Shown in pieces: positions 1-64,000 of a stretch of 64,000 nt of DNA. Below the pieces are notes generated by a model. That model was not told where the DNA came from, did no database searches, and saw only the letters and a list, made by a program, of their open reading frames with translations. The DNA is from Planctomycetota bacterium (lineage in GTDB: Bacteria > Planctomycetota > Brocadiia > Brocadiales > Bathyanammoxibiaceae): the NCBI GenBank assembly GCA_016209685.1, contig JACQVQ010000008.1:255778-319777 (forward strand). The letters are read 5' to 3'. The position numbers and the translations under genes were made by a program. How positions within the stretch are numbered: the stretch's first letter is position 1; each line of letters opens with the position of its first letter.

Positions 1-288
1 GTCAGGGAGGCATTGAGAGGGCCCGTGGATCACATAGCCAATGCAGTAAAGACCGTACTGGAGAGGACTGTGCCTGAACTGGCCTCAGACCTCCTGGAGT
101 ACGGGATGGTGATGGTTGGGGGTGGCTCGCTTCTGAGAGGGTTAGACAAATTTTTGGCCGAGGAGACGGGTATGGCCGTCCGTATAGCCGAAGACCCCCT
201 CACCGCAGTAGCCAGGGGCACCGGGATACTGCTGGAAAACCTGGATATCTACAAAGACGTATTACAAAATGAAGAGGTGGAGGTCTAG
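1..288 (+). CDS. mreB: Rod shape-determining protein MreB, C-terminal part
   Basis: Bacterial actin homologue that forms membrane-bound filaments guiding lateral wall synthesis. Only the last 95 residues are in the window; the reading frame is open from base 1, so the gene starts upstream. The segment carries the MreB C-terminal signature: VMVGGGSLLRGLDKFLAEET (phosphate/adenosine-binding loop of the actin fold) followed by the P-L-TAVARGTG helix. It is the first visible gene of an mreBCD-mrdA-rodA operon and overlaps mreC by 20 bases. The identification is secure from the motif and from gene order. Confidence 0.95.
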   Translation, partial: VREALRGPVDHIANAVKTVLERTVPELASDLLEYGMVMVGGGSLLRGLDKFLAEETGMAVRIAEDPLTAVARGTGILLENLDIYKDVLQNEEVEV

Positions 289-1210
289 AAGGCATAATCC
301 CCCCAGGAAGATACTCCTGGCCCTCATTCCTTTAGTAATTTCCCTTGGTCTCCTCAGCCTGCCCTTTGCCTTCTCAGACAAAATAAGGCTCCTGGTAGGT
401 TCTCCCTTTAAACCGGTGCAGAAGGCCTTCCTTAAGGCAGGACGAGGGGTTAATCGGGCCTTCGTATGGGTCCCAACCTCCTGGACTGCCTCTAGTAAGG
501 TAAAAGAACTGGAAGGGGAGGTACAGAGACTACAGAACCGGCTGGTCCAGAGAGAGGTTGCCGTGGCCCGACTCCAGACCGAACTTGCCTCCGTTACGGA
601 GTATTATAAAGAGATAAAAGTGCCACAAAGGCCTCTACTGGCCCACGTGGTAGGTTATGACGTCTCAGACTTCAGAAAGACCTTCCTGATAGATGTAGGC
701 TCAAGGCACGGAGTTGCTAAAGATAGCGTAGTGCTGGCCCAGGACGCACTGGTGGGGAGGGTATCCTCAATAGGCCCCTACACCAGCAGGGTACTCCTAA
801 TTACAGACCCAGCCTCCAGGGTACCTGCCAGGATACTGGAGACTAGCGACCTGGGGGTGGTAGAGGGGACTTCGGGCGGGCTATGCCGTCTAAAATACCT
901 GCCTAAGTGGTCCACCTCAGGTGGAAAGGTACAGAAAGGCTTCAGGGTGGTCTCAGCCCCTATCGGAGGCATCTACCCAGACTCCCTCTACATTGCTACC
1001 GTGGCAGATGACGTAGAAGAAGAAGGGACACCATATAAGACCTTAAAACTCAGACCAGGGGTGGACTTTGCCGGGTTAGACACCGTACTAATCCTCAACG
1101 CACCTCCCCTCCAGGACGGTCAGGAGTCACGGAATATTACCAGCAGTAAAGGAGGCGGGCAGATGCTAGTACCGCTGGCAAGCGGCAGCACTGCTGGCAA
1201 CAGAAGGTGA
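269..1210 (+). CDS. mreC: Rod shape-determining protein MreC
   Basis: Bitopic membrane protein of the elongasome that links MreB to the periplasmic synthases PBP2/RodA. 313 aa: basic cytoplasmic N-terminus, one membrane segment at about 14-35, a coiled coil at about 76-113, then the beta-domain with the family core around DVGSRHGV and VLLITDPASRVPAR. The ATG lies inside mreB (20-base overlap), implying translational coupling. The C-terminal tail is polar and low in complexity. A perfect palindrome of repeat family B (911-925) is read in frame as part of WSTSGG, near residue 217, probably a surface loop. Function is inferred from family and operon. Confidence 0.93.
   Translation: MKRWRSRRHNPPRKILLALIPLVISLGLLSLPFAFSDKIRLLVGSPFKPVQKAFLKAGRGVNRAFVWVPTSWTASSKVKELEGEVQRLQNRLVQREVAVARLQTELASVTEYYKEIKVPQRPLLAHVVGYDVSDFRKTFLIDVGSRHGVAKDSVVLAQDALVGRVSSIGPYTSRVLLITDPASRVPARILETSDLGVVEGTSGGLCRLKYLPKWSTSGGKVQKGFRVVSAPIGGIYPDSLYIATVADDVEEEGTPYKTLKLRPGVDFAGLDTVLILNAPPLQDGQESRNITSSKGGGQMLVPLASGSTAGNRR
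911..925. repeat. Family B palindrome inside mreC
   Basis: TCCACCTCAGGTGGA is a perfect inverted repeat around one central base. It is related to the TCCGCCTNAGGCGGA motif repeated through the window and is read in frame in mreC as part of STSGG. Confidence 0.6.
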
Positions 1211-1214
1211 GATT

Positions 1215-1718
1215 GTGCTCTGGGTAATACTAGTAGCTACTGCCCTCTTTATAGCCATCCTTGAGACTACCACCTTCCCCTACAACCTGGGAGGTAACCT
1301 CCTGGGAATAAAACCAGACCTCTTCCTGCCCATTACGGTCTTATGTGCCCTGAGGCTGGATCTGCTTCAGGCAAGCCTTGTTGGCCTGGTCATGGGGCTT
1401 GCCAGGGATTTGTTCTCCAACGACCCCGTGGGCCTGCACAGTTCCTTCTTCGTAGGGATAGCCCTAATCGTCGGACTCCTCAAGGATAAATTCTACAACG
1501 ACCCCATACTGGTCCAGCTACTGGTAGTCCTGCTTGCCTCCCTGATACACCGGGGGGGATGCGCCATAGTTCTCGGGCTGACCTACCACTCCATTGACCC
1601 CCTCTCCGTCCTCTGGAAGGTCTTCATGGGCACCCTCCTTACCCTGGCCGTGGCCCCCATACCGTATTTCCTACTCAAAAAATTTCTGCCCCCTGTAAGG
1701 TGGAAGGATGTATCCTAA
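1215..1718 (+). CDS. mreD: Rod shape-determining protein MreD
   Basis: Integral membrane subunit of the elongasome. 167 aa, GTG start four bases after mreC, almost entirely hydrophobic with about five predicted membrane segments and short charged loops. MreD is poorly conserved. The call rests on topology, length near the usual 160-170, the internal GLxRDLFSNDPVGLHS loop typical of MreD, and position between mreC and mrdA. It overlaps mrdA by 11 bases. Confidence 0.88.
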   Translation: MLWVILVATALFIAILETTTFPYNLGGNLLGIKPDLFLPITVLCALRLDLLQASLVGLVMGLARDLFSNDPVGLHSSFFVGIALIVGLLKDKFYNDPILVQLLVVLLASLIHRGGCAIVLGLTYHSIDPLSVLWKVFMGTLLTLAVAPIPYFLLKKFLPPVRWKDVS

Positions 1719-3690
1719 CAGACTAAAGATACTCTTCGTCTTAATAGCGTTGCTCCACCTGGCACTGGTGGGGAGGTTGGCCCAATTGCAACTCGTCCAG
1801 GGAGGGAAATACAGCGGCCTCTCCAAGAAACGTCTCATAAAGGAGCACACCTTATCGGCCCGCAGGGGCAGTATCTACGACCGACACGGTAGACCCCTCG
1901 CCCTGGAAGAGGCCTCTTTTGACGTGGAGGTGCGCTACAAGAACCTCCTTTACAGTTACTACGCCTCCAGGTCCGCCAAAGATGCATCTTCCGACGACAG
2001 AAATGAACTCCCTCCAGACCTCTCCAAAATCAAGGCCCATAAGAGGAGCAACACGGCGTGTCAGGAATGCCACCCCTACGATGGCCTGTGGGTGGAGAGG
2101 GTATCAAGGCTCTTAGACCTCAAACCCGATGAACTCCTGGCAAGGGCTGAAGTGGCAGTAAAGAGGGTGGAATCTATCAAAAAGAACGTCCAGAGAGGCC
2201 GTAAAAGGGGGGTACGTATCCAGGAGGAACTTGCCTCTCTCCCCATAGCTAAAAATATATCAGTTGAAAAGGTGGCGGAACTGGAGACCAGGCTGGAACA
2301 GTACCCTGGGGTGTCTCTGGTGGCCAGACCCAAGAGGTACTACCCCAACGGGGAGCTGGCCTGTCACCTCCTGGGGTCCTTAGGCAGACTCTCGGAGGCG
2401 GAATGGCAGAAAATCAAGGGCCTGCGCACAGAGTCCTCGGATAGTAGACTGAGCCTCTACTACGGCACCCTTTCCAAAGATACACTGGTGGGACGCGGGG
2501 GTCTGGAGGCCCAGTACGACATAGAGCTCCAGGGGAGGCCAGGGAAAAGGATAGAAGAGATTGTCTTAAAGACCATGACGGTGGACAAGGTCATCTTTGA
2601 CATGCCCCCCCAGGCAGGTCATGACCTCTTTCTAACCCTGGACCTGGACGTGCAGAGATTGGCAGAATCGGCCCTGAGTGGATTGGGAGATAAAAATGGC
2701 TCAATAGTAGTAATGGACACCCATACGGGGGAAATCCTGGCCCTGGCAAGCTGCCCAGGGTTTGACCTCAACACCTTTAACCTGGATTACACCCGCCTGG
2801 CCAGTGACCCACGGAAACCCCTTTTAAACCGCCCGCTCCAGGCGGCCCTGCCCCCAGGCTCCACCTTCAAGCCCCTAACCGCCCTGAGCGCCCTTGCCGG
2901 GGGAGAGATTACCCCCTCTACCCAATTTTACTGCGGCGGCAAACTTATGATGGGAGACAGAATCCGCCACTGCACCTCCACCCACTATCAGATGAGGCTG
3001 GAAGAGGCCATGGAGCACTCCTGCAACATCTACTTCTATGAGGTGGCGAAGAGACTGGAGGGCTGTAACCTGGAAAACGAGGCCCGTGCCTTTGGCCTTG
3101 GGGAGAAGACCGGGATAGACCTCCCCTTTGAGGGGGCTGGCCTTGTGCCGGTAACCCGTTCCCTGGGGGAGAGGCTGAACCTCGCCATAGGACAGGGAGA
3201 ACTCCTTGCAACTCCGCTCCAGATGACCCGCATGATGGCTACCGTCGCCAATGGCGGGAAATTAGTGAGCCCCCACCTGTTGAAAAAAGTGGTCTCCTTA
3301 GAAGAAGACCTGCCGTGGGAATCCACCTCAGGCGGATCACAAAAGAAAGGCATCGTATCTATTCCCCCTGAGCACCTCAAGGTATTGTGTAATGCCTTGC
3401 GAAGGGTGGTAATCAGCGGCACTGCCAGAGGTAAGGGGTTAGACGTCCTGGAGGTAGCAGGAAAGACAGGTACCTCACAGATAGGCAAAAAAGGGGTTTA
3501 TCATGCCTGGTTCCTGGGTTACATGCCTTACAATAACCCCCGCTACTGTCTCTGTGTGGTGGTGGAAGAGACTACAGGACACGGCGGGGAGGTAGCGGCA
3601 CCCATAGCCCAGCAACTGGCCCAGGGTTTACTCCGCAGGGATATGGCCCAGCTTACGGCTAAAAGAGATACAGGGATAGAAGGACGCTGA
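1708..3690 (+). CDS. mrdA: Penicillin-binding protein 2 with a CxxCH heme motif
   Basis: Monofunctional class B PBP: the D,D-transpeptidase that crosslinks peptidoglycan during elongation as partner of RodA. 660 aa. N-terminal signal anchor about 6-27; dimerisation/pedestal region beginning at RRGSIYDRHG (52-61); transpeptidase domain with all three active-site motifs: STFK (nucleophile S385, K388), SCN (S438-N440) and KTG (586-588). Odd feature: the non-catalytic domain holds TACQECHPYDG, a c-type heme attachment motif (C118, C121, H122), within an insert of roughly 100 residues (about 80-180) rich in Arg/Lys. The protein acts outside the cytoplasmic membrane, where c-heme is attached, so covalent heme is possible but unproven. 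A family B repeat lies in frame near residue 540 (ESTSGGSQ). It overlaps mreD and is followed by rodA four bases later. Confidence 0.93.
   Translation: MYPNRLKILFVLIALLHLALVGRLAQLQLVQGGKYSGLSKKRLIKEHTLSARRGSIYDRHGRPLALEEASFDVEVRYKNLLYSYYASRSAKDASSDDRNELPPDLSKIKAHKRSNTACQECHPYDGLWVERVSRLLDLKPDELLARAEVAVKRVESIKKNVQRGRKRGVRIQEELASLPIAKNISVEKVAELETRLEQYPGVSLVARPKRYYPNGELACHLLGSLGRLSEAEWQKIKGLRTESSDSRLSLYYGTLSKDTLVGRGGLEAQYDIELQGRPGKRIEEIVLKTMTVDKVIFDMPPQAGHDLFLTLDLDVQRLAESALSGLGDKNGSIVVMDTHTGEILALASCPGFDLNTFNLDYTRLASDPRKPLLNRPLQAALPPGSTFKPLTALSALAGGEITPSTQFYCGGKLMMGDRIRHCTSTHYQMRLEEAMEHSCNIYFYEVAKRLEGCNLENEARAFGLGEKTGIDLPFEGAGLVPVTRSLGERLNLAIGQGELLATPLQMTRMMATVANGGKLVSPHLLKKVVSLEEDLPWESTSGGSQKKGIVSIPPEHLKVLCNALRRVVISGTARGKGLDVLEVAGKTGTSQIGKKGVYHAWFLGYMPYNNPRYCLCVVVEETTGHGGEVAAPIAQQLAQGLLRRDMAQLTAKRDTGIEGR
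3321..3337. repeat. Family B near-palindrome inside mrdA
   Basis: ATCCACCTCAGGCGGAT is an imperfect inverted repeat of family B, read in frame in the transpeptidase domain of PBP2 as STSGGS between two conserved blocks. Confidence 0.55.
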
Positions 3691-3694
3691 AGAC

Positions 3695-4795
3695 GTGCTC
3701 AACAAAAGACTATTCAGGGGATTTGACTGGCTAGTGTTCATCTCTATTTGCGGTCTCTTCACCATCGGCCTCTTTTTTATATGGAGCGCCGCCTCCCAGG
3801 GACACGTCTTAAAGCAACTCATCTGGATGGGGCTAGGGCTAGGGGTATTCTTTGTACTACTCTCTCTTGACTATCTCAGTATCGTAAGATACGCCTACGT
3901 CTATTACCTGCTGGGTATACTGGCCCTCCTGGCAGTGCTACTGCTGGGTGCCTCTGTCCGTGGCTCAAGGAGGTGGTTTGACCTGGGGCCGGTCAACTTC
4001 CAGCCCTCTGAATTCTTGAAGATTATCCTGGTCCTGGCCCTGGCGAAATATCTTATGTACAAGGACAGCTACAAGAAACTCCATGTCCTGGCTGTCTCGC
4101 TGGCCTTCACCCTTATACCTCTGATGCTCATCTTTATGGAACCCGACCTGGGCACCGGGATGATACTGCCACCCATATTCTTTGCCATGGTGTTCGTCAC
4201 CGGGGCAAGGATAAAACACTTTATCCTCCTCGTACCTATGGCCCTGGCCTCTCTGCCCTTAATGTGGTTTGTACTCCTCAGGGGTTACCAAAAGGATAGG
4301 GTATTCGGCTTCCTGTGGCCCAACGTGAACCAGGACTGGGGTGCCGCTTACCATCGGCTCCAGGGCCTCATAGCCATCGGTTCAGGCGGGGTACTGGGGC
4401 AGGGCTGGGGGAAGGGCGTCCAGACCCAGTTGGGGGTACTGCCAGAACCGCACACTGATTTCATCTTCGCCGTAATAGCGGAGGAGTGGGGGTTCCTTCG
4501 TACCGTCCTGGTAATCCTTCTCTACGTAACCTTCCTGGCAGGCACCCTGGGTATTGCCCGCAGGACCCGTGAGCCGGTGGGGAGGCTCGTCCTTACCGGT
4601 CTGGCCGCCATGTTCGCCTCCCAGGGGCTGATAAATATGGCCATGGTACTGGGCCTGGCCCCCATCACGGGCATAAACCTCCCCTTCGTAAGCTACGGAG
4701 GCTCTTCACTCCTCACCTCCTTTATTGCCCTCTCCCTCATAATCAACGTGGGGATGCGGAACAAGGTGAACCTGGCCAGAGAGGATTTCTGTTAA
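3695..4795 (+). CDS. rodA: Rod-shape SEDS glycosyltransferase RodA
   Basis: SEDS-family peptidoglycan polymerase using lipid II, partner of PBP2 in the elongasome. 366 aa, GTG start, about ten membrane segments. It shows family blocks: FQPSEFLKI near residue 104, the periplasmic loop with EPHTDFIFAVIAEEWGF, and the C-terminal GINLPFVSYGGSSLL signature. It lies four bases after mrdA, the usual pairing of a SEDS polymerase with its class B PBP. It is the last gene of the mre operon; a family A palindrome follows. Confidence 0.95.
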   Translation: MLNKRLFRGFDWLVFISICGLFTIGLFFIWSAASQGHVLKQLIWMGLGLGVFFVLLSLDYLSIVRYAYVYYLLGILALLAVLLLGASVRGSRRWFDLGPVNFQPSEFLKIILVLALAKYLMYKDSYKKLHVLAVSLAFTLIPLMLIFMEPDLGTGMILPPIFFAMVFVTGARIKHFILLVPMALASLPLMWFVLLRGYQKDRVFGFLWPNVNQDWGAAYHRLQGLIAIGSGGVLGQGWGKGVQTQLGVLPEPHTDFIFAVIAEEWGFLRTVLVILLYVTFLAGTLGIARRTREPVGRLVLTGLAAMFASQGLINMAMVLGLAPITGINLPFVSYGGSSLLTSFIALSLIINVGMRNKVNLAREDFC

Positions 4796-4830
4796 ATATT
4801 TATGCCCGAAATGGTATCCTGCTGCAATAA

Positions 4831-4858
4831 GTAGGGGCACGTTGCAACGTGCCCCTAC
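4831..4858. repeat. Family A palindrome, intergenic copy
   Basis: A perfect 28-base palindrome whose left half is GTAGGGGCACGTTG, in the rodA-dapF gap. The identical 28 bases recur inside the glycerate kinase gene at 6591-6618. No T-tract follows, so it is not a typical intrinsic terminator. Confidence 0.9.
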
Positions 4859-4885
4859 GTACAATACAAAAACGGAAGGACTCCC

Positions 4886-5713
4886 ATGAAATTTACCAAG
4901 ATGCACGGTATTGGTAACGATTACGTTTACGTCAACTGTTTTGAAGAGGAGGTAAAAGACCCTTCCCGGTTGGCTAGGAAAGTAAGCAATAGGCACTTCG
5001 GTATCGGCGGGGACGGACTGATACTAATAACTCCTTCCAAAAAGGCGGACGTGGGGATGCGTATCTTTAACGCCGATGGGAGCGAGGCCCAGATGTGCGG
5101 TAACGGCATACGATGTGTGGCCAAGTATGCCTACGAGCATGGGCTAGTGTCCAAAAAGGAAAGGATGAGGATAGAGACCAGGGCAGGGGTAAAGACCGTT
5201 AGTTTAAGGGTTCAAGGTTCAAGGGTTCAAAAGGTGAGGGTGAACATGGGCAGGCCCAAACTCTTAAGGAGGTTTATTCCTATGCTAGGAAAAAATACCA
5301 GGGTGATAGACGAGCCACTGCACGTAGAGGATAGGGTCTTCCGTATTACCTGCGTCTCCATGGGGAATCCCCACTGTGTGATATACGTAGAAGGCGTCAG
5401 AAATTTTCCCGCCAGTCATTACGGCCCGCTGATTGAAAATCACAAGGCCTTCCCTGAGAGGACAAACGTACATTTTGTGGAGGTGATGGGCCGTGGAGAG
5501 GTAAGGATGCGGACGTGGGAGAGAGGTTCAGGGGAGACCCTCGCCTGCGGCACCGGGGCCTCCGCCGTGTGTGTAGCCGGGGTGCTAAACAAAAAGACCT
5601 CCCGAAGACTCCTGTCCCACCTGCCAGGAGGAGATTTGGAACTGGAATGGGCCAAATCAGGAGAGGTCTACATGACCGGCCCGGCAGAGGAGGTGTTCAG
5701 TGGGGAGTATTGA
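4886..5713 (+). CDS. dapF: Diaminopimelate epimerase
   Basis: PLP-independent epimerase converting LL- to meso-diaminopimelate for lysine and peptidoglycan. 275 aa, normal length. Both catalytic cysteines are present: C71 in AQMCGNGIRC and C221 in LACGTGAS. The start follows a GGAAGGA ribosome-binding site. Residues about 107-116 (LRVQGSRVQK) are encoded by a TTCAAGG-type tandem repeat (5203-5231), so a repeat has been absorbed between the two lobes without breaking the frame. Presence of dapF and the mre genes indicates a DAP-type wall. Confidence 0.95.
   Translation: MKFTKMHGIGNDYVYVNCFEEEVKDPSRLARKVSNRHFGIGGDGLILITPSKKADVGMRIFNADGSEAQMCGNGIRCVAKYAYEHGLVSKKERMRIETRAGVKTVSLRVQGSRVQKVRVNMGRPKLLRRFIPMLGKNTRVIDEPLHVEDRVFRITCVSMGNPHCVIYVEGVRNFPASHYGPLIENHKAFPERTNVHFVEVMGRGEVRMRTWERGSGETLACGTGASAVCVAGVLNKKTSRRLLSHLPGGDLELEWAKSGEVYMTGPAEEVFSGEY
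5203..5231. repeat. Family C TTCAAGG tandem repeat inside dapF
   Basis: Repeated AAGGGTTCAAGGTTCAAGGG units read in frame in dapF. Related units flank a palindrome inside the glycerate kinase gene and fill the rplR-rpsE gap. Confidence 0.65.
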
Positions 5714-5714
5714 T

Positions 5715-5742
5715 GTAGGGACAGACCTTCAGGTCTGTCCAT
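5715..5742. repeat. Family A-like hairpin after dapF
   Basis: GTAGGGACAGACCT-TC-AGGTCTGTCC starts two bases after the dapF stop. It forms a strong hairpin and belongs to the GTAGGG-N-CC(C)TAC group. No T-run follows, but it may protect or end the mRNA. The rest of the gap to 5931 holds imperfect copies of family B (AGGCGGATCTGCCTTCGGC and relatives) and inverted GACATGACCT motifs. Confidence 0.6.
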
Positions 5743-5931
5743 GAGGTTGTGTAAAGGCTATAGGCAGTAGCCGCAGGTCATGTCACGCCGTAGGCGGATC
5801 TGCCTTCGGCATGACCTGAGGCAGATTCGCCTCTGGCGAACTTTAGCCTGCGTTATACTTCTTCCCTAATCCCTAGCCCCTAAGCCCTGGCTTTAGTTGA
5901 CATGACCTAAATGCCAGTAAAGGAGGTGTCT

Positions 5932-6255
5932 ATGAGTTGGCTCTATCTGGTAGTGGCAATAGTACTGGAAGTTGGTGGGACCACTTCCATGAAGTTATCC
6001 GAAGGTTTTACTAGACTATTTCCGTCTGTACTGGTGTTTATCCTGTACGGGCTCAGCCTCGGTGCATTGACGCTCACCCTTAAAAGGATTGATGTGAGCG
6101 TTGCTTATGCAGTATGGTCTGGTCTGGGTACGGCCCTCATAGCAGTAGTAGGGATTTTGTGGTTTAGAGAATCGGCAGGCGTCTTAAAGATAATCTCACT
6201 TGGACTGATTATAATAGGTGTAATTGGTTTGAATCTTGGCACGAGACTACATTAG
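5932..6255 (+). CDS. SMR-family small multidrug/cation exporter
   Basis: Small multidrug resistance protein, four membrane segments, functioning as an antiparallel dimer that exchanges protons for cationic substrates. 107 aa from the ATG at 5932, preferred over the ORF-track start at 5911 because AAAGGAGGTG lies seven bases upstream. The key membrane glutamate is in WLYLVVAIVLEVGGTTSMKLS (about residue 14 of the mature start), followed by the family W-G-LG-A block AVWSGLGTALIAVVG. EmrE/SugE-type subfamily cannot be resolved by eye. It is a single gene between repeat-rich gaps; upstream are inverted GACATGACCT repeats. Confidence 0.9.
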   Translation: MSWLYLVVAIVLEVGGTTSMKLSEGFTRLFPSVLVFILYGLSLGALTLTLKRIDVSVAYAVWSGLGTALIAVVGILWFRESAGVLKIISLGLIIIGVIGLNLGTRLH

Positions 6256-6299
6256 GCGCCCTGGAGAGATGAAACGAGACCTCTGCGAAAGTCCACACA

Positions 6300-6448
6300 C
6301 TACTTCGTGTCATTCTGACCCTGAACGAAGTGAAGGGGAAGAATCTCTAGACCCTTCGCTTTCGCTCAGGGTGACACTTCGTGTCAGATTCTTTCCGCCT
6401 CAGGCGGATTTCGCTTCCTCAGAATGTTGAAAATCCGCCTATGGCGGG
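6300..6448. repeat. Composite intergenic repeat cluster
   Basis: The SMR-to-glycerate kinase gap holds a CATTCTGACCCTGAACGAAG unit with an inverted counterpart around GCTCAGGGTGACACTTCGTG, then two family B palindromes (TCCGCCTCAGGCGGA at 6394-6408 and TCCGCCTATGGCGGGA at about 6434-6449). The small ORF 6236-6430 runs through these repeats and is not considered real. Confidence 0.65.
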
Positions 6449-6481
6449 AAATGTGAGCAGGGTTTTTCAGAGGCTCTAAAC

Positions 6482-7975
6482 GTGACGCCACCGATGAAGC
6501 CGACAAGTGAGCTTAGGGGACAGGCCCTGGAGATATTTTACCATGCCCTCGGGGCAGTGGACCCGGCCAGGCTCGTGAGGGAGAGGGTAGGTAGGGGCAC
6601 GTTGCAACGTGCCCCTACCCTGAAGATAGATAGTAAATCTTACGCCCTCAAAGAATTTAATGGGGTCTATGCCGTGGGTTTCGGCAAGGCCTCTGCCCCC
6701 ATGGCCCAGGCCCTGGAAGAGATACTGGGGGAGTGGTTGAAGGGGGGGATTGTGGTAGTAAAAGAGGGCCATGCCCTCCCGCTAAAAAAGATAAAGATAT
6801 TGGAGTCAGGCCACCCCGTACCTGACAGACGCTCTCAGGAGGCGGCCATGTCCCTGCTGGATTGGGCCAATACTGAGGTTCAAAGGGTTAATCCGCCTGA
6901 GGCGGAAAGAGTTCAAGGGTTACGGGCACTCCAGACAAAAAGGGCCCTGGTCTTCTGCCTGGTTACAGGTGGCGGCTCTGCCCTCCTGTGTGCCCCCCCT
7001 GGGGATATAAGTTTAGAAGAGGTAAAGACGGCAACCTCGCTCCTCCTGGCCTCGGGGGCAGAAATAAAAGAGGTGAATACCGTAAGGAAACACCTGTCCC
7101 TGATACACGGGGGGAGGCTGGCAAGGGCCTTATATCCTGCTGTGGTTATCAATCTAGTCGTCTCAGACGTGGTGGGTGACGTACTGGACATGGTCTCCTC
7201 AGGCCCTACGTTACCCGACCCCAGTACTTATAAGGGGGCTTTAGAAATAGTGTCCAAATACGGGCTTGCAAAACGGCTGCCTGAAAGGGTATATGAATAC
7301 TTGAAGAGGGGCGTCAGTGGAGAGGTAGAAGAAACCCCTAAGGAAGGGGACGTCTGTTTCCAGGACGTCCACACCTTTCTCCTGGGCAGTAACATGAGGG
7401 CCCTGGAGGCGGCTAAGGAAAAGGCGATAGAATTAGGTTATAATACCCGCATCCTGGGTTCTTCTTTTACGGGTGAGGCCAGAGAGGTGGCCAGGGTCTT
7501 TTCCTCTAGGGCAAGGGAGTGTAGGGAGGGGGATAATCCCCCTTCTGGGCCAGCCCTGGTGGCGGAGCACCAGGGCTATAGCATTGGGGCTCTGCCCCCA
7601 ATGCTGAACCGTTCTGGTTCAGGGCCAGCCTGCCTCCTTGCGGGTGGTGAAACCACTGTTACCATTAGAGGTAACGGGAAGGGTGGTAGGAACCAGGAAT
7701 TTGCCCTGGCCAGTGCTATGGAGATAGAAGGGCTGGAGGGGGTTGTAATACTTAGCGGCGGTACGGATGGTAACGATGGCCCTACGGAGGCGGCAGGTGC
7801 AGTGGTGGACGGGACTACGTGCAGGAGGGCGAGGGCGCACGGTATGGAACCCGAGGATTTTCTGATGAGGAACGACTCGCATACCTTCTTCTGCCGTTTG
7901 GGGGACCATATAATTACCGGTCCCACCCGCACCAATGTCATGGATATTATGTTGTGCCTGACAGGAGGCCAATGA
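6482..7975 (+). CDS. Glycerate 2-kinase (GckA/MOFRL type) with repeat-encoded inserts
   Basis: Phosphorylates D-glycerate to 2-phosphoglycerate. 497 aa against about 420-450 for the family. Conserved blocks: VGFGKASAPMA near 65, VTGGGSALL near 162, VVSDVVGD (bind/catalysis), the C-terminal MOFRL domain with GGRNQEFALA and LSGGTDGNDGPTEAAGA. The excess length comes from three repeat-derived inserts: a family A palindrome read as GRGTLQRAPT; family C plus B read as QRVNPPEAERVQG; and four consecutive hairpins read as DNPPSGPALVAEHQGYSIGA and onward. All keep the frame. GTG start at 6482; an ATG at 6494 is the alternative. The stop overlaps the next gene by ATGA, opening a six-gene operon. Confidence 0.9.
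   Translation: MTPPMKPTSELRGQALEIFYHALGAVDPARLVRERVGRGTLQRAPTLKIDSKSYALKEFNGVYAVGFGKASAPMAQALEEILGEWLKGGIVVVKEGHALPLKKIKILESGHPVPDRRSQEAAMSLLDWANTEVQRVNPPEAERVQGLRALQTKRALVFCLVTGGGSALLCAPPGDISLEEVKTATSLLLASGAEIKEVNTVRKHLSLIHGGRLARALYPAVVINLVVSDVVGDVLDMVSSGPTLPDPSTYKGALEIVSKYGLAKRLPERVYEYLKRGVSGEVEETPKEGDVCFQDVHTFLLGSNMRALEAAKEKAIELGYNTRILGSSFTGEAREVARVFSSRARECREGDNPPSGPALVAEHQGYSIGALPPMLNRSGSGPACLLAGGETTVTIRGNGKGGRNQEFALASAMEIEGLEGVVILSGGTDGNDGPTEAAGAVVDGTTCRRARAHGMEPEDFLMRNDSHTFFCRLGDHIITGPTRTNVMDIMLCLTGGQ
6591..6618. repeat. Family A palindrome inside glycerate kinase
   Basis: Base-for-base identical to the 28-base palindrome at 4831-4858, but located in frame within the coding sequence. 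Identity over the full length argues for recent copying. Confidence 0.9.
6878..6920. repeat. Family B palindrome nested in family C repeat, in glycerate kinase
   Basis: TCCGCCTGAGGCGGA (6892-6906) sits between two TTCAA(A)GGGTT units, all in frame in the coding sequence. Read as NPPEAER with VQ(R/G) on both sides. Confidence 0.75.
7528..7622. repeat. Four consecutive hairpins inside glycerate kinase
   Basis: Back-to-back inverted repeats in coding sequence: GGGGGATAATCCCCC (7528-7542), AGCCCTGGTG/CACCAGGGCT (7552-7577), AGCATTGGGG/CCCCAATGCT (7580-7605) and GAACC/GGTTC (7608-7622). They encode a roughly 35-residue insert between the helix after GEAREVARVF and the ACLLAGGETT strand. Confidence 0.75.
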
Positions 7976-8400
7976 TTAAATCTGTTATACTCTCCGGAAG
8001 GGTGTGGGTATATGCCTTCATAATACTGGGGCTATGTTCCTGCGCCACCCCTGCTAATATAAAGGCCCTGCAGAGAGGCGTAGAAGAAAGACCCGGGGAC
8101 TTTGGTGCCCATTTTGAACTTGGAAGGGCCTATCTGGAAAGGGGGATAAGATGGGAAGGTGCGTCAATGGTGGGGACTCCCGTGTTGGTTAGTAAGAGAT
8201 GGCTGAAGAAGTCGCAGAGGGAATTTGAGAAGTCTATGGAGATAGACCCCCTTTCCCCGGAACCTCACTACTGGATGAAGGTCATATACACCGTCAGGGG
8301 AAAATATAAGATGGCCGATGAGGAGGTGGAGGTCTTCAATAGTTTGACTGCCAGAAAGAAGGTAGTGGGGTCACCCCCGGCAGGGAGGACGTCTCCATGA
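7972..8400 (+). CDS. Small lipoprotein with TPR-like helices
   Basis: 142 aa from the ATG at 7972, which overlaps the kinase stop as ATGA; the ORF-track start at 7819 lies deep in the kinase gene in another frame and is rejected. N-terminal lipoprotein signal with lipobox LGLC or LCSC (ILGLCSCATP). Two helical repeats follow with TPR character (GAHFELGRAYLERG and SMEIDPLSPEPHYWMKV). Likely membrane-anchored in the periplasm, perhaps a scaffold for the following AsmA-like protein. Specific function unknown. It overlaps the next gene at the stop. Confidence 0.75.
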   Translation: MIKSVILSGRVWVYAFIILGLCSCATPANIKALQRGVEERPGDFGAHFELGRAYLERGIRWEGASMVGTPVLVSKRWLKKSQREFEKSMEIDPLSPEPHYWMKVIYTVRGKYKMADEEVEVFNSLTARKKVVGSPPAGRTSP

Positions 8401-9251
8401 TGTCCAGGAAGCTTTTGGGGATAGTTATTGGGAGTAGTATAGGGGGGCTATTCTTTGTATTTGTCATGGTCTTGCTCTTCAGCCCCGGGGTCTTCTTTAA
8501 AGGCATGATAAAAGACTGGCTGGGCAGTACCTTCGGAGGGAGGGCCAGGGCAGAGGGTGTTACCTTTGGCTGGAGGAAGGGGATAGAATTATCTGATTTT
8601 GTACTCCTGCGGGAAGGGAAAGAAAGTCCTGCACTCAAGGCCAAAAAGATACGGCTCAAATGTCCCCCCCTCTCCTTACTCCATGGTCAATACATATTGC
8701 AACTGCTTGAGGTCTCTGACCTGGAAGTAACAAAAGGTCTTAGGGTCAACCCTGGGATTGAGGTAAGTACCCTTGAATTGAAGGCATCGCACCTTCTCTT
8801 CACCGGAGGGCTTGAAAGGGGCAGTGAGTGGCCGATAGGTGGTGGGCATATAATACTAAAAGACGGCCTGTTGACAGGGAAGCCGGTCTCCGTCCTTATG
8901 GAGGTACTGGGGCAGCAAGGCGAGGGATACGCCTTTGAGTCTATTTCAACCGATTTTGAGGCGGGTAGGGAAGGGGAGATATATCTCAAAGATTTTCTGG
9001 CCAGGGGCGCCCTCTTTGACCTTGAACTGGAGGGGAGGGTGGAGGCCGACCAGACCATGGACTGTAACGCTATGGTAGTAATATCAAAAGAAAAGGTAGG
9101 TAAAAAGGTCAAGAAGCTCTTTAGCTTCTCAGGCACGGATGCCCTCCGTATCCCTCTCAGTCTTACGGGGGACCTCTCAGCCCCAAGAGTTTCTATTAAG
9201 ACAGAGTCCCTGGTGGAGGAATTGTTCAAAGGTATTTTTCAGGGCAAGTAG
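8397..9251 (+). CDS. AsmA-like membrane-anchored protein
   Basis: 284 aa with one N-terminal membrane anchor (about 8-30) and a long beta-rich domain showing AsmA/AsmA_2-type features: a G-x-R-A-E-G-V-T start, alternating hydrophobic strands (SPALKAKKIRLKCPPLSLL, IYLKDFLARGALFDLELEGR) and a C-terminal LSLTGDLSAPRVSI motif near the end. Such proteins span the envelope and are linked to phospholipid transport or outer-membrane biogenesis. This is a short version, so the family assignment is moderate. It starts within the stop of the lipoprotein gene (coupled). Confidence 0.65.
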   Translation: MMSRKLLGIVIGSSIGGLFFVFVMVLLFSPGVFFKGMIKDWLGSTFGGRARAEGVTFGWRKGIELSDFVLLREGKESPALKAKKIRLKCPPLSLLHGQYILQLLEVSDLEVTKGLRVNPGIEVSTLELKASHLLFTGGLERGSEWPIGGGHIILKDGLLTGKPVSVLMEVLGQQGEGYAFESISTDFEAGREGEIYLKDFLARGALFDLELEGRVEADQTMDCNAMVVISKEKVGKKVKKLFSFSGTDALRIPLSLTGDLSAPRVSIKTESLVEELFKGIFQGK

Positions 9252-9268
9252 GGTTCGCCGGGTACGAT

Positions 9269-9775
9269 ATGAACTGGCTTGACTCCATTTTTATAGGTTT
9301 CCTGTGTATGGCGGCGGCCTTTGGGTTCCTGAGCGGGGTACTCTGGCAGGTCTATAGTCTTATATGCCTTGTGGCCGCCTATTTTTCCTCTACGTTTCTA
9401 CATCACTACCTCGTTGGCCCCCTGTCCGCCAGGTGTAGTCCTGAGACCGCCATCCTACTGAGTCACATTATTACCTTTGTGGCCACCTTTGTCCTCATCT
9501 GCAGTCTTGGACTGCTTATGAGAAGGGCCTTAAACCTTTATCCCGGGTTCTGGGGTGGCCTGTTCGGTGCCTTCCTGGCACTGTTTCAGGGAATGCTCCT
9601 GTGCGGGGTCGTTGCCGTGGGGCTGATGGAGTACAGTAGTAACGGTCTGAGGCAAGAGGTAGAGTCCTCTGCCGTAGTCTCCGCCCTTGCGAAGGGTACC
9701 AGGGTCTTTTACGCACTCATCCCTAGTGATATAAAGAACGGTGCGAGGTCTCTGACAGGGGATGCCGAGAAGTAA
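9269..9775 (+). CDS. cvpA: CvpA-family membrane protein
   Basis: 168 aa with four membrane segments. The N-terminus MNWLDSIFIGFLCMAAAFGFLSG matches the CvpA pattern (N-W-x-D-x-x-I, then G-F-x-x-G). CvpA proteins are envelope proteins of unclear biochemical role, named for colicin V export in E. coli. It starts 17 bases after the AsmA-like gene and overlaps the MnmE-like gene by 14 bases, so it is part of the same operon. Confidence 0.85.
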   Translation: MNWLDSIFIGFLCMAAAFGFLSGVLWQVYSLICLVAAYFSSTFLHHYLVGPLSARCSPETAILLSHIITFVATFVLICSLGLLMRRALNLYPGFWGGLFGAFLALFQGMLLCGVVAVGLMEYSSNGLRQEVESSAVVSALAKGTRVFYALIPSDIKNGARSLTGDAEK

Positions 9776-11099
9776 TGATACGATAGCCCTTATCGCCACA
9801 CCGCTGGGGGAGGGGGGGATTGGTGTGGTGCAGGTCTCCGGCCCTCAGGCGCTGGAGATGGCCGGTAAGCTCTTCAGGAGCAGGCGGGCGACGTCCGCCT
9901 CAGGTGGACTTCTGCCTGAGATAGACCTTACTAAGGCCCAGAGCGGGAGCCTCTTTTATGGGACAATACATGATAGTGAGGGGCTTATAGACGAGGTACT
10001 TGTGAGTATCTGGAGGGCAAACGGGGGTCCCACTGGTGGGGGTCTGGTGGAGATAAATTGTCATGGGGGCATAATGGCAGTACAAAAGACCCTGGAGGCC
10101 TTTCTAAAGATGGGTGCCAGGAAAGGCAAATGGAAAGAATTACTTGATGGAGTTGCCCCAGTACAGGAAGGGCTGGACCTCATACAAAGAGAGGCATTAC
10201 TCCTCCTCCCCAGGGCAAAGACCAGGTTGTCTGTCAAGATGCTCCTATCGCAGTATCAGTCCGCCCCTGGTGGACTCTCTCACGAGGTCAGGAAGTTAGG
10301 GGAGGAGGCAAAAAGGATTAAGGAGAAGCTGATGGGGTGCGACACTCCCGGGGTGGCGTCTGCCTTCCATTTGCTACTTTCTAGCCTGACTGCCCTGGTA
10401 AATTCCAGCCCCTTCGGACTGGCCCTCGTGAACCCTTTGAAGGTGACCATTGCCGGAGCACCCAACGTGGGGAAGTCTACGCTCTTTAATGCCCTCTTAA
10501 GGGAGGACAGGGTACTGGTACACCATGAGCCAGGCACTACCAGGGACTATATCATTGAGTTCATTTCTATAGAAGGGATGCCCTTAGAACTTATTGATAC
10601 CGCCGGTCTCAGGGAGGCAGAGGGGGTGGAAGGGGTAGGGGTAGAATGGGCCAGGGCCCTCCACCAGGAGGCAGATAAGGTCATACTGATGCTGGATGCC
10701 TCCAGGCACATCACCCAGGAGGAAGAAGGACTTATAGGTACACTGGATACCAGCAAGGTAGTGCCTGTACTAAACAAGATAGACTTGGTAGGGTCACGTT
10801 GCCCGCCTGAGGCGGATGCCCTACAATTATTTTCCATACCTCCCTGTGAGGTATCAGCCCTGAGTGGGAAGGGACTAGACGGTCTTAGAAGGATGCTCGT
10901 CAAGGAATTCCTCCCGGAGATAGAGAGAGGCCCCCACCGCCCCATCGTCTTCACCCAGAGGCAGAAGGGGCTGTTGGAAGAGGCCCTCAGTGTAGCCAGG
11001 GGATTACCCAGGGATATAATTGATTGCTTTACTGCCAGCGAGGTTTGTCAGAAACTAGACCAACTGGAGAAGCTCCTCCTTGGTGTGCTTAAGGAATGA
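9762..11099 (+). CDS. Divergent MnmE-like tRNA-modification GTPase lacking the C-terminal Cys motif
   Basis: MnmE with MnmG modifies U34 of certain tRNAs. This 445-aa protein has the domain order of MnmE: a TrmE-N-like domain (DTIALIATPLGEGGIGVVQV, GGLVEINCHGG), a helical region, and a full G domain: P-loop GAPNVGKST (232-240), GTTRD (258-262), DTAGLRE (279-285) and NKID (338-341). Two differences from canonical MnmE stand out: the N-domain stretch after NCHGG is shortened and lacks the usual A-x-PGEFTxRAF-NGK block, and the protein ends LLLGVLKE with no FCIGK cysteine motif. Three family B repeats lie in frame (SASGG near 45, SAPGG near 167, CPPEAD near 347). It may be a degenerate paralogue or a lineage-specific form. 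Confidence 0.8.
   Translation: MPRSNDTIALIATPLGEGGIGVVQVSGPQALEMAGKLFRSRRATSASGGLLPEIDLTKAQSGSLFYGTIHDSEGLIDEVLVSIWRANGGPTGGGLVEINCHGGIMAVQKTLEAFLKMGARKGKWKELLDGVAPVQEGLDLIQREALLLLPRAKTRLSVKMLLSQYQSAPGGLSHEVRKLGEEAKRIKEKLMGCDTPGVASAFHLLLSSLTALVNSSPFGLALVNPLKVTIAGAPNVGKSTLFNALLREDRVLVHHEPGTTRDYIIEFISIEGMPLELIDTAGLREAEGVEGVGVEWARALHQEADKVILMLDASRHITQEEEGLIGTLDTSKVVPVLNKIDLVGSRCPPEADALQLFSIPPCEVSALSGKGLDGLRRMLVKEFLPEIERGPHRPIVFTQRQKGLLEEALSVARGLPRDIIDCFTASEVCQKLDQLEKLLLGVLKE
9893..9909. repeat. Family B copy 1 in mnmE-like gene
   Basis: GTCCGCCTCAGGTGGAC, a near-perfect palindrome read in frame as SASGGL in the N-terminal domain. Confidence 0.65.
10258..10276. repeat. Family B copy 2 in mnmE-like gene
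   Basis: AGTCCGCCCCTGGTGGACT, a decayed palindrome read as SAPGGL at the start of the helical domain. Confidence 0.5.
10801..10818. repeat. Family B copy 3 in mnmE-like gene
   Basis: CCGCCTGAGGCGG (10803-10815), the opposite orientation of copy 1, read as CPPEAD just after the G4 motif NKID. Confidence 0.65.
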
Positions 11100-11806
11100 A
11101 GCCTGCCAGGAACATAGCCTTATTAGGTGCCCTAATTCTTTCCTCTGTTACTTTTATGGCTCAGGGTCTTAATGGGCAGGGGTTCCTTGTGGACGTAAAG
11201 TGCTCTAAGTGCCACACCCTGGAGCGTGTCTTTATCATATGCAAGTCCGAAGGCGAGTGGCGGGACGTGATAGAGAAGATGATGGGGAAGAACCCCGAGT
11301 GGATTCGGCCTGGGGAGGCTGAACAGGTCCTAAAGGAAATCCTCTCGCTTTACCCCGACCGAGTCCACGAGATGTGCAGGACAAGGAGGCACTACGAGAA
11401 CGTAAGGCTATTATTTTTAGACCGCTGTACTGTCTGCCACAACATAAATAGGGTCTTGTTTGAGGATAGGACCCGGCATGAGTGGGGAGAGACCGTAAGG
11501 CGTATGTACTCAGAAGCGATGGGTTTTATCACCGAGGAGGAGGCCGCACAGATTGCCCACTTCCTCTCGGAAACGGGACACCTACTTAAGGAGGAGGCAG
11601 GAGGGAGGGTATTCGTGGCCAAGTGCCTTAACTGCCATCCGGGGGAAGAAATCTTGATGGAGACGCACGACAGCGCAGGTTGGGGGAAGCAGGTGGAGAG
11701 GTGCAGGGAGACCGCTTGCAGGACCTTCAATACCAACTGGCTTGACCCCGCCGAGGCCAGACTAATTGTAGACCTGCTAGTGAAGACCCAGGGGGAGGGA
11801 CGTTAG
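11096..11806 (+). CDS. Periplasmic triheme cytochrome c with three tandem monoheme repeats
   Basis: 236 aa with a Sec signal peptide (about 1-28, cleaved near AQGLNG) and three c-heme motifs: CSKCH (C36, C39, H40), CTVCH (C111, C114, H115) and CLNCH (C177, C180, H181). Each motif is followed by the same pattern, W-x-x-x-(I/V)-x-x-M about 18 residues on and an acidic helix ending in a leucine-rich segment, so the protein is an internal triplication resembling the heme domain of quinohemoprotein amine dehydrogenases. The third repeat has an extra C-x4-C pair (ERCRETAC). It probably transfers electrons in the periplasm; partner unknown. It starts inside the mnmE-like stop (ATGA) and ends the operon. 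Confidence 0.88.
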   Translation: MKPARNIALLGALILSSVTFMAQGLNGQGFLVDVKCSKCHTLERVFIICKSEGEWRDVIEKMMGKNPEWIRPGEAEQVLKEILSLYPDRVHEMCRTRRHYENVRLLFLDRCTVCHNINRVLFEDRTRHEWGETVRRMYSEAMGFITEEEAAQIAHFLSETGHLLKEEAGGRVFVAKCLNCHPGEEILMETHDSAGWGKQVERCRETACRTFNTNWLDPAEARLIVDLLVKTQGEGR

Positions 11807-12004
11807 TTTTTGTAGGGTGCGTTGCAACGCACCAGCCCGCTACTCCATTAAGGTTCTAGAAGACATCTTCGAGGTCTCTGAAAAGGTCTCACCAACAGCC
11901 CGTATCATTCTGGGTGAGCCGAAGCCTTGAGTCCGCCTAAGGCGGACGAAGGGAAAGCGAAAAATCTAGCGTTTTAGCCGAGATTCTTCACCGCCTTTGG
12001 CGGT
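11807..12004. repeat. Intergenic repeat cluster between convergent genes
   Basis: This gap separates the plus operon from the minus TPR gene. It contains a family A variant (GGTGCGTTGCAACGCACC, 11816-11833), a GTATCATTCTGGGTGAGC-type unit with an inverted partner, a perfect family B palindrome GTCCGCCTAAGGCGGAC (11931-11947), and ACCGCCTTTGGCGGT (11990-12004). Hairpins here could end transcription from both sides; no clear T-tract is present. Confidence 0.6.
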
Positions 12005-12033
12005 TCGGAATGACACCTCCAAATCTCCTTGTA

Positions 12034-13842
12034 CTACCTCCCCAACAGCGTGGCAAAATCCGAATCGCTCAGGAAGGGCTGGAAGTCGGGGTTGGCCTTG
12101 GCGGTGGCTCTCCATCGGGGGTTAAGCGAGATGGCCTTCCTGAGGGAGTCAAGGACGCCTGTCTTATCCTTGAGCACTGCCAGGGCAGAGGCCCTGTTAT
12201 ACCAGGCCACGTCAAACGTGGGGTTAATCCTTAATGCCTTGTCGTAGGCCTCCACGGCCTCCCTTGATTTACCCACCTGGTCCAGCACCAGGCCCATGTT
12301 GTGCCAGGCAGAATAAGATTGTGGGTTTATCTCCAGTGCCTTTTGAAAGGATTGAAGTGCTTCCTCGTTTCGGTCAAGGTCGCTAAGGAGGAGGCCCTTA
12401 TAGTCCCAGGCCTCCGAGTAGTTTGCCCTGGATTGTATCGCCTTCTCAATGGCACTGAGGGCCTCCTGGGTCTTTGCCTGTGCCTCTCCCAGGATGAGTG
12501 CCTTCTGGTAGTGGGCCTCGGCACTGTTGGGGTTTATTGTCAGACTGCGTTCAAAGGTCCTGAGGGCCTCATCGTTCCGTCCCAGCCGCATGTAGACCGT
12601 GGCCGTGTTGTACCAGACGTCAAAGGAGTTGGGCCTCAATTGGGCGGCCTGGTTGTAGGCCCCAAGGGATTCCTGGTATCGGTTCAGCTTGGCCAGGGCA
12701 TTGGCCTTGCTAATCCATGCCTCAAAAAGAGTAGGCTCTATGCTGGCCGCCTTCTCAAAGGACTTCAATGCCTCTTCCGGGCGTTCCAGTCTCAGGAGGG
12801 CAACTCCTTTGCTTACCCAGGACTCAGGGGTATCGGGGTTTAACTCGGCGGCCCTGCGGAAGGCCTCGGCGGCCTCTGACTGCCTCCCCATGCGGGCGAG
12901 GACGTCGCCCTTGCTGGTCCAGCCCTTTAGATAGTCAGAGCGGATGGCAATGGCCCTGTCAAAGGCCGTTACGGCCTCTTCGTATTTGCCCAACTCTACG
13001 GCCGTAAAACCTTTATTGTACCAGGTCTCGTAGGAGGCAGGCTCAAGCTCCAGTGCCTTTGAGTAGGCCCTCATGGCCTCTTCATATTTACCGAGGCGGA
13101 CCAGGGCCAGGCCCTTATTTGTCCAGGGGTCATAGGCCCTGGGGTTTACCTCCGAGGCGGTGGCAAAGGCCTTAACGGCCTCCTCGTAGCGTCCCATCCG
13201 GAAACAGGCCATGCCAATGTTTTGCCAGGTAAAGTAGGAATCGGGCTTGACCTCTATGGCCTTCTCAAGGGTCTTTATGGCCTCCTCATTCCTCCCCATG
13301 TCTCCCAACAGCAGGCCCTTGTCCGTATAGGCGGCGTGGAGCTTGGGGTCTATCTCTATGCATTTATCGTAGCATTTCAGTGCCTCTTCGTAGCGGCGGA
13401 GTCGGGTGAGGGCATTACCCTTGTTTAGCCATGCCTCATAGGAAGTGGGCCTCAGTTCAATGGCCTTTTCGTAGGCCCTTATGGCAGACTCCACCTGTTC
13501 CCTGTGGTTCTCTTCCACCCGCACGAGGGACAGTCCCTTATTTATCCAGGCATCATAAAAGAGGGGGTTCAGGCCGGTGGCACGGTCGTAGGCCTCCACG
13601 GCCTCCTTGTATCTCTTCAGGTGGTCCAGTAGTTGGGCCTTGTTGTACCAGGTCTTGTAATCATCGGGCCTGATAGATAGGGCGCCGTCGTAGGCCTTCA
13701 GGGCCTCCTCATGCTGACCCCTTCTCATGAGTTCCACGGCGTGCTGTGTCAGGTGTTCCGGGTCTTCCTGGGCCTGTGCGACTGACGGCAGGCAAGCCAG
13801 TAGACAAGAAAGTAGGGCAATGGAAAGGATTCCTCTAGGCAT
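12034..13842 (-). CDS. Secreted TPR-repeat protein (about 17 repeats)
   Basis: 602 aa from the ATG at 13842, chosen because AGGAGGG lies eight bases upstream and because the protein then starts with a clean signal peptide (MPRGILSIALLSCLLACL, cleavage after AQA). The ORF-track start at 13896 would overlap the upstream gene. Nearly the whole mature protein is tandem 34-residue tetratricopeptide repeats (for example YEAWLNKGNALTRLRRYEEA, about 17 units), forming one superhelix in the periplasm. TPR proteins are scaffolds; partners are unknown. It starts four bases after the PLD-like gene, so the two are likely cotranscribed. Confidence 0.85.
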   Translation of the reverse strand: MPRGILSIALLSCLLACLPSVAQAQEDPEHLTQHAVELMRRGQHEEALKAYDGALSIRPDDYKTWYNKAQLLDHLKRYKEAVEAYDRATGLNPLFYDAWINKGLSLVRVEENHREQVESAIRAYEKAIELRPTSYEAWLNKGNALTRLRRYEEALKCYDKCIEIDPKLHAAYTDKGLLLGDMGRNEEAIKTLEKAIEVKPDSYFTWQNIGMACFRMGRYEEAVKAFATASEVNPRAYDPWTNKGLALVRLGKYEEAMRAYSKALELEPASYETWYNKGFTAVELGKYEEAVTAFDRAIAIRSDYLKGWTSKGDVLARMGRQSEAAEAFRRAAELNPDTPESWVSKGVALLRLERPEEALKSFEKAASIEPTLFEAWISKANALAKLNRYQESLGAYNQAAQLRPNSFDVWYNTATVYMRLGRNDEALRTFERSLTINPNSAEAHYQKALILGEAQAKTQEALSAIEKAIQSRANYSEAWDYKGLLLSDLDRNEEALQSFQKALEINPQSYSAWHNMGLVLDQVGKSREAVEAYDKALRINPTFDVAWYNRASALAVLKDKTGVLDSLRKAISLNPRWRATAKANPDFQPFLSDSDFATLLGR

Positions 13843-13846
13843 TTGT

Positions 13847-14692
13847 TTACCCTCCTGTATTAATAGTCCCTTTATCAAGGATAAAGGTCTTGTCAATAGA
13901 AGGTCTCTTTATCAATCTACCTGTGTAACTCACCCTCTGTCCTTCTTTAAGCGGAGGGAGGCGGCCTTCCAGGGCTATCTCTACCCCTATCCCCTGGTCA
14001 TTAAGGGTGAGCCTGGTGAGGTCGGGGTAGAGTTGAGTAATTTCCCCCTCTCCCCTGACGTACATGCCCTGGCAGTGACTCCAGAAGGCATCCCTTTCAG
14101 TGGTGGAACCTACCGAGAGGCGTTGCTGTAGCTGGTAGAGGGACAGGCCAATGAAATGCCGAGCAAGCTCGGCCACTACAACAGGTCTCTCTGCTCTCTC
14201 TTCAGGGGGTTCTCCAAAGAGTTCATGGAAGTGGGCCTTGTACCTGGCTACTAGTGGAGGTTCTTCCAGGAAGAGGGCGTTCTCGTAGTTAAATTTCTCT
14301 GCATACTCGGTGAGGGAGTATGAGCCTGTAAAGACCCTTCTGGAATCAAATATAATAAATGTGTGGTGCATCTGGCCGCCTAGTCTCCCAGGGATGGACT
14401 TGACCTCCAGTCCCTGTTCTCTCAGGAAGGGGGCCAGGGCGGTAGGTTTTTGGGCCTCCTGGTGGTCCAGTAGTAGCCTCACCCTGACCCCACGGTCTTT
14501 CGCAAGGAGGAGGGCCTCCGCCAGGTCACCAGAGGTGAATTGAAAGGCGGCGATGTCTATGGAGGTCTTTGCCTCCTGGATGCCTTGCAGGAGTTGGTTT
14601 TTTATCCCCCCCTGGGGAGAAAAGCATGTCGTTACCTGAGCCCATGCCTCAGTAGAGGATAGCAGTACAAATATGGCCAGGAGGTAATACAT
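13847..14692 (-). CDS. PLD-superfamily protein with altered HKD motif and C-terminal domain
   Basis: 281 aa: signal peptide (about 1-18, WAQ), then a single PLDc_2-type domain (TSIDIAAFQFTSGDLAEALL, VRVRLLLDHQEA, MHHTFIIFDSRRVFTGSYSL), then a 90-residue region resembling an OB-like strand set (GMYVRGEGEITQLYP, VSYTGRLIKR). The signature H-x-K-x4-D reads H109-H-T111-FIIF-D116, so the catalytic lysine is threonine (codon ACA; AAA would restore it). Related one-motif proteins are endonucleases acting as dimers. With the lysine missing, this copy may be inactive or the base may be an error. Confidence 0.75.
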   Translation of the reverse strand: MYYLLAIFVLLSSTEAWAQVTTCFSPQGGIKNQLLQGIQEAKTSIDIAAFQFTSGDLAEALLLAKDRGVRVRLLLDHQEAQKPTALAPFLREQGLEVKSIPGRLGGQMHHTFIIFDSRRVFTGSYSLTEYAEKFNYENALFLEEPPLVARYKAHFHELFGEPPEERAERPVVVAELARHFIGLSLYQLQQRLSVGSTTERDAFWSHCQGMYVRGEGEITQLYPDLTRLTLNDQGIGVEIALEGRLPPLKEGQRVSYTGRLIKRPSIDKTFILDKGTINTGG

Positions 14693-14956
14693 GTCTCTAT
14701 GCGATATAATATACCAGAAAGGAGGGGTGATAAAAACACTTTTTGCGTGGAGTATTATAGATAGGGGTAATGCTTTAATTTCAGTCTTAAAAGCCAGGGA
14801 TTTGGGGCTAGGGGGTAGGGTGTAGCAAAAAAACTAATCTCAATCCCTACCCCCTACTCCCGAAAACATTGTAAATTGTAAATTTCAAAATTTCTAATTT
14901 ACAACTTACAATTTCCAATTCTTTTCCCTCCCTCCCCCCTACTCCCTATTTAGCCC
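14693..14956. repeat. Repeat-filled intergenic region before the tRNA cluster
   Basis: No gene seen. Contents: an AT-rich stretch that probably holds the minus-strand promoter of the PLD-like gene (TATATTATATCGC near 14700); a G-rich/C-rich hairpin element (about 14810-14862: GGGGCTAGGGGGTAGGG paired with CCCTACCCCCTACTCCC); a 17-base imperfect inverted repeat ATTGTAAATTGTAAATT / AATTTACAACTTACAAT (14868-14912); and another C-rich remnant of the same family (about 14926-14950). Confidence 0.6.
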
Positions 14957-14984
14957 TTGAAAAAGGCGGAGACATTATTATAAT
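14957..14984 (+). promoter_or_regulatory. Sigma70-type promoter for tRNA-Thr(TGT)
   Basis: -35 TTGAAA (14957-14962), 16-base spacer, -10 TATAAT (14979-14984), ending 12 bases before the tRNA. Position and match to consensus make this a strong candidate. Confidence 0.75.
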
Positions 14985-14996
14985 TAAAGTTTTCAG

Positions 14997-15071
14997 GCTA
15001 GCGTAGCTCAATGGCAGAGCAGCTGTTTTGTAAACAGCAGGTTGTGGGTTCAAATCCCGCCGCTAGCTCCA
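14997..15071 (+). tRNA. tRNA-Thr (anticodon TGT)
   Basis: Cloverleaf with acceptor GCTAGCG/CGCTAGC, anticodon loop TTTTGTAA (TGT), T-arm GTGGGTTCAAATCCCGC and encoded CCA. First of the tRNA-Thr/Tyr/Gly/Thr-tuf set, the order seen at E. coli tufB. Confidence 0.95.
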
Positions 15072-15205
15072 TTTTGTGAGGCACAGGCTACCCATCTATC
15101 GGAAATCAGCTATCTGTTGTCAGGGGTCAGTGGTCAGTTATCTGACGACCGAGGACTGACAACTGAAAATTGAAGACCTGTAATAGAGGACGAGGGTGTA
15201 AGAAT

Positions 15206-15291
15206 GGGGAGATACCCGAGTGGCCAAAGGGGACAGACTGTAAATCTGTTGGCGAAGTCCTTCGGAGGTTCGAATCCTCCTCTCCCCACCA
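15206..15291 (+). tRNA. tRNA-Tyr (anticodon GTA)
   Basis: Class II tRNA with long variable arm; acceptor GGGGAGA/TCTCCCC, anticodon loop CTGTAAA (GTA), CCA encoded. The 135 bases separating it from tRNA-Thr hold a GTCAGTGGTCAGTT/GACTGACAACT-type repeat rather than a compact spacer. The minus ORF 15134-15355 is a tRNA artefact. Confidence 0.95.
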
Positions 15292-15298
15292 TTATAAC

Positions 15299-15375
15299 TA
15301 GGGAGTAGGGGGTAGGGAGTAGGGAAAAGTAGTAAAAAAGACTGCTAATCCCCAACCCCTACCCCCTATACCCAG
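15299..15375. repeat. G-rich/C-rich hairpin repeat between tRNA-Tyr and tRNA-Gly
   Basis: GGGAGTAGGGGGTAGGGAG-TAGGG (a potential G-quadruplex of four G-runs), an A-rich centre, then CCCCAACCCCTACCCCC as the complementary arm. The same architecture recurs at about 14810-14862 and 53547-53613. Confidence 0.7.
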
Positions 15376-15387
15376 GTCTTTAAAGGT

Positions 15388-15461
15388 GCGGGCGTAGCTC
15401 AATGGTAGAGTGCTAGCCTTCCAAGCTAGCTATGTGGGTTCGATTCCCATCGCCCGCTCCA
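15388..15461 (+). tRNA. tRNA-Gly (anticodon TCC)
   Basis: Acceptor GCGGGCG/CGCCCGC, anticodon loop CTTCCAA (TCC), T-arm GTGGGTTCGATTCCCAT, CCA encoded. Confidence 0.95.
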
Positions 15462-15519
15462 TTTTGTTTATTAAGTGGGGGCAAAACAATTTAAATCACC
15501 AAGACTATAAGAGATGCCC

Positions 15520-15547
15520 TTGACAAACATCTTTTAATTGATATAAT
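15520..15547 (+). promoter_or_regulatory. Consensus promoter for tRNA-Thr(GGT)-tuf
   Basis: Perfect -35 TTGACA (15520-15525) and perfect -10 TATAAT (15542-15547) with a 16-base spacer, 18 bases before the tRNA. It probably drives tRNA-Thr, tuf, rpmG, tRNA-Trp and onward into secE-nusG. Confidence 0.88.
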
Positions 15548-15565
15548 TTTAGTTTTCCAGTATAT

Positions 15566-15640
<75 letters not shown>

Positions 15641-15684
15641 GCTTCATAAGCGGGCCACAGATTTAAACTTAAGGAGAAGGTGAT

Positions 15685-16887
15685 ATGGCAAAGGAAGTAT
15701 TTAAGAGAACGAAGCCCCACGTAAACGTTGGAACTATTGGACACATAGACCACGGCAAAACTACCTTGACCTCCGTGATAACTCACATCCTTGCAAAGGC
15801 AGGGCTGGCCAAGGAGAGGCCCTTTGATACTATAGACAATGCCCCGGAGGAGAAGGAAAGGGGTATCACCATTGCCATCTCTCACGTAGAGTATGAGACG
15901 GAAAAGAGGCACTATGCGCACGTGGACTGCCCCGGCCATGCAGACTACATAAAGAATATGATTACCGGAGCGGCCCAGATGGACGGGGCGATACTAGTAG
16001 TCAGCGCCCCAGATGGGCCTATGCCCCAGACCAGGGAGCATATCCTCCTGGCCCGTCAGGTAGGGGTACCTGCCATAGTGGTATTTATGAACAAGCTAGA
16101 TGCCTTAGAGGATAAGGAACTCCAGGATTTGGTGGAGATGGAAGTCAGGGAACTATTAAAGAAGTACAAATTCCCGGGGGACGATATCCCAGTGATTAGG
16201 GGCTCGGCCTTGAATGCCAGGGATTGCGGTTGTGCCAAGAGGGAGTGCCCAAAGTGCGGGTCAATATGGCAGTTAATGGACGCCGTGGACAGCTATATTC
16301 CCGCCCCTAAGAGGGAGATAGAAAAGCCCTTCCTTATGTCTATAGAAGACGTCTTCAGTATAAAGGGTAGGGGCACCGTGGGTACCGGAAGGGTGGAAAG
16401 GGGCAGGGTAAAGGTTGGAGAAGAGATAGACATAGTGGGCCTCAGCCTGGAGATAAAGAAAACGGTGGTGACCGGGGTGGAGATGTTTAATAAGACCCTG
16501 GATGAAGGTCAGGCTGGGGACAATTTGGGTATACTCCTCCGAGGGATAGAGAAAGAACAACTTGAGAGGGGACACGTACTTGCGGCTCCAGGAAGCATCC
16601 CCCCTCATACGGATTTTGAGGCTGAGGTGTACATCCTGACCAAAGAAGAGGGAGGCAGGCACACCCCCTTCTTCAAGGGCTACAGGCCCCAGTTTTACTT
16701 CAGGACTACGGACGTTACCGGGGTAGCAAACCTACCTCAGGGGACGGACATGGTCATGCCTGGTGACAACGTAAAGCTCTCCATAGAACTTATTACCCCG
16801 ATAGCCATGGAAGAGAACCTCAGGTTCGCTATCCGAGAGGGTGGTCATACCGTAGGGGCTGGGGTAGTTACCAAGATACTTAAGTAA
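15685..16887 (+). CDS. tuf: Elongation factor Tu
   Basis: GTPase delivering aminoacyl-tRNA to the ribosome. 400 aa with GHIDHGKTT (19-27), DCPGHADY (81-88) and NKLD (136-139), then domains II and III complete to the [10 protein letters not shown] end. Good ribosome-binding site AAGGAGAAGGTG ahead of the ATG. Domain I carries a cysteine cluster [11 protein letters not shown] (C181, C183, C188, C191) between RGSALNA and [10 protein letters not shown], where E. coli has an unrelated segment. This looks like a small zinc-binding loop, as I recall in several non-proteobacterial lineages. The stop overlaps the rpmG start (TAATG). Confidence 0.97.
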
Positions 16888-17039
16888 TGGTACGGGAAGC
16901 CATAACCCTAGTCTGTTCCGAGTGTTCCAATAGGAACTACCGGAGTACCCGGAAGGCCAGGGCTACGGAGAAGTTAGCGCTTAAGAAGTATTGTCGCTGT
17001 TGTAGAAAACATACGGTGCATAAGGAACACAAAAAATAG
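16887..17039 (+). CDS. rpmG: 50S ribosomal protein L33 (bL33)
   Basis: Missing from the ORF track because of its size. 50 aa starting [20 protein letters not shown] and ending HTVHKEHKK. Two CxxC pairs (CSEC and CRCC) make this the zinc-binding form of L33, bound at the ribosomal E site. It begins on the last base of tuf (TAATG overlap) and is followed by tRNA-Trp, the common tuf-rpmG-trnW-secE arrangement. Confidence 0.95.
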   Translation: MVREAITLVCSECSNRNYRSTRKARATEKLALKKYCRCCRKHTVHKEHKK

Positions 17040-17046
17040 GGGAATT

Positions 17047-17122
17047 AGGTCCGTAGCTCTAATGGTAGAGCACCGGACTCCAAATCCGGGTGTTGGGGGT
17101 TCGAGTCCCTCCGGACCTGCCA
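17047..17122 (+). tRNA. tRNA-Trp (anticodon CCA)
   Basis: Acceptor AGGTCCG/CGGACCT, anticodon loop CTCCAAA (CCA), T-arm GGGGGTTCGAGTCCCTC, discriminator G and encoded CCA. It lies between rpmG and secE in the usual position. Confidence 0.95.
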
Positions 17123-17139
17123 TTAACATCGGGCCGGGA

Positions 17140-17598
17140 ATGGCTCTAGAGATATATAAAAAAAACCAAGGGGTTCATGCAAGGGTTTTTATAGGAGCGG
17201 GTCTGGGGCTCCTGACCCTGATGGCTGCCCATGCCATATACGGGAGCTTCATAGAGTCCCCGGAGGTGTATGCGGGCGCCAGAGTACCACTGGTAGAGAT
17301 GCCACTCACCTGGGGTCTTGTCAGTGCCGTTGTATTTTTTGTCATCAGTACGGTTATTATTGGGGCACTGACTACGGGCCTTGAGACAGGCCTCGGGACG
17401 CTGGATAGCAATAGTAAAAAGGTGGTGGAGTTCCTAATAGATACACAGGGAGAACTCCAGAAGGTCTCCTGGCCTACTAGAGAGGAACTTACAGGCTCCA
17501 CGGTGGTGGTGATATTCTCAGTAATCGTATTAGGTGTTTACATCTTTGGGGTAGATTGGGTAATAACAAGGGTCATAAGATGGATAGGCTTTCTATGA
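17140..17598 (+). CDS. secE: Preprotein translocase subunit SecE
   Basis: Essential SecYEG subunit. 152 aa from the ATG at 17140; the ORF-track start at 17062 is inside tRNA-Trp and is rejected. Two extra N-terminal membrane segments (about 17-38 and 58-80) precede the conserved core FLIDTQGELQKVSWPTREEL and the last membrane helix, so this is a three-helix SecE as in E. coli. Followed by nusG after a 143-base gap. Confidence 0.92.
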   Translation: MALEIYKKNQGVHARVFIGAGLGLLTLMAAHAIYGSFIESPEVYAGARVPLVEMPLTWGLVSAVVFFVISTVIIGALTTGLETGLGTLDSNSKKVVEFLIDTQGELQKVSWPTREELTGSTVVVIFSVIVLGVYIFGVDWVITRVIRWIGFL

Positions 17599-17741
17599 AG
17601 GTATCCTGCCTTGGGCAGGGCAGGTTAGCATCTAAGAGGAATACCCCAAATCTCATAGTAATATTCCTCCAGTCTAGCCTCTAGGTATCTATCGGCAAGA
17701 AAGTTATCTCACTAATCCACATTAAACGTGCTTGTAATCGT

Positions 17742-18290
17742 ATGAAGAAGTGGTTTGTACTGAGGGTACAGAGTAACAAAGAAGATAAGGTAAGAAAGGC
17801 CCTGGAGGAGTGCATAAAAGCCCGGGGTCTGGAAAACAAGGTCTCCAAGGTCTTGGTGCCTACAGAAAGGGTTTCTGAGATTAAAGGTGGTAAAAAGAGG
17901 ATTAGCGAAAGGAAGGTCTTCCCCGGTTATATTATGGCAGAAGTAGAGGTGGACGAGCAGGGAAATATGCCTTCCGATGTATGGTTCCTCATAAGAGAAA
18001 CCCCAGGGTCGGGGGACTTTCTGGGAGGAGAACGCACTAAGCCAGTACCCATGGCCACTTATGAGGTAGAAAAGATGCTGTCGGAGGTGGAAAAGGGAGA
18101 GGAGAGACCCAAGGCTAAGATACATTTCAAGGAAGGAGAAAGGGTCAGGGTCAAGGAAGGCCCCTTTGAGAACTTTGAAGGCATAGTGGAAGAGATTATG
18201 GAGGGGACGGGAAGGGTGAGGATAATTATCACCATCTTTGGAAGGGCAACCCCAGTGGAACTAGAATACTGGCAAGTAGAGACGGTATAA
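17742..18290 (+). CDS. nusG: Transcription antitermination factor NusG
   Basis: Binds RNA polymerase and links it to Rho or the ribosome. 182 aa: NGN domain (KKWFVLRVQSNKEDKVRKAL, VFPGYIMAEVEV) and a C-terminal KOW domain (FKEGERVRVKEGPFENFEG). Normal length. The 143-base gap from secE is AT-rich with no convincing promoter. The stop abuts the rplK start. Confidence 0.95.
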   Translation: MKKWFVLRVQSNKEDKVRKALEECIKARGLENKVSKVLVPTERVSEIKGGKKRISERKVFPGYIMAEVEVDEQGNMPSDVWFLIRETPGSGDFLGGERTKPVPMATYEVEKMLSEVEKGEERPKAKIHFKEGERVRVKEGPFENFEGIVEEIMEGTGRVRIIITIFGRATPVELEYWQVETV

Positions 18291-18719
18291 ATGGCAAAGA
18301 AGGAAGTAATAGCGAAGGTAAAGCTCCAGATACCAGCAGGTCAGGCCACACCAGCCCCTCCTGTGGGGCCAGCCCTGGGCCAGCATGGGGTAAACATTGG
18401 GCTCTTCGTCTCTAAATTTAACGAGAAGACCAAAAGTAGTCCTGGGATTATAACCCCAGTGGAACTGACTATTTATAAAGACAAGACCTTTGATTTCATC
18501 CTGAAGTCCCCCCCGGCCTCCGTGCTACTGAAACAGGCGTCAGGCATAGCCAAGGGTTCAGGGGTACCCAACAAGGAGAAGGTGGGCCAGGTCACAAAAC
18601 AGCAGGTCTTAGATATAGCCAAGGCCAAGCTCTTAGACCTTAACACCAAAGACCTCCAGGAGGCGGCGAAGATGGTGGAAGGGACGGCAAGGAGTATGGG
18701 CCTAACGGTAGGAGATTAG
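18291..18719 (+). CDS. rplK: 50S ribosomal protein L11
   Basis: Forms the GTPase-associated centre with 23S helices 43/44 and the stalk. 142 aa, full length, with the proline-rich loop ATPAPPVGPALGQHGVNI and the RNA-binding C-terminal domain ending in the GTARSMGL block. It starts directly at the nusG stop. Confidence 0.97.
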   Translation: MAKKEVIAKVKLQIPAGQATPAPPVGPALGQHGVNIGLFVSKFNEKTKSSPGIITPVELTIYKDKTFDFILKSPPASVLLKQASGIAKGSGVPNKEKVGQVTKQQVLDIAKAKLLDLNTKDLQEAAKMVEGTARSMGLTVGD

Positions 18720-18722
18720 CCA

Positions 18723-19403
18723 GTGGTTGCACGGAGCAAGAGATACACTGAGAGCAAGAAGCGGTTTGACGGCAATAAGGAGTATTCCATAAAAGAGGCC
18801 GTGGATATCCTGAAGGGTTTCCCATCGGCGAAATTTGATCAGAGCGTGGAACTCTCCTTTAAGTTGGGGATAGACCCAAAACGTTCGGACCAGATGTTGA
18901 GAGACGCATTCTCGTTGCCCAAAGGGGTAGGCAAGTCTAGGAGGGTAGTAGTCTTTACCACAGGGGAACGGGCGGAAAAGGCCCTTAAGGCCGGCGCCGA
19001 AGAGGCGGGCTCTGATGAGCTTATAAAGAAGGTAGAAGGGGGCTGGATGGATTTTGACGTGGCCATAGCCACCCCCGACATGATGCGCCAGATTGGAAAA
19101 CTGGGGAGGGTCCTGGGGCCACAAGGAAAGATGCCCTCTCCTAAATCCGGGACGGTTACAGAAGACGTGGAAAAGGCCGTAGGGGAGTTTAAGGCAGGGA
19201 AGATTGAATACAGGAGCGATGCAGGAGGAAACGTACATGCACTGGTAGGAAGACTCTCCTTCTCTGCGGAAGACCTGCAAGAAAATATACATGCCTTTGT
19301 ATCCCACATCGTGGCCTCCAGACCCCCTTCAGCCAAGGGGACCTTCATAGAGAAGATATGTCTTTCTGCTACGATGAGTCCTGGCATAAAACTAACTATC
19401 TAA
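18723..19403 (+). CDS. rplA: 50S ribosomal protein L1
   Basis: L1-stalk protein and, in many bacteria, translational repressor of its own operon. 226 aa, GTG start three bases after rplK. Contains FDQSVELSFKLGIDPKRSDQ and the signature GPQGKMPSPKSGTVT. Normal length. Confidence 0.96.
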   Translation: MVARSKRYTESKKRFDGNKEYSIKEAVDILKGFPSAKFDQSVELSFKLGIDPKRSDQMLRDAFSLPKGVGKSRRVVVFTTGERAEKALKAGAEEAGSDELIKKVEGGWMDFDVAIATPDMMRQIGKLGRVLGPQGKMPSPKSGTVTEDVEKAVGEFKAGKIEYRSDAGGNVHALVGRLSFSAEDLQENIHAFVSHIVASRPPSAKGTFIEKICLSATMSPGIKLTI

Positions 19404-19408
19404 AAACC

Positions 19409-19954
19409 ATGGTCAGCATAATAAATAAGGCGATAGTAAAAGAACTGGCCCAGCGGTACCAGCATACCAGAAACTGTATGGTGGTAGGCTATCAAGGCCT
19501 GAAGTCCCTGGAGGCTAACGAGCTAAGGAAAGACCTCTACACGAAGAAGATACACCTGGAGGTAGTAAAAGACTCCCTGGCCTCTCTGGCCTTTAAGGAA
19601 ATAGGCCTGGAAGGGATAGGGAGGCTACTGGAAGGGCCTTCTGCCCTGGTAATTGGGCCAATGGACTCAGCGGTACTGGCCAAGACCGTAGTAGAATGGT
19701 CAAAGAAGGTGCCTGCCCTGAAGATAAGGGGAGGGATGGTAGAGGGCAAGGTAATATCAAGCCCGGAGGTGGAAGTACTCTCCAGGCTGCCAACTAAACC
19801 CGTCCTTCACGCCCAGTTTGTCACACTCCTGCAGGCCCCCTTGAGTAGATTGGCTGCGGTACTGAGCGCCCCTCTCCACAAGCTGCGGGGCGACTTGGAG
19901 GCCCTTAAGGACAAGAGAGAAAAAGAAGGTACTAGTGCCGCCCCAGCTGGCTAA
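19409..19954 (+). CDS. rplJ: 50S ribosomal protein L10
   Basis: Base of the L7/L12 stalk. 181 aa from the ATG at 19409 (MVSIINKAIVKELAQRY), five bases after rplA. The ORF-track start at 19358 lies inside rplA. Conserved RKDLYTKKIHLEVVKDSLA region and GPSALVIG. The C-terminal helix that anchors L12 dimers is present. Confidence 0.93.
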   Translation: MVSIINKAIVKELAQRYQHTRNCMVVGYQGLKSLEANELRKDLYTKKIHLEVVKDSLASLAFKEIGLEGIGRLLEGPSALVIGPMDSAVLAKTVVEWSKKVPALKIRGGMVEGKVISSPEVEVLSRLPTKPVLHAQFVTLLQAPLSRLAAVLSAPLHKLRGDLEALKDKREKEGTSAAPAG

Positions 19955-20027
19955 ATTAGATGAAAAGCTGGGACGACATTAGATAGAAAGAGTAGAAACG
20001 ATACTAAGCAATACTGGAGGATAAAAG

Positions 20028-20435
20028 ATGACTACTGAGACAGCAAAGGCAGCCCCCTCGGAAAAAATAAACCAGGTACTGGACCTGGTAGGCGGGTTGA
20101 CCTTACTAGAGACCTCACAATTGGTGAAGGCCTTTGAGGAACGTTTTGGTGTGACTGCCATGGCGGCAGCCCCAGTAGCTGTAGCCGCTGCGGGGGCACC
20201 AGTAGCCGCCCCAGTCGAGGAGAAGACCACCTTTGACGTCATCCTCAAATCCGCAGGGGCCAACAAGATTCAGGTTATTAAGGTGGTAAGGGTCCACACT
20301 ACCCTTGGCCTCAAAGAGGCAAAGGAATTGGTAGATTCTGCACCTAAGCCCCTGAAGGAAGGCGTTAGCAAGGAAGACGCCGCCAAAATCAAGAAAGAAC
20401 TGGAAGAGGCCGGGGCCACAGTGGAGGTCAAGTAG
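20028..20435 (+). CDS. rplL: 50S ribosomal protein L7/L12
   Basis: Stalk protein that recruits translational GTPases. 135 aa: N-terminal dimerisation helices, Ala/Pro hinge ([20 protein letters not shown]) and C-terminal domain with the factor-binding helix [23 protein letters not shown] preceded by GGAGG. Followed by a 111-base gap with a hairpin before rpoB. Confidence 0.97.
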
Positions 20436-20450
20436 AGACAAGGCCGTTTA

Positions 20451-20490
20451 GCCTCGTAATGGCAGGGCCTGTTCTGCCATATTTTGAGGC
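20451..20490 (+). promoter_or_regulatory. Hairpin in the rplL-rpoB gap
   Basis: GCCTC (20451-20455) and GAGGC (20486-20490) enclose ATGGCAG (20459-20465) / CTGCCAT (20474-20480). No T-run follows. It sits where E. coli has an attenuator and RNase III site; a role in uncoupling rplL and rpoB levels is inference. Confidence 0.5.
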
Positions 20491-20546
20491 CGCAGCCGAG
20501 GTCAGTAGGGACGGAGTATTCAGGACTAAGTAAGTAAGGAAGCAAA

Positions 20547-23500
20547 ATGGACATAAGAGATTACAGTAAAGTCGCTGAAGTCCTTGAGGTGCCCAACCTC
20601 ACCCAGATACAGACAGGGGCCTACAGGAACTTCCTCCAGGCAGACGTCCCTGCTTCAAGGCGAGGGGACAAGGGGTTAGAGGCCATTCTGAGGGAGATAT
20701 TCCCCATAAAGAGTTACGATGAAAAACTCGTACTGGAGTACGTAAAGTACGAGCTGGGGAAGGCCAGGTACACCGCAGAGGAGTGCAAGCAGTTGCGGCT
20801 CACCTATGGGAGACCCTTGCGACTCCGCCTGAGGCTTACTAATACAGAGAAGCAAGAGAGTGTAGAGGAGGACGCCTACATAGGAGAGATGCCGGTAATG
20901 GTGGGCGGGGGGGAGTTCATCATCAATGGCAAGGAGAGGGTTGTAGTCATCCAGCTCCACCGCTCCCCAGGTGTAGACTTCCTTGAAGAGGTGGCCGCCG
21001 AGAAGAGGCTCCACTCCTGCAGGATAATCCCGGAGAGGGGCAGTTGGGTAGAGATAGAGGTGAGTAAGAAGGATACGCTCCATATCCGCATAGACCAGAG
21101 CGGGCGTTTCCCTGCCACCTGTTTCCTGAGGGCCATGACGGAGGAGTTCTCCAGGGACGAAGATATACTGCGACTCTTTTATGAAACAGAGGTAGTTAAA
21201 TTAACTTCCCCCTCCAAACTGAAAGGGAGCTACTCTGCCCAGACGGTCTTTGACCCCAAGACTGGGGAGGTCGTCCTTAAGGCAGATGCCCTTATCACGG
21301 ACGAAATAATAGATACGCTTGCCAAGCTGGACTTAAAAGAGTTAGAGGTCGTAAAGAAAGTAGATGACCCAATAATCTTGAACTCCCTGGAGGAGGACAA
21401 GGCAAAGAGCCACGAAGAGGCCCTCAGGAAGCTTTATGCCCGCTTCCGTCCAGGTAACCCTCCGCAGCTAGACAAGGCCAAACAACTCTTCTACGAGAAA
21501 TTTTTTGACCCCAACAGGTATAAACTGGGGTCGGTAGGCAGGTTCCGCCTGAACAGAAAACTCTCCCAGGAGGTCTCAGATTCAGAGATGACCCTCCAGA
21601 AGGAGGATATAGTAAACTCCATCAAGTATCTAATAAAACTGAGGAGGGGGGAGGGGGTCGTAGATGACATAGACCACCTGGGGAACAGGAGGTTGAGGTG
21701 TATAGATGAATTGGTGGGGGAGGAACTCCGCAGGGGTTTCTTGAAGCTCCGCAGGACGGTGCAGGAGAGGATGAGCGGGAAGGAAGCTGAACAGCTCACC
21801 CCCAGGGCACTTATCAACAGTAAGACCATTATGTCCACCATAGACTACTTCTTCAGCAGGGGGGAACTCTCTCAGGTGCTTGACCAGACCAACCCCCTGG
21901 CCCAGCTTACCCACGAGAGGCGCCTCAGCGCCCTGGGCCCCGGAGGGCTTAACCGCAAGAGGGCAGGGTTTGAGGTAAGAGACGTACACGTCTCCCACTA
22001 CGGGAGGATATGTCCCATTGAGACACCAGAAGGTACTAACATCGGACTCATCGCCTCCTTAAGCATCTTTACCACCGTGGACGAATATGGGTTCCTGATC
22101 ACCCCCTATCAGAAGGTAAAAGGTGGGAAGCCCACCGGGGAGATACAGAATCTGAGGGCCGACGAGGAGGAAGACAAGATATTGGCCCCCGCAGATGCAT
22201 TGGCCGGCCAGGACGGTCAGGGAAAGGGATTACCTGAAAAGGTACTGGCCAGATACAACGGAGATTTCCAGGTGACTGGCCCCAAAGAGGTGAGTTTTGT
22301 AGACGTCTCCCCCAGACAGCTCGTAGGGGTCTCAGCCAGCCTTATCCCATTCCTGGAGCACAGCGACGCTAACCGTGCACTCATGGGCTCTAACATGCAG
22401 CGTCAGGCGGTACCTCTACTTAAGACGGAACCACCCATAGTCTCCACCGGGATGGAGAAAGTGGTAGCCAAGAACTCCAGCATGACCTTGAAGGCCGAGA
22501 ATTCCGGCACGGTTACTAAGGTCACGGGTGATACCGTTGTTATAGACGATAGAGACGTCTACTCCCTGAGAAAATTTGTGGGGCTCAATGAGCGCACCTG
22601 CCTTAACCAGAGACCCATAGTCTCAGAGGGCCAGAAGGTAAAGAAGGGAGACATCCTTGCCGATGGGGCTGCCACCTGCAACGGGGAACTCAGCCTGGGC
22701 AGGAACGTCCTTGTCGCCTTCCTGGCCTGGGATGGCTACAATTTTGAGGACGCCATCGTGGTGAGCGAGAGACTCCTCAAGGACGATTATTTCTCTTCCA
22801 TCCACATAGAGGAATTTGAGGTAGAGGTCAGAGAGACCAAACTGGGGAAAGAGGAGTTTACCAGGGACATACCCAACGTGTCGGAAAGGGTATTGAAGAA
22901 CCTGGACGAGCACGGCATAGTCCTGGAAGGCACGAAGGTCAAACCAGGGGAGGTATTGGTGGGAAAGATTGCCCCTAAGAGCCGTAGTGAACTATCTCCA
23001 GAGGAAAAGCTCCTCTACGCCATCTTTGGGCGGGCAGGAGAAGACGTCAGGAATGAATCCTTTGAGGTGCCTTCTGGGGCAGAAGGGATTGTAATGGGTA
23101 CCCAGAGGTTCTCACGCAAGGCCTATCTCCCCGAAGAAGAAAGACAGCGCATAAATCAAGAAATAAACAGGCTGGAGAACCATTATGGTAGAGAAATAGC
23201 CGGTGAGTTTACGGCCATGCTCCACGCCCTGCATAAAGAGATACACGAGCCCCTGGTGGATAGCCAGACCCGCGAAGAGTTCAAAATCAAGGCAGGAATG
23301 ACGTCCAAACAGGTGCTAGAGATTGAGGAGACCTTCAACGTAGAAAATATCGTATTCAGCACCAACAAGAAGAGGGAGCAGGCAATAGCCCTTTGCCAGC
23401 CTTTCCTCCAGAGGATAGAGACCCTTGAGGACGAGAGGAACAGAAAGACAAACCAGCTCAAGAGGGGCGACGAACTCCCAAGCGGTGTCCTGGAGGTAGC

Positions 23501-24224
23501 TAAGGTCTCCCTTACCACCAAGAGAAAGCTCTCCGTAGGGGATAAGATGGCAGGGAGGCATGGTAATAAAGGGGTAATTGCCAAGATACTTCCAGAGGAA
23601 GACATGCCCTTCCTGGAAGACGGCACCCCCGTGGACGTCTTGCTTAATCCGTTAGGGGTACCTTCCAGGATGAACGTCGGACAAATCCTGGAGACCCACC
23701 TGGGTTGGGCGGCCAGGAAGCTGGGATTCCGCGCCATCACCCCTGTCTTTGTGGGGGCCACAGAAGAAGAGATAAAGGACACCCTTAATGAGGCGGGGCT
23801 TCCAGAAGATGGAAAGGTAACCCTCTACGACGGGCGTACTGGAGAGCCGTTTGAACAGAAGGTCACCGTGGGCTACATGTATGTGATGAAACTGCACCAC
23901 CTTGTAGACGACAAGGTACATGCCAGGGCCACCGGTCCCTACTCCCTCATCACCCAGCAGCCCCTGGGTGGAAAGGCCCGTTTTGGTGGGCAGAGGTTTG
24001 GAGAGATGGAGGTATGGGCCCTGGAGGCCTATGGGGCCGCCTACAACCTCCAGGAACTACTTACGGTCAAGAGTGATGACGTGGAGGGCAGGACGAAGAT
24101 TTACGAGGCCATGGTCAAAGGAGAGAATTGCCTGGAGGCCGGGACCCCCGCCTCCTTTGAGGTGTTATCCAGAGAGGTACAAGGCCTCTGCCTTAATCTG
24201 GAGTTAGAGAAGAAGAAGTTTTAG
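20547..24224 (+). CDS. rpoB: RNA polymerase subunit beta
   Basis: 1225 aa, within the usual range. Conserved: GxFIINGxERV ([13 protein letters not shown]), the rifampicin region with [33 protein letters not shown], the invariant [23 protein letters not shown], and the C-terminal [25 protein letters not shown]. The Rif-pocket residues look wild type except that the early stretch reads FFSRGELSQ where E. coli has FFGSSQLSQ. It forms an operon with rpoC 13 bases on. Confidence 0.97.
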
Positions 24225-24237
24225 TGAGGTATAATTT

Positions 24238-27200
24238 GTGGAAAACCTATTAGAAAAGATAAACGAATATGACGCTGTAAAGATACGCCTGGCCTCCCAG
24301 GAGGACATACGTAGTTGGTCTTACGGAGAGGTGAAGAAGCCGGAGACCATCAACTACCGCACCTACAGGCCGGAGAAGGACGGTCTCTTCTGCGAGAAGA
24401 TTTTTGGGCCAGAAAGGAACTGGGAGTGCTTCTGCGGTAAGTATAAAGGGATAAAACATAAAGGGATAGTATGCGATAGATGCGGGGTAAAGATTACCCA
24501 TTCCAGGGTGAGAAGGAAACGAATGGGTCATATAAACCTGGCCGCCCCAGTGGTCCACATCTGGTTCTTTAAGGCCATGCCCTCCAGGTTGGGCATCCTA
24601 CTGGGGATAAAGACCAGCAGACTGGAAAGGGTCATTTACTTCCAGGACTATGTGGTCATAGACCCCGGCAACACGCCCCTTAAGGAATACCAGCTACTCA
24701 GTGAAGAAGAATACCGCGACTGCCAGGAGAAGTATGGGGAACACAGTTTCAAGGCCGGGATGGGGGCTGAGGCCCTTGAAGCCCTCTTAAAGAAATTGGA
24801 CCTGGTACAACTCTCTAAAGAACTGCGGGAGACGCTGGCCCAGACCTCTGCCCGCCAGCGCCAGAGGGAGATTATCCGTAGACTGGAGCTCGTAGAGGCA
24901 ATGAGGGACTCAGGGAATAAACCCGAGTGGTTGGTCCTCAAGGTAATACCGGTTATACCTCCGGACCTCAGGCCACTAGTCCTCCTTGAGAGTGGTAATT
25001 TTGCTACCAGTGACCTTAACGACCTCTACAGGAGGATTATAAACCGCAACAACCGACTGAAAAAACTTATTGAGCTAAACGCCCCGGAGGTCATCATACG
25101 GAACGAGAAGAGGATGCTCCAGCAGGCCGTAGACGCCCTCTTTGACAACGAGCGCTCCAAACGTCCGGTACTGGGCAGTAATAATAGGCCACTGAAGAGC
25201 CTCACGGACATGATCCAGGGTAAACAGGGGCGCTTCAGGGAGAACCTACTGGGTAAGAGGGTAGATTATTCTGCCCGTTCAGTGATAGTGGTAGGCCCTG
25301 AACTCAAACTCCACCAGGTAGGCATCCCCAAAAAGATAGCCCTGGAACTCTTCCAGCCCTTCGTCATCCGCAGACTCAGGGAACTGGGTCTGGCCGATGC
25401 AATAAAGAGCGCAAAACGCATACTCGCCAAGAAAGAAGAGGTGGTGTGGGACATCCTGGAAGAGGTGGTATGCCATCACCCCGTGCTACTTAACAGGGCC
25501 CCCACCCTGCACCGAATGGGCATCCAGGCCTTTGAGCCCGTCCTCGTAGAGGGTAATGCCATAAAGCTCCATCCCCTCGTCTGCAAAGGTTTTAATGCCG
25601 ACTTTGATGGTGACCAGATGGCCGTCCATCTGCCCCTCTCCTACGAGGCTCAAATAGAGGCCGTAACCCTCATGCTATCCACTAACAATATCTTTTCCCC
25701 TGCCTCAGGAGAACCTGTCATCACACCCTCCCAGGATATAGTGCTGGGTTGTGCATACCTCACCTTCTGGATGGAAGACGAGAGGTTTGAAAAACCCAGG
25801 AGGGTCTTTAGTTCCATAGAGGAGGTATTCCTGGCCCATGCCGAGAAGAAGGCAAAGGTGCACACCCATATAGAGGTCAGACTCCCCAAGGGAAAGACAG
25901 CCATGAGCAAAGAAGGGCCTCAGGGGACTACTAACGGGCTACTCAAGACTACTGTAGGGAGGGTCATATTCAACAGTATCCTTCCAGACGAACTGCCATT
26001 TTACAATTACAACTTGGACCAGAAGGGCCTGAACCGTATCATCCACGACTGCTACAGAAACCTGGGCAGGGAGGAGACCATTGAACTCCTGGACAGTATC
26101 AAGAACCTGGGTTTTAAGGAATGCACCAAGGCAGGTCTCTCCCTCAGTATAAGCGACCTCAAGATGCCCAGGAAGAAGCCCCAAATCATAGCCAAGGCGG
26201 AGGCAGAGGTGGATAGGATACAGAAGCACTACCGAAAGGCGGCTATCACTGAGGGGGAACGCTACAACCAAATCATAGATACCTGGACCGACGCCACCAA
26301 CGTCGTGGCTGAGGAAATGCTAAAAGAACTGGAGACGGACACAAAGGAGGGTAGACCACACCTTAATCCCGTCTACCTCATGATGAACTCTGGTGCCAGA
26401 GGGAGTGGCCAGCAGATGCGTCAGCTGGCAGGCATGAGGGGCCTCATGGCCAAACCTTCGGGACGCATCATTGAGACACCTATAAAGGCCAACTTCAGAG
26501 AGGGGCTAGGGGTGTTAGAATACTTCAGCTCCACCCACGGCGCGAGAAAAGGGTTGGCTGATACTGCCCTTAAGACGGCCGATAGCGGCTATCTCACCAG
26601 AAAGCTGGCAGATGTGGCACAGAACGTAGTAGTTACGGGAAGAGACTGTGGTACCCTTGGTGGTGTTACCAAGAGCACCGTCTATAGAGGGGACAAGGTG
26701 GAAGTACCGCTGAGTAAGGTTATCGCGGGAAGGGTTGCCAGGAATGCCATAGTGGACCTGGTAAAGGACGAGGTCATAGTTGAAGAGAACGAGCTAATAA
26801 CGGAGGACAAGGCCAAGAGGATAGAGGCCCTGGGCCTTGACAAGATAAAGGTCCGCTCCCCGCTAGCCTGCGAGATGCCCTTAGGGGTGTGCAGCATGTG
26901 TTACGGGATGGACCTCTCAAGGGGTGAGTCGGTAGAGGAAGGTACGGCTGTGGGTATTATAGCGGCACAGTCCATAGGAGAACCAGGTACTCAGCTCACC
27001 ATGAGGACGTTCCATATAGGAGGCACGGCCGCCCGTTCCGTTGAAGAGTCTGAACTCAGGTCAAAGAGGGCAGGGGTGGTAGAGTTTGCCTCTAATCTGA
27101 AGGTAGTGAAGAATCCCGAGGGCCAGATAGTCTCCCTGGTAGGCAATGGTGAGATTGACATCCTGGACGAGAAGGGGAGACTCATAGACAAATATATGGT

Positions 27201-28308
27201 GCCGCTGGGTGCAGCCCTTCTGGTAAAGAATGGGGAGAAGATAGGGGCACAGCACCTCCTGGCCAGGTGGGACCCGCACATGACCCCCATCCTGGCAGAG
27301 TTCAAGGGACTCATACGCTTTGAAGACATCCTGGAAGGCAAGACCATGCGTACGGAGGTGGACACCCAGGCAGGCATTAAGAGGAAAGTCATAATAGAAC
27401 ACAAAGGGGACTTCCACCCCCAGATTATTATAGAAGACGCCTCAGGGAAGATACTCAGTGCCGATCCCATACCAGAAAAGGCCTATATAGAGGCAGAAGA
27501 AGGCGAAGAGGTGAACCCAGGTGTCCTCCTGGCCAAAACCCCCAGAGAGATAGCACGTACGGAGGATATTACCGGTGGTTTGCCCAGGGTGACGGAAATC
27601 TTTGAGGCCAGGAAGCCAAAAGACCCAGCCGTAATCAGCGAGATAGACGGTATAGTGGAGTTGGGAGAAAAGAGGAGGGGCAAGAGGACAATAATTGTTA
27701 CGGATGAGGTCTCGGGTCACCATAGAGAACACCTGGTCCCCAGGGGAAAGCACCTCAGGGTACACAGGGCTGACCGTGTGAAGGCTGGAGACCCTCTGGT
27801 AGAAGGCCCTCTAGTGCTTCAGGACTTCCTGCGCGTGTGTGGAGAAGAAGACCTGCAGCAGTATATGTTAAAAGAGGTGCAGAACGTTTACCGCTCTCAG
27901 AACGTACCCATAGACGATAAACATATAGAGATTATTATCTGCCAGATGCTCAGGAAGATAAAGGTGGACGAACCAGGGGACACTACCTTCCTGCCGGGGC
28001 AGATTATAGACAAATTCAAGTTTAAAGAAGAGAACAAAAGGACAAAAGAATCTAAAGGCAAACCTGCCACAGCCAAACCCCTGCTTATGGGTATAACTAA
28101 GGCCTCCCTGCAGTCCGAGAGCTTCATCTCAGCGGCCAGCTTCCAGGAGACTACCAAGGTCCTTGCCTTAGCCGCCCTTAGAGGACAGAGGGACAACCTA
28201 CAGGGCCTTAAGGAAAACGTCATCCTGGGCCACCTGGTCCCCGCAGGCACGGGCTTTAAGGCCTTCTCGGGCCTGGAAGTAAGGAAGACGGAGCTGGAGG
28301 CCCCCTAA
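24238..28308 (+). CDS. rpoC: RNA polymerase subunit beta-prime
   Basis: 1356 aa, GTG start with GAGGT upstream. Zinc finger near the N-terminus ([20 protein letters not shown]), active-site NADFDGDQM with the three Mg-binding aspartates (D455, D457, D459), bridge-helix region [16 protein letters not shown], trigger loop with [13 protein letters not shown], and a second Cys4 site ([13 protein letters not shown]). No large lineage insert is evident. Confidence 0.97.
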
Positions 28309-28355
28309 GGAATCCAGTTGAAAAGAAAAGCTTAAAGAGGAGGAAAGCCCCTTTT

Positions 28356-28727
28356 ATGCCTACGATAAACCAGTTGATAAGAAAAGGAAGGAAAAGGGTA
28401 AGTAAGAAGAGCAAAAGCCCTGACCTCTCCTATTGCCCTCAAAAAAGGGGTGTATGTCTGCAGGTTATGACCAGGACCCCCAAGAAGCCCAACTCCGCCC
28501 TGCGGAAGGTGGCCAGGGTCAGGCTTTCTAACGGTAGAGAGATTACTGCCTACATCCCGGGGGAGGGCCATAACCTCCAGGAACACTCCATTGTCCTGGT
28601 TAGGGGAGGAAGGGTAAGAGACCTCCCTGGTATAAAGTATCATATCATCCGAGGTACCCTGGACTCATCCGGGGTAGAAGGCAGGAGAAGGAGTCGCTCC
28701 AAGTACGGGGCCAAGAGTCCCAAGTAA
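28356..28727 (+). CDS. rpsL: 30S ribosomal protein S12
   Basis: Decoding-centre protein. 123 aa with [20 protein letters not shown] and the [11 protein letters not shown] loop. The lysines linked to streptomycin response are present (K in [12 protein letters not shown] and HIIRG downstream). First gene of the str block; 47 bases after rpoC. Confidence 0.97.
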
Positions 28728-28741
28728 AGGAGTAATACTTT

Positions 28742-29215
28742 ATGGCTTTAGAATATAGGAGTACAGAGGCCTTTCTTAAACCCGACGTGGTGTACGGGAG
28801 CAAACTGGTCTCCAAGTTTATTAACAACCTGATGAAGAAGGGGAAGAAGAGCCTGGCAGAGAAGACGTTGTACGGCGCCCTGGAACTGGTTAAGAAGCGC
28901 CTGCCAGACAAAGGTTCCTTAGACGTCCTGGAGACGGCGGTGAACAACGTAAAGCCCCTGGTAGAGGTGCGTTCCCGGCGTATTGGTGGGGCAACTTACC
29001 AGGTCCCGATAGAGGTACCAAGGAAGAGACAGCTTTCCCTGGCCTTCAGGTGGATAATCCAGGCCGCCAAGGCAAAGAAGGGACGCCCCATGTCCCAGAG
29101 ACTGGCCGATGAACTTGCGGACGCCTGCAAGAAACAAGGCGCCGCTTATACGAAGAGAGAGAACACACACAAGATGGCCGAGGCCAATAAGGCCTTTGCC
29201 CACTTTACGTGGTAA
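28742..29215 (+). CDS. rpsG: 30S ribosomal protein S7
   Basis: Primary 16S 3'-domain assembly protein. 157 aa with [20 protein letters not shown] and the C-terminal [11 protein letters not shown]. 14 bases after rpsL with a GGAG site. Confidence 0.97.
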
Positions 29216-29231
29216 GGAGTCAAGGAGTACC

Positions 29232-31289
29232 GTGGAGAAGAAACCTTTAGAGAAATTGCGGAACATCGGGATTGCTGCCCATATAGATGCAGGTAAGACC
29301 ACCCTCAGCGAGAGGGTCCTCTATTACACTGGGAAGGCCTACAAGATGGGCGAGGTAGATGAAGGCACTGCCACCATGGACTGGATGGAGGAGGAACAGA
29401 AGAGGGGAATAACCATTACGGCGGCCGCTACCTCCTGCAGTTGGAAGGATTTACAGATAAACCTTATTGATACCCCAGGCCACGTAGATTTTACGGCGGA
29501 GGTGGAAAGGTCCTTAAGGGTACTGGATGGGGCCATATGCGTATTTTGCGGGGTAGGGGGGGTAGAGGCACAGTCGGAGACCGTATGGCGTCAGGCTGAC
29601 AGGTACCGGGTGCCCAGATTATGTTTTGTGAACAAACTGGACAGGGTAGGCTCCGACTTCTTTAAGGTGGTGGAAGAGGTCAGGGAGAAGCTGGGGGCAA
29701 AACCAGTTCCCATACAGATACCCCTTGGAAAAGAACAGGATTTCAAGGGTTGTATAGACCTGGTAGAAATGAAGGCCTGGGCGTACGAAGGAGAGGAACT
29801 GGGCACAAAGTATAAAGAGGTAGACATACCCTCTGAGGACCTGCCCCTCGTCAAGAAGATGCGTGAAGAGATGATAGAGAAGGTGGCAGAAGAGGTGGAA
29901 TGGCTTATGGAGATGTACCTCAGGGAGGAGCCCATAGGGGAGGCAGAGATTAAGAAGGCCATACGCCAGGCCACCATCAGCACCAAGATAGTTCCGGTAC
30001 TGTGTGGCTCTGCCTTGAAGAACAAAGGGGTACAGATGCTCCTTGACGCAGTAGGCGACTATCTCCCTTCCCCGATGGACGTCCCCCCTGTGGAGGGTAC
30101 CCACCCCGATAAGGAAGGGGTGGTAGTCAGGAAGGTCTCCGAGGAGGAGCCCCTGGCCGCCCTGGCCTTCAAAATCATGACTGACAAACACGGCGACCTT
30201 ACCTATCTAAGGATGTATGCCGGGCGATTACGTTCGGGACAGAGGGTCTTTAATTCCAGGAAAAATAAGGTGGAGTTAATAAGCCGCATCTACAAGATGC
30301 ACGCCAATACCAGGGAGCAGGTGGAAGAGGCTACGGCAGGGGACATCGTGGCCGCCGTCGGCCTGAAGGATACGGCCACGGGGGACACCCTCTGTGAGCG
30401 TCAGCATCAAATCCTCCTGGAGCCTGTAGTGTTCCCTGAGACGGTCATCTCCATGGCCATAGAGCCCAAGACCCAGGCGGAGAAGGAGAAACTTATATAC
30501 GCCCTCAACAAACTAAAGAAGGAAGACCCCACCTTTGGAGTCAAGATGAACGAGGAGACGGGGCAGCTCATAATCTCAGGCATGGGGGAACTCCATCTGG
30601 AGGTGCTGAAGAACCGTATGCTCAGCGAATACAAGGTGGATGCCACCGTGGGCTCGCCCAAGGTAGCCTATAAGGAGACCCTGGGCAGGGCGGTACTCAT
30701 AGAAGAGAAGTTCATACAGCAGACCGGAGGGCATGGCCAGTATGGTCACGTGGTAATCCTATTTGAACCCTGTAAAGACGCCCACCCGGTCCTCTTTGAG
30801 AATGAGATAGTGGGAGGGGCCATTCCCAAGCCCTACATCAAGGCAGTAGCAAACGCCGTAGAAGAGACTACCCAGGGGGGAGTCCTGGGTGGCTACCCAT
30901 TGATTAACGTCAAGGCCACCCTCAAGGATGGTTCTCATCATCCGGTAGATTCCTCCGACCTGGCCTTCTATACCGCAGCCGCCCGGGCCGTTAGCCGTGC
31001 AGTGCAGGAGGCTGGCTCTATATTACTAGAGCCTGTAATGAAGGTAGAGGTCTCCGTACCAGAGATGTATCTCGGCGACGCCCTTGGTGACCTTAACGGT
31101 CGCAGGGCTAACATTATGGAGTTGGATATCAGGAGCGGGGTACGGCTAATCAAGGGCCATGTCCCCCTGTCGGAGATGTTTGGCTATGCCACGGCCCTAA
31201 GGTCTCTCACCAGTGGACGCGGGAGCTACATCATGGAGCCTTTTGAGTACAGGGTTGTTCCAAAAGAACTTTGCGTGTCAGCCAGTTAG
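29232..31289 (+). CDS. fusA: Elongation factor G
   Basis: Translocation GTPase. 685 aa from the GTG at 29232 ([20 protein letters not shown]), preceded by AAGGAG; the ORF-track start at 29109 lies inside rpsG. Motifs: AHIDAGKTT, the switch-I region ([14 protein letters not shown]), [12 protein letters not shown]. Domain IV starts with the PKVAYKETL stretch, and the C-terminal domain has [16 protein letters not shown]. Standard EF-G in the str operon. Confidence 0.96.
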
Positions 31290-31292
31290 TGA

Positions 31293-31320
31293 TTGACATA
31301 AAAAGAAAAATTGTTAGAAT
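31293..31320 (+). promoter_or_regulatory. Promoter between fusA and rpsJ
   Basis: -35 TTGACA (31293-31298), 16-base spacer, -10 TAGAAT (31315-31320), 21 bases before the S10 operon. It lies in a gap with no tuf gene, marking the junction of the str and S10 operons. Confidence 0.75.
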
Positions 31321-31341
31321 ATAAAGCTTTTCCACAGGCGA

Positions 31342-31656
31342 ATGATGGTAATTGACCAAAAGATAAGGATAAGGATGGAGGCCTACGACCACAAGGTGCT
31401 GGACCAGGCCGCCAGTGAGATAGTAGACACGGCCAAGAGGACCGGGGCCAAGGTCTTTGGACCTATACCACTGCCTACCCGCATAGAGAGGTACACCGTC
31501 CTGAGGTCTCCCCATGTGGATAAGAAGTCTAGGGAGCAATTTGAAATCCGCACCCACAAACGCCTCATAGATATCGTAGAACCCACTGCCAAGACGGTGG
31601 ATTCCCTGAACAGGCTCAATATGCCTGCAGGGATAGAGATAAAGATTAAGGTCTAG
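31342..31656 (+). CDS. rpsJ: 30S ribosomal protein S10
   Basis: 104 aa, also the NusE antitermination partner. Conserved [18 protein letters not shown] and [20 protein letters not shown]. First gene of the S10 operon, directly after a candidate promoter. Two successive ATGs make the exact start ambiguous by one codon. Confidence 0.96.
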
Positions 31657-31684
31657 CCTTAGCGAATCTGCTGGAGACTTTCAG

Positions 31685-32320
31685 ATGATTGGTGGAATAC
31701 TAGGGAAAAAAATCGGCATGACCCAGCTCTTTCAAGCAGACGGTCTGCTAGTGCCCATTACCGTCTTACAGGCAGGACCATGTCATGTCCTCCAGGTGAA
31801 GACCAGGGAGAAGGACGGGTATTCTGCCGTACAATTGGGTTTTGACGACAAGAAAGAAAAGAGTGCCTCAGAGCCGGAGATAGGACACGCCAAGAAGGCC
31901 GCGGCTACCCCGAAAAGGTTTATCCGAGAGGTCTCTTACACAGACGAGACACCGCCTCAGCCTGGACAATCCTTCGGCGTTGAAGTCTTTGCGGAGATAA
32001 AGAAGGTGGACGTCGTAGGGCTGACCAAGGGAAAGGGTTTTCAAGGAGGTATGAGGAGGTGGGGCTTTCGTGGAGGCCCAGACACCCACGGCTCAACAAG
32101 GCATAGGTCCCCTGGGTCAATAGGCTCCAACACCGATCCCGGCAGGGTCTGGAAGGGCAAGCGCATGGCAGGGCATATGGGTGTGGAGAGGGTAACCGTC
32201 CAGGACCTGAAGGTAGTAAAGGTGGATACCCAGAGGAACCTCCTCTTGGTCAGAGGGGCAGTGCCAGGGGTTGATGGGGGCTACGTAATAATCAGGCAGA
32301 GTGTAAAGGGAAAAAAATAG
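31685..32320 (+). CDS. rplC: 50S ribosomal protein L3
   Basis: 211 aa, early 23S assembly protein. N-terminal GILGKKIGMTQLF and central GFQGGMRRWGFRGGPDTHGS. The Gln that is N5-methylated by PrmB in E. coli lies in the long loop. The stop abuts rplD. Confidence 0.97.
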   Translation: MIGGILGKKIGMTQLFQADGLLVPITVLQAGPCHVLQVKTREKDGYSAVQLGFDDKKEKSASEPEIGHAKKAAATPKRFIREVSYTDETPPQPGQSFGVEVFAEIKKVDVVGLTKGKGFQGGMRRWGFRGGPDTHGSTRHRSPGSIGSNTDPGRVWKGKRMAGHMGVERVTVQDLKVVKVDTQRNLLLVRGAVPGVDGGYVIIRQSVKGKK

Positions 32321-32932
32321 ATGATAGAATTGGTAGTATATAATGGCCAGGGAAAGGAAGTGGAAAAGCTCTCTTTGGCAGAGGAACGCCTTGGAAGGGA
32401 GGTGAAGAAGGCCCTCCTCAAGGAGGCCGTCCTCATGTACGAGGCCAACAAGAGGGTGGGTACGGCCTGTACCAAGACCAAGGCAGAGGTCCATGGTTCT
32501 GGCAGGAAGCCCTGGGCCCAGAAGCACACCGGTAGGGCAAGGGCTGGTACGGTCCGCTCCCCGTTGTGGAGAAAGGGAGGGGTGGTCTTCGGTCCCAAGC
32601 CTAGAGACTATTCCTACCAGATACCCAAGAAGGCAAAGAAGGTGGCCCTGCATTCCGCCCTCCTGGGTAAACTCCTGGATGGAGAGGTTACGGTGGTAGA
32701 CAGGTTAGAGCTTGATGTCCCCCGCACCAAAAAGATGGTCCAGCTTCTAAAGACACTGGGCATCCATGAGAGTTGCCTGGTAGTGGCCAAGGACGATAAC
32801 CATGCCCTCTGGAAGTCTGTCAGGAATATCCCTGGGATGGCCCTCATGCCTGCCTCCCAACTTAACGCCTATGAGGTTCTAAAAAGGAAAAGACTCCTTA
32901 TTACAAAGGACCAGCTAAGCAGTATACAGTAG
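32321..32932 (+). CDS. rplD: 50S ribosomal protein L4
   Basis: 203 aa, lines the exit tunnel. Tunnel-loop sequence GSGRKPWAQKHTGRARAGT is conserved (macrolide-response region). Starts one base after rplC. In E. coli L4 represses the S10 operon; whether that holds here cannot be seen. Confidence 0.96.
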   Translation: MIELVVYNGQGKEVEKLSLAEERLGREVKKALLKEAVLMYEANKRVGTACTKTKAEVHGSGRKPWAQKHTGRARAGTVRSPLWRKGGVVFGPKPRDYSYQIPKKAKKVALHSALLGKLLDGEVTVVDRLELDVPRTKKMVQLLKTLGIHESCLVVAKDDNHALWKSVRNIPGMALMPASQLNAYEVLKRKRLLITKDQLSSIQ

Positions 32933-32934
32933 AC

Positions 32935-33216
32935 ATGGATATCTATCAGATAATCAGGAAGCCTTTGCATACGGAAAAGAGCGTTACCGACAGAGACAAG
33001 CAGGACGCCTACCACTTTGAGGTGGATAGGAAGGCCAACAAGATACAGATAAAAGAGGCTATAGAGAAACTCTTCAAGGTGGAGGTCCTTAAGGTGAGGA
33101 CTATGAACAAGAGGGGTAAACCACGAAGGACCAAATACGGCCCCTTAAAAATCCATACCTGGAAAAAGGCCGTTGTAACCCTGGCAGAAGGTAATACCAT
33201 AGATTTGGGATACTAG
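32935..33216 (+). CDS. rplW: 50S ribosomal protein L23
   Basis: 93 aa, docking site near the exit tunnel for trigger factor and SRP. N-terminal [11 protein letters not shown] and the basic extended loop [11 protein letters not shown]. Two bases after rplD. Confidence 0.95.
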
Positions 33217-33218
33217 AG

Positions 33219-34043
33219 ATGCTTAAATACTATAAACCTACTTCTCCTGGCAGACGCTTTGCAAGCGTAGTGGATTTCTCTGAGCTTACACGCAAGGAAC
33301 CCGAAAAGGCCCTCCTGGAACCCCTCCCGAAGTCTGGGGGGAGGAACAACGCCGGCAATTACACTGCCAGACACCGTGGAGGGGGGGAGAAGCGTCTTTA
33401 CAGGATAATAGACTTTAAGCGGGGCAAGGACGGTGTCCCAGCCAGTGTGGCGTCCATAGAGTATGACCCCAACCGCTCTGCCAGGATTGCACTCCTGCAT
33501 TATAAGGACGGTGAGAAGCGGTATATCCTGGCCCCCGAGGGACTAAAGGCAGGCGATACAGTGGTCTCGGGAGAGCAGGTAGAACCCAAGGTGGGCAATA
33601 CCATGCCCCTGAAGAATATCCCGCTTGGGATGCAGATACACAACGTAGAGTTGAAGATTGGGCGCGGCGCCCAGATGGTCAGGTCGGCGGGGAGTGTAGC
33701 CACCCTCCTGGCCAGGGAAGGTGGATATGCCCACGTGGTACTCCCCTCGGGGGAGATACGCAAGGTGCATGAGAATTGCAGGGCTACGATTGGTCAGTTG
33801 GGCAACCTGGACCATATCAACGTGACCTATGGGAAGGCGGGTAGGAGGAGGCACATGGGGAAGAGACCCCGTGTCCGTGGAGTCGCCCAGAACCCGGTAT
33901 CCCACCCCATGGGTGGAGGGGAGGGAAGAGCCCACGGAGGACGCCCCCCCTGTTCTCGTACAGGTGTCCTTTCCAAGGGGGGAAAGACACGCGACAGGAG
34001 GGCCATTAGCAACAGGTTTATTATCCGTAGGAGGCAAAAATAA
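33219..34043 (+). CDS. rplB: 50S ribosomal protein L2
   Basis: 274 aa, needed for subunit association and peptidyl-transferase assembly. Conserved [18 protein letters not shown], and the [17 protein letters not shown] block with the critical histidine. Normal length. Confidence 0.97.
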
Positions 34044-34046
34044 GCA

Positions 34047-34337
34047 GTGGGACGTTCCGTAAAGAAGGGACCATACGTGGATGCAAAGCTCCTGGAGAAG
34101 GTAACGAAGCAAAAGGACACAGGGAACAAAGAACCCATCCGCACCTGGGCCAGGGCCTGTACCGTTATTCCAGACTTTGTGGGACACACCTTTTTGATCC
34201 ACAACGGCAAGGTGTTCAATAAACTCTTCGTCACTGAAGACATGGTAGGGCATAAGTTAGGGGAGTTCTCCCTTACCCGCATCTTCAGGGGACACGGTGG
34301 TGTGAAGAAGAAGGAGATAAGACCCCCGGGGACTTAA
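34047..34337 (+). CDS. rpsS: 30S ribosomal protein S19
   Basis: 96 aa, GTG start. MGRSVKKGPYVDAKLLEKV and VGHKLGEFSLTRIFRGHGG are diagnostic. Three bases after rplB. Confidence 0.96.
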   Translation: MGRSVKKGPYVDAKLLEKVTKQKDTGNKEPIRTWARACTVIPDFVGHTFLIHNGKVFNKLFVTEDMVGHKLGEFSLTRIFRGHGGVKKKEIRPPGT

Positions 34338-34340
34338 GGT

Positions 34341-34688
34341 ATGCGTGTAAGTTCTATATACAAGTACGCCAAAATATCTCCCAGAAAGGCCAGGCTGGTG
34401 GTAGACCTGATAAGAGGCAAGTCAGTAAATGACGCCCTGGAGACCCTCAGGTTCAACCACAAGAGGGCGGCTTCCATGATAGATAAGACCCTCAGGGCGG
34501 CCCTGGCCAGTGCAGAGGAGAATATGGAAGTAGACCCAGACAACCTGAAGGTAGTAGAGGCCAGGGTAGATGGCGGGCCTATAAGGAAGTGGCACTGGGC
34601 CAGGCCCAGAGGGATGTGGGCCCCGTTGAAGAAGAGGACCAGCCACATAACGGTAGTCCTCTCCGATGAGAGAAAGGGGAAGGGGTAG
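34341..34688 (+). CDS. rplV: 50S ribosomal protein L22
   Basis: 115 aa; its beta-hairpin reaches the tunnel constriction. Conserved KYAKISPRKARLVVDLIRGK and the hairpin RGMWAPLKKRTSHITVVL. Three bases after rpsS. Confidence 0.96.
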   Translation: MRVSSIYKYAKISPRKARLVVDLIRGKSVNDALETLRFNHKRAASMIDKTLRAALASAEENMEVDPDNLKVVEARVDGGPIRKWHWARPRGMWAPLKKRTSHITVVLSDERKGKG

Positions 34689-34691
34689 GCT

Positions 34692-35363
34692 ATGGGCCAG
34701 AAGGTATGTCCTACGGGATTTAGACTGGGAATAACTGAGGAGTGGCGCTCCCAGTGGTATGCCAACAAGAAGGATTTTGGTTTACTCCTGGTAGAGGACC
34801 AGAAGATAAGAAAGCACGTCAAGAAGAACTATAGTTTTGCAGGCATCCCCATCGTGGAAATTGATAGGACGAGGGAGGAGGCCAGGGTAACCCTCCATAC
34901 GGCCCGCCCCGGGCTTATAATAGGCCGGAAGGGCGCTGGTATAGATAAACTAAAGGAAGAGTTAGAGGCAATTACTGGCCGGCAGATTAACATAAAGATT
35001 AAGGAAGTAGATAGACCAGAGTTGACCGCCCAACTGATAGCCGAAGGGATAGCGGAGCAGTTGCAGAAAAGGGCGGCCTTCCGGAGGACCATGAGGAGGG
35101 CTGTCGACACGGCCAGGGGTGCCGGGGCCGGGGGCATAAAAATCCAGATATCCGGGAGGCTCGGCGGGGCAGAGATAGCCAGGACAGAGACTGCCAGCCA
35201 GGGGAAGATACCCCTCCACACGCTCAGGGCGAAGATTGATTATGGTTTCCACGTGGCCGTTACGACTTACGGCACTATAGGGATAAAGGTCTGGGTGTAT
35301 ACGGGAGAAATACCTGTACCTGTAAAGGAGACTGCTAATGCGGCTGATGCCCAGAAGGGTTAA
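34692..35363 (+). CDS. rpsC: 30S ribosomal protein S3
   Basis: 223 aa with a KH domain (LIIGRKGAGIDKLKEEL) and the C-terminal domain GIKIQISGRLGGAEIAR. Part of the mRNA entry helicase site. The 3' end overlaps rplP by 26 bases. Confidence 0.96.
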   Translation: MGQKVCPTGFRLGITEEWRSQWYANKKDFGLLLVEDQKIRKHVKKNYSFAGIPIVEIDRTREEARVTLHTARPGLIIGRKGAGIDKLKEELEAITGRQINIKIKEVDRPELTAQLIAEGIAEQLQKRAAFRRTMRRAVDTARGAGAGGIKIQISGRLGGAEIARTETASQGKIPLHTLRAKIDYGFHVAVTTYGTIGIKVWVYTGEIPVPVKETANAADAQKG

Positions 35364-35751
35364 GTTCAGGAAGTCCCACAGAGGGCGGATTAAGGGCAAG
35401 GCCACCCGTGGTAATACCCTGGCTATGGGGGAGTATGGACTCCAGAGCCTGGAATCAGGCTGGGTGAGCGCGGAAGAGCTAGAGGCAGGCAGGATAGCCT
35501 CCAGTCATTTCCTGGGGAAATCAGGAAGACTATTCATCAGGGTCTTCCCACATAAATCTGTGACGGCTAAACCGATAGAGACCAGGATGGGGAAGGGAAA
35601 GGGAGAGCCTGCGTATTGGGCCGCAGTGATAAAACCCGGTACCATCCTTTACGAGCTGACAGGGGTGCCAGAGGATATGGCAAAGCAGACCTTTAATCGC
35701 ATTGCCCATAAACTTTCTGTAAAAGTGAGGATGGTATCCAGAAGGGCCTAG
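35338..35751 (+). CDS. rplP: 50S ribosomal protein L16
   Basis: 137 aa, near the A-site tRNA. LMPRRVKFRKSHRGRIKGKA at the N-terminus and GMGKGKGEP-type loop (RMGKGKGEPAYW). The start at 35338 lies inside rpsC; the ATG at 35347 is an alternative. Confidence 0.95.
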   Translation: MRLMPRRVKFRKSHRGRIKGKATRGNTLAMGEYGLQSLESGWVSAEELEAGRIASSHFLGKSGRLFIRVFPHKSVTAKPIETRMGKGKGEPAYWAAVIKPGTILYELTGVPEDMAKQTFNRIAHKLSVKVRMVSRRA

Positions 35752-35755
35752 TGGT

Positions 35756-35980
35756 ATGAAACTTTCTGAACTCAGGGGCAGGTCCAGGGAAGAGCTCCTT
35801 CAGGAACTGGAGGGTTTCAAGAGGGAACTCTTGAACCTCAGGGTCCAGTGGCAGGCAGGGGAATTAAAAAACTCTGCCCAATACGGGAAGACCCGAAGGG
35901 AGATAGCCAGGGTGAAGACCATCCTCAGGGAAATGGAACTAGGGATCCATAAAGAACCTAATAAAGAGAAGACTAAGTAG
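35756..35980 (+). CDS. rpmC: 50S ribosomal protein L29
   Basis: 74 aa helical-hairpin protein at the tunnel exit. [20 protein letters not shown] and [18 protein letters not shown]. Four bases after rplP. Confidence 0.94.
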
Positions 35981-35982
35981 AG

Positions 35983-36240
35983 ATGGAGAAAAGAAGCCAG
36001 AGGAAACGGATTGTGGGTGTTGTCTCCAGCGACAAGATGGACAAGACCATAAGCGTTAAGGTGGAGAAGCTGGTAAGACATCCCATTTATGGGAAGTATG
36101 TGAAGAGGGTTACCGTCTATAAGGCCCACGACGAGGAAAAGAAGGCCAAGGTAGGGGATAAGGTAGAAATAATGGAGACCAGGCCCATAAGCAAGACTAA
36201 ATGCTGGCGACTGGTACGCATCCTGGGGGAGGCCGCTTAG
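35983..36240 (+). CDS. rpsQ: 30S ribosomal protein S17
   Basis: 85 aa, OB fold. [20 protein letters not shown] and the [15 protein letters not shown] end. Two bases after rpmC. Confidence 0.95.
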
Positions 36241-36241
36241 G

Positions 36242-36610
36242 ATGATTATGGAGTTTACCAGACTGGACGTGGCGGACAATACCGGCGCCAAAAAGGTGAT
36301 GTGTATAAAGGTGTTGGGAGGCACTTCCAGGAGGTATGCCTCTGTGGGAGACGTCATCGTCGCCTCAGTAAAGAAGGCCATCCCAGGGGGAGAGGTGAAA
36401 AAGGGAGAAGTAGTGAAAGGTGTGATAGTAAGGACCAAACACGATGTGTCCAGAGAAGACGGCTCTTGCGTGAGGTTTGATAAGAATGCCGTGGTCTTGA
36501 TTGATAACGAAGGTAACCCCAGGGGTACCAGAGTCTTTGGGGCAGTGGCAAGGGAGCTCAGGCAGAAGAACTTTACCAAAATTTTGTCCCTGGCACCAGA
36601 GGTGGTTTAA
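36242..36610 (+). CDS. rplN: 50S ribosomal protein L14
   Basis: 122 aa, contacts 16S at bridge B8. Signature [20 protein letters not shown] and [20 protein letters not shown]. One base after rpsQ; a second ATG two codons later is possible. Confidence 0.96.
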
Positions 36611-36611
36611 T

Positions 36612-36953
36612 ATGCACATAGTAAGAAACGATATAGTAGAAGTGCTGGCAGGTGACGACCGCGGGAAGACAGGAAAGGTGCTGGCGGTGATGCCCCCAAA
36701 GGGGCGTATAGTAGTGGAGGGGATTAATTATATCTGGAAGCACGTCCGTCCCAGCCCAAAGAACCCACAGGGTGGCAGGATACAGAAGGAGGCGTCCATT
36801 GCCGTCTCAAAGGTACTGGTAGTCTGCCCAAACAAGAGTTGCAAAAAATACGGTAAAGGCGTGATGACCCGTAGGAAATTGGGCGAGAATGGCACAAAGG
36901 CCAGGGTATGTGCCAGGTGTGGTTCTGCCATTACAGCCGCTACGGAGAAATAA
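36612..36953 (+). CDS. rplX: 50S ribosomal protein L24
   Basis: 113 aa from the ATG at 36612 (MHIVRNDIVEVLAGDDRGKT, KOW motif), one base after rplN; the ORF-track start at 36501 lies inside rplN. Four C-terminal cysteines (CPNKSCKKYG and CARCG) suggest a zinc-ribbon form. Confidence 0.95.
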   Translation: MHIVRNDIVEVLAGDDRGKTGKVLAVMPPKGRIVVEGINYIWKHVRPSPKNPQGGRIQKEASIAVSKVLVVCPNKSCKKYGKGVMTRRKLGENGTKARVCARCGSAITAATEK

Positions 36954-36956
36954 AGC

Positions 36957-37496
36957 ATGGCGAGGTTATTGGAACTTTATAAAAAGAAATTGCTCCCTGA
37001 ACTTAAAGAGAAATTCAGACATAAGAACCCCATGGCAGTGTCCAGGCTGGTAAAGGTGGTGGTAAACATGGGGGTGGGCAAGGCAATAGAAAATAGGAAG
37101 ATACTGGAGGATGCACAGAAACACCTTGGCCTTATTACAGGACAGCGGCCCGTGGCTACCAAGGCCAAGAAGTCAGTGGCAGGGTTTAAACTTAGAGAAG
37201 GTAATCTGATAGGATGTAAGGTTACGCTGAGGGGACGGAAGATGTACGAGTTCCTGGACAGGCTCTTTAACGTCGCCCTCCCCAGGCTCAAGGACTTCAG
37301 GGGGATCTCCCCCAGCAGTTTTGACGAGAGGGGTAATTATACCCTGGGGATAAGCGAGCAGGTTATCTTCCCTGAGATTCATATTGAGGATATAGAGTTC
37401 ACCCAGGGCATGGATATTACTATAGTAACTTCTGGGAAGAGTAAGGAGGAGTCTAAGGAACTCCTCCGTCTTTTAGGAGCACCTTTCAGAGAGTAA
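36957..37496 (+). CDS. rplE: 50S ribosomal protein L5
   Basis: 179 aa, binds 5S rRNA and contacts P-site tRNA. Conserved [34 protein letters not shown] and the C-terminal [20 protein letters not shown]. Three bases after rplX. Confidence 0.96.
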
Positions 37497-37501
37497 CCAA
37501 T

Positions 37502-37687
37502 ATGGCAACAAAGGCATGGATAGAGAAGGCCAACAAGTCTCCCAAGTATAAGAGTCGCCAGCGCAATCGTTGTAAACTCTGCGGGCGGCCCAGGGCGTAT
37601 TACAGGAAGTTCCAGATATGCCGGATATGTTTCAGGAACCTTGCCTCCAAGGGAGAAATCCCAGGGGTAAAGAAGGCCAGCTGGTAG
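37502..37687 (+). CDS. rpsN: 30S ribosomal protein S14, zinc type
   Basis: 61 aa, the short zinc-binding form with CKLCGRP and CRICFRN. Conserved [20 protein letters not shown]. Five bases after rplE. Confidence 0.96.
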
Positions 37688-37697
37688 GAGGAGTTCT

Positions 37698-38090
37698 ATG
37701 ACCGATACTATTGCCGATATGCTCACACGTATCAGAAACGCCATTATGCGCCAGAGAGAAAGCGTGGAAATCCCCCGCTCTAACGTAAAGAAAGAGATTA
37801 TAAATCTGCTGGAAAGGGAGGGCTTCATAAGGGGATACAAAGAGATTGAGGACAAGAAGCAGGGGGTCCTCAAGGTGTATCTCAAGTATGGACCACAAAA
37901 AGAGGCGGTTATCAATGGCCTCTCCAGGGGGAGCAAGCCCGGGAGAAGGATATATAAGAAGGCAGAAGAAATGAGGCCCGTATTGGGGGGGATAGGTATT
38001 GCCGTCTACTCCACCAATAAGGGTATCCTGAGTGGCAAGGAATGTAAGCAGGCAGGCGTTGGTGGTGAATTTTTGTGTAAGGTCTGGTAA
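37698..38090 (+). CDS. rpsH: 30S ribosomal protein S8
   Basis: 130 aa, binds the central domain of 16S rRNA and in E. coli represses spc. TDTIADMLTRIRNAIMRQRE and the end GVGGEFLCKVW. Ten bases after rpsN. Confidence 0.96.
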   Translation: MTDTIADMLTRIRNAIMRQRESVEIPRSNVKKEIINLLEREGFIRGYKEIEDKKQGVLKVYLKYGPQKEAVINGLSRGSKPGRRIYKKAEEMRPVLGGIGIAVYSTNKGILSGKECKQAGVGGEFLCKVW

Positions 38091-38098
38091 GGGGAGAA

Positions 38099-38665
38099 AT
38101 GTCCAGGATTGGAAAGTTACCTGTCGCCGTCCCTAAGACGGTAGACCTGAAGATAGAGAGTGAGACCCTTAAGATAAAGGGGCCATTAGGGGAAATGGCT
38201 CAAAGATTCCACCCCTCTGTGAGGTTTGAGTTTGACCAGGCTAGCAGGCTACTGCGTGCAAAGGTGGCCGACGAGGAACCGAGACAGAAGGCCCTGCTGG
38301 GTCTGAGCCGTACCCTGGCCCTCAATGCAGTAGAGGGGGTGACTAAGGGCTTCTCCAGGGAAATGGAGATTCATGGACTTGGCTACAACGTCAAACTACA
38401 AGGTAAAGACCTTGTCCTTGCGGTGGGGTACATAAACCCCGTCCACTTGACGATCCCGCAGGGGCTAAAGGTAGAGATAGCCCAGCCCACTAACCCGGCA
38501 CGCTTTGTTATAAAGGGTGTGGACAAGCAATTGGTAGGGCAGTTTGCCGCCGTAGTAAGGTCAATCAGGAAAGTGGAGCCTTACAAAGGAAAAGGTATCA
38601 GGTATAAGGATGAGGTGGTAAGGAAGAAGGCTGGTAAGGCCTTCGCCGGTGGAGCGGCTACATAA
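38099..38665 (+). CDS. rplF: 50S ribosomal protein L6
   Basis: 188 aa, two alpha/beta repeats near the sarcin-ricin loop. [15 protein letters not shown] start and [20 protein letters not shown] signature near the end. Eight bases after rpsH. Confidence 0.96.
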
Positions 38666-38666
38666 A

Positions 38667-39035
38667 ATGGACCTGCAGAGAGAGAAATGGCGGAAGAGGC
38701 GCACCCGACATCTACGGGTGAGGCATAAGGTCTTTGGTACTAAGGACCGCCCCAGACTGTCGGTCTACAGGAGCCTTAAGAACATTTATTGTCAGCTCAT
38801 AGACGATGCCCAGGGGAGGACCCTGGCCTCAGTCTCTACCCTTTCTCCTGATATAAAGGGCCGGTTTCCTTACGGAGGGAACAAGAAGGCGGCAGAACTG
38901 GTAGGTCAGAAGATAGCTGAGGTGGCAAAGAAGTTGGGGATAGGGAAGGTGGTCTTTGACAGGGGGGGGTATAAATTTCACGGAAGGATAAAGACGCTGG
39001 CCGAGGCAGTCAGGCAGGCCAAATTGAACTTTTAA
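38667..39035 (+). CDS. rplR: 50S ribosomal protein L18
   Basis: 122 aa from the ATG at 38667 ([20 protein letters not shown]), one base after rplF; the ORF-track start at 38649 would overlap rplF. 5S rRNA-binding protein with [20 protein letters not shown]. Followed by a repeat-filled 67-base gap. Confidence 0.95.
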
Positions 39036-39085
39036 ACCCTTGAACCTTATTGAACTTTAAACTCTTGAACCTTTAAACTCTCAGG
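39036..39085. repeat. Family C repeat in the rplR-rpsE gap
   Basis: Degenerate units around CCTTGAACCTTATTGAACTT and CTCTTGAACCTTTAAACTCT, the complement of the TTCAAGG units in dapF and the glycerate kinase gene. It widens an otherwise compact operon. Confidence 0.6.
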
Positions 39086-39102
39086 TTTTTAGGAGGCATT
39101 CG

Positions 39103-39594
39103 TTGGCAGAGGAAGCAGTACGAGAAAGGGCCGTAGTAGAAGATACTGTAGTGGAGATTAACCGTTGCACTGCGGTGACCAAGGGTGGGAAGAGCCTGAG
39201 TTTCAGCGCCCTTGTGGTGGCAGGGGACGGGCGAGGCCAGGTAGGCTGTGGCTTTGGCAAGGCCAGGGAGGTGCCCAGTGCCGTGACTAAGGCCTCTAAG
39301 GATGCCAGGAAAAGTATGGCGAACATCCTCCTCAAGGGAGATACCATACCCCACGAGGTTTGGGGGCGTTATAGTGCCAGCAGGATATACATGAGGCCAG
39401 CAGCCCCCGGTACGGGGATTAAGGCAGGGGCAGCGGCACGGGCAGTACTGGAGCTGGCAGGGGTAAGGAATATATTAACCAAGTGCTATGGTTCTAGAAA
39501 TCCTATAAACGTAGTAAAGGCCACCCTGGAAGGGCTAAAGGGTCTGAGGTCTATAGAAGAGGTGAACTCTCTTAGAGAGGCGCAAAAGAGATGA
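39103..39594 (+). CDS. rpsE: 30S ribosomal protein S5
   Basis: 163 aa, TTG start preceded by TTAGGAGG. Conserved VGFGxGKAREVPSAVTKA-type loop (GCGFGKAREVPSAVTKASKD) and C-terminal GSRNPINVVKATLEGL. It overlaps rplO by four bases with no rpmD in between. Confidence 0.95.
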   Translation: MAEEAVRERAVVEDTVVEINRCTAVTKGGKSLSFSALVVAGDGRGQVGCGFGKAREVPSAVTKASKDARKSMANILLKGDTIPHEVWGRYSASRIYMRPAAPGTGIKAGAAARAVLELAGVRNILTKCYGSRNPINVVKATLEGLKGLRSIEEVNSLREAQKR

Positions 39595-40037
39595 ATTTGC
39601 AAGACGTTAAGACGGCTGACCTGAGGAGAAAGAGGAAGAAGAGGCTGGGTTGCGGGCTAGGCTCTGGCCACGGGAAGACTGCGTGTCGCGGCTCTAAAGG
39701 GGCTGGGGCCCGTTCTGGTACGGAGACTGCCCCTTACTTCGAAGGTGGACAGATGCCTCTGGTGCGCCGTATCCCCAAGAGGGGCTTCAAGAACATCTTC
39801 AAGAAGCAATACAACCTTATAAATATCGGGACCCTGGCAGGACTCAATAAAAAGGAGATAACACCGGAGGTACTTGAAGAGGCCGGCCTTATCAGGGGCA
39901 GTGGAAAAAACGGCATAAAGGTGCTAGGGAAGGGAGAGTTAAAGGTGCCCGTTACCGTCCAGGCCCATAAGTTTAGTCAAGGTGCCCTTAAAAAGATAGT
40001 TGCGGCCGGTGGAGAGGCGAAGGTTATCCCGTGCTAG
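39591..40037 (+). CDS. rplO: 50S ribosomal protein L15
   Basis: 148 aa. Glycine-rich RNA-binding N-terminus (GCGLGSGHGKTACRGSKGAG), central PLVRRIPKRGFKN. The preceding gene is rpsE, so uL30 (rpmD) is absent from its normal place. Overlaps secY by seven bases. Confidence 0.95.
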   Translation: MNLQDVKTADLRRKRKKRLGCGLGSGHGKTACRGSKGAGARSGTETAPYFEGGQMPLVRRIPKRGFKNIFKKQYNLINIGTLAGLNKKEITPEVLEEAGLIRGSGKNGIKVLGKGELKVPVTVQAHKFSQGALKKIVAAGGEAKVIPC

Positions 40038-41413
40038 ACAAGATTAAGACTATTTACAATATCCCTGAACTCAGGCAGAAGATACTGGTTACCCTTGGCC
40101 TTATCGCCCTCTGTCGGGTTGGTGTGTACATCCCTATCCCAGGGATAGATACCGGGGTCTTGAAGGGTTACTTCCAACAGGTCTCCGGTACAGGCGTAGG
40201 ACAACTCCTGGGTCTGGTGGACCTCTTCTCAGGGGGGGCTATGACCTCAGGGGCTATCTTTGGATTGGGGGTAATGCCCTATATAAGCGCCTCTATTATC
40301 TTCCAGTTGCTGGTAGGGGTGCTCCCTTCACTGGAACGCCTGCATAAAGAGGGAGAGGTGGGGAGAAAGAAGATTAACCAGTACACCAGAATGGCCACAG
40401 TGGGGCTGTGTTTCTTTCAGGCCTTTGTCCTTACCCGCACCCTCTATACTATTGATATAGGTGGTGTACCAGTGGTGCCTGTGTATCTCCAGGGGATGAG
40501 TTTCCAGTTAATGGCCTCCCTCCTCCTCACCACCGGGACTATGTCCCTTATGTGGATAGGCGAACAAGTAGATGAGCACGGCATAGGGAGCGGGATATCA
40601 TTAGTTATCATGGTGGGGATAGTAGACCGTCTGCCGTGGGCCTTCTCGCAGGTGCTTTCCAACTTCACCTTTTCGGTCACCCCGGCAGAACATGAAATAG
40701 GGATATTCAGGCTACTCCTCCTGGCAGCCTCTTTTGTGGTAATTGTGGCAGGGATAGTCTATATCACCCAGGGGCAGAGACGCATCCCCATCCAGCAGGC
40801 CAAACATACCAGGGGCCACAGGGTATACGGAGGACAGAAGCACTTCCTCCCGCTCAGGGTAAACCAGGCAGGTGTAATGCCTATAATATTTGCCCAGTCC
40901 TTGCTCATATTCCCCGCAGCCATAATCCAGGGGGTACAGGTGCGGATGGAGCCCGGGAGCTTTGGCTACTTGATAAGCTCCAGGCTAGCGGATGCCTTGC
41001 AAGGTGGTGTAGTTTATGTTACCCTCTATAGTTTCCTTATTGCCTTCTTCTGCTACTTCTGGACGGCTATACAGTTTAATCCCAAGGATATGTCTGAGAA
41101 CCTTAAGGACTACGGGAGTTTTATCCCCGGGATAAGACCTGGAGGCAGGACGGCAGAGTATCTTGAAAATATCATGAGTCATATAACCCTGGCCGGGGCC
41201 ACCTTCCTGGCCATAATAGCCCTCCTGCCGAATATGGTCTCAAAGGGCTTTGAGATAAACAGGGCCATTGCAGGATTCTATGGAGGCACCGGACTTCTTA
41301 TAGCAGTGGGGGTGGCGCTGGACCTCGTCCAGAAGATAGAAGCCCACTTACTGATGAGACATTATGGTGGTCTCCTGGGAGGCACCGCAAGGATAAGAGG
41401 GCGGAGAGGATGA
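40031..41413 (+). CDS. secY: Preprotein translocase subunit SecY
   Basis: Channel subunit of SecYEG. 460 aa, GTG start, ten membrane helices. Plug-region GLVDLFSGGAMTSGAIFGLG, cytoplasmic loop GQRRIPIQQAKHTRGHRVYG, and the C-terminal loop NPKDMSENLKDYGSFIPGIR. Overlaps adk by four bases. Confidence 0.97.
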   Translation: MLDKIKTIYNIPELRQKILVTLGLIALCRVGVYIPIPGIDTGVLKGYFQQVSGTGVGQLLGLVDLFSGGAMTSGAIFGLGVMPYISASIIFQLLVGVLPSLERLHKEGEVGRKKINQYTRMATVGLCFFQAFVLTRTLYTIDIGGVPVVPVYLQGMSFQLMASLLLTTGTMSLMWIGEQVDEHGIGSGISLVIMVGIVDRLPWAFSQVLSNFTFSVTPAEHEIGIFRLLLLAASFVVIVAGIVYITQGQRRIPIQQAKHTRGHRVYGGQKHFLPLRVNQAGVMPIIFAQSLLIFPAAIIQGVQVRMEPGSFGYLISSRLADALQGGVVYVTLYSFLIAFFCYFWTAIQFNPKDMSENLKDYGSFIPGIRPGGRTAEYLENIMSHITLAGATFLAIIALLPNMVSKGFEINRAIAGFYGGTGLLIAVGVALDLVQKIEAHLLMRHYGGLLGGTARIRGRRG

Positions 41414-42069
41414 ACGTAGTATTTCTGGGACCCCCGGGGGCAGGAAAGGGCACCCAGGCCGAGACGCTAAGTAAGCAGAGAGGTATGGAACATATCTCTA
41501 CGGGTGAGGTGCTAAGGGGGGCCGTTGATGCAGGTACCCCCGTGGGCCTTCGGGCCAGGAAATATATGGAAAAAGGGGCGTTGGTGCCAGACGAGGTAGT
41601 GGTAGATATAGTAGCGGAACGTATCGGTAAGAATGGACGCTGTAAGAATTTTCTATTAGACGGTTTCCCCAGGAATCTAAACCAGGCGAAGGCCCTGGAT
41701 AAGACCCTGAGCGGTCTAAAGGACAGATTGGATGTGGTCTTCTATTTTGCAGTCTCGGAGGAGACGGCCGTCTCAAGACTTACTGGACGCTGGATATGTT
41801 CAGGATGTGGGAGCAACTACCATCAACACTACATGCCCCCCAGGAAACCAGGGGTGTGTGATAAATGTGGGAAGGCCCTCCAGCAGAGGCCAGACGATAA
41901 GGTAGAAACGGTAAAGGAGAGGTTAAAGGTCTATAGAAAACAGACGGCGGACCTCATTGACTATTACGAAAAGCAAGGCCTCCTTATGAAGATAAATGCC
42001 GACAGGGACGTAAAGGAGGTCTACGAGGAGGTGACGAAGGCCCTGGACTCGCTTAACAGGGAAAGGTAG
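41410..42069 (+). CDS. adk: Adenylate kinase
   Basis: Interconverts AMP+ATP and 2 ADP. 219 aa: P-loop GPPGAGKGTQAE, AMP-binding region (ISTGEVLRGAVDAGTPVG), DGFPRNLNQA, and the long LID with four cysteines (CSGCG and CDKCG), so a zinc-type lid. In the usual secY-adk-map-infA order. Confidence 0.96.
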   Translation: MNVVFLGPPGAGKGTQAETLSKQRGMEHISTGEVLRGAVDAGTPVGLRARKYMEKGALVPDEVVVDIVAERIGKNGRCKNFLLDGFPRNLNQAKALDKTLSGLKDRLDVVFYFAVSEETAVSRLTGRWICSGCGSNYHQHYMPPRKPGVCDKCGKALQQRPDDKVETVKERLKVYRKQTADLIDYYEKQGLLMKINADRDVKEVYEEVTKALDSLNRER

Positions 42070-42070
42070 C

Positions 42071-42826
42071 ATGATAGAATGCAAGAGTGCAAGGCAGGTC
42101 GGTCTTATGCGACAGGCAGGAAAGATTGTGTCCGGCGCCTTGCGATTGGCCAGGGAACTAGCTGTCTGTGACGTAACTACAGATTATATAGATACGGAGA
42201 TTGAAAGATATATACGCGGAAATCATGGCTCACCCATGTTCAAGGGTTACAGGGGTTATCCCAGGAGTACGTGTACCTCAGTAAACGAAGAGGTGGTACA
42301 TGGGATACCAGGCCCCAGGAGATTGAGGGAGGGAGATATCCTTAGTATAGACGTGGGGGTAGAATATAAGAAGTACATGGCTGATGGCGCCATAACGATA
42401 CCCATCGGCAAGATACCCCCTGCGACCAGGAGATTGATGGAGGTATGCGAGAAGGCCCTCAATAAGGCCATTGAGGGTATAAGACCAGGGGTTATGCTCT
42501 CCAGGGTTGCTGGTTGCATCCAGGAGTACGTAGAGGGCCATGAATATTCGGTGGTGAAGGACTATGCCGGGCATGGGATAGGTAGATGCATGCATGAGGA
42601 ACCCCAGGTACCTAATTATGTAAGCGAAGAACTCCTGGCCAACGACGTCGTCCTCCTATCGGGGACTACCCTGGCAATAGAACCCATGATATGCATGGGG
42701 AGTGGTGAGACCGAGGTCATGGAGAATAAGTGGACGGTGGTGACGAAGGACCGTAAGCTCTCTGCCCATTTTGAGCACACGGTAGTGGTTACCGATACGG
42801 GGGTGGAAGTACTTACAGTAGAGTAA
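42071..42826 (+). CDS. map: Methionine aminopeptidase, type I
   Basis: Removes N-terminal Met from new proteins. 251 aa, metal ligands in the family pattern: [44 protein letters not shown]. No N-terminal zinc extension. One base after adk. Confidence 0.95.
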
Positions 42827-42827
42827 C

Positions 42828-43046
42828 ATGCCCAAGGAGGAACCTATAAAGGTGGAGGCCGTGGTAAAGGAGGCACTTCCCAACGCCATGTTCAGGGTGG
42901 AATTGCCTAACGGCCATCAGGTGCTGGCCCACGTCTCAGGAAAAATGAGGATGCACTTCATACGGATACTCCCCGGGGATAAAGTGACCATAGAGATGTC
43001 GCCTTATGACCTGGAGAGGGGCAGGATTGTCTACAGACAGGTCTAA
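42828..43046 (+). CDS. infA: Translation initiation factor IF-1
   Basis: 72 aa OB-fold factor bound in the A site during initiation. [44 protein letters not shown]. One base after map. Confidence 0.96.
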
Positions 43047-43060
43047 GAGGAGTCCATAGG

Positions 43061-43174
43061 ATGAAGGTAAGGGCCTCGGTAAAGCGTATCTGTGAAAAAT
43101 GTAAGATAGTAAGGCGTAAAAACGTCGTCAGGGTAATATGCGATAACCCTAGACACAAACAGAGGCAGGGTTAA
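43061..43174 (+). CDS. rpmJ: 50S ribosomal protein L36
   Basis: Too short for the ORF track. 37 aa, [20 protein letters not shown] through NPRHKQRQG. Zinc site C-x2-C-x12-C-x4-H makes it the C+ form. GGAG eight to ten bases upstream. Usual position between infA and rpsM. Confidence 0.96.
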
Positions 43175-43190
43175 AGGAGGTATTCTCTAG

Positions 43191-43568
43191 ATGCCCAGGA
43201 TTGCTGGAGTAGACATACCAGCCAACAAGAGGATGGTTATAGCCCTTACGTACATTTATGGGATAGGGAAGGCCCTCTCCCAGAAGATACTGAAGGCGGC
43301 AGGTATTGACGAGAACATACGGGCCAAGGACCTTCACGAGGACCAGCTCAGCAATCTGGCCTCCCATATAGAGAAGAATTATACGACCGAAGGCGCCCTC
43401 CGCAGGCAGGAGACCCAGAATATTGCCCTCTTAAGGAGTCTGGGCTGCTACAGGGGGTATAGACACAAGGTGGGACTCCCGGTTAGAGGTCAACGCACGC
43501 GGACCAATGCCCGTACGAGGAAGGGCCGCAAGAAGACCGTAGCTGGAAGGAAGGTAGAAAAGGCATAA
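43191..43568 (+). CDS. rpsM: 30S ribosomal protein S13
   Basis: 125 aa, contacts P-site tRNA and bridges to 50[21 protein letters not shown] start, [18 protein letters not shown] end. Strong AAAGGAGG site. Followed after one base by a gene that is not normally in this operon. Confidence 0.96.
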
Positions 43569-43569
43569 C

Positions 43570-44406
43570 ATGCCATTTGCTCTAGAGAGGACTGGACTGG
43601 AAGAGGGCAGGATACAAGAACTCTTGTATTCCGCAGGAGGACTACTGCGTACCCTGGGCTGGGCAGGTCCCAATGGACAGTTATACCAGAGTGGGACCAA
43701 GAAATTCCAGGAGGTGGTCGGCTTTTCCGGTCACATCTTTAAGATGTCCCCCGAACTCCTGAAAGAGGGCCTGGTGTGCCTGGACTGCTCATGCGGTAAG
43801 TCGTACCTTGCCTTTGTCCTTAACTATCTCTTGAGGGAGATGTACGGTCTAAAGGCCACTTTCTACGGCGTGGACACCTCCGACGTCCTTATAGAGAGGT
43901 GCAGGACTATGGCTACCCTCCTGGGCTATGAGAATATGTCCTTCTGGCAGGGTAGGACATGTGAATTTGTGCCCCCGACGAACGTGGACACGGTGCTGGC
44001 CTTACATGCCTGTGATACGGCAACTGATGAGGCCATAGCCAAGGGCATCCAGTTAGGGGCAAGGTATATCATGGTGGTACCATGCTGTCAGAATCAGATT
44101 AGGGGACAGATAAGGTCCCCTCAGCCCTTGGAGAGGCTAACAGAGTTTGGCCTCCTGAGGTACAGGTTTGCGGACCTCCTGACGGAGGCCATAAGGGCCC
44201 AGGTACTGCGAGGGGCTGGTTATTATGTAGAGATGCACGAGATAGTACCCCCAACGGTGACCCCTAAGAATTTAGTGCTCACTGCCAGGAAGACCCGTTC
44301 CAGTAAGAAAGGGGTCGGAGGTTATAAAGAACTGAGCAATCTACTGGGGGTGCATTCTCCCTTAGAGGGACTTTTACCAGGGCTCTTCGGTGGAGATAAA
44401 GACTAA
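43570..44406 (+). CDS. Putative SAM-dependent methyltransferase embedded in the ribosomal operon
   Basis: 278 aa, one base after rpsM and overlapping rpsK by one base, so cotranscribed and coupled with ribosomal genes. Rossmann-type methyltransferase features: motif I-like [19 protein letters not shown] (about 72-90), acidic motif II in [14 protein letters not shown], then [18 protein letters not shown] and VVPCCQNQ. The LHACDTATD and (V/P)-C-C pattern resembles the Methyltransf_32 group (METTL25/RRNAD1-like). Substrate unknown; its place between S13 and S11 suggests rRNA, a ribosomal protein or a translation factor. The motif I reads C-S-C-G-K rather than GxGxG, so cofactor binding is inferred. 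Codon use looks like its neighbours. Confidence 0.7.
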
Positions 44407-44780
44407 TGGCCAAGGTTAAAAAGGTAAGACGTAATGTTAACAGGGCGATTGCCTATATAAAGGCTACCTTTAACAATACCTACATCAATATTACAGACCT
44501 CAATGGAGAGTCTCTGTGCTGGGCGAGTGCAGGGACTGTGGGGTTTAAAGGCTCCAGGAAGAGTACGCCCTTTGCTGCCACGCGGGCGGCGGAGAGCGTT
44601 GCAGACAAGGCCAGAAAGATGGGAATCCAGGAGTTAGAGGTTAGGGTAAAAGGGCCGGGTTCGGGAAGGGAGTCAGCCATCACAGCCCTCCAGTCTGCCG
44701 GGCTTAGCGTGAAATCTATTGAAGACGTAACCCCGCTCCCCCATAACGGTTGTCGTCCCAGGAAGAAAAGGAGGGTATAG
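44406..44780 (+). CDS. rpsK: 30S ribosomal protein S11
   Basis: 124 aa, platform protein. [20 protein letters not shown] and [15 protein letters not shown] end. Starts on the last base of the methyltransferase gene. Confidence 0.96.
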
Positions 44781-44787
44781 GGTATAC

Positions 44788-45417
44788 ATGAGTAGACTGT
44801 TAGGGCCATCTTGCAGGTTGTGCAGGAGGGAAGGGATAAAGCTCTACCTGAAAGGTACCCGTTGTTTTTCAGCCAAGTGTCCCGTTACCAAGAGGAAGAC
44901 CGCCCCTGGGATGCACTACTGGAGGGGCGGGAAGAAGATGTCTAAATATGGGGCGCAGTTCAGGGAGAAACAGAAGATTAAAAGGTTTTATGGGATATTA
45001 GAAGGACAGTTTTTGAGGCTATTCTATGAGGCCGAGAGGCGGAAGGGTCATACCGGGGAGAACCTCCTGGTACTGTTAGAAGAGAGGTTGGACAACGTTG
45101 CTTATCTGCTGGGCTACGCCGCTTCCAGGAAACAGGCCCGCCAACTTATTCACCACGGACATATAGTGGTTAGTGGAAAGAGGGTGGACGTGCCCTCCTA
45201 CCTTGTGAAGGTGGGAGACATCATCATACCCTACCAGCACCCAAGGAGCCAGGAATTGATAAAGACCAACCTGGCGAGCTATGCCACTCGTTTCAATTCG
45301 GCATGGTTAGAACTTGACAAGGATACTCCACAGGCAAAGGTACTCCGTTTCCCCACGAGGGAAGAGACCTCTTCGCCCGTACAAGAACAACTAGTAGTAG
45401 AACTCTGTTCCAGATAA
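44788..45417 (+). CDS. rpsD: 30S ribosomal protein S4, zinc type
   Basis: 209 aa, primary 16S 5'-domain binder. N-terminal CRLCRREGIKLYLKGTRC with CPVTKR gives the Cys4 C+ form. S4 domain LDNVAYLLGYAASRKQARQL. Seven bases after rpsK. Confidence 0.96.
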   Translation: MSRLLGPSCRLCRREGIKLYLKGTRCFSAKCPVTKRKTAPGMHYWRGGKKMSKYGAQFREKQKIKRFYGILEGQFLRLFYEAERRKGHTGENLLVLLEERLDNVAYLLGYAASRKQARQLIHHGHIVVSGKRVDVPSYLVKVGDIIIPYQHPRSQELIKTNLASYATRFNSAWLELDKDTPQAKVLRFPTREETSSPVQEQLVVELCSR

Positions 45418-45438
45418 ACAAAACAGACGAAGATTTCA

Positions 45439-45457
45439 GGCCACGCGATGGCCTGGA
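45439..45457 (+). promoter_or_regulatory. Small hairpin before rpoA
   Basis: CAGGCCA-cgcga-TGGCCTG stem-loop in the 63-base rpsD-rpoA gap, about 23 bases before the rpoA start. No T-run; role unknown, possibly mRNA processing. Confidence 0.4.
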
Positions 45458-45480
45458 AGAGTCAGAGGGGAGGTAAGTAT

Positions 45481-46494
45481 ATGCGAATTCGGTGGAGGGG
45501 TTTTGAACTGCCGACTCGCATCACCGTCGACCAGAAAACCCTTAGCAATACCTACGGCAAGTTCATAATTGAGCCTTTTGAGAGGGGTTACGGGGTTACT
45601 ATTGGTAATTCCTTACGAAGGGTGCTGTTGAACAGCCTGGAAGGTAGTGCCGTTACCTCTGTAAAGATCAAAGGGGTGAAGCATGAGTTCAGTACTATCC
45701 CTGGAGTGGTAGAGGACACCACTGACATTGTCCTTAACGTCAAGGCCCTGGTGCTGAAACTGCTGGACGACCAGCCCCAAAAGATCCGCATAGAAGCCAA
45801 TAAAAAAGGAGCGATAAGGGCCAAGGATATCACCACGGGTGGTGCCGTAGAGATAATCAATCCCGAACAGCATATAGTCACCCTTTCGGAAGACAAGAGC
45901 TTCGTTATGGAGGTGGAGGTGAAGAAAGGGAGGGGTTATGTCACTGCTGAAGAGAATGAGCCCGAAGAGGCCGAGATAGGTCTCATTGCAATAGATTCGG
46001 TGTTCTCTCCGGTAAGGAACGTAAAGTATTACACGGAAGATACCAGGGTCGGTAGGCGGACCAATTACGACAGGTTGGTAATGGAGATATGGACCAATGG
46101 CGTGATAGGTCCGGAGATGGCCCTGGTAGAGGCGTCAAAGATACTCAGAAAGCACCTGACACCCTTTGTACAGTACTTTGAGCTAGGCAGGGAACTGCCA
46201 ATGGGCGACCGTAAGCTTGCCTCAGGAGCGGTAGACGCACCGAAGGAAGTCCGTGGAGAACTGGAGGCCAAACTTAATAAGCCTGTGTCAGAATTGGACC
46301 TCTCCGTGCGTGCCTCTAACTGCCTGGAAGCCGCTAATATCAAGACTGTGGACGAACTGGCGGGCATGACGGAGGAAGAACTCCTGGAGGTCAGAAACTT
46401 TGGCAAGACCACCCTCAATGAGATAAAGAAGAAGCTTGCCCAATGGGGACTGACTCTGGGGATGAAGAAGGCAGAAGTGGGAGGAAAGTCCTGA
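45481..46494 (+). CDS. rpoA: RNA polymerase subunit alpha
   Basis: 337 aa from the ATG at 45481 (MRIRWRGFELPTRIT), chosen because GGGGAGGTAAG lies just upstream; the ORF-track start at 45448 adds 11 atypical residues. N-terminal dimerisation domain (PFERGYGVTIGNSLRRVLL) and C-terminal domain binding UP elements (SVRASNCLEAANIKTVDEL, RNFGKTTLNEIKKKL). Overlaps rplQ by one base. Confidence 0.96.
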   Translation: MRIRWRGFELPTRITVDQKTLSNTYGKFIIEPFERGYGVTIGNSLRRVLLNSLEGSAVTSVKIKGVKHEFSTIPGVVEDTTDIVLNVKALVLKLLDDQPQKIRIEANKKGAIRAKDITTGGAVEIINPEQHIVTLSEDKSFVMEVEVKKGRGYVTAEENEPEEAEIGLIAIDSVFSPVRNVKYYTEDTRVGRRTNYDRLVMEIWTNGVIGPEMALVEASKILRKHLTPFVQYFELGRELPMGDRKLASGAVDAPKEVRGELEAKLNKPVSELDLSVRASNCLEAANIKTVDELAGMTEEELLEVRNFGKTTLNEIKKKLAQWGLTLGMKKAEVGGKS

Positions 46495-47090
46495 TGAGAC
46501 ACCAGAAGACAGGGAGACACCTCGGAAGGACCTCCAGCCACAGGCTGGCCCTGCGTCGTAACCTGGCCAAGGCCCTCTTCACCCACGGCAGAATAATTAC
46601 CACCGTTACCAAGGCAAAGGAAATCAAACCTTTTGTGGAAAGGCTTATCACCCTTGCCATAAAGGCCTTTGGTAAAAGAGTGACGGATAGACCTGCTTAT
46701 GTCCACTACTACCGGGAGATACTCTCCCGACTCCAGGATAAGGCACTGACCCAGAAGCTGGTGGGCGAGGGCCAGTGGCGGGAGAAGGGATGTATCGCCG
46801 AGAGGTTCCTCAACAGGAACGGGGGATACACCAGGATAATGAGACTGGGCGGCAGCCGTCTGGGCATACTGACCGGGAGCAAGATAGGGCAGATACCAGT
46901 ATTGAACTATAAGATGGAAGGGCGGGATAGAAAAGTACGTCTGGTGGGCCACCGTCTGGGCGATAACGCCCCTCTAGCCCTCTTTGAGCTGGTGGAAGGG
47001 GCCGGTGAGGTAGTAAAAGAGGCACCCAAGCCAGAGGCCAAAAAGGAAGAGACCTCCAAGACTTCAAAACAGGAAGAAAAGAAGGGATGA
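46494..47090 (+). CDS. rplQ: 50S ribosomal protein L17 with C-terminal extension
   Basis: 198 aa from the ATG at 46494 (MRHQKTGRHLGRTSSHRLAL), coupled to rpoA by TGATG with GGAGG upstream; the ORF-track start at 46443 is inside rpoA. The first about 120 residues are a normal L17 (ALFTHGRIITTVTKAKEIKP, NRNGGYTRIMRLG). There is an added segment (LGILTGSKIGQIPVLNYKME and on) and a Lys/Glu-rich tail ending KTSKQEEKKG, not present in the approximately 127-aa E. coli protein. Confidence 0.93.
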   Translation: MRHQKTGRHLGRTSSHRLALRRNLAKALFTHGRIITTVTKAKEIKPFVERLITLAIKAFGKRVTDRPAYVHYYREILSRLQDKALTQKLVGEGQWREKGCIAERFLNRNGGYTRIMRLGGSRLGILTGSKIGQIPVLNYKMEGRDRKVRLVGHRLGDNAPLALFELVEGAGEVVKEAPKPEAKKEETSKTSKQEEKKG

Positions 47091-47512
47091 CGGAGTGCGT
47101 CTTCTGCAGGATTGTCCGTGGTGAGCTACCTGCCTGTAAACTCCTGGAAGACGATGAAAAGGTCTCATTTTTAGACATCAACCCCCTGAACCCCGGGCAT
47201 ACCCTGGTCGTCCCAAAGAAGCACTACGAGACGGTTATGGACATACCGGGGAAGGAACTGGGTAGACTTATGGAAGTGGTGCCCGTACTTGCTAAGGCTG
47301 TAGCCCAGGTAACAAAGGCGGAGGGGTTGAACCTCTTCCAGACCAACAAACCCTGTGCAGGCCAGACCGTCCCCCACGTGCATATACACATAATACCCCG
47401 GTACCGAAAGGACGGGTTCTCCTTTGGCTGGAGGCAGGGACGGTACAAAGAAGGAGAGATAGAGGGGTTCCGTAAGGAACTCGTCAAGGTTTTGGAAGAG
47501 ATTAAGGGTTAG
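47087..47512 (+). CDS. HIT-family nucleotide hydrolase
   Basis: 141 aa, histidine-triad protein of the Hint type, hydrolysing purine nucleoside phosphoramidates. Motif HVHIHIIPR at 97-105 with catalytic H99; N-terminal CVFCRIVRGELPACK with a Cys pair. It starts in the rplQ stop (ATGA), so it is the last gene of the ribosomal supercluster, closed by a terminator. Confidence 0.93.
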   Translation: MTECVFCRIVRGELPACKLLEDDEKVSFLDINPLNPGHTLVVPKKHYETVMDIPGKELGRLMEVVPVLAKAVAQVTKAEGLNLFQTNKPCAGQTVPHVHIHIIPRYRKDGFSFGWRQGRYKEGEIEGFRKELVKVLEEIKG

Positions 47513-47518
47513 AATTTA

Positions 47519-47553
47519 GAATACAGAATATTCTGAATTCTGTATTCTTTTTT
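47519..47553 (+). terminator. Intrinsic terminator after the ribosomal cluster
   Basis: Stem GAATACAGAAT (47519-47529) / ATTCTGTATTC (47537-47547) with a 7-base loop and a following T-run. Seven bases after the HIT stop. Confidence 0.88.
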
Positions 47554-47576
47554 CCCCTGGTCCCTGCTGTAGACTT

Positions 47577-48029
47577 ATGCCCAGGAATTTTAGTTGGCTC
47601 CTCCCCGATGAGATAGCAGGTATGGCAAGGCCCGCCTCCGCCGTGCCAGACTTTGAGTTCCTGAGGGAATTGGGCATAGATGCCATCGTCTCGCTCACCG
47701 AATATCCCCTACAAAAGGCGTTCATAGAAGAGTTTGGCTTTGAGTATAAACACGTCCCCGTAGAAGACCTTACCGCCCCCTCCCTGGAACAGATAGACGA
47801 ATTCGTGAGGTTTGCCACAAAGGTCTGTGGAGGAGGCAAGAAACTGGTGGTCCATTGCGGGGCAGGTATAGGCAGGACGGGTACCATGCTGGCCTGCTAT
47901 CTGGTGCACAAGGGTTACTCGGCCCGGCGGGCCATTGCAGAGGTCAGACGCAAGAGGCCAGGCTCCATTGAGACCCCCGAACAGGAAGAGATAATAGCCC
48001 TATACGAGAAAAAGAAGTTGAAGGGCTAA
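47577..48029 (+). CDS. Dual-specificity protein phosphatase
   Basis: 150 aa Cys-based phosphatase resembling the DUSP23/atypical DSP group. P-loop HCGAGIGRTGT with nucleophile C94 and R100; general acid probably D64 in VPVEDLTAP. Single domain, cytoplasmic, no signal. Substrate not predictable (phosphoprotein or small molecule). The gene stands alone after the terminator; its stop overlaps the start of the duplicated ahb tail. Confidence 0.9.
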   Translation: MPRNFSWLLPDEIAGMARPASAVPDFEFLRELGIDAIVSLTEYPLQKAFIEEFGFEYKHVPVEDLTAPSLEQIDEFVRFATKVCGGGKKLVVHCGAGIGRTGTMLACYLVHKGYSARRAIAEVRRKRPGSIETPEQEEIIALYEKKKLKG

Positions 48030-48084
48030 ATCCTTGTCCCGGTCTTCTTAAACTCCTTTTCGCTATAGAGTATCACGTAATCCT
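48028..48084 (-). pseudogene. Second copy of the 3' end of the siroheme decarboxylase gene
   Basis: Minus-strand codons encode DYVILYSEKEFKKTGTRI plus stop, identical in protein to the end of the ahb gene at 48574. Over these 57 bases five positions differ (GAC/GAT, TAC/TAT, ACG/ACC, ACG/ACA, TAA/TAG) and all are synonymous. It is a gene tail without its body, separated from the intact gene by hicBA. Period between copies 548 bases. Confidence 0.88.
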
Positions 48085-48116
48085 CCCCCATCCTTCTTTA
48101 ATGGAAAAGTGCATAG

Positions 48117-48332
48117 CTATAAAGCATTAAACTCTTCTACAGTCAAACCTGCTTGACGTACAAGCTTTCTAAGGAGGCCTGGCCCTAATTCTCTGTGTTG
48201 CGGTATAGAAAGCGTGTACTCATAGTTCGGTTTTGTCATCATTACATGCGATCCCTTTTGCCTTGATACTGTCCAACCTGCCTTTTGAAGTTTCTTCACT
48301 GCCTCCTGTCCAGAGCACAGCTTAAGCGGCAT
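48117..48332 (-). CDS. hicA: HicA-family toxin (first hicBA module)
   Basis: 71 aa, small mRNA interferase with a dsRNA-binding-like fold. Typical GWTVSRQKGSHVMMTKP with the catalytic histidine in GSH, then TLSIPQHRELGPGLLRKLVR. It starts on the last base of hicB (TAATG), so antitoxin precedes toxin. The module is more AT-rich than its neighbours and is flanked by copies of the ahb 3' end. Confidence 0.9.
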   Translation of the reverse strand: MPLKLCSGQEAVKKLQKAGWTVSRQKGSHVMMTKPNYEYTLSIPQHRELGPGLLRKLVRQAGLTVEEFNAL

Positions 48333-48532
48333 TACACGATGACCTCAATCACCTTGGCTTGGTCAAAGGTATATTTTGATTCCATTACCTCTAGCCAACC
48401 CTCAATGGCCTCTTTAATATTCTCCAGGGTCTCTTCTTTTGTCTTACCCTGGGATAAGCACCCTGGCAAGGCAGGCACTTCGGCTACATAGTATCCAGCC
48501 TCATCCTTCTCAACTATCACGTGCAGTTTCAT
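48332..48532 (-). CDS. hicB: HicB-family antitoxin (first hicBA module)
   Basis: 66 aa, partial RNase H fold with MKLHVIVEKDEAGYYVAEVP, ALPGCLSQGKTKEETLENIK and IEGWLEVME. Neutralises HicA. No C-terminal DNA-binding domain is visible at this length, so any autoregulation would need another factor. 41 bases downstream of the ahb gene, same strand. Confidence 0.88.
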   Translation of the reverse strand: MKLHVIVEKDEAGYYVAEVPALPGCLSQGKTKEETLENIKEAIEGWLEVMESKYTFDQAKVIEVIV

Positions 48533-48573
48533 ATTTCTAGGTATTTACGAATGGTTACAGGGATTTGGAGAAT

Positions 48574-49065
48574 TTAAATCCTCGTCCCCGTCTTCTTAAA
48601 CTCCTTTTCGCTGTAGAGTATCACGTAGTCCTTCACACCTGTCTTCTCCTGCATCTCCTCTATAACCCTCTCACATTCCCCGTCGGCGTAGCCGTGAATC
48701 ATCGTGAATAGGTTATAAGGCCAGTCAGGGAAAGTGGGGCGTTCATAACAGTGTGTAACCTCCGGGAAGCCAGCCATAACCTTGCCCACCGCCTCTACCC
48801 TATCTGAGGGCACCCTCCAGACGCACATGGCGTTAGAGTTTATGCCTATCTTGCGGTGTGCCACGCTGGCCGCAAACCGCCTGACCTTTTTTGTCTCAAG
48901 GAGACCTTTTATACGGCTGATGACCTCCTCCTCCGTCATCCCCAGTGCCTCCCCTATCTCTTTATAGGGCCTTTCCACCAGTGGGATGCCGTCCTGTATG
49001 TGCTTCAGGAGTTTGATATCTACCTGGTCTGTCGTTTTAGAGGTCACTACCTTTTCTATATTCAT
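48574..49065 (-). CDS. ahbB: Siroheme decarboxylase subunit, AhbB-like
   Basis: 163 aa Lrp/AsnC-like protein: N-terminal helix-turn-helix (IKLLKHIQDGIPLVERPYKE, MTEEEVISRIKGLLE) and a ligand domain (CVWRVPSDRVEAVGKVMAGF, HCYERPTFPDWPYNLFTMIH). The WPYNLFTMIHG stretch is typical of the NirDLGH/Ahb group that decarboxylates siroheme to didecarboxysiroheme in the alternative heme (or heme d1) pathway. With no d1 genes visible, heme b synthesis is the likelier role. Assignment to AhbB rather than AhbA is by resemblance only. Two bases after the partner gene. Confidence 0.85.
   Translation of the reverse strand: MNIEKVVTSKTTDQVDIKLLKHIQDGIPLVERPYKEIGEALGMTEEEVISRIKGLLETKKVRRFAASVAHRKIGINSNAMCVWRVPSDRVEAVGKVMAGFPEVTHCYERPTFPDWPYNLFTMIHGYADGECERVIEEMQEKTGVKDYVILYSEKEFKKTGTRI
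48576..48632 (-). repeat. Direct repeat partner: 3' end of the ahbB-like gene
   Basis: The functional copy of the 57-base segment repeated at 48028-48084, in the same orientation. Confidence 0.85.
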
Positions 49066-49067
49066 TT

Positions 49068-49544
49068 CTATTCCCCGCTATAGATGTTAAATTTTACCCC
49101 TATCTTAAACTTCTTGGTGGTGGGGAGATTTCTTACCTCAAGGCCGGTCTTTTCCTCTATCTCTTTAATCAGCCTGACAAGTTCCTGCTTGTTAGGGGCG
49201 GACATGGTGAACCATACGTTGTAAGGTATCTCCTTGTTCTTCCCTTTTCTCAGGTAGTTATGGGAGACGCCCGTGTAGGCATTTATAGTCCTGGAGACCT
49301 CCTCAATGCGACCCTCCGGCACCCTCATGGCCATGAGGCTTGCGGTATTGCCCATCTCGTGGGTGTCTATGATGGGGCCCAGGCGGCGGAAGATGCCCTT
49401 TTCGGCCATAGCCCTTGTCCGACGGAGCACCTCACTTTCTTCCAGTCCCAGTTCCTCGGCAAGGGTCCGGAAGGGATGGGGGGTGAGGGGGAAATTAGAC
49501 TGGAGACGGTGGAGTATCTTTTTATCTTCTCTTGTTAGTTCCAT
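49068..49544 (-). CDS. ahbA: Siroheme decarboxylase subunit, AhbA-like
   Basis: 158 aa from the ATG at 49544 (MELTREDKKILHRLQSNFPL); the ORF-track TTG start at 49589 adds 15 poorly structured residues. Second Lrp/AsnC-like member: HTH (FRTLAEELGLEESEVLRRTR), then LMAMRVPEGRIEEV and YTGVSHNYLRKGKNKEIPYNVWFT. AhbA and AhbB act as a heterodimer on siroheme. Lies between the Fe-S protein and the AhbB-like gene on the same strand. AhbA/AhbB identity could be swapped. Confidence 0.82.
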   Translation of the reverse strand: MELTREDKKILHRLQSNFPLTPHPFRTLAEELGLEESEVLRRTRAMAEKGIFRRLGPIIDTHEMGNTASLMAMRVPEGRIEEVSRTINAYTGVSHNYLRKGKNKEIPYNVWFTMSAPNKQELVRLIKEIEEKTGLEVRNLPTTKKFKIGVKFNIYSGE

Positions 49545-49603
49545 ATTATAATGAAGGATTTTAGGAGGTGGCAGGGCCACTCCCGACAAAAGGGGACTGC
49601 TAT

Positions 49604-50341
49604 CTAGGTCTCACCAATGGCGTCCCTAATCTCCTGGAGCGTGGATTCCTTGACCAGGACTTCGTAGATATACCGTCCGCCCTCGCCCAGTATCTTTTCT
49701 GAGGCCATTTCCAGGGCCTTCACCACCTGTGGTTCCTGTACAAACCTCACCAGTTCCGTGGCAAATCGGGGATGTCTGCCCACCTTACCGCCCATAACTA
49801 CGGTGTGTCCCCTGGCCTTTACCTTTATAGAACCCGTGGGGCAGACCCTGGCACATTGTCCGCAATCCACGCACCGTTCGTAATGGACAATTACCGTCCT
49901 GTCAGGCTTCAGGGTTATGGTCTCTTCCCTGCAGGCCTTCAGGCACTTACGGCAGAGGGTGCATTCGGCGCCTGGGTCCACGGTCACTTGCTCCCTGGCA
50001 ATCACCCCAAAGTCCTTTATCTGGGGCATGGAACAGCTATTAGGACAGCCAGCCACGGCCATCTTAAAGGTCTGGTGGGGGAGTATCCTGCCAGGGATCT
50101 TTTCGTAAAGCCGCTGACTGAAGGAGAGTTCCTCCATCGTATCGGCCATCTGCCTGGCAATGGGCCTTGGGGCCTTGATGAGGAAGGGACATCCCACCTC
50201 CTCACCCTTGCAGGATTTTATCTGGTAGAGGACCGCCTGCCCATCCTCTCTGATGTACTTTTCGTACTTCCTGAGGATGGCCAATTTGTCCCCTTGGGGG
50301 TTCACAACGGCTAATCTCCCTGAGGCATGAGTTGCGTCCAT
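49604..50341 (-). CDS. Siroheme/4Fe-4S reductase-like protein fused to a 2x[4Fe-4S] ferredoxin
   Basis: 245 aa. The N-terminal half resembles the nitrite/sulfite reductase siroheme-4Fe-4S half-domain: CKGEEVGCPF near 44-53 and the hallmark AGCPNSC near 97-103. The C-terminal half is a bacterial ferredoxin with CTLCRKCLKAC and CVDCGQCARVCP. It is short compared with sulfite reductases (AsrC/DsrA-like), closer to small stand-alone members. Beside the siroheme decarboxylases it could supply electrons, bind siroheme, or be a sulfite/nitrite reductase itself. First gene of the ahb operon, downstream of a candidate leaderless promoter. Confidence 0.75.
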   Translation of the reverse strand: MDATHASGRLAVVNPQGDKLAILRKYEKYIREDGQAVLYQIKSCKGEEVGCPFLIKAPRPIARQMADTMEELSFSQRLYEKIPGRILPHQTFKMAVAGCPNSCSMPQIKDFGVIAREQVTVDPGAECTLCRKCLKACREETITLKPDRTVIVHYERCVDCGQCARVCPTGSIKVKARGHTVVMGGKVGRHPRFATELVRFVQEPQVVKALEMASEKILGEGGRYIYEVLVKESTLQEIRDAIGET

Positions 50342-50349
50342 AAGTCATA

Positions 50350-50379
50350 ATTGTACGCCTAGAATTCCTCTCTTGTCAA
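50350..50379 (-). promoter_or_regulatory. Candidate leaderless promoter of the ahb operon
   Basis: On the minus strand: TTGACA (50374-50379), 18-base spacer, TACAAT (50350-50355). The -10 box ends nine bases before the ATG at 50341, so a normal start site would give an mRNA with almost no leader. Confidence 0.5.
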
Positions 50380-50495
50380 ATAAATCTTTTACTGCCCGAA
50401 ATTCCTTGATTTTTCTATGTCATGTGGTATCTTCAGGAAAGGCCACGGGTGGGACTGAGGGGTGCCGCCAGGGGCAGGGGATCTCTGAAGAAGGG

Positions 50496-50537
50496 GAAGT
50501 AAGCATGATAATGAGCGTAGTACATCGGAAAGGTGGG
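50496..50537 (+). repeat. Partial copy of the parA 5' end
   Basis: A 42-base unit including a GGGGAAGTA ribosome-binding site, ATG (50505) and codons MIMSVVHRKGG, immediately followed by the same unit as the true start of parA (MIVSVVHQKGGVGKT). Five of eleven codons differ, three synonymously. Confidence 0.75.
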
Positions 50538-50546
50538 GAAGTAGGT

Positions 50547-51338
50547 ATGATAGTGAGTGTGGTACATCAGAAGGGTGGGGTGGGGAAGACTACTACCAGC
50601 ATCAATCTTGCCAGTGCCCTGGTCTTAAACAATAAGAGGGTATTGCTTGTAGACATGGACCCCCAGGCCCACTCCACAAAGGGTCTTGGGGTGGAGCTGG
50701 AGGATTCCAATCCATCCGTAAAGGACATAATGCTCAAAGAGGCCACTTCCCTCTTTGCCCAGTATTGGGCGGGCGACATCCATGAGGTCATCCGCAAGAG
50801 TCCCAGGGAGGGGCTTGACCTGGTACCTGCCGAGATAAGGCTCTCGCAGGCCCTTGAGGAGTTATATGGACGCTGTAGCAAGAATTTCCGCGAGTCCATA
50901 CTGTCTAAGAGCCTCCTTCCTGTTATAGACTACTATGATTATGTGATTATTGACTGTCCCCCGGGCCTGGGGTTACTGGCAGTGAACGCCATTAAGGCCT
51001 CCCAGTTCATACTCATCCCTAGCATCATGTCCAAGCTCTCCGTTGATAGCATCACCGACCTCTTGAACCTGGTCAAGAGGGCAAAGGGTACTGCCTTTGA
51101 AGACTACCGCATCCTCCCGACCCTTGTGGACACCAGGCTCAGGGCCACTAATGAGTATGTCATTGAAGAACTCTCCACCCACAAGGGCAAGGTCCTCCGT
51201 ACTCAGATTGCCAGGAATGAGACCATAAACCAGGCACAGATTACCCATCAGGACATCTTTGCCTTCGCCCCAGGTTCCAGGGGTGCCGAGGACTATGCCA
51301 AACTGGCCAAAGAACTCCTGAAACTCTGGGAGGAATAA
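50547..51338 (+). CDS. ParA/Soj-family ATPase
   Basis: Deviant Walker A ATPase: KGGVGKTTTSINLA at about 9-22, Walker A' DMDPQAHST and Walker B VIIDCPPGLG. 263 aa from the ATG at 50547, the usual ParA start (MIVSVVHQKGGVGKT). The ORF-track start at 50373 adds an unlikely N-terminus that includes a decayed duplicate of the same segment. Partitions DNA or large complexes on the nucleoid. No parB follows; instead an MNT/HEPN pair follows. The 3' end (HQDIFAFAPGSRGAEDYAKL and on) is repeated at 52130. Confidence 0.88.
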   Translation: MIVSVVHQKGGVGKTTTSINLASALVLNNKRVLLVDMDPQAHSTKGLGVELEDSNPSVKDIMLKEATSLFAQYWAGDIHEVIRKSPREGLDLVPAEIRLSQALEELYGRCSKNFRESILSKSLLPVIDYYDYVIIDCPPGLGLLAVNAIKASQFILIPSIMSKLSVDSITDLLNLVKRAKGTAFEDYRILPTLVDTRLRATNEYVIEELSTHKGKVLRTQIARNETINQAQITHQDIFAFAPGSRGAEDYAKLAKELLKLWEE

Positions 51339-51377
51339 AATCCCCCCCCTTCTACACACCTTTGCGCACGTGTAGCC

Positions 51378-51689
51378 ATGAATAAAAGTGCAAAGATGAC
51401 AAAAGAGGACATCAAGAAGACCTTATCAACTAACAGGGAAATCCTTAAGAAATACAAGGTAAGGTCCCTTGCGCTCTTTGGCTCCTACGTGCGAAATGAG
51501 CAAAGAGAGGATAGTGACATAGACTTTCTGGTGGAGTTTGATGACCCTACATATGATAACTTCATAAATCTGGTCTTTGCCTTGGAAGATTTGTTTCAAA
51601 AGAAGGTAAACCTAATTCCTGAAGGAGGATTAAGCCCTTACATCGCCCCTTATGTAAGGCAGGAGATGGAAAAGATTGAGGCAGGATAG
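51378..51689 (+). CDS. MNT-family nucleotidyltransferase antitoxin
   Basis: 103 aa minimal nucleotidyltransferase: FGSYVRNEQREDSDIDFLVE with GS (35-36) and metal-binding D47, D49. In MNT/HEPN modules this enzyme can neutralise the HEPN RNase by adding AMP. Upstream of and overlapping the HEPN gene. AT-richer than parA. Confidence 0.9.
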   Translation: MNKSAKMTKEDIKKTLSTNREILKKYKVRSLALFGSYVRNEQREDSDIDFLVEFDDPTYDNFINLVFALEDLFQKKVNLIPEGGLSPYIAPYVRQEMEKIEAG

Positions 51690-52014
51690 GGTCTTTTTGA
51701 AGCACATACTTGACGAAATAAATTTCTTATTAGACAAAACAAAGGGGCTAGAATATGAAAGTTTAATAAGAGATGAGACCTTGAAACGGGCGTTCTTGAG
51801 AAGTCTGGAGATAATAGGGGAGGCTGCTAAGAACATTTCAGTTGATTTCAGGAATAGTCATCCCGAGGTTAAATGGAGATAGATGGCAGGTTTGAGGGAT
51901 AAACTTATACACGCATACTTTGGAGTAAAATGGGAGGTCATTTGGGACGTAATAAAGAACTTCATCCCAAAACTTAGAGGACAAATAGAAACACTCTTAC
52001 TCAAGGCAGAGTAA
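51676..52014 (+). pseudogene. HEPN-domain toxin (DUF86 type) interrupted by an in-frame TAG
   Basis: First part (to 51882) reads FLKHILDEINFLLDKTKGLE through GEAAKNISVDFRNSHPEVKWR, then TAG, then in the same frame MAGLRDKLIHAYFGVKWEVI through LLLKAE and TAA (52014). In the family the sequence is continuous (W-R-x-(I)-A-G-(M/L)-R-D-x-L-(I/V)-H). The RNase motif R-x4-H (RDKLIH) lies after the stop. Either a nonsense mutant, or a split product restarted at the ATG that directly follows TAG. TTG start, overlapping MNT by 14 bases. Confidence 0.82.
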
Positions 52015-52054
52015 AACCTATGGAGGTTATGCACGCTCAGTATCCCAAATATTT

Positions 52055-52120
52055 AGGCTGTTGTCCAAGGGGTTTTAGATGTCCAATACGACAGCACTGC
52101 ATAGGGTTTGGCAACAGCCT
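52055..52120. repeat. Inverted repeat at the cassette edge
   Basis: AGGCTGTTGTCCAA (52055-52068) and TTTGGCAACAGCCT (52107-52120), arms 14 bases with two mismatches, loop 38 bases, ten bases before the second parA tail. Might be a recombination or terminator element. Confidence 0.5.
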
Positions 52121-52129
52121 CTATTGCTT

Positions 52130-52228
52130 TTTGCCCACCAGGACATCTTAGCCTTTGCCCCGGGTTCCAGGGGTGCCGAGGACTATGCCAAACTGGCCAA
52201 AGAACTACTGAAACTATGGGAGGAGTAA
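52130..52228 (+). pseudogene. Second copy of the parA 3' end
   Basis: Encodes FAHQDILAFAPGSRGAEDYA and on to KLWEE plus TAA, matching the end of parA at 51240-51338. Seven codons differ over the last 31; six are synonymous. Period 890 bases; the MNT/HEPN pair lies between the copies. There is no upstream parA body here. Confidence 0.88.
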
Positions 52229-52483
52229 TCTCTCCATCCCAGTCTCATGGTAACGGGCCCTTTCGGTATTTTCTGCCAGCACAGTTTCTTTGTAGAGTAT
52301 ACAAACATGGGTTATGCTTTTTAGTCTAAACCTTACTAGGGATGTAAGGGGGCTTTGCCCCCAGTGCCAGAGGCAGATCCTCCTCAGGCGTACTCACCAC
52401 AAAGTCTGTAGGGGCGACCCGGCGGGTCGCCCTACATTTTGTAACCCATGTTTATAGACAGCACAATTTTTTATATTTATAGT
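52229..52483. repeat. Intergenic region with 151-base inverted-repeat element
   Basis: No gene. AAACATGGGTTA (52303-52314) and its perfect complement TAACCCATGTTT (52442-52453) bracket a family B remnant (GATCCTCCTCAGGCG) and a family A palindrome (52408-52435, left arm GTAGGGGCGACCCG). The overall shape is like a small MITE, but no target duplication is evident. Confidence 0.5.
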
Positions 52484-52511
52484 TTGCCTCTTTATGTAAA
52501 AAATATATAAT
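52484..52511 (+). promoter_or_regulatory. Promoter of the NMT1-like gene
   Basis: TTGCCT (52484-52489), 16-base spacer, perfect TATAAT (52506-52511), 57 bases before the start codon. Confidence 0.6.
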
Positions 52512-52568
52512 ATTGTCCTCTTGATATGAGTTAGTTATATTCTTCACTTCCTAGAGGGTGAGGACACC

Positions 52569-53564
52569 ATGGTGAAGTTCATTTACAATGGTGTGATGGG
52601 TTGCACAGTTACCCTGGGCCTTTTATTGTTGATAGCCCTCCCCGCGGCCTCAGCAGAAAAGCCCGCCCTCCGCATCGCCTACCTGCCCATCCTGGACCAC
52701 CTTACCCTACCCATTGCCTACGAGCTTTCCGATAAAGGGAAATTTGAGCACCTCACGCTACAGCCAGTAAAATACACCTCCTGGACGGAACTTGTAGATG
52801 CAGTAATCACCGGGAAGGTGGATGGGGCATTTATGCTTGTCCCACTAGGCATGCACCTCAGACAGAAAGGGACGCCCATCAAATTGGTCTTGCTTGGGCA
52901 CAGGAACGGCTCTGCCCTTGTAGTAAGTCCAACCACAAAGTCAATAGAAGGGCTAAGGGGGGGTCTCCTGGCCATACCCCATCCCTTCTCCATGCAACAT
53001 ATTAACCTCTATAAATATCTGGTAGAAAAAGGACGTCTCCGCAAGGAAGACTTTACTATCCTTGACATGGAACCGCCAGACATGGCACCTTCCCTGGCCA
53101 GGGGGGAGATTGACGGCTTCCTGGTGGCCCAGCCCTTCCCTACCCTGGCCGAGGTAGCTGATACAGGGAGGATTATGGCCTATTCCTGTGAGATTTGGGA
53201 AGGTCATGTGGACTGTGCCCTGTTTCTTTTGGAATCCGTGTTAGTCGCTAACCACGACAGAGTAGGGGAGCTGATAAAGGTACTGGTAGATGCGGGAAAA
53301 TTTATTGAGTCCAATCCCAGAAAGGCCGCCAGGCTGGCCGTGCCTTATATTGGACTTGACGAGGAAATCATCTATAAATGCCTGACTAACCCCCCAAGAG
53401 GGATTACGTACAACAAGCTTGTGCCCCGGATGGAAGAGTTGGAGGAGGTACAGGGGTATCTTATTCGTATGGGGCTGTTTGAGAAGGAGATGTCTTTAAA
53501 GGAACTTATAGACGACAGTTTTGTAAGGGCTGTGCATGAAGAAGGCCAGGGGACTAGGGAGTAG
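52569..53564 (+). CDS. NMT1/NrtA-like ABC substrate-binding protein
   Basis: 331 aa: Sec signal peptide (cleavage near ASA at about 30), then the periplasmic binding fold of the NMT1/THI5/NrtA/CmpA type (LRIAYLPILDHLTLPIAY, DGAFMLVPLGMHLRQKGTPI, GHRNGSALVV, GEIDGFLVAQPF). Ligands in the family include nitrate, bicarbonate, taurine-like sulfonates and pyrimidines; this one cannot be resolved. No permease or ATPase follows, but a sensor kinase-like HD-GYP protein does, so it may be a ligand sensor rather than an importer part. The last residues and the stop come from a GGGAGTAGGGAGTAG repeat. Confidence 0.82.
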   Translation: MVKFIYNGVMGCTVTLGLLLLIALPAASAEKPALRIAYLPILDHLTLPIAYELSDKGKFEHLTLQPVKYTSWTELVDAVITGKVDGAFMLVPLGMHLRQKGTPIKLVLLGHRNGSALVVSPTTKSIEGLRGGLLAIPHPFSMQHINLYKYLVEKGRLRKEDFTILDMEPPDMAPSLARGEIDGFLVAQPFPTLAEVADTGRIMAYSCEIWEGHVDCALFLLESVLVANHDRVGELIKVLVDAGKFIESNPRKAARLAVPYIGLDEEIIYKCLTNPPRGITYNKLVPRMEELEEVQGYLIRMGLFEKEMSLKELIDDSFVRAVHEEGQGTRE

Positions 53565-53613
53565 GGAGTAGGGAGTAGTAAGATTGCTACCCCCTACCCC
53601 CTGGTCCCTGACC
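53547..53613. repeat. G-rich/C-rich hairpin repeat after the NMT1-like gene
   Basis: GGGGACTAGGGAGTAGGGAG and following G-runs, spacer TAGTAAGATTGCTA, then CCCCCTACCCCCTGG. Potential G-quadruplex plus hairpin; the first TAG within it is the gene's stop codon. Confidence 0.7.
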
Positions 53614-53629
53614 CCTACAGGTATTAAAC

Positions 53630-56359
53630 ATGCTTATAAAAAGGCGACTGATAATCCTTACCGTCCTGCCAGTGGTACTCTCCACCCTGGCCATCTCTGT
53701 GGCGCTGGTCTGGACGAGCCAGGGCCTCCTGTTCAAAAAGGATTATGATTACCAAAAATCTCTGGCAGACGTGTTGGCCCATAATTTTTATGAGGCCCAT
53801 TTCGGCCATATAAGAGGTGCACTCCTCCACGAAGGGCATTTCTTCAGACTGATTCCGGAGGCTGGTTATCAGGCCCTCACCCTTACTCAGCAAGAACGGC
53901 ACATGAAGGAACTGGTAGAGCAGACACCTTATCTCACACAGCTTATAGTACTTGATACAAGCGGCCGGCAGGAGATTAAGCTGGTCAGGATAGATAGTGA
54001 GGTGGTATCCGAGCGGGACTTTACTAACGAGGCTGGGGACAAGGGGTTTACTGTGGCCATGAAGGACAGGGCCTACGTAAGCCCTGTCTTTATATGGCAG
54101 GCCGCCAACCATGTAGAGATAGCTGTCCCACTAAAGGATACCCTCGGTAATGTTATAAAGGTCTTAAAGGGCAGGGTGAACCTGGAGAGGATGTGGCAAG
54201 AAGGAGTCTTAAAGGACTCACCGAGGGGCCTTACTTGCTATCTGGTGGATAATCACGGGAACATCATTGCCCACCCGGAGCGTTCCGTTACGCACCAGGG
54301 CCCGGGAATAAACGTCAGCCACCTCCCACTTATACAGGATTTCCTCTCTGGTGTGCCTTGTCGTTATAAGGGGAGAGTTGTTTACGAGACATTTACAGGT
54401 ATAAAGGTAGTGGGCGTTTATGCCACCGTACCCAAGATGGGTTGGGCAGTAGTACTGGAGCGACCAGCAACAGAGGTTTATAAGCCACTGTATACCATAC
54501 TTGCCATTGGGTTGTGTGTAACCATGGCCTCCCTGGCTGGATTCTTGTCCTGGGGTGTGCTCTCCGCTAGGGAGATTGCCAGTTCAATGAAAGACCTCCA
54601 GGAGGGGGCCGGTAAGATAGGTAGTGGGGAGGTGGGCTACAGGCTAAAAGTAAGGACCAGGGATGAATACGGTCAACTGGCTGAGGGATTTAATCGCATG
54701 GCAGACCTCCTGGAAGGACGTAACAGAGAGGTCCACCAGGCAAACAGGGAGATGCAGTCCCTCCTTAATACCTTTACCACCCTGGTACAGGCAGTCAGCC
54801 ATTCAGGTTCTATGGAGGAGATACTCCTGACCACCCTAAGAAAGGCCATAGAAATCACAGACACCATTGGTGGAGAGGTATTTCTCCTGGTTGAAGAATT
54901 GCAAGAAATGGTGCCACTAATCTATGAGGGACTGGATAAGGACTTCTTCCTTGCTACCGAGTCTCTGCATTTCAAGAAGGGGGTGTGCCTTCCAGGGATG
55001 GTCTATGAAAAGGGGGAGGCGGTTTGCATTGAAGACCTTGCGGAGTGTCCTTATTTTTACAGGAAAGGGATAGCCAGTGAGAAGAGTTATGTCTCTGCCG
55101 TTTACGTCCCTTTAAGGGCGAGGGAAAAGATATACGGGTGTATGGGAGTTATCAGTAAGGAGCGACGCCATTACAGCCCAGGTGTAGTAAGTACCCTTGA
55201 GGTAATGTGCACCATTGCCGCCTCCTTTCTGGAGGGTGCCCGTAACTATCGGGCGCTGGAGGAGAAGACCCAGGAGTCGAGCAGGAAGGTGGAAACCCTC
55301 CGGGTGATGACGGAGATAGACCGTAGTATATTATTGAAGATTGATAACCTTGACGAACTCTTTGAGGGTGTCACGCACCTTATTAAACGGCTTATACCAT
55401 GTGACAGGGTTACTATGGTAGCGGTGGATAAAGTACAGGGTGGATTTATTTATCGCTACGGTTGGGGCACAAGTGTAAGGAAGAAGGGTGATTTCGTGCC
55501 GTTTGAACACACCAACGCAACGGAGGCAGTCAGGGAAAAGAGGTCCATACTGAGGAATGATATAAGACTGGTAAAGGAACTCCTGCCCCTGGATAAACAG
55601 TTCGTGGGGGAGGGATTTCTCTCAGACCTGAGGGTCCCCATCATACTGGGAAATGAGGTGATTGCCCTCCTTAACATAGGTAGTAAGCGAGTGGCTGGGT
55701 TCCGCACGGAGGATGCCTCTATCGCTGAGGGGGTAGCCAACCAACTGGCCGTGGCCCTCTCCCATGCGAGGCTAATCCAGAGGTTGAAGGGCTCTCTGCT
55801 TGACACCGTAAGGTGTCTCTCCGAGGCCATTGATGCCAAGTCTCCCTGGACCAGGGGTCACAGCGAGAGGGTTGCCGGGCTATCCTGTGACATAGCCAGA
55901 GAGCTTGGTCTTGAGGAGGAAGATATAGAACGGATAAGGATGGCATCCCTCCTCCACGACGTTGGGAAGATAGGGACTTATGAGGGAGTACTGGATAAGC
56001 CAGGTAAACTCACCGCCGCGGAGTGGGATATGGTAAAGAGGCATTGTGCGGAGGGCGTCAAGATAATTAGTCCTGTAGAGAGATTCAATGAACTGATACC
56101 GATGGTACTTTATCACCACGAACGTTACGACGGTAAAGGTTATCCTGAGGGTAAAAAGGGGGAAGAAATACCCCTGGGGGCGAGGATTATATGCATAGCC
56201 GATGCTGTGGATGCCATGACCAGCGAGAGGCCCTACCGCAAGGCCAAACCCATGGAAGAGGTAGTGGAGGAGTTAAGAAAGAATGCAGGCGTCCAGTTTT
56301 GTCCGAAGGTGGCGGAGGCTACGTTAAAGGTGCTGGAGAGGCAGAGGGCTAAGGGGTAA
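53630..56359 (+). CDS. dCache-HAMP-GAF-GAF-HD-GYP signalling protein
   Basis: 909 aa membrane sensor and probable cyclic-di-GMP phosphodiesterase. TM1 about 10-32; extracytoplasmic dCache-type sensor about 35-285 (LIVLDTSGRQEIKLVRID, VEIAVPLKDTLGNVIKVL); TM2 about 290-310; HAMP 310-365; two GAF domains about 375-540 and 560-715; HD-GYP 725-900 with LLHDVGKIG (H775-D776) and HHERYDGKGYP (about 828-838), all metal and GYP residues present. It follows the periplasmic binding protein by 65 bases, suggesting the binding protein feeds a ligand signal to it. Confidence 0.92.
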   Translation: MLIKRRLIILTVLPVVLSTLAISVALVWTSQGLLFKKDYDYQKSLADVLAHNFYEAHFGHIRGALLHEGHFFRLIPEAGYQALTLTQQERHMKELVEQTPYLTQLIVLDTSGRQEIKLVRIDSEVVSERDFTNEAGDKGFTVAMKDRAYVSPVFIWQAANHVEIAVPLKDTLGNVIKVLKGRVNLERMWQEGVLKDSPRGLTCYLVDNHGNIIAHPERSVTHQGPGINVSHLPLIQDFLSGVPCRYKGRVVYETFTGIKVVGVYATVPKMGWAVVLERPATEVYKPLYTILAIGLCVTMASLAGFLSWGVLSAREIASSMKDLQEGAGKIGSGEVGYRLKVRTRDEYGQLAEGFNRMADLLEGRNREVHQANREMQSLLNTFTTLVQAVSHSGSMEEILLTTLRKAIEITDTIGGEVFLLVEELQEMVPLIYEGLDKDFFLATESLHFKKGVCLPGMVYEKGEAVCIEDLAECPYFYRKGIASEKSYVSAVYVPLRAREKIYGCMGVISKERRHYSPGVVSTLEVMCTIAASFLEGARNYRALEEKTQESSRKVETLRVMTEIDRSILLKIDNLDELFEGVTHLIKRLIPCDRVTMVAVDKVQGGFIYRYGWGTSVRKKGDFVPFEHTNATEAVREKRSILRNDIRLVKELLPLDKQFVGEGFLSDLRVPIILGNEVIALLNIGSKRVAGFRTEDASIAEGVANQLAVALSHARLIQRLKGSLLDTVRCLSEAIDAKSPWTRGHSERVAGLSCDIARELGLEEEDIERIRMASLLHDVGKIGTYEGVLDKPGKLTAAEWDMVKRHCAEGVKIISPVERFNELIPMVLYHHERYDGKGYPEGKKGEEIPLGARIICIADAVDAMTSERPYRKAKPMEEVVEELRKNAGVQFCPKVAEATLKVLERQRAKG

Positions 56360-56379
56360 ATGGTGGGCGCTGGTGGACT
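56359..56379 (-). repeat. Partial copy of the tRNA-Val 3' end
   Basis: 21 bases identical to 56936-56956, covering the last 19 bases of tRNA-Val with its CCA. Same orientation, 577 bases apart, overlapping the end of the HD-GYP gene. Classic attachment-site geometry. Confidence 0.85.
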
Positions 56380-56415
56380 TGCCCCTTCACCTCCTTGCTT
56401 AGTCCCTTCGTAATA

Positions 56416-56682
56416 TTAGCGGGAAGGCAAAATTTCTACGTTCACACGGTATCCTAAGTGAGTAAGATAATTTGAACAGTCTTCCCACGTTAATCCAAAG
56501 GCGCGTACATCAGCAAGTCCCAGGCGACTAACGATGTCTCGGAGCATCTCAAAGTCAGGCTCGTCGAAATTACCTTCTTGCATCGCCTCCTCTGCCCAGT
56601 CTACTAGTTCTGATAGGGTCAACCGCTGGTGTAGATAATCCTCCAATTTGCGGGCCACATCTTCACGTTTAATAACCATCAT
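56416..56682 (-). CDS. Small protein, second gene of an unknown pair
   Basis: 88 aa, mainly helical and acidic: KREDVARKLEDYLHQRLTLS, LVDWAEEAMQEGNFDEPDFE, LGLADVRAFGLTWEDCSNYL. Not matched to a named family with certainty; I have an impression of similar proteins beside the RYWYEV-type partner. It overlaps the upstream gene by ATGA, so the two are coupled. Size, coupling and flanking direct repeat fit an antitoxin, but this is inference. Confidence 0.65.
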   Translation of the reverse strand: MMVIKREDVARKLEDYLHQRLTLSELVDWAEEAMQEGNFDEPDFEMLRDIVSRLGLADVRAFGLTWEDCSNYLTHLGYRVNVEILPSR

Positions 56683-56933
56683 CTTTCCTTTCTTAGATGC
56701 TGGTGCCCAGCATCTACTGGAAACTTATGATGTACCTCTACAACTTTTCCTTCTTCGTTATAAATCTCTTGATAGAAGCGTACAGTTCTTTCGTTTAAAT
56801 CCACTTCTTTAATGTAACGTGCTATGCATCCAGAACGACTAACAACCTCATACCAGTAACGGCGGCCTCCATCAGGAAGTTCTTCCCATGAGCCAAATTT
56901 TCTTTCATTTTGATGTCGTTTAGGTATATCCAT
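56679..56933 (-). CDS. Small protein, first gene of an unknown pair
   Basis: 84 aa from the ATG at 56933, four bases past the tRNA-Val CCA end; the ORF-track start at 57038 runs backwards through the tRNA and is rejected. Basic and beta-rich: GRRYWYEVVSRSGCIARYIK, VDLNERTVRFYQEIYNEEGK, VEVHHKFPVDAGH. Two conserved-looking His pairs near the end. No family assigned. It resembles toxin-sized proteins, but no catalytic motif is recognised. Confidence 0.65.
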   Translation of the reverse strand: MDIPKRHQNERKFGSWEELPDGGRRYWYEVVSRSGCIARYIKEVDLNERTVRFYQEIYNEEGKVVEVHHKFPVDAGHQHLRKER

Positions 56934-56937
56934 ACAA

Positions 56938-57013
56938 TGGTGGGCGCTGGTGGACTCGAACCACCGACCCCTTCCTTGTGAAGGAAGTGCTCTAGCCTCT
57001 GAGCCAAGCGCCC
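56938..57013 (-). tRNA. tRNA-Val (anticodon CAC)
   Basis: Minus strand: acceptor GGGCGCT/AGCGCCC, anticodon stem-loop CTTCC-TTCACAA-GGAAG (CAC), T-arm CGGTGGTTCGAGTCCACC, encoded CCA. Its 3' end is duplicated at 56359-56379. Confidence 0.95.
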
Positions 57014-57078
57014 ACCTGACTGCATAAAAATCGGCCATCCTTTCCTAACATTTTTACGCCGTATTTTCAAGCATAAAG

Positions 57079-57107
57079 GTAGGGGCGACCCGCCGGGTCG
57101 CCCCTAC
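57079..57107. repeat. Family A palindrome, intergenic
   Basis: Left arm GTAGGGGCGACCCG, right arm CGGGTCGCCCCTAC around one base: a perfect 29-base element. Uninterrupted version of the nested element at 60265-60315. It lies just after the stop of the minus-strand lipoprotein gene. Confidence 0.85.
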
Positions 57108-57110
57108 TAC

Positions 57111-57704
57111 TTAATCAACCCTTGCCCGGAACCCAAATTTATAGTCCTTTTTCTCTTCTCCTATCTTAAGTGGCATTACAAGATAAAAGGTGGTGCGGTC
57201 CCAGGAGTCAACGTCAAAAGCGGTCTTTAGTTCCGGGAGGAGGGGCTTGGTCTTCCGTCGCCCGATGGAACGGCTCACATGGTCAGAAGGCAGTACCCAC
57301 GTCTCCAGCCTTGTACCAGGGGCAATAATGGTGGCGGCCTGTGGTTTGTCCTTTTCCTCAGGTTTTACGTCCTGGGCAGTCACCTTATGTACCGCACCAT
57401 ATCTATCCTCGTACTCCACCTTACTCCAATCCAGTTCTACGGGTTGCGCCCCTTTGTTTTCTATAGTAAGGTCAATCCTCTCCCTGCTGGGCCTGAAGGC
57501 AAAACGCAGGGCATCGTCCTCAAAATCCAGTGTGCCCGTGGATGGGTACATCATTGTGAACCTGTACTGGTACAGGTTTGAGATATCAGTCCCCCTGGCA
57601 CAACCAACCAGGAGCAAACAGTAGACAGTAGGCAGTAGGCAGTAGGCAATAAGCACTGAGCAGTGAGCCGTAAGGGACTTTTTACTGCCTACTGTCCAGA
57701 CCAT
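57111..57704 (-). CDS. Lipoprotein with repeat-encoded signal peptide
   Basis: 197 aa. The N-terminal hydrophobic segment AYCLLPTVYCLLLVGC ends in a plausible lipobox (LVGC) and is encoded by CAGTAGG-type tandem repeats (57615-57670). The mature part has a beta-sandwich look (FTMMYPSTGTLDFEDDALRF, IDLTIENKGAQPVELDWSKV, TTFYLVMPLKIGEEKKDYKF). No family recognised. ATG at 57704 overlaps the truA 3' end by 16 bases; a later start would lose the export signal. Confidence 0.65.
   Translation of the reverse strand: MVWTVGSKKSLTAHCSVLIAYCLLPTVYCLLLVGCARGTDISNLYQYRFTMMYPSTGTLDFEDDALRFAFRPSRERIDLTIENKGAQPVELDWSKVEYEDRYGAVHKVTAQDVKPEEKDKPQAATIIAPGTRLETWVLPSDHVSRSIGRRKTKPLLPELKTAFDVDSWDRTTFYLVMPLKIGEEKKDYKFGFRARVD
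57615..57670. repeat. CAGTAGG tandem repeat encoding a signal peptide
   Basis: Units AGTAGACAGTAGGCAGTAGG and CAATAAGCACTGAGCAGTGAGC. Read on the minus strand they give the hydrophobic core of the lipoprotein signal. A further unit (TACTGCCTACTGTC) lies at 57687-57700 near the start codon. Confidence 0.65.
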
Positions 57705-58606
57705 GTGCCGTTCTCTGTATAATTGACCTTAAGAAGGCACAACCCCCTGGCAGGTGCAGTTGGGCCTGCGAGCGAACGGTCCCTGGCCTCCACCACTCTC
57801 TTGAATTCCACCAGGCCCACCTTCCCACTCCCCACCAGGAGGAGCGTCCCGACGATACCCCTTATCATCTTGTGCAGGAAACCATCCGCTTCTATAAAGA
57901 AATGGATGTACCTCTTAGTCTTGGAGTCCATTAATCCGCCTGAGGCGGACAATGGATAATGCCCAGCGACGTCCGCCTCAGGCGGACTGGACTTCAAAAT
58001 TTCAAGGGATTTTATGGTACGGACGGTATTCTCCTTATTGTGGGCCTCCACGCAGAAGGCCCTGAAATCGTGCCTTCCTAATAGATGTTGGGCGGCCTCT
58101 TTCATCCTCTCTACGTCCAGGGGACAATGGAAGTGGTAGTAAAAATTCCTGTTTATGGCCCTGGGTACTGGGTCATTCAGGATGGTGTAGCGGTAGACCT
58201 TGCTTTTGGCATGAAATTGGGCATGGAACTCCTCGGATACCTCCCCGGCAGAGCGTACGACAATCTCTCTGGGCAGGTAATGATTCAGGGCAGGCACGAG
58301 TCTTTCCGCAGGCAACCTGGAAGAGGTCTTAAAGTTTGCCACCTGGCCCAGGGCGTGTACCCCTGCATCAGTCCTGGAGGCCCCGTATACCACCACCCAT
58401 TCCCCTGTAATCTTGTGGATGGCCTCCCTCAGGCATGCCTGGATGGTGGGGATTCGGGATTCGGAATTCGGAGTGCTGAATGTGGAATGTGCAATCTCCG
58501 CACTCCCCACTCCGCACTCCCCACTCCGCACTCCTTTTAGCCTCTGTTCCTGCCAGCCTGAGAAGTTTGTGCCGTCGTATTCAATCAGGAGCCGGATGTT
58601 ACGCAT
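57689..58606 (-). CDS. truA: tRNA pseudouridine synthase TruA with repeat inserts
   Basis: Makes pseudouridine at positions 38-40 of tRNA anticodon arms. 305 aa versus about 250-270. Catalytic Asp in GASRTDAGVHALGQ (about D81), KVYRYTI, FLHKMIRGIVGTLL. Two repeat-derived inserts: VRSGECGVGSAEIAHSTFST and on, from GGAGTGC tandem units near residue 25-50; and SPPEADVAGHYPLSASGG near 205-222, from two family B palindromes flanking a short spacer. Both lie in loops and keep the frame. Confidence 0.93.
   Translation of the reverse strand: MRNIRLLIEYDGTNFSGWQEQRLKGVRSGECGVGSAEIAHSTFSTPNSESRIPTIQACLREAIHKITGEWVVVYGASRTDAGVHALGQVANFKTSSRLPAERLVPALNHYLPREIVVRSAGEVSEEFHAQFHAKSKVYRYTILNDPVPRAINRNFYYHFHCPLDVERMKEAAQHLLGRHDFRAFCVEAHNKENTVRTIKSLEILKSSPPEADVAGHYPLSASGGLMDSKTKRYIHFFIEADGFLHKMIRGIVGTLLLVGSGKVGLVEFKRVVEARDRSLAGPTAPARGLCLLKVNYTENGTWSGQ
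57935..57987. repeat. Paired family B palindromes inside truA
   Basis: TCCGCCTGAGGCGGA (57935-57949) and GTCCGCCTCAGGCGGAC (57971-57987), in opposite orientations around a 21-base spacer, both in frame. Confidence 0.8.
58452..58534. repeat. GGAGTGC tandem repeat inside truA
   Basis: GATTCGGGATTCGGAATTCGG units followed by CCGCACTCCCCACTCCGCAC units, all coding on the minus strand near the TruA N-terminus. Confidence 0.75.
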
Positions 58607-58624
58607 AAATTATTAAATTAGGGA

Positions 58625-58864
58625 CTATACTTTATCCAACAACTCAAAATACCTTTCACGGCCGATACCCGCGGTAGTAAGGTTTGTACGAATATGTGCA
58701 ACTGGGACTAATCGTGGGCTGGTCTTAATGACAAGGGGGCGGCGAATGCCCGATTTAGTCATACTAATATGGTCTCCCTTCTGGCGGCGCACTTTAAAGC
58801 CCTCTAATTCAAAGATTTTAATGAGTTTCTTGTAATGAATAGAAACAATCTTGCCTTGTGTCAT
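58625..58864 (-). CDS. HicA-family toxin (second hicBA module)
   Basis: 79 aa. KKLIKIFELEGFKVRRQKGD then HISMTKSG and IKTSPRLVPVAHIRTNLTTA; the G-D/S-H motif is present as GDH. Variant of the HicA/YcfA fold. 12 bases after the hicB-like gene. No duplicated gene end is found around this module. Confidence 0.82.
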   Translation of the reverse strand: MTQGKIVSIHYKKLIKIFELEGFKVRRQKGDHISMTKSGIRRPLVIKTSPRLVPVAHIRTNLTTAGIGRERYFELLDKV

Positions 58865-58876
58865 ATAAAAGCTAAG

Positions 58877-59170
58877 CTACAAAGTTGCCCGCTCTGTCAA
58901 GACAAGTTTTCTAAACTTCCAATGAGATAGCCTGCCTGGGTCAGGAGTAAATCCTGCCTCTGAGAGCACCTCGCACAAAGTCCCCATGCTATCACACTCT
59001 TCAAGAAAAAGTTCAATAGCCTCTTTTAATGACCTTTTAGCCTCCTCTATAGAGTCTCCAAAACTAGATACATTAAGTTCTGGACAAAGGGCTACGTATT
59101 GCCCCTCTTCTTCAAAGACCTCCATACGATATTCAAGATGGATATTCATTTGTGTACCCCTTTTTCTCAA
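58877..59170 (-). CDS. HicB-family antitoxin (second hicBA module)
   Basis: 97 aa. MEVFEEEGQYVALCPELNVS, SFGDSIEEAKRSLKEAIELF, LEEC match the HicB partial RNase H fold. The likely start is M8 (MNIHLEYRMEVFEEEGQYVA, ATG at 59149). Located between asd and hicA on the minus strand. Confidence 0.82.
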   Translation of the reverse strand: MRKRGTQMNIHLEYRMEVFEEEGQYVALCPELNVSSFGDSIEEAKRSLKEAIELFLEECDSMGTLCEVLSEAGFTPDPGRLSHWKFRKLVLTERATL

Positions 59171-59221
59171 GACTACATAGCTTTTATGACATTAAGTAAT
59201 GTGACGATTTTTGCGAAAGAA

Positions 59222-60244
59222 TCAGACAGATACCCGCAGTTGCACCAGCCTCTCGGCAATCTGCACGGCGTTCAAGGCGGCGCCCTTACGGAGGTTGTCG
59301 CTGACTACCCAGAGGTTTAGCCCGTTCTCTATGGATAAATCCTCACGTATCCGTCCCACGAAGGTCTCGTCGCGTCCTGCCGCAAGGGTGGCAAGGGGGT
59401 AGTGTTGCTTCTGGGGGTCGTCATAGACTACTACCCCCGGTGCCCTGGAGAGTATCTCCCTGGCCTCTTTTGCCGTGAGTTTCTTCTCTGTCTCTATATT
59501 CACTGACTCGCTGTGTCCCCTCACCACAGGGACCCTGACGGCAGTGGCCGTGACCCTTATGGACTGGTCGCCCATAATCTTCTTGGTCTCATCTATCATC
59601 TTCACCTCTTCTGAGGTGTAGCCATTGGGTAAAAAGGCATCAGATTGGGGTATCTGGGGGATACAGTTGAAGGCTATCTGATGAGGGAATAGCTTCCTCT
59701 TGTATTTTCTTTCGTTGAGGATGGCCTCAGTCTCCTCCTCCAGTTCTAAGATGGCCTCCCAGCCGGCCCCGGATACGGCCTGATAGGTGGATACCACCAC
59801 CCTCTTTACCCTGGCGGCGTCATGTATGGGCTTGAGGACCAGTACCATCTGTATGGTGGAACAGTTGGGGTTGGCGATAATGCCTTTGTGTCTGGGTATC
59901 TCCTCCGGGTTAACCTCTGGCACTACCAGGGGTACGCCCTCGTCCATCCTGAAGGCGCTGGTGTTATCTACGGCCACCGCTCCAGCCCGTACGCAGTGGG
60001 GCACGAAGGCCCTGGAGACAGAGGCCCCTGCACTAAAGAGGGCTATTTCTACGCCGCTGAAAGACTCCGGGGTCAGTTCCTTTACCGGTACCTCTTTTCC
60101 TTTAAAAAATAGGGTCTTCCCAGCAGAACGTCTGGAGGCGAGGAGGTGGAGGTCCTTGATTGGAAAATTTCTCTCCTCCAGTATACGCACCATCTCTGTG
60201 CCTACTGCCCCTGTTGCCCCCACTATTGCCACATTGACTGCCAT
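59222..60244 (-). CDS. asd: Aspartate-semialdehyde dehydrogenase
   Basis: Reduces aspartyl phosphate in lysine/DAP, threonine and methionine synthesis. 340 aa: NADP fold GATGAVGTEMVRILEERNFP, active-site NPNCSTIQMV (Cys near 135), QAVSGAGW, and the late R-x-x-x-x-x-G-H-S (RVPVVRGHSESV). Works upstream of the dapF found at 4.9 kb. Confidence 0.96.
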   Translation of the reverse strand: MAVNVAIVGATGAVGTEMVRILEERNFPIKDLHLLASRRSAGKTLFFKGKEVPVKELTPESFSGVEIALFSAGASVSRAFVPHCVRAGAVAVDNTSAFRMDEGVPLVVPEVNPEEIPRHKGIIANPNCSTIQMVLVLKPIHDAARVKRVVVSTYQAVSGAGWEAILELEEETEAILNERKYKRKLFPHQIAFNCIPQIPQSDAFLPNGYTSEEVKMIDETKKIMGDQSIRVTATAVRVPVVRGHSESVNIETEKKLTAKEAREILSRAPGVVVYDDPQKQHYPLATLAAGRDETFVGRIREDLSIENGLNLWVVSDNLRKGAALNAVQIAERLVQLRVSV

Positions 60245-60264
60245 TTCCGCTTTCTCCTTGATAT

Positions 60265-60315
60265 GTAGGGGCGACCCGCCGGCTGAAAGTCCGCCTTAGG
60301 CGGGGTCGCCCCTAC
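60265..60315. repeat. Nested palindromes: family B inside family A
   Basis: Family A arms GTAGGGGCGACCCGCC and GGTCGCCCCTAC are split at the centre by about 22 bases containing AGTCCGCCTTAGGCGG, a family B element. The uninterrupted version is at 57079-57107. Confidence 0.85.
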
Positions 60316-60323
60316 AAAAGTTG

Positions 60324-61274
60324 TTATCGGTTCCTTATCAGTATCTCGTCACTCATTCCAAGAGATGCCTTCGTCCCATCAATATCCCTCAGAAATCGCC
60401 TTGCATCATTGGGGTAACCTGCCGTGGGCTTTAGTCCTGGGAGTCTTTCCTGCCAATACTTGTTGAATAGCCTTAAAAACAGCTCTCTTAGATATTTACT
60501 GTACATGGAGGCCAGGGCCACGGGGAGGTGCTTGTCCTCCGCTCTTATTATGAAAGAGACCTTCAGTCTCCGAGGGCCGTCTCTGAGTTCGTAAGAGGAG
60601 ACGTCCGACCCTTCCAAAAGGACATTAACTTTGCATTTACTAAAGGCACTAGAGAGCAGGGTAGCGTATCGGTTGCGACCGCCGTGCCTGTCGCAGAGTA
60701 TTTCTAGTTGAGGATATTCTCCCCATAAACTGCTTATCAGCTTAGCACAGTTATCAAAGAGGAGCAAGGCCTTGTTGCCGCAAGAGTCTATTCCTTTATT
60801 AAATTCGTAAGGAGACATGACTGACGCCCTTGCCCCCAGAAACCTTATGCCCTGTGAAAACAGGACTTCCTCCAGTAGTTTACGGTACCTGGCAAGCCCT
60901 TCGGCGGCAGTCAGGGGTAGGCTTAATTGCATATCATGGTGCCATGGGTATAATTTTAGCTGGCCTTCGTCGTAGCAGTGGAGTGCCTCCAGCAGCCGTT
61001 TGAAATCTCCTGCGCCCCCAATGCATCCCTGAAAGGCCAGGACGCCCACCTCCAGGCGACGGAGCCCTCTGCCTGAGGCATAGAGGCGTTTACTATCGGC
61101 CACGGCCACGTGCAGGGGCGACTTACTGGTTGCCCCTACTACCGCCCCCTTTAGTATCTGCCATAGGTTGCCGTCCACCTCGTGGTCCTTTACCTCAAAG
61201 GCCACTGCGGTAATCACCAGTGGACCAAGGGTAGGACCGTAACCTGCTTCATCCACCCCTACCAGGATTGCCAT
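60324..61274 (-). CDS. Divergent RNase HII-like nuclease
   Basis: 316 aa. N-terminal VGVDEAGYGPTLGPLVITAV matches the DEAGxGPxxGP motif of RNase HII, with further acidic residues in AVADSKRLY and LEILCDRHGGRNRYA, and SMYSKYLRELFL near the end. About 100 residues longer than typical RNase HII, with a long middle region. Probably cleaves RNA in RNA/DNA hybrids; the exact activity is uncertain. Contains a decayed family A repeat read as VVGATSKSPLH between the first and second motifs. Confidence 0.75.
   Translation of the reverse strand: MAILVGVDEAGYGPTLGPLVITAVAFEVKDHEVDGNLWQILKGAVVGATSKSPLHVAVADSKRLYASGRGLRRLEVGVLAFQGCIGGAGDFKRLLEALHCYDEGQLKLYPWHHDMQLSLPLTAAEGLARYRKLLEEVLFSQGIRFLGARASVMSPYEFNKGIDSCGNKALLLFDNCAKLISSLWGEYPQLEILCDRHGGRNRYATLLSSAFSKCKVNVLLEGSDVSSYELRDGPRRLKVSFIIRAEDKHLPVALASMYSKYLRELFLRLFNKYWQERLPGLKPTAGYPNDARRFLRDIDGTKASLGMSDEILIRNR
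61113..61139. repeat. Decayed family A element inside the RNase HII-like gene
   Basis: CAGGGGCGACTT-ACTGG-TTGCCCCTAC, related to GTAGGGGCGACC/GGTCGCCCCTAC, in frame in coding sequence. Confidence 0.6.
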
Positions 61275-61307
61275 AGGTTTCTCTTTACCCTTTGAGATTT
61301 GAGATAG

Positions 61308-61336
61308 GAGGGGTTGAAAATTTTCAACCCCTACTT
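61308..61336. repeat. Palindrome between the RNase HII-like gene and rmuC
   Basis: AGGGGTTGAAAA/TTTTCAACCCCT, a family A-like perfect inverted repeat in the gap between two minus-strand genes. Confidence 0.7.
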
Positions 61337-61367
61337 CTAGCGTATTATATTTCCTTCCAGTGGGAAA

Positions 61368-62633
61368 TCAACGGCTCGTAGTGGGCGGGGCGGACTTGTT
61401 GGGAAGCTGGGGAGTAATGGATACTGCCGGCTTAGTCTCTGGTCCTTCAATCTTATCTACTGCGGTGTCACTGCCAAGGGATTCTATCTTTTCCAGGCGG
61501 TCGCCGAACCTATCCAGGTCTTTCCTGGCCTCGTCATGTTTCCCCGAGGCCTTCCTTATGTGGTCGCCCAGGGTATCAAAATCCTTTTTAAAGTTTTCAA
61601 AGTTCTTCTTCAGGGTCTGGATGTTTTCTATTACTTCTTCGGCCCTTTCTTCTATCTTGAGGGCCTTGAGTCCAAAATGGATGGCCTGCAGATGTGCCCA
61701 GAAGGTGTTAGGTGAGACTGGAAAGACCTTCTTTGTCCAGGCATAATTCAGCAGGGCTTCTCCCGAGGAATCATCAAGGGCCAGAATTTCACCGTACACG
61801 CCTTCAGCAGGTATGTACATGAAAGCATAATCATAAGTACCTTCATCCGGGCGGATGTATTTTTTGGATATGTCGTCTATTTTACCCTTTACATCGGATA
61901 AGAAGGCCCTTCTGGCCCCTTTCCTTTCTGCGTCGTCTTTTGCGTTAATGAACTTTTTGAAGTTATCCAATGGGAACTTTGCGTCTATAGGCACTAATTT
62001 CCCGTCCAGTTTTATTACGGCGTCTACTCTGGTGCCGTCATTAAAGGGGTGTTGTGAGGCCCAGAGGTCTGATGGCAGAGCGTCTTTGAGGAGTTTTTCT
62101 AACAGCATCTCGCCCACACCGCCGCGGTATTGGGGGGCTCTGAAGACTTCCTGCAAGGAGATGATGTCCCGTTTTAGCTCCATAACCCCCTGCGTGGCCT
62201 GGAAGAGTCCCTCCAGTTTCCCGTGTACGTCTTTTACGATGTTGGCGTGATGCTCCAGCCTGCCGCCCAGGGTTTCATGGGTCTTGGAGAGGACTTCCTG
62301 TTGGGCCTGTAGTCGCTGACTGAGTTGTTCTGTGAGCTGGTGGAAGTCGGTGGAGCTCTGTTGTTTCAGGTTGTCCATCCGTTGCTGTAACTGGCCCTGT
62401 ACCTGTGTCAAGGCGTTAGTGGCATTATCTACTCTGGTGCCAAGGGCCTCGTTTGTTCTGAGTATCATGTTGGAGAGTTGGGACATACTCTCACTGGTCT
62501 GCTCCCTCAGGTCATTGACCTGCTGTTGCATCAGGAGCGTATCCTGTCCCTTTTGCCCCCTCCGTTGGGTAAGAATCAGGTAGATGAAGAGCCCCACTAG
62601 GAGCATTATAACAACGATAGTCAGGTATAGCAT
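61368..62633 (-). CDS. rmuC: DNA recombination protein RmuC
   Basis: 421 aa: N-terminal membrane anchor (about 3-22), long coiled coil (about 30-140), then the RmuC nuclease-like domain (GEMLLEKLLKDALPSDLWAS, VDAVIKLDGKLVPIDAKFPL, AFMYIPAEGVYGEIL, ALDDSSGEAL). The D...DAKFP pattern resembles PD-(D/E)xK nucleases. Limits inversion of repeats in E. coli, worth noting in so repeat-rich a genome. Divergent from mfd. Confidence 0.92.
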   Translation of the reverse strand: MLYLTIVVIMLLVGLFIYLILTQRRGQKGQDTLLMQQQVNDLREQTSESMSQLSNMILRTNEALGTRVDNATNALTQVQGQLQQRMDNLKQQSSTDFHQLTEQLSQRLQAQQEVLSKTHETLGGRLEHHANIVKDVHGKLEGLFQATQGVMELKRDIISLQEVFRAPQYRGGVGEMLLEKLLKDALPSDLWASQHPFNDGTRVDAVIKLDGKLVPIDAKFPLDNFKKFINAKDDAERKGARRAFLSDVKGKIDDISKKYIRPDEGTYDYAFMYIPAEGVYGEILALDDSSGEALLNYAWTKKVFPVSPNTFWAHLQAIHFGLKALKIEERAEEVIENIQTLKKNFENFKKDFDTLGDHIRKASGKHDEARKDLDRFGDRLEKIESLGSDTAVDKIEGPETKPAVSITPQLPNKSAPPTTSR

Positions 62634-62745
62634 GGCCCTCTGTTACTCCACGTGTCTTTGGAACGACCAGTATATCTCCAAAATATTAACTCTTTACTGC
62701 CTGGAATGCAATACCAAAGCTTGTAGTGTCTGCCACTGAATTTCC

Positions 62746-62775
62746 TTGACACCCTCACTTGGTCATGGTTACAAT
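62746..62775 (+). promoter_or_regulatory. Promoter of mfd
   Basis: TTGACA (62746-62751), 18-base spacer, TACAAT (62770-62775), 70 bases before the mfd start. A degenerate family A-like repeat (GTAGGGACATGTC, 62791 onward) lies in the leader. Confidence 0.65.
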
Positions 62776-62845
62776 TATTTTGTAAATAATGTAGGGACAT
62801 GTCTTTAGTACAGACCCGAAGGTTTATCCATACGTTAAGTTTCCT

Positions 62846-64000
62846 ATGAAGTCACTGCTTAAACTCCTCCGGGAAAATAACAAGTTCAGAGCCGTCCAGA
62901 AGGCCATTGTGGGAGTGGCCCTGCCACCTGGCGGAGAGATAAGGATAGGAGGGCTTTGGGGTTCTTCTGCCGCCTTTGTGTTGGCCGGTTTAGCCGAAAA
63001 GACCCATTCGTGGATACTAATAATTACTAGTAGCCTGGAGGAGGCGGAGGAGGCCAGGGATGACCTGAACCTTTTCCTTCCTGGTAGTGCTACTATCTTT
63101 GAGCCATGGGAAGATTTTCCTGTGACAGGAGACGATGCCTCCGTAGGGGTGACCCACCGGGTCGCTCCTACCGCCCAACACCTGCAGGTCCTCCATCCAC
63201 TACTATTTCCAGAAGACCCACCTCATGTGGGTGTCGGGGCCACACCTGACACCCGTACTAAGATTATCGTCTGCCCTATCCAGGCCCTCCTCCAGAAGCT
63301 GCCACTACCGGGAGACCTCACAGAAAACACCCTCCAGGTGGTGGTAGGAAAGGATCTGGGGCAACAGGAGGTGGTAGGGTGGCTGGTGGATAGGGGCTTC
63401 AAGGGTGTAACTATGGTGGAGGCCCCTGGGGAGTTCAGCCTCAGGGGATGTATCCTGGACGTCTTTACCCATTCTTCTGAGTTCCCCTACCGCCTGGAGT
63501 TCTTTGGAGATAGGGTGGAGTCTATCAGGCTTTTCAGTCCAGATACGCAGACCTCTATAAAGAACCTCAAAGAAGGGAATATACTTGCCCTGGATTGTAA
63601 GGGTTTGACTAATCAGACCCCTACAGCGGGGGCTGGTACCCTTCTGGATTATCTCCCACATGGGGCCTGGGTAGTGCTGAAAGAGCATGAGGTTATACGG
63701 GAAAAGGCTAAAAAGGTATCGCAGTCCATACCCTGGCTCTATACCCATGAGGAGGTGGGCAAAAAGTGGTTACAATACAACAGACTTTTCCTCTCTTCCC
63801 TGCCCTTTACAGATAGCGGGGACAACCCCGCCGCCATCCACAATTTTGAGGTGGAATCTATAGAGCGTTTTGGTCCAGGGCTTAAAGAGACCTTTGCGGA
63901 GTTAAGGAATCTCTCCCCCCAGGTTCGGCAGACAATAGTCTTTTGTAACAACGAGGCGGAAGAGAAGCGTTTTCAAGAGTTGTTGAGTGGGGAAGGTCTG
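62846..64000 (+). CDS. mfd: Transcription-repair coupling factor Mfd, N-terminal part
   Basis: Open from the ATG at 62846 to the window edge (385 codons, no stop), so absent from the ORF track. MKSLLKLLRENNKFRAVQKA start, then the UvrB-homology region: GLWGSSAAFVLAGLAEKTHS, FEPWEDFPVTGDDAS, KIIVCPIQALLQKLPLPGDL, and GFKGVTMVEAPGEFSLRGCI with LDVFTHSSEFPYRLEFFGDR (the Mfd GE(F/Y)xxRGxIxDVF block). A stretch at about 100-130 is encoded by a family A palindrome (63143-63171) and a further inverted repeat, replacing the usual SP-x-x-DI-x-R segment. Mfd removes stalled RNA polymerase and recruits UvrA. Confidence 0.9.
   Translation, partial: MKSLLKLLRENNKFRAVQKAIVGVALPPGGEIRIGGLWGSSAAFVLAGLAEKTHSWILIITSSLEEAEEARDDLNLFLPGSATIFEPWEDFPVTGDDASVGVTHRVAPTAQHLQVLHPLLFPEDPPHVGVGATPDTRTKIIVCPIQALLQKLPLPGDLTENTLQVVVGKDLGQQEVVGWLVDRGFKGVTMVEAPGEFSLRGCILDVFTHSSEFPYRLEFFGDRVESIRLFSPDTQTSIKNLKEGNILALDCKGLTNQTPTAGAGTLLDYLPHGAWVVLKEHEVIREKAKKVSQSIPWLYTHEEVGKKWLQYNRLFLSSLPFTDSGDNPAAIHNFEVESIERFGPGLKETFAELRNLSPQVRQTIVFCNNEAEEKRFQELLSGEGL
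63143..63171. repeat. Family A palindrome inside mfd
   Basis: GTAGGGGTGACCCA-C-CGGGTCGCTCCTAC, imperfect version of the 57079-57107 element, in frame and read as VGVTHRVAPT. A second inverted repeat (GACCCACCTCATGTGGGTGTC, about 63208-63228) follows in the same insert. Confidence 0.75.

Follow-up and report, generated by a model that had tools for sequence, protein, structure and literature searches.

A shortened sulfite-reductase relative shares an operon with the siroheme decarboxylase genes ahbAB in Brocadiales and is a candidate helper of the alternative heme pathway

The described systems closest to the locus reported here are sulfite reductases on one side and the siroheme-dependent heme pathway on the other. 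Structures of the F420-dependent sulfite reductase (Fsr) define four sulfite-binding residues (Arg355, Arg423, Lys460, and Lys462 in MjFsr), with Arg388 in addition, and a cluster motif of the form CX5C...CX3C that contains the bridging Cys472 (PMC10229431). Dsr-like proteins are defined by the presence of three or all four of the sulfite-binding residues (PMC3448663). In the heme pathway, the siroheme decarboxylase AhbA/B of M. barkeri is 6.5-fold more active on reduction, and the oxygen sensitivity of sirohaem and its product prompted a study of tight product binding by AhbA/B; the recombinant Desulfovibrio and Methanosarcina enzymes are active without an Fe-S partner (PMC4145669). For AhbC, one electron and one proton have been proposed as a requirement for quenching the side-chain radical after each cleavage, and the clusters of NirJ, which is related to AhbC, depend on external donors (PMC12505453). 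In the open-access papers searched, we found no description of a sulfite-reductase-like partner of AhbAB or NirDL. The fold that we describe is already known; its use as a partner of AhbAB looks new.

Three genes lie on the minus strand of the window, by which we mean the whole 64-kb stretch of DNA analyzed, in the order Fe-S protein gene, ahbA, ahbB. The first (49604..50341) encodes a sulfite-reductase-like Fe-S protein of 245 amino acids, recognized with Pfam and kept across the order Brocadiales. After a gap of ~59 bp comes ahbA (49068..49544), the gene for the siroheme decarboxylase alpha subunit, which scores 147.7 bits against NF040708 (cut-off 140). Its ATG start at 49544 agrees with a sister genome (L211), and a longer form starting with TTG at 49589 is possible. 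The gene for the beta subunit, ahbB (48574..49065), scores 202.4 bits against NF040707 (cut-off 125). AhbA and AhbB match chains A and B, respectively, of the Desulfovibrio desulfuricans enzyme (4czd_A and 4czd_B), and compared with this enzyme and with NirDL (4ch7), both are orthodox members. The first-pass annotation had placed a sulfite-reductase-like protein with a double 4Fe-4S ferredoxin ahead of two siroheme decarboxylase genes, and the gene order, the positions, and the decarboxylase identity, with both adjacent subunits over the cut-offs of curated models, were all confirmed.

The 245-residue protein scores 44.5 bits against the NIR_SIR domain (PF01077, cut-off 27), and a 2[4Fe-4S] ferredoxin with eight invariant cysteines, C127 to C167 (49841..49963, minus strand), is inserted within this domain, its Fer4 matches exceeding the Pfam cut-off. 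The protein had been described as carrying a half-domain of sulfite reductase. That description stands for PF01077 with its insert and falls short for PF03460 (NIR_SIR_ferr), which accompanies PF01077 in a normal sulfite-reductase half: Pfam detected none in the 245-residue protein or in the six relatives scanned, whereas a paralog (L002) scores 66.8 bits.

Alignments (A1-A3) locate both halves of the siroheme/[4Fe-4S] motif on the minus strand. The first, C44-x6-C51 (50189..50212), maps to C428 and C434 of MjFsr, and its spacing is one residue longer than the canonical C-x5-C. The second, C99-x3-C103 (50033..50047), is invariant, and in the alignment to Fsr its C103 falls on the siroheme-bridging Cys472. 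All four cysteines are kept in every aligned relative, including the divergent forms from the Brocadiales family f4 and from genome G103 outside the order. The sulfite site has fared differently. Arg423 of Fsr is replaced by Tyr39 (50225..50227), and Tyr or Phe occupies this position in every aligned member, the f4 and G103 relatives included. Lys460 is replaced by Thr91 (50069..50071); across the family, this residue is mostly Thr, with Arg in Scalindua and G103 and Gln in f4. The region of Arg355 and Arg388 is missing from the family together with PF03460. Only Lys93 (50063..50065), the equivalent of Lys462, is kept of the four sulfite-binding residues, and it is invariant. Judged by its residues, the family of the 245-residue protein is probably not a working sulfite reductase.

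The closest known proteins are the C-terminal half of Fsr (Fsr-C; 7np8 and 7npa) and group III Dsr-like proteins, with the best match in sequence (E = 2.7e-19) and, for the Brocadia relative, in fold (Foldseek, E = 2.6e-8). Two AlphaFold models were of low to middling confidence (mean pLDDT 54 and 68), and only their PCP_red and ferredoxin parts are trustworthy. Fsr-C shares with our protein the NIR_SIR domain and a 2[4Fe-4S] insert that is placed after the CX3C motif and before GGKxGR. Unlike Fsr-C and the Dsr-like proteins, the 245-residue protein lacks PF03460, has lost three of the four sulfite-binding residues, and has CX6C rather than CX5C; unlike Fsr, it has no F420H2-oxidase part and sits in an operon with ahbAB. 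The best NCBIfam match, sulfite reductase subunit C (AsrC, TIGR02912), reaches 68.4 bits, far under the family cut-off of 324.1.

Brocadiales also encode an assimilatory-type paralog (L002, L208, and L209), whose copy in the genome under study adjoins cysK and which is flanked by sirC and cysK in Kuenenia and in G021. The two proteins belong to one superfamily and share the ferredoxin insert and the GGKxGRHPR motif. In contrast to the 245-residue protein, with which it has 28% identity, the paralog possesses PF03460, retains all sulfite-binding Arg and Lys residues in the alignment to Fsr, carries a CX2C motif, and has cysteine-synthesis neighbors. In the paralogs (L002:1141-2013, L208:1606-2511, and L209:1456-2349), the CX2C motif reads ACGGCEYN; an Asn occupies the position at which CX5C would have its second cluster cysteine. 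A FastTree phylogeny of 193 columns placed the family of the 245-residue protein, the f4 form, and the G103 form in a single clade with a local support of 0.96; the cys paralogs, Fsr, Dsr-LP, and NirB fell outside it. The grouping with assimilatory enzymes and cys genes that the first-pass annotation had named as evidence against its proposal was therefore found for the paralog instead. An assimilatory sulfite reductase is ruled out as the identity of our protein, since that role fits the cysK-linked L002.

The same residues bear on the possibility that the protein is still a siroheme-dependent reductase, acting on another small substrate, such as nitrite, NO, or hydroxylamine, and neighboring ahbAB only through a shared need for siroheme. 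Hydrazine synthase is a mark of anammox, and its alpha domain occurs in the genome under study and in four Brocadiales families (f1, f3, f4, and f5), a setting that would suit such a substrate. All Fe-S ligands are kept as well, as is Lys93. Its counterpart in Fsr, Lys462, corresponds to the fourth sulfite-binding residue, for which full conservation among sulfite reductases and a possibly critical part in anion binding have been described (PMC3448663). Against this, PF03460 is lost and only one of the four anion-binding residues remains, and a separate, cysK-adjoining sulfite-reductase half retains those residues in the same genome and its relatives. We regard a surviving reductase as improbable.

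The neighborhood survey that had been proposed for the fusion and the ahb genes was conducted on 59 Brocadiales genomes. AhbB is present in 49, and all 49 also encode the sulfite-reductase-like protein. In 46 of these 49, the Fe-S gene and ahbB share a contig and strand at a distance of 466-1477 bp. One exception (G037) is due to a contig end that splits the unit, with the Fe-S gene still adjoining ahbA. The two unlinked cases constitute family f4, in which ahbAB stands alone and the divergent relative is found elsewhere in the genome. Two genomes (G005 and G041) have the Fe-S protein at or near a contig end and no AhbB. Neither protein was found in 8 of the 59 genomes, a co-absence that is not independent evidence, because a single missing locus or assembly gap removes both genes. 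Three of the high-completeness assemblies (G020, G021, and G046) are without the Fe-S gene and AhbB, perhaps through an assembly gap or because of another decarboxylase; G020 and G021 retain AhbC and AhbD.

In most Brocadiaceae (18 loci), the stop codon of the Fe-S gene overlaps the start codon of ahbA as ATGA. Such an overlap usually signals coupled translation, and the Fe-S gene is apparently translationally coupled to ahbA in this family. The association is conserved over three families of Brocadiales, and chance adjacency is ruled out by this conservation (46 of 49 genomes). The claim that a siroheme-type Fe-S protein accompanies the AhbAB step is borne out by these data, and the recruitment of a sulfite-reductase half to the heme branch is well supported.

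Beyond the order, the picture is sparse. Among 392 Planctomycetota, AhbB occurs in 29 genomes outside Brocadiales, often as a fused AhbAB, and none of the 20 non-Brocadiales ahbAB regions examined has a relative of the Fe-S protein, although several have hem, sirC, or radical SAM genes nearby. A profile of the Fe-S protein matched only two genomes outside Brocadiales in the same set, G103 and G184, both of which have AhbB; two cases are few. The G103 relative is a PCP_red-NIR_SIR-ferredoxin protein with CX6C and the Tyr; its gene is not beside ahbAB and, within L215:6925-8513, overlaps a phosphorylase-family gene (PNP_UDP_1) by ATGA. The G184 match is an ordinary sulfite-reductase half that groups with the cys paralogs in the tree.

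A scan of 84,980 species with two peptide patterns returned, among the matches listed, full-length relatives from Brocadiales only; the other loci were mostly NirB-like frames of ~810-900 amino acids, together with three short methanogen Dsr-LP proteins. Both patterns would miss the G103 form, which was found later among the 392 Planctomycetota, so the family may be wider. The nearest of the matches listed were Planctomycetes bacterium RIFCSPHIGHO2_12_FULL_52_36, with 96% identity in the 245-residue protein, and other Brocadiales, and more distant ones came from Kuenenia, Jettenia, Brocadia, Loosdrechtia, and Scalindua. The genome FULL_52_36 has been assigned to Candidatus Bathyanammoxibiaceae, a deep-branching anammox family (PMC9723696). 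Judged by these neighbors, the genome under study would belong to that family as well.

The Brocadiaceae and Scalindua versions, as well as the G103 relative, carry an N-terminal PCP_red domain (44.9-56.8 bits in the former two, cut-off 32.5), which was found neither in the 245-residue protein nor anywhere in its family (nine genomes). Because the basal G103 relative has the domain, its loss in f1 is likely. PCP_red also occurs in the B subunit of light-independent protochlorophyllide reductase (2kru); the Brocadiaceae and Scalindua relatives share it with that subunit and have no nitrogenase-like domains. In Brocadiales, the domain is also fused to AhbD-like radical SAM proteins, which fits tetrapyrrole handling. 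Among loci L205:1317-3206, L207:925-2187, and L206:1617-2918, radical SAM/SPASM proteins that score with the AhbD model bear between one and three PCP_red domains at the C terminus; a universal stress protein has one as well. Because of this last fusion, PCP_red is not a clean tetrapyrrole marker, and we dropped it as proof of tetrapyrrole binding; its hint at tetrapyrrole handling is suggestive only.

The remaining pathway genes are scattered. AhbC is over the cut-off in 22 of 23 Brocadiales genomes; in the genome under study it scores 736.1 bits (cut-off 650) and lies on contig 6, not on the contig of ahbAB. All 23 genomes have an AhbD-like match, over the cut-off in only 7; the AhbD-like radical SAM gene of the present genome, on contig 11, reaches 301 bits (cut-off 500). 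Precorrin-2 dehydrogenase is encoded on contig 8 of this genome, and a CbiX/SirB family match was obtained in 19 of the 23 genomes and none in the present assembly. With the dehydrogenase present and CbiX/SirB matched so widely, the idea that the Fe-S protein fills a missing step of siroheme synthesis is not supported.

This context is relevant to the main rival explanation, a pure electron-transfer protein of the heme branch whose ferredoxin would supply AhbC, AhbD, or AhbAB, the sulfite-reductase fold serving as a scaffold without tetrapyrrole. What makes it the foremost rival is the proposed electron demand of AhbC for radical quenching and the dependence of NirJ on external donors (PMC12505453); the eight invariant ferredoxin cysteines and the activation of M. 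barkeri AhbA/B by reduction (PMC4145669) point the same way. A mere scaffold is nevertheless hard to square with siroheme-site cysteines that persist in all aligned relatives, even those of f4 and G103, and the operon partner AhbAB is a decarboxylase, whose chemistry runs without electrons, whereas AhbC is encoded on another contig. On balance, we consider this explanation unlikely.

The reading that we prefer, at nearly even chances, is that a catalytically retired sulfite-reductase fold acts as a siroheme-docking and redox partner of AhbAB in heme synthesis. The four conserved cysteines would hold a [4Fe-4S] cluster, and the bridging cysteine could ligate the siroheme iron. A site without PF03460 and with Tyr in place of Arg would no longer clamp sulfite and would be more open, so that siroheme or its decarboxylated product could be docked, shielded, and handed to the cavity of the co-translated AhbA/AhbB. 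The built-in 2[4Fe-4S] ferredoxin would hold the bound tetrapyrrole, or the heme bound to AhbAB, in the reduced state. Siroheme binding, contact with AhbAB, hand-over, and electron flow are inferred; a partner of this kind is plausible in view of the activation of M. barkeri AhbA/B by reduction and the oxygen sensitivity of sirohaem and its product (PMC4145669). Its contribution would not be essential chemistry, since no such partner lies near ahbAB in the other Planctomycetota examined and recombinant AhbA/B is active alone. The unlinked f4 relative, the overlap of the G103 relative with a phosphorylase-family gene, and the C-x6-C spacing count against the partner reading.

It is possible, if doubtful, that the protein is specifically a dedicated siroheme carrier, a dead fold that treats siroheme as cargo rather than cofactor and delivers it to the heme pathway; PCP_red would then be a tetrapyrrole-handling module both there and on the AhbD-like radical SAM proteins of anammox bacteria. 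Alternatively, the protein might sense siroheme or redox state and so adjust AhbAB output, and with it the shares of siroheme that go to the assimilatory enzyme and to heme. The overlapping genes suggest a fixed stoichiometry that would suit a sensor, and one AhbAB changes its activity with the redox state of the heme that it binds (PMC4145669). Pfam, however, detected no signaling or DNA-binding domain, PCP_red in some members aside, and the Fe-S gene is not found beside ahbAB in the other Planctomycetota examined; we judge a sensor very improbable.

Heme c proteins abound in anammox bacteria, and Brocadiales carry the genes to make heme from siroheme. A shortened sulfite-reductase relative that lacks sulfite-binding residues and shares one operon with ahbAB suggests a dedicated helper protein for the alternative heme pathway in these anammox-type bacteria. 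The operon offers a genetically fixed candidate both for the division of siroheme between sulfite reductase and heme and for the electron supply of the Ahb enzymes. If the preferred reading is true, a sulfite reductase that once used siroheme as its catalyst now handles the same molecule as a substrate. For annotation, the family is easily called a sulfite or nitrite reductase and is probably neither.

Several minor features of these loci were observed. The Fe-S gene is broken by frame changes or stops in L007, in L058, and on contig 1 of G035 near 1478860-1479533, possibly through sequencing errors. Just downstream of ahbB in the window, within 48028-48577, a HicA/HicB-like toxin-antitoxin pair lies on the minus strand at about 48117-48535, and beyond it, at about 48028-48090, the final ~60 bp of ahbB recur as a near-copy. 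This stretch is absent from the sister-genome locus L211 and has the appearance of an insertion accompanied by a duplicated end of ahbB. The sister genome has, between ahbA and ahbB, a 118-residue coiled-coil reading frame (L211:1703-2059) that starts with MNIEK, as does AhbB of the window, which hints at a deletion that fused the two.

Follow-up and report, generated by a model that had tools for sequence, protein, structure and literature searches.

How does one short palindrome come to lie inside another? In the 64,000-nucleotide stretch of Planctomycetota DNA analyzed here (the window), positions 60265-60315 hold a 51-bp nested element in which a 29-bp palindrome of family A (GTAGGGGC...GCCCCTAC) is broken by a 22-bp hairpin element, B2, in the order GTAGGGGCGACCCGCCGG-CTGAAAGTCCGCCTTAGGCGGG-GTCGCCCCTAC (18+22+11 bases). 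The first-pass annotation had described a family A element split at its axis by a family B element, with an unsplit version at 57079-57107. Both the split and the unsplit version were confirmed: taking out the middle 22 bp leaves the exact 29-mer of 57079-57107, and since the 18+11 flanks rebuild that 29-mer exactly, B2 is an insert of 22 bp without target loss. The split is not exactly at the axis as described; the entry point, whose placement carries a 2-bp ambiguity, lies 1.5-3.5 nt away. Folded as single-stranded DNA, the 51-mer still forms one long hairpin. It lies between asd and an RNase H-like gene, in a short intergenic gap, and starts ~20 bp ahead of the start codon of asd, just beyond a Shine-Dalgarno-like AAGGAG (Table 1).

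Table 1 Features of the nested element, its surroundings and other copies in the window.
Feature	Position	Strand	Remark
Interrupted A palindrome, left 18 of its 29 nt, GTAGGGGCGACCCGCCGG	60265..60282	+	
B2 insert, 22 nt, CTGAAAGTCCGCCTTAGGCGGG	60283..60304	+	missing at the orthologous G001 site
Hairpin core of the B2 insert, CCGCCTTAGGCGG	60291-60303	+	
Interrupted A palindrome, right 11 of its 29 nt, GTCGCCCCTAC	60305..60315	+	
Unsplit A, subfamily of the split A at 60265-60315, GTAGGGGCGACCCGCCGGGTCGCCCCTAC	57079..57107		
Aspartate-semialdehyde dehydrogenase gene (asd)	59222..60244	-	
RNase HII/HIII-like gene	60324..61274	-	end 9 bp from the nested element
A copy, subfamily of 57079-57107, centre GGC for GCC	52408..52436		
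Decayed A copy, subfamily of 57079-57107	63143..63171		end assumed from the 29-nt length
A, CACGTTG subfamily	4831..4858		empty form of the commonest composite
A, CACGTTG subfamily	6591..6618		inside the MOFRL/DUF4147 (glycerate-kinase-like) gene
Decayed A[B1] composite, GTAGGGTCACGTTG-CCCGCCTGAGGCGGA-TGCCCTAC	10788..10824	+	in frame in the TrmE/MnmE-like GTPase gene
B1 in the tRNA pseudouridine synthase gene	57935..57949		in frame; between CCATT..AATGG arms
Second B1 in the tRNA pseudouridine synthase gene	57972..57986		between CCAG..CTGG arms

The closest relative, G001, belongs to the same genus, and its asd protein is 98% identical to that of the window genome. At the site orthologous to 60265-60315 it carries an unbroken 29-mer A; no A was found at this site in G006 and G005. 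Copies of A differ in their centre, which is GCC or GGC on a given strand, and the G001 copy has the opposite orientation to the window copy. The rebuilt window A matches the G001 copy at 27 of 29 positions plus the flipped centre, and the 57079-57107 copy exactly. By parsimony, A was probably in place before the 22-bp element arrived. The alternative is that G001 later lost the insert precisely, and G001 is the one relative on which this polarity is based. A second ortholog pair (L180 in the window genome, L271 in G001) sets GTAGGGGCACGTTGCAACGTGCCCCTAC of G001 against ...ACGTTG-TCCGCCTGAGGCGGA-TGCCCC..., so that A is split in the window genome and unsplit in G001 at two matching places. The earlier proposal that family B inserts is directly supported by these two sites. 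Elsewhere, the presence or absence of A itself (L141:9018 and L150:2989 versus G001 L274 and L260) resembles ~10 nt swapped for a 28-mer, not a clean insertion. At L187 versus G001 L253 and at other loci, further palindrome families (GCCCTGAACC..GGTTCAGGGC; GTAGCCGCAGGCTTTAGCCTGCG) occupy sites of B in the sister genome, as if the palindromes were replacing one another.

The window genome is an incomplete assembly of 2.02 Mb in 14 contigs; the locus statistics cover stretches amounting to 1.24 Mb of it and 0.64 Mb of G001. Pattern searches of the 2.02 Mb returned 219 A-type matches of GTAGGGGC..GCCCCTAC and 235 CCGCCTNAGGCGG cores, 21 of which lie inside A in 8 distinct junction types. This genome-wide check of A for nested B, suggested by the first-pass annotation, compares with a random expectation of ~0.7 nested cores (235 x 219 x 29 bp / 2.02 Mb) and a Poisson P of ~1e-6 for the 8 distinct junction types alone, and reversed-pattern control searches gave 0 each for the A, core and nested patterns. 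The A pattern requires both 8-nt arms, which favours central insertions, and a free-position search agrees. One junction, GTAGGGGCAC[G/A]TTG-TCCGCCTNAGGCGGA-TGCCCCTAC, is common to 13 of the 21 nested copies, which may be copies of one ready-made composite, and the remaining 8 copies show 7 further junction types. The same junctions, plus extra ones (GACCCG-B1-TCGCC, GACCGG-B1-TCGCC and CACGAG-B1-TGCC), were found in G001, G002 and G006, and similar nests occur in G001, G002 and further genera. Nesting in these genomes is thus a general, recurrent phenomenon, and the doubts raised beforehand, that the case might be isolated or its junction a chance similarity, did not hold.

Family B was found to comprise two forms that join their targets differently. 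B2 is 22 nt long ([C/T]TGAAA[A/G]TCCGCCTNAGGCGGG) and lies with zero loss in three A targets, namely the window element (29+22), GTAGGGGCAATTCATG-B2-AATTGCCCCTAC (28+22) and GTAGGGGCAGG-B2-GTAACCCCGCCCCTAC (27+22). An AATT[B2] composite is present in ~10 copies with one junction, and few empty counterparts occur in the stretches of the genus examined. The commoner form, B1, is 15 nt long (TCCGCCTNAGGCGGA) with a TNA loop within CCGCCTNAGGCGG; the element ends are constant among B copies. At 13 clean ortholog pairs between the window genome and G001, chosen and read by eye from alignments, B1 replaces target bases instead of simply inserting, with a loss of 6 bp in 9 pairs, 5 in two, 3 in one and 6-7 in one (6-bp targets lost include GTACCG, AGCTCC, GAACCC, TAGCTA and CTACCG). 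These pairs include both coding and non-coding DNA. The coding cases could be filtered by selection for net length changes in multiples of 3, but the non-coding cases also show 5-7. Within A, the free-position search gave a target loss of mostly 4-6 nt for B1 versus 0 for B2. No target site duplication, the criterion for a MITE, was found for B2 beyond a placement ambiguity of 1-2 bp, and B1 shows target loss.

Whether B seeks out the centre of palindromes, as the first-pass annotation suggested for the loop or centre of cruciform DNA, received a divided answer. With any position in any known A sequence allowed, 32 of 33 insertions are 3.5 nt or less from the axis of A, although these are not 33 independent events and the preference is carried by ~8 independent junctions. 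B2 junctions have a stem of 8 or more at 13 of 30 unique loci versus 0.6% of random sites. About ten of these 13 loci are copies of a single AATT composite, and in other repeats B2 can also be found off-axis. Outside A, the flanks of B pair (stem of 5 bp or more) at ~20% of sites versus ~10% in permuted controls, in both genomes. Palindromes are therefore favoured, yet most B copies lie in non-palindromic DNA; the near-axis position holds for A and is not supported as a general rule. A palindrome axis at every B copy was ruled out, ~80% of B sites outside A having no flanking palindrome.

Some nests go more than two levels deep. The window genome holds A[E[B1]] at L164:3811, where E is another palindrome family, and the matching G001 site, L254, holds A[E] without the B1. 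G001 also carries A[B1[C]] at L219:4059, with a 24-bp element of family C (CCTTCGCTACGCTCAAGGGCAGGC) at the B1 axis, and B1[C[B1]] at L224, the counterpart of L174 in the window genome, which has B1[C]. Exact 24-bp C inserts recur within B1, but when inserts of any kind between its TCCGCC and GGCGGA halves were counted, no clear excess over reversed controls emerged (30 vs 21 and 26 vs 27). Very large nests of 58-80 bp, with two inner hairpins within one A, were noted at G000:C8:404131-404210 (L036), L164:3811 and L254:1133.

B1 also occurs inside proteins, where it often reads in frame as Ser-Ala-Ser-Gly-Gly (SASGG). In HutI-, HypD- and TatC-like genes, compared with the G001 or window-genome ortholog, it is in frame. 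The imidazolonepropionase of B. subtilis (2bb0) is without the 3 extra residues of the HutI homolog, which makes B1 the derived state in HutI; polarity was set for this gene only, the HypD solved-structure alignment being ambiguous at the site. In the window, the tRNA pseudouridine synthase gene (57689-58606, minus strand) carries two in-frame B1 copies (PPEADVAGHYPLSASGG), and in the TrmE/MnmE-like GTPase gene (9762-11099, plus strand) the A[B1] composite directly follows the NKIDL motif, with another SASGG stretch near the N terminus. A second nested case claimed earlier, B within family C in the kinase gene, was not identified as described: in the MOFRL/DUF4147 kinase-like gene (6482-7975), A and a B1 (about 6893) lie apart. 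Runs of GGGAGTAGGG / CCCTACCCCC repeats were also seen at 14797-15387 and 53550-53622 of the window, around the tRNA cluster and elsewhere.

No transposase or other enzyme could be linked to A or B. The window genome has three Y1_Tnp genes, of which one clearly encodes a REP-associated tyrosine transposase (NF047646, 4e-59) and the others divergent ones, and within the loci examined none of the three is flanked by A on both sides. One Y1/REP-type transposase gene (L047:1378-1974, minus strand) carries an A in frame, read as VGAGFKPAPT. Across 39 genomes, which are related so that the points are not independent, the densities of A and B correlate (rho 0.69), and Y1_Tnp density rises with neither A nor B density (rho -0.22 and -0.37); these data do not support RAYT number as the driver of A and B. 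B1 is present in 17 of 294 sampled genomes of the phylum, with ~100 copies in two families outside the order, a patchy spread that is easier to reconcile with a mobile element than with a functional site passed on by inheritance.

Our preferred reading, held with a little better than even confidence, is that B2 is a small non-autonomous mobile palindrome that inserted loss-free beside the axis of an older mobile A, the nesting proceeding via hairpin opening. The simplest timing for the entry of B2 (22 bp) into A (29 bp) would be after the lineage parted from the sister species G001. The short palindromic families A, B1, B2, C, D and E would multiply and land in one another, giving nests up to three deep. 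A target palindrome might extrude as a hairpin or cruciform and be opened near its tip, where a copy of another hairpin element would be joined in, B2 without loss and B1 with ~6 bp lost, as if a short stretch were trimmed before sealing. An A with B in its loop keeps intact outer arms, with which the composite may spread as a whole. The sequences themselves show the presence/absence differences between the sister genomes, the near-axis position in A, the replacement of ~6 bp by B1, and the recurrence and depth of the nests; we infer the opening of hairpins, the enzyme and the joint spread of composites. More tentatively, the genome may carry a whole community of micro-palindromes that do without a transposase and multiply by one defined reaction, the exchange of a 6-bp target for a 15-bp hairpin, with hairpin tips favoured, so that nests build up recursively and proteins gain SASGG in frame; we regard this wider version as possible, if rather doubtful.

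The insertion reading competes with templated short-patch replacement during replication or repair, in which a short single-stranded B copy would anneal by microhomology, or serve following a template switch, and take the place of a few bases. We consider this a credible though unlikely alternative. It needs no dedicated mobile-element machinery, with hairpins favoured because they stall forks, and it accommodates the 3-7 bp swapped out by B1 with no target duplication, the two sites at which A itself appears to replace ~10 nt, and the absence of a transposase correlate. The loss of 6 bp in 9 of the 13 pairs nevertheless seems too regular for random microhomology patches, and neither the zero loss of B2 in three different A targets nor the constant element ends is in its favour. 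A literature search on short-patch double illegitimate recombination gave no paper under that phrase.

That the genome's own REP-type tyrosine (HUH, Y1) transposases move both A and B seems improbable. One clear and two divergent transposases of this type are available, and A ends in GTAG, as do REPs linked to such transposases (PMC3733652, PMC8266576); the GTAG of A, however, is paired within a near-perfect palindrome and is not an unpaired tag, B is without GTAG, the transposase genes examined are not flanked by A on both sides, and Y1_Tnp density is uncorrelated with A or B. Slightly less probable still is a single ancient A+B composite that arose once and spread as one mobile repeat, in which case nesting would not be ongoing. 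The junction shared by 13 of 21 nested copies (CAC[G/A]TTG-B1-TGCCCC) and the single junction of AATT[B2] at many sites would suit such a history, which is contradicted as a full explanation by at least 8 junction types in the window genome, others in G001, G002 and G006, the different A subfamilies involved, and the split versus unsplit state at the window site and L180/L271. The incompleteness of the 14-contig assembly could suggest an artefact, but artefact or chance similarity is refuted by the 21 cases against ~0.7 expected, by the control pattern count of 0 and by the same nest classes in two other assemblies of the genus, leaving it a negligible probability.

Several known systems share parts of this behaviour. 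Family A is like the GTAG REP elements in being a short high-copy palindrome with terminal GTAG (219 matches in 2.02 Mb); GTAG-tagged REPs associated with RAYTs are likewise of high copy number, measure 20-40 bp and form subfamilies that differ by compensated stem changes (PMC3733652, PMC8266576). Unlike them, A is a near-perfect palindrome whose GTAG pairs with CTAC in the folded element, no RAYT gene is flanked by A on both sides (3 Y1_Tnp genes, loci examined) and transposase number does not track copy number. The flank profile of 141 B copies shows neither a GTAG nor a CGTC tag. A few REP families lie within other palindromes in A. variabilis, T. roseum and H. neapolitanus (PMC3733652); orthologous empty sites and recursive nesting set the window genome and G001 apart from the GTAG REPs. 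Another parallel comes from the organelle genomes of Volvox carteri, where short palindromes are often inserted in one another and make larger composites, some at several places, as the A/B nests do (PMC2670323). The Volvox repeats are organellar, 11-79 nt long and with TAAA/TTTA loops, where B1 has TNA, and we found neither orthologous empty sites nor a constant target loss described for them.

Insertion sequences that target REPs, such as IS1397, ISKpn1, IS621 and ISPpu9 (PMC1525189), resemble B as mobile DNA preferring a palindromic repeat as target, but these are full elements with a transposase, whereas B is 15-22 bp and encodes none. The pneumococcal BOX, RUP and SPRITE repeats are small interspersed repeats inserted into one another (PMC3049150); they are larger than B and MITE-like, and BOX and RUP duplicate their target site. 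Rickettsia palindromic elements are palindromic inserts kept in frame within protein genes (cited in PMC3733652). B1 is like them in its in-frame insertion in conserved genes. Rickettsia palindromic elements measure ~100-150 bp, whereas B1 is 15 bp and replaces ~6 bp. A literature search for the exact A and B repeat strings gave nothing relevant, and we found no description, for a bacterium, of palindromes nested recursively alongside orthologous empty sites, or of a 15-for-6 replacement.

There is no settled account of how palindromic repeats this small spread in bacteria. In the window genome and G001 the elements are tiny and abundant and differ from one sister species to the other, and the empty sites are available, which lets the insertion reaction be read off directly. 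Testable clues to a mechanism come from the fairly regular 15-for-6 swap and from the axis preference in A, and the in-frame inserts in proteins extend the effect of these palindromes to coding sequence.
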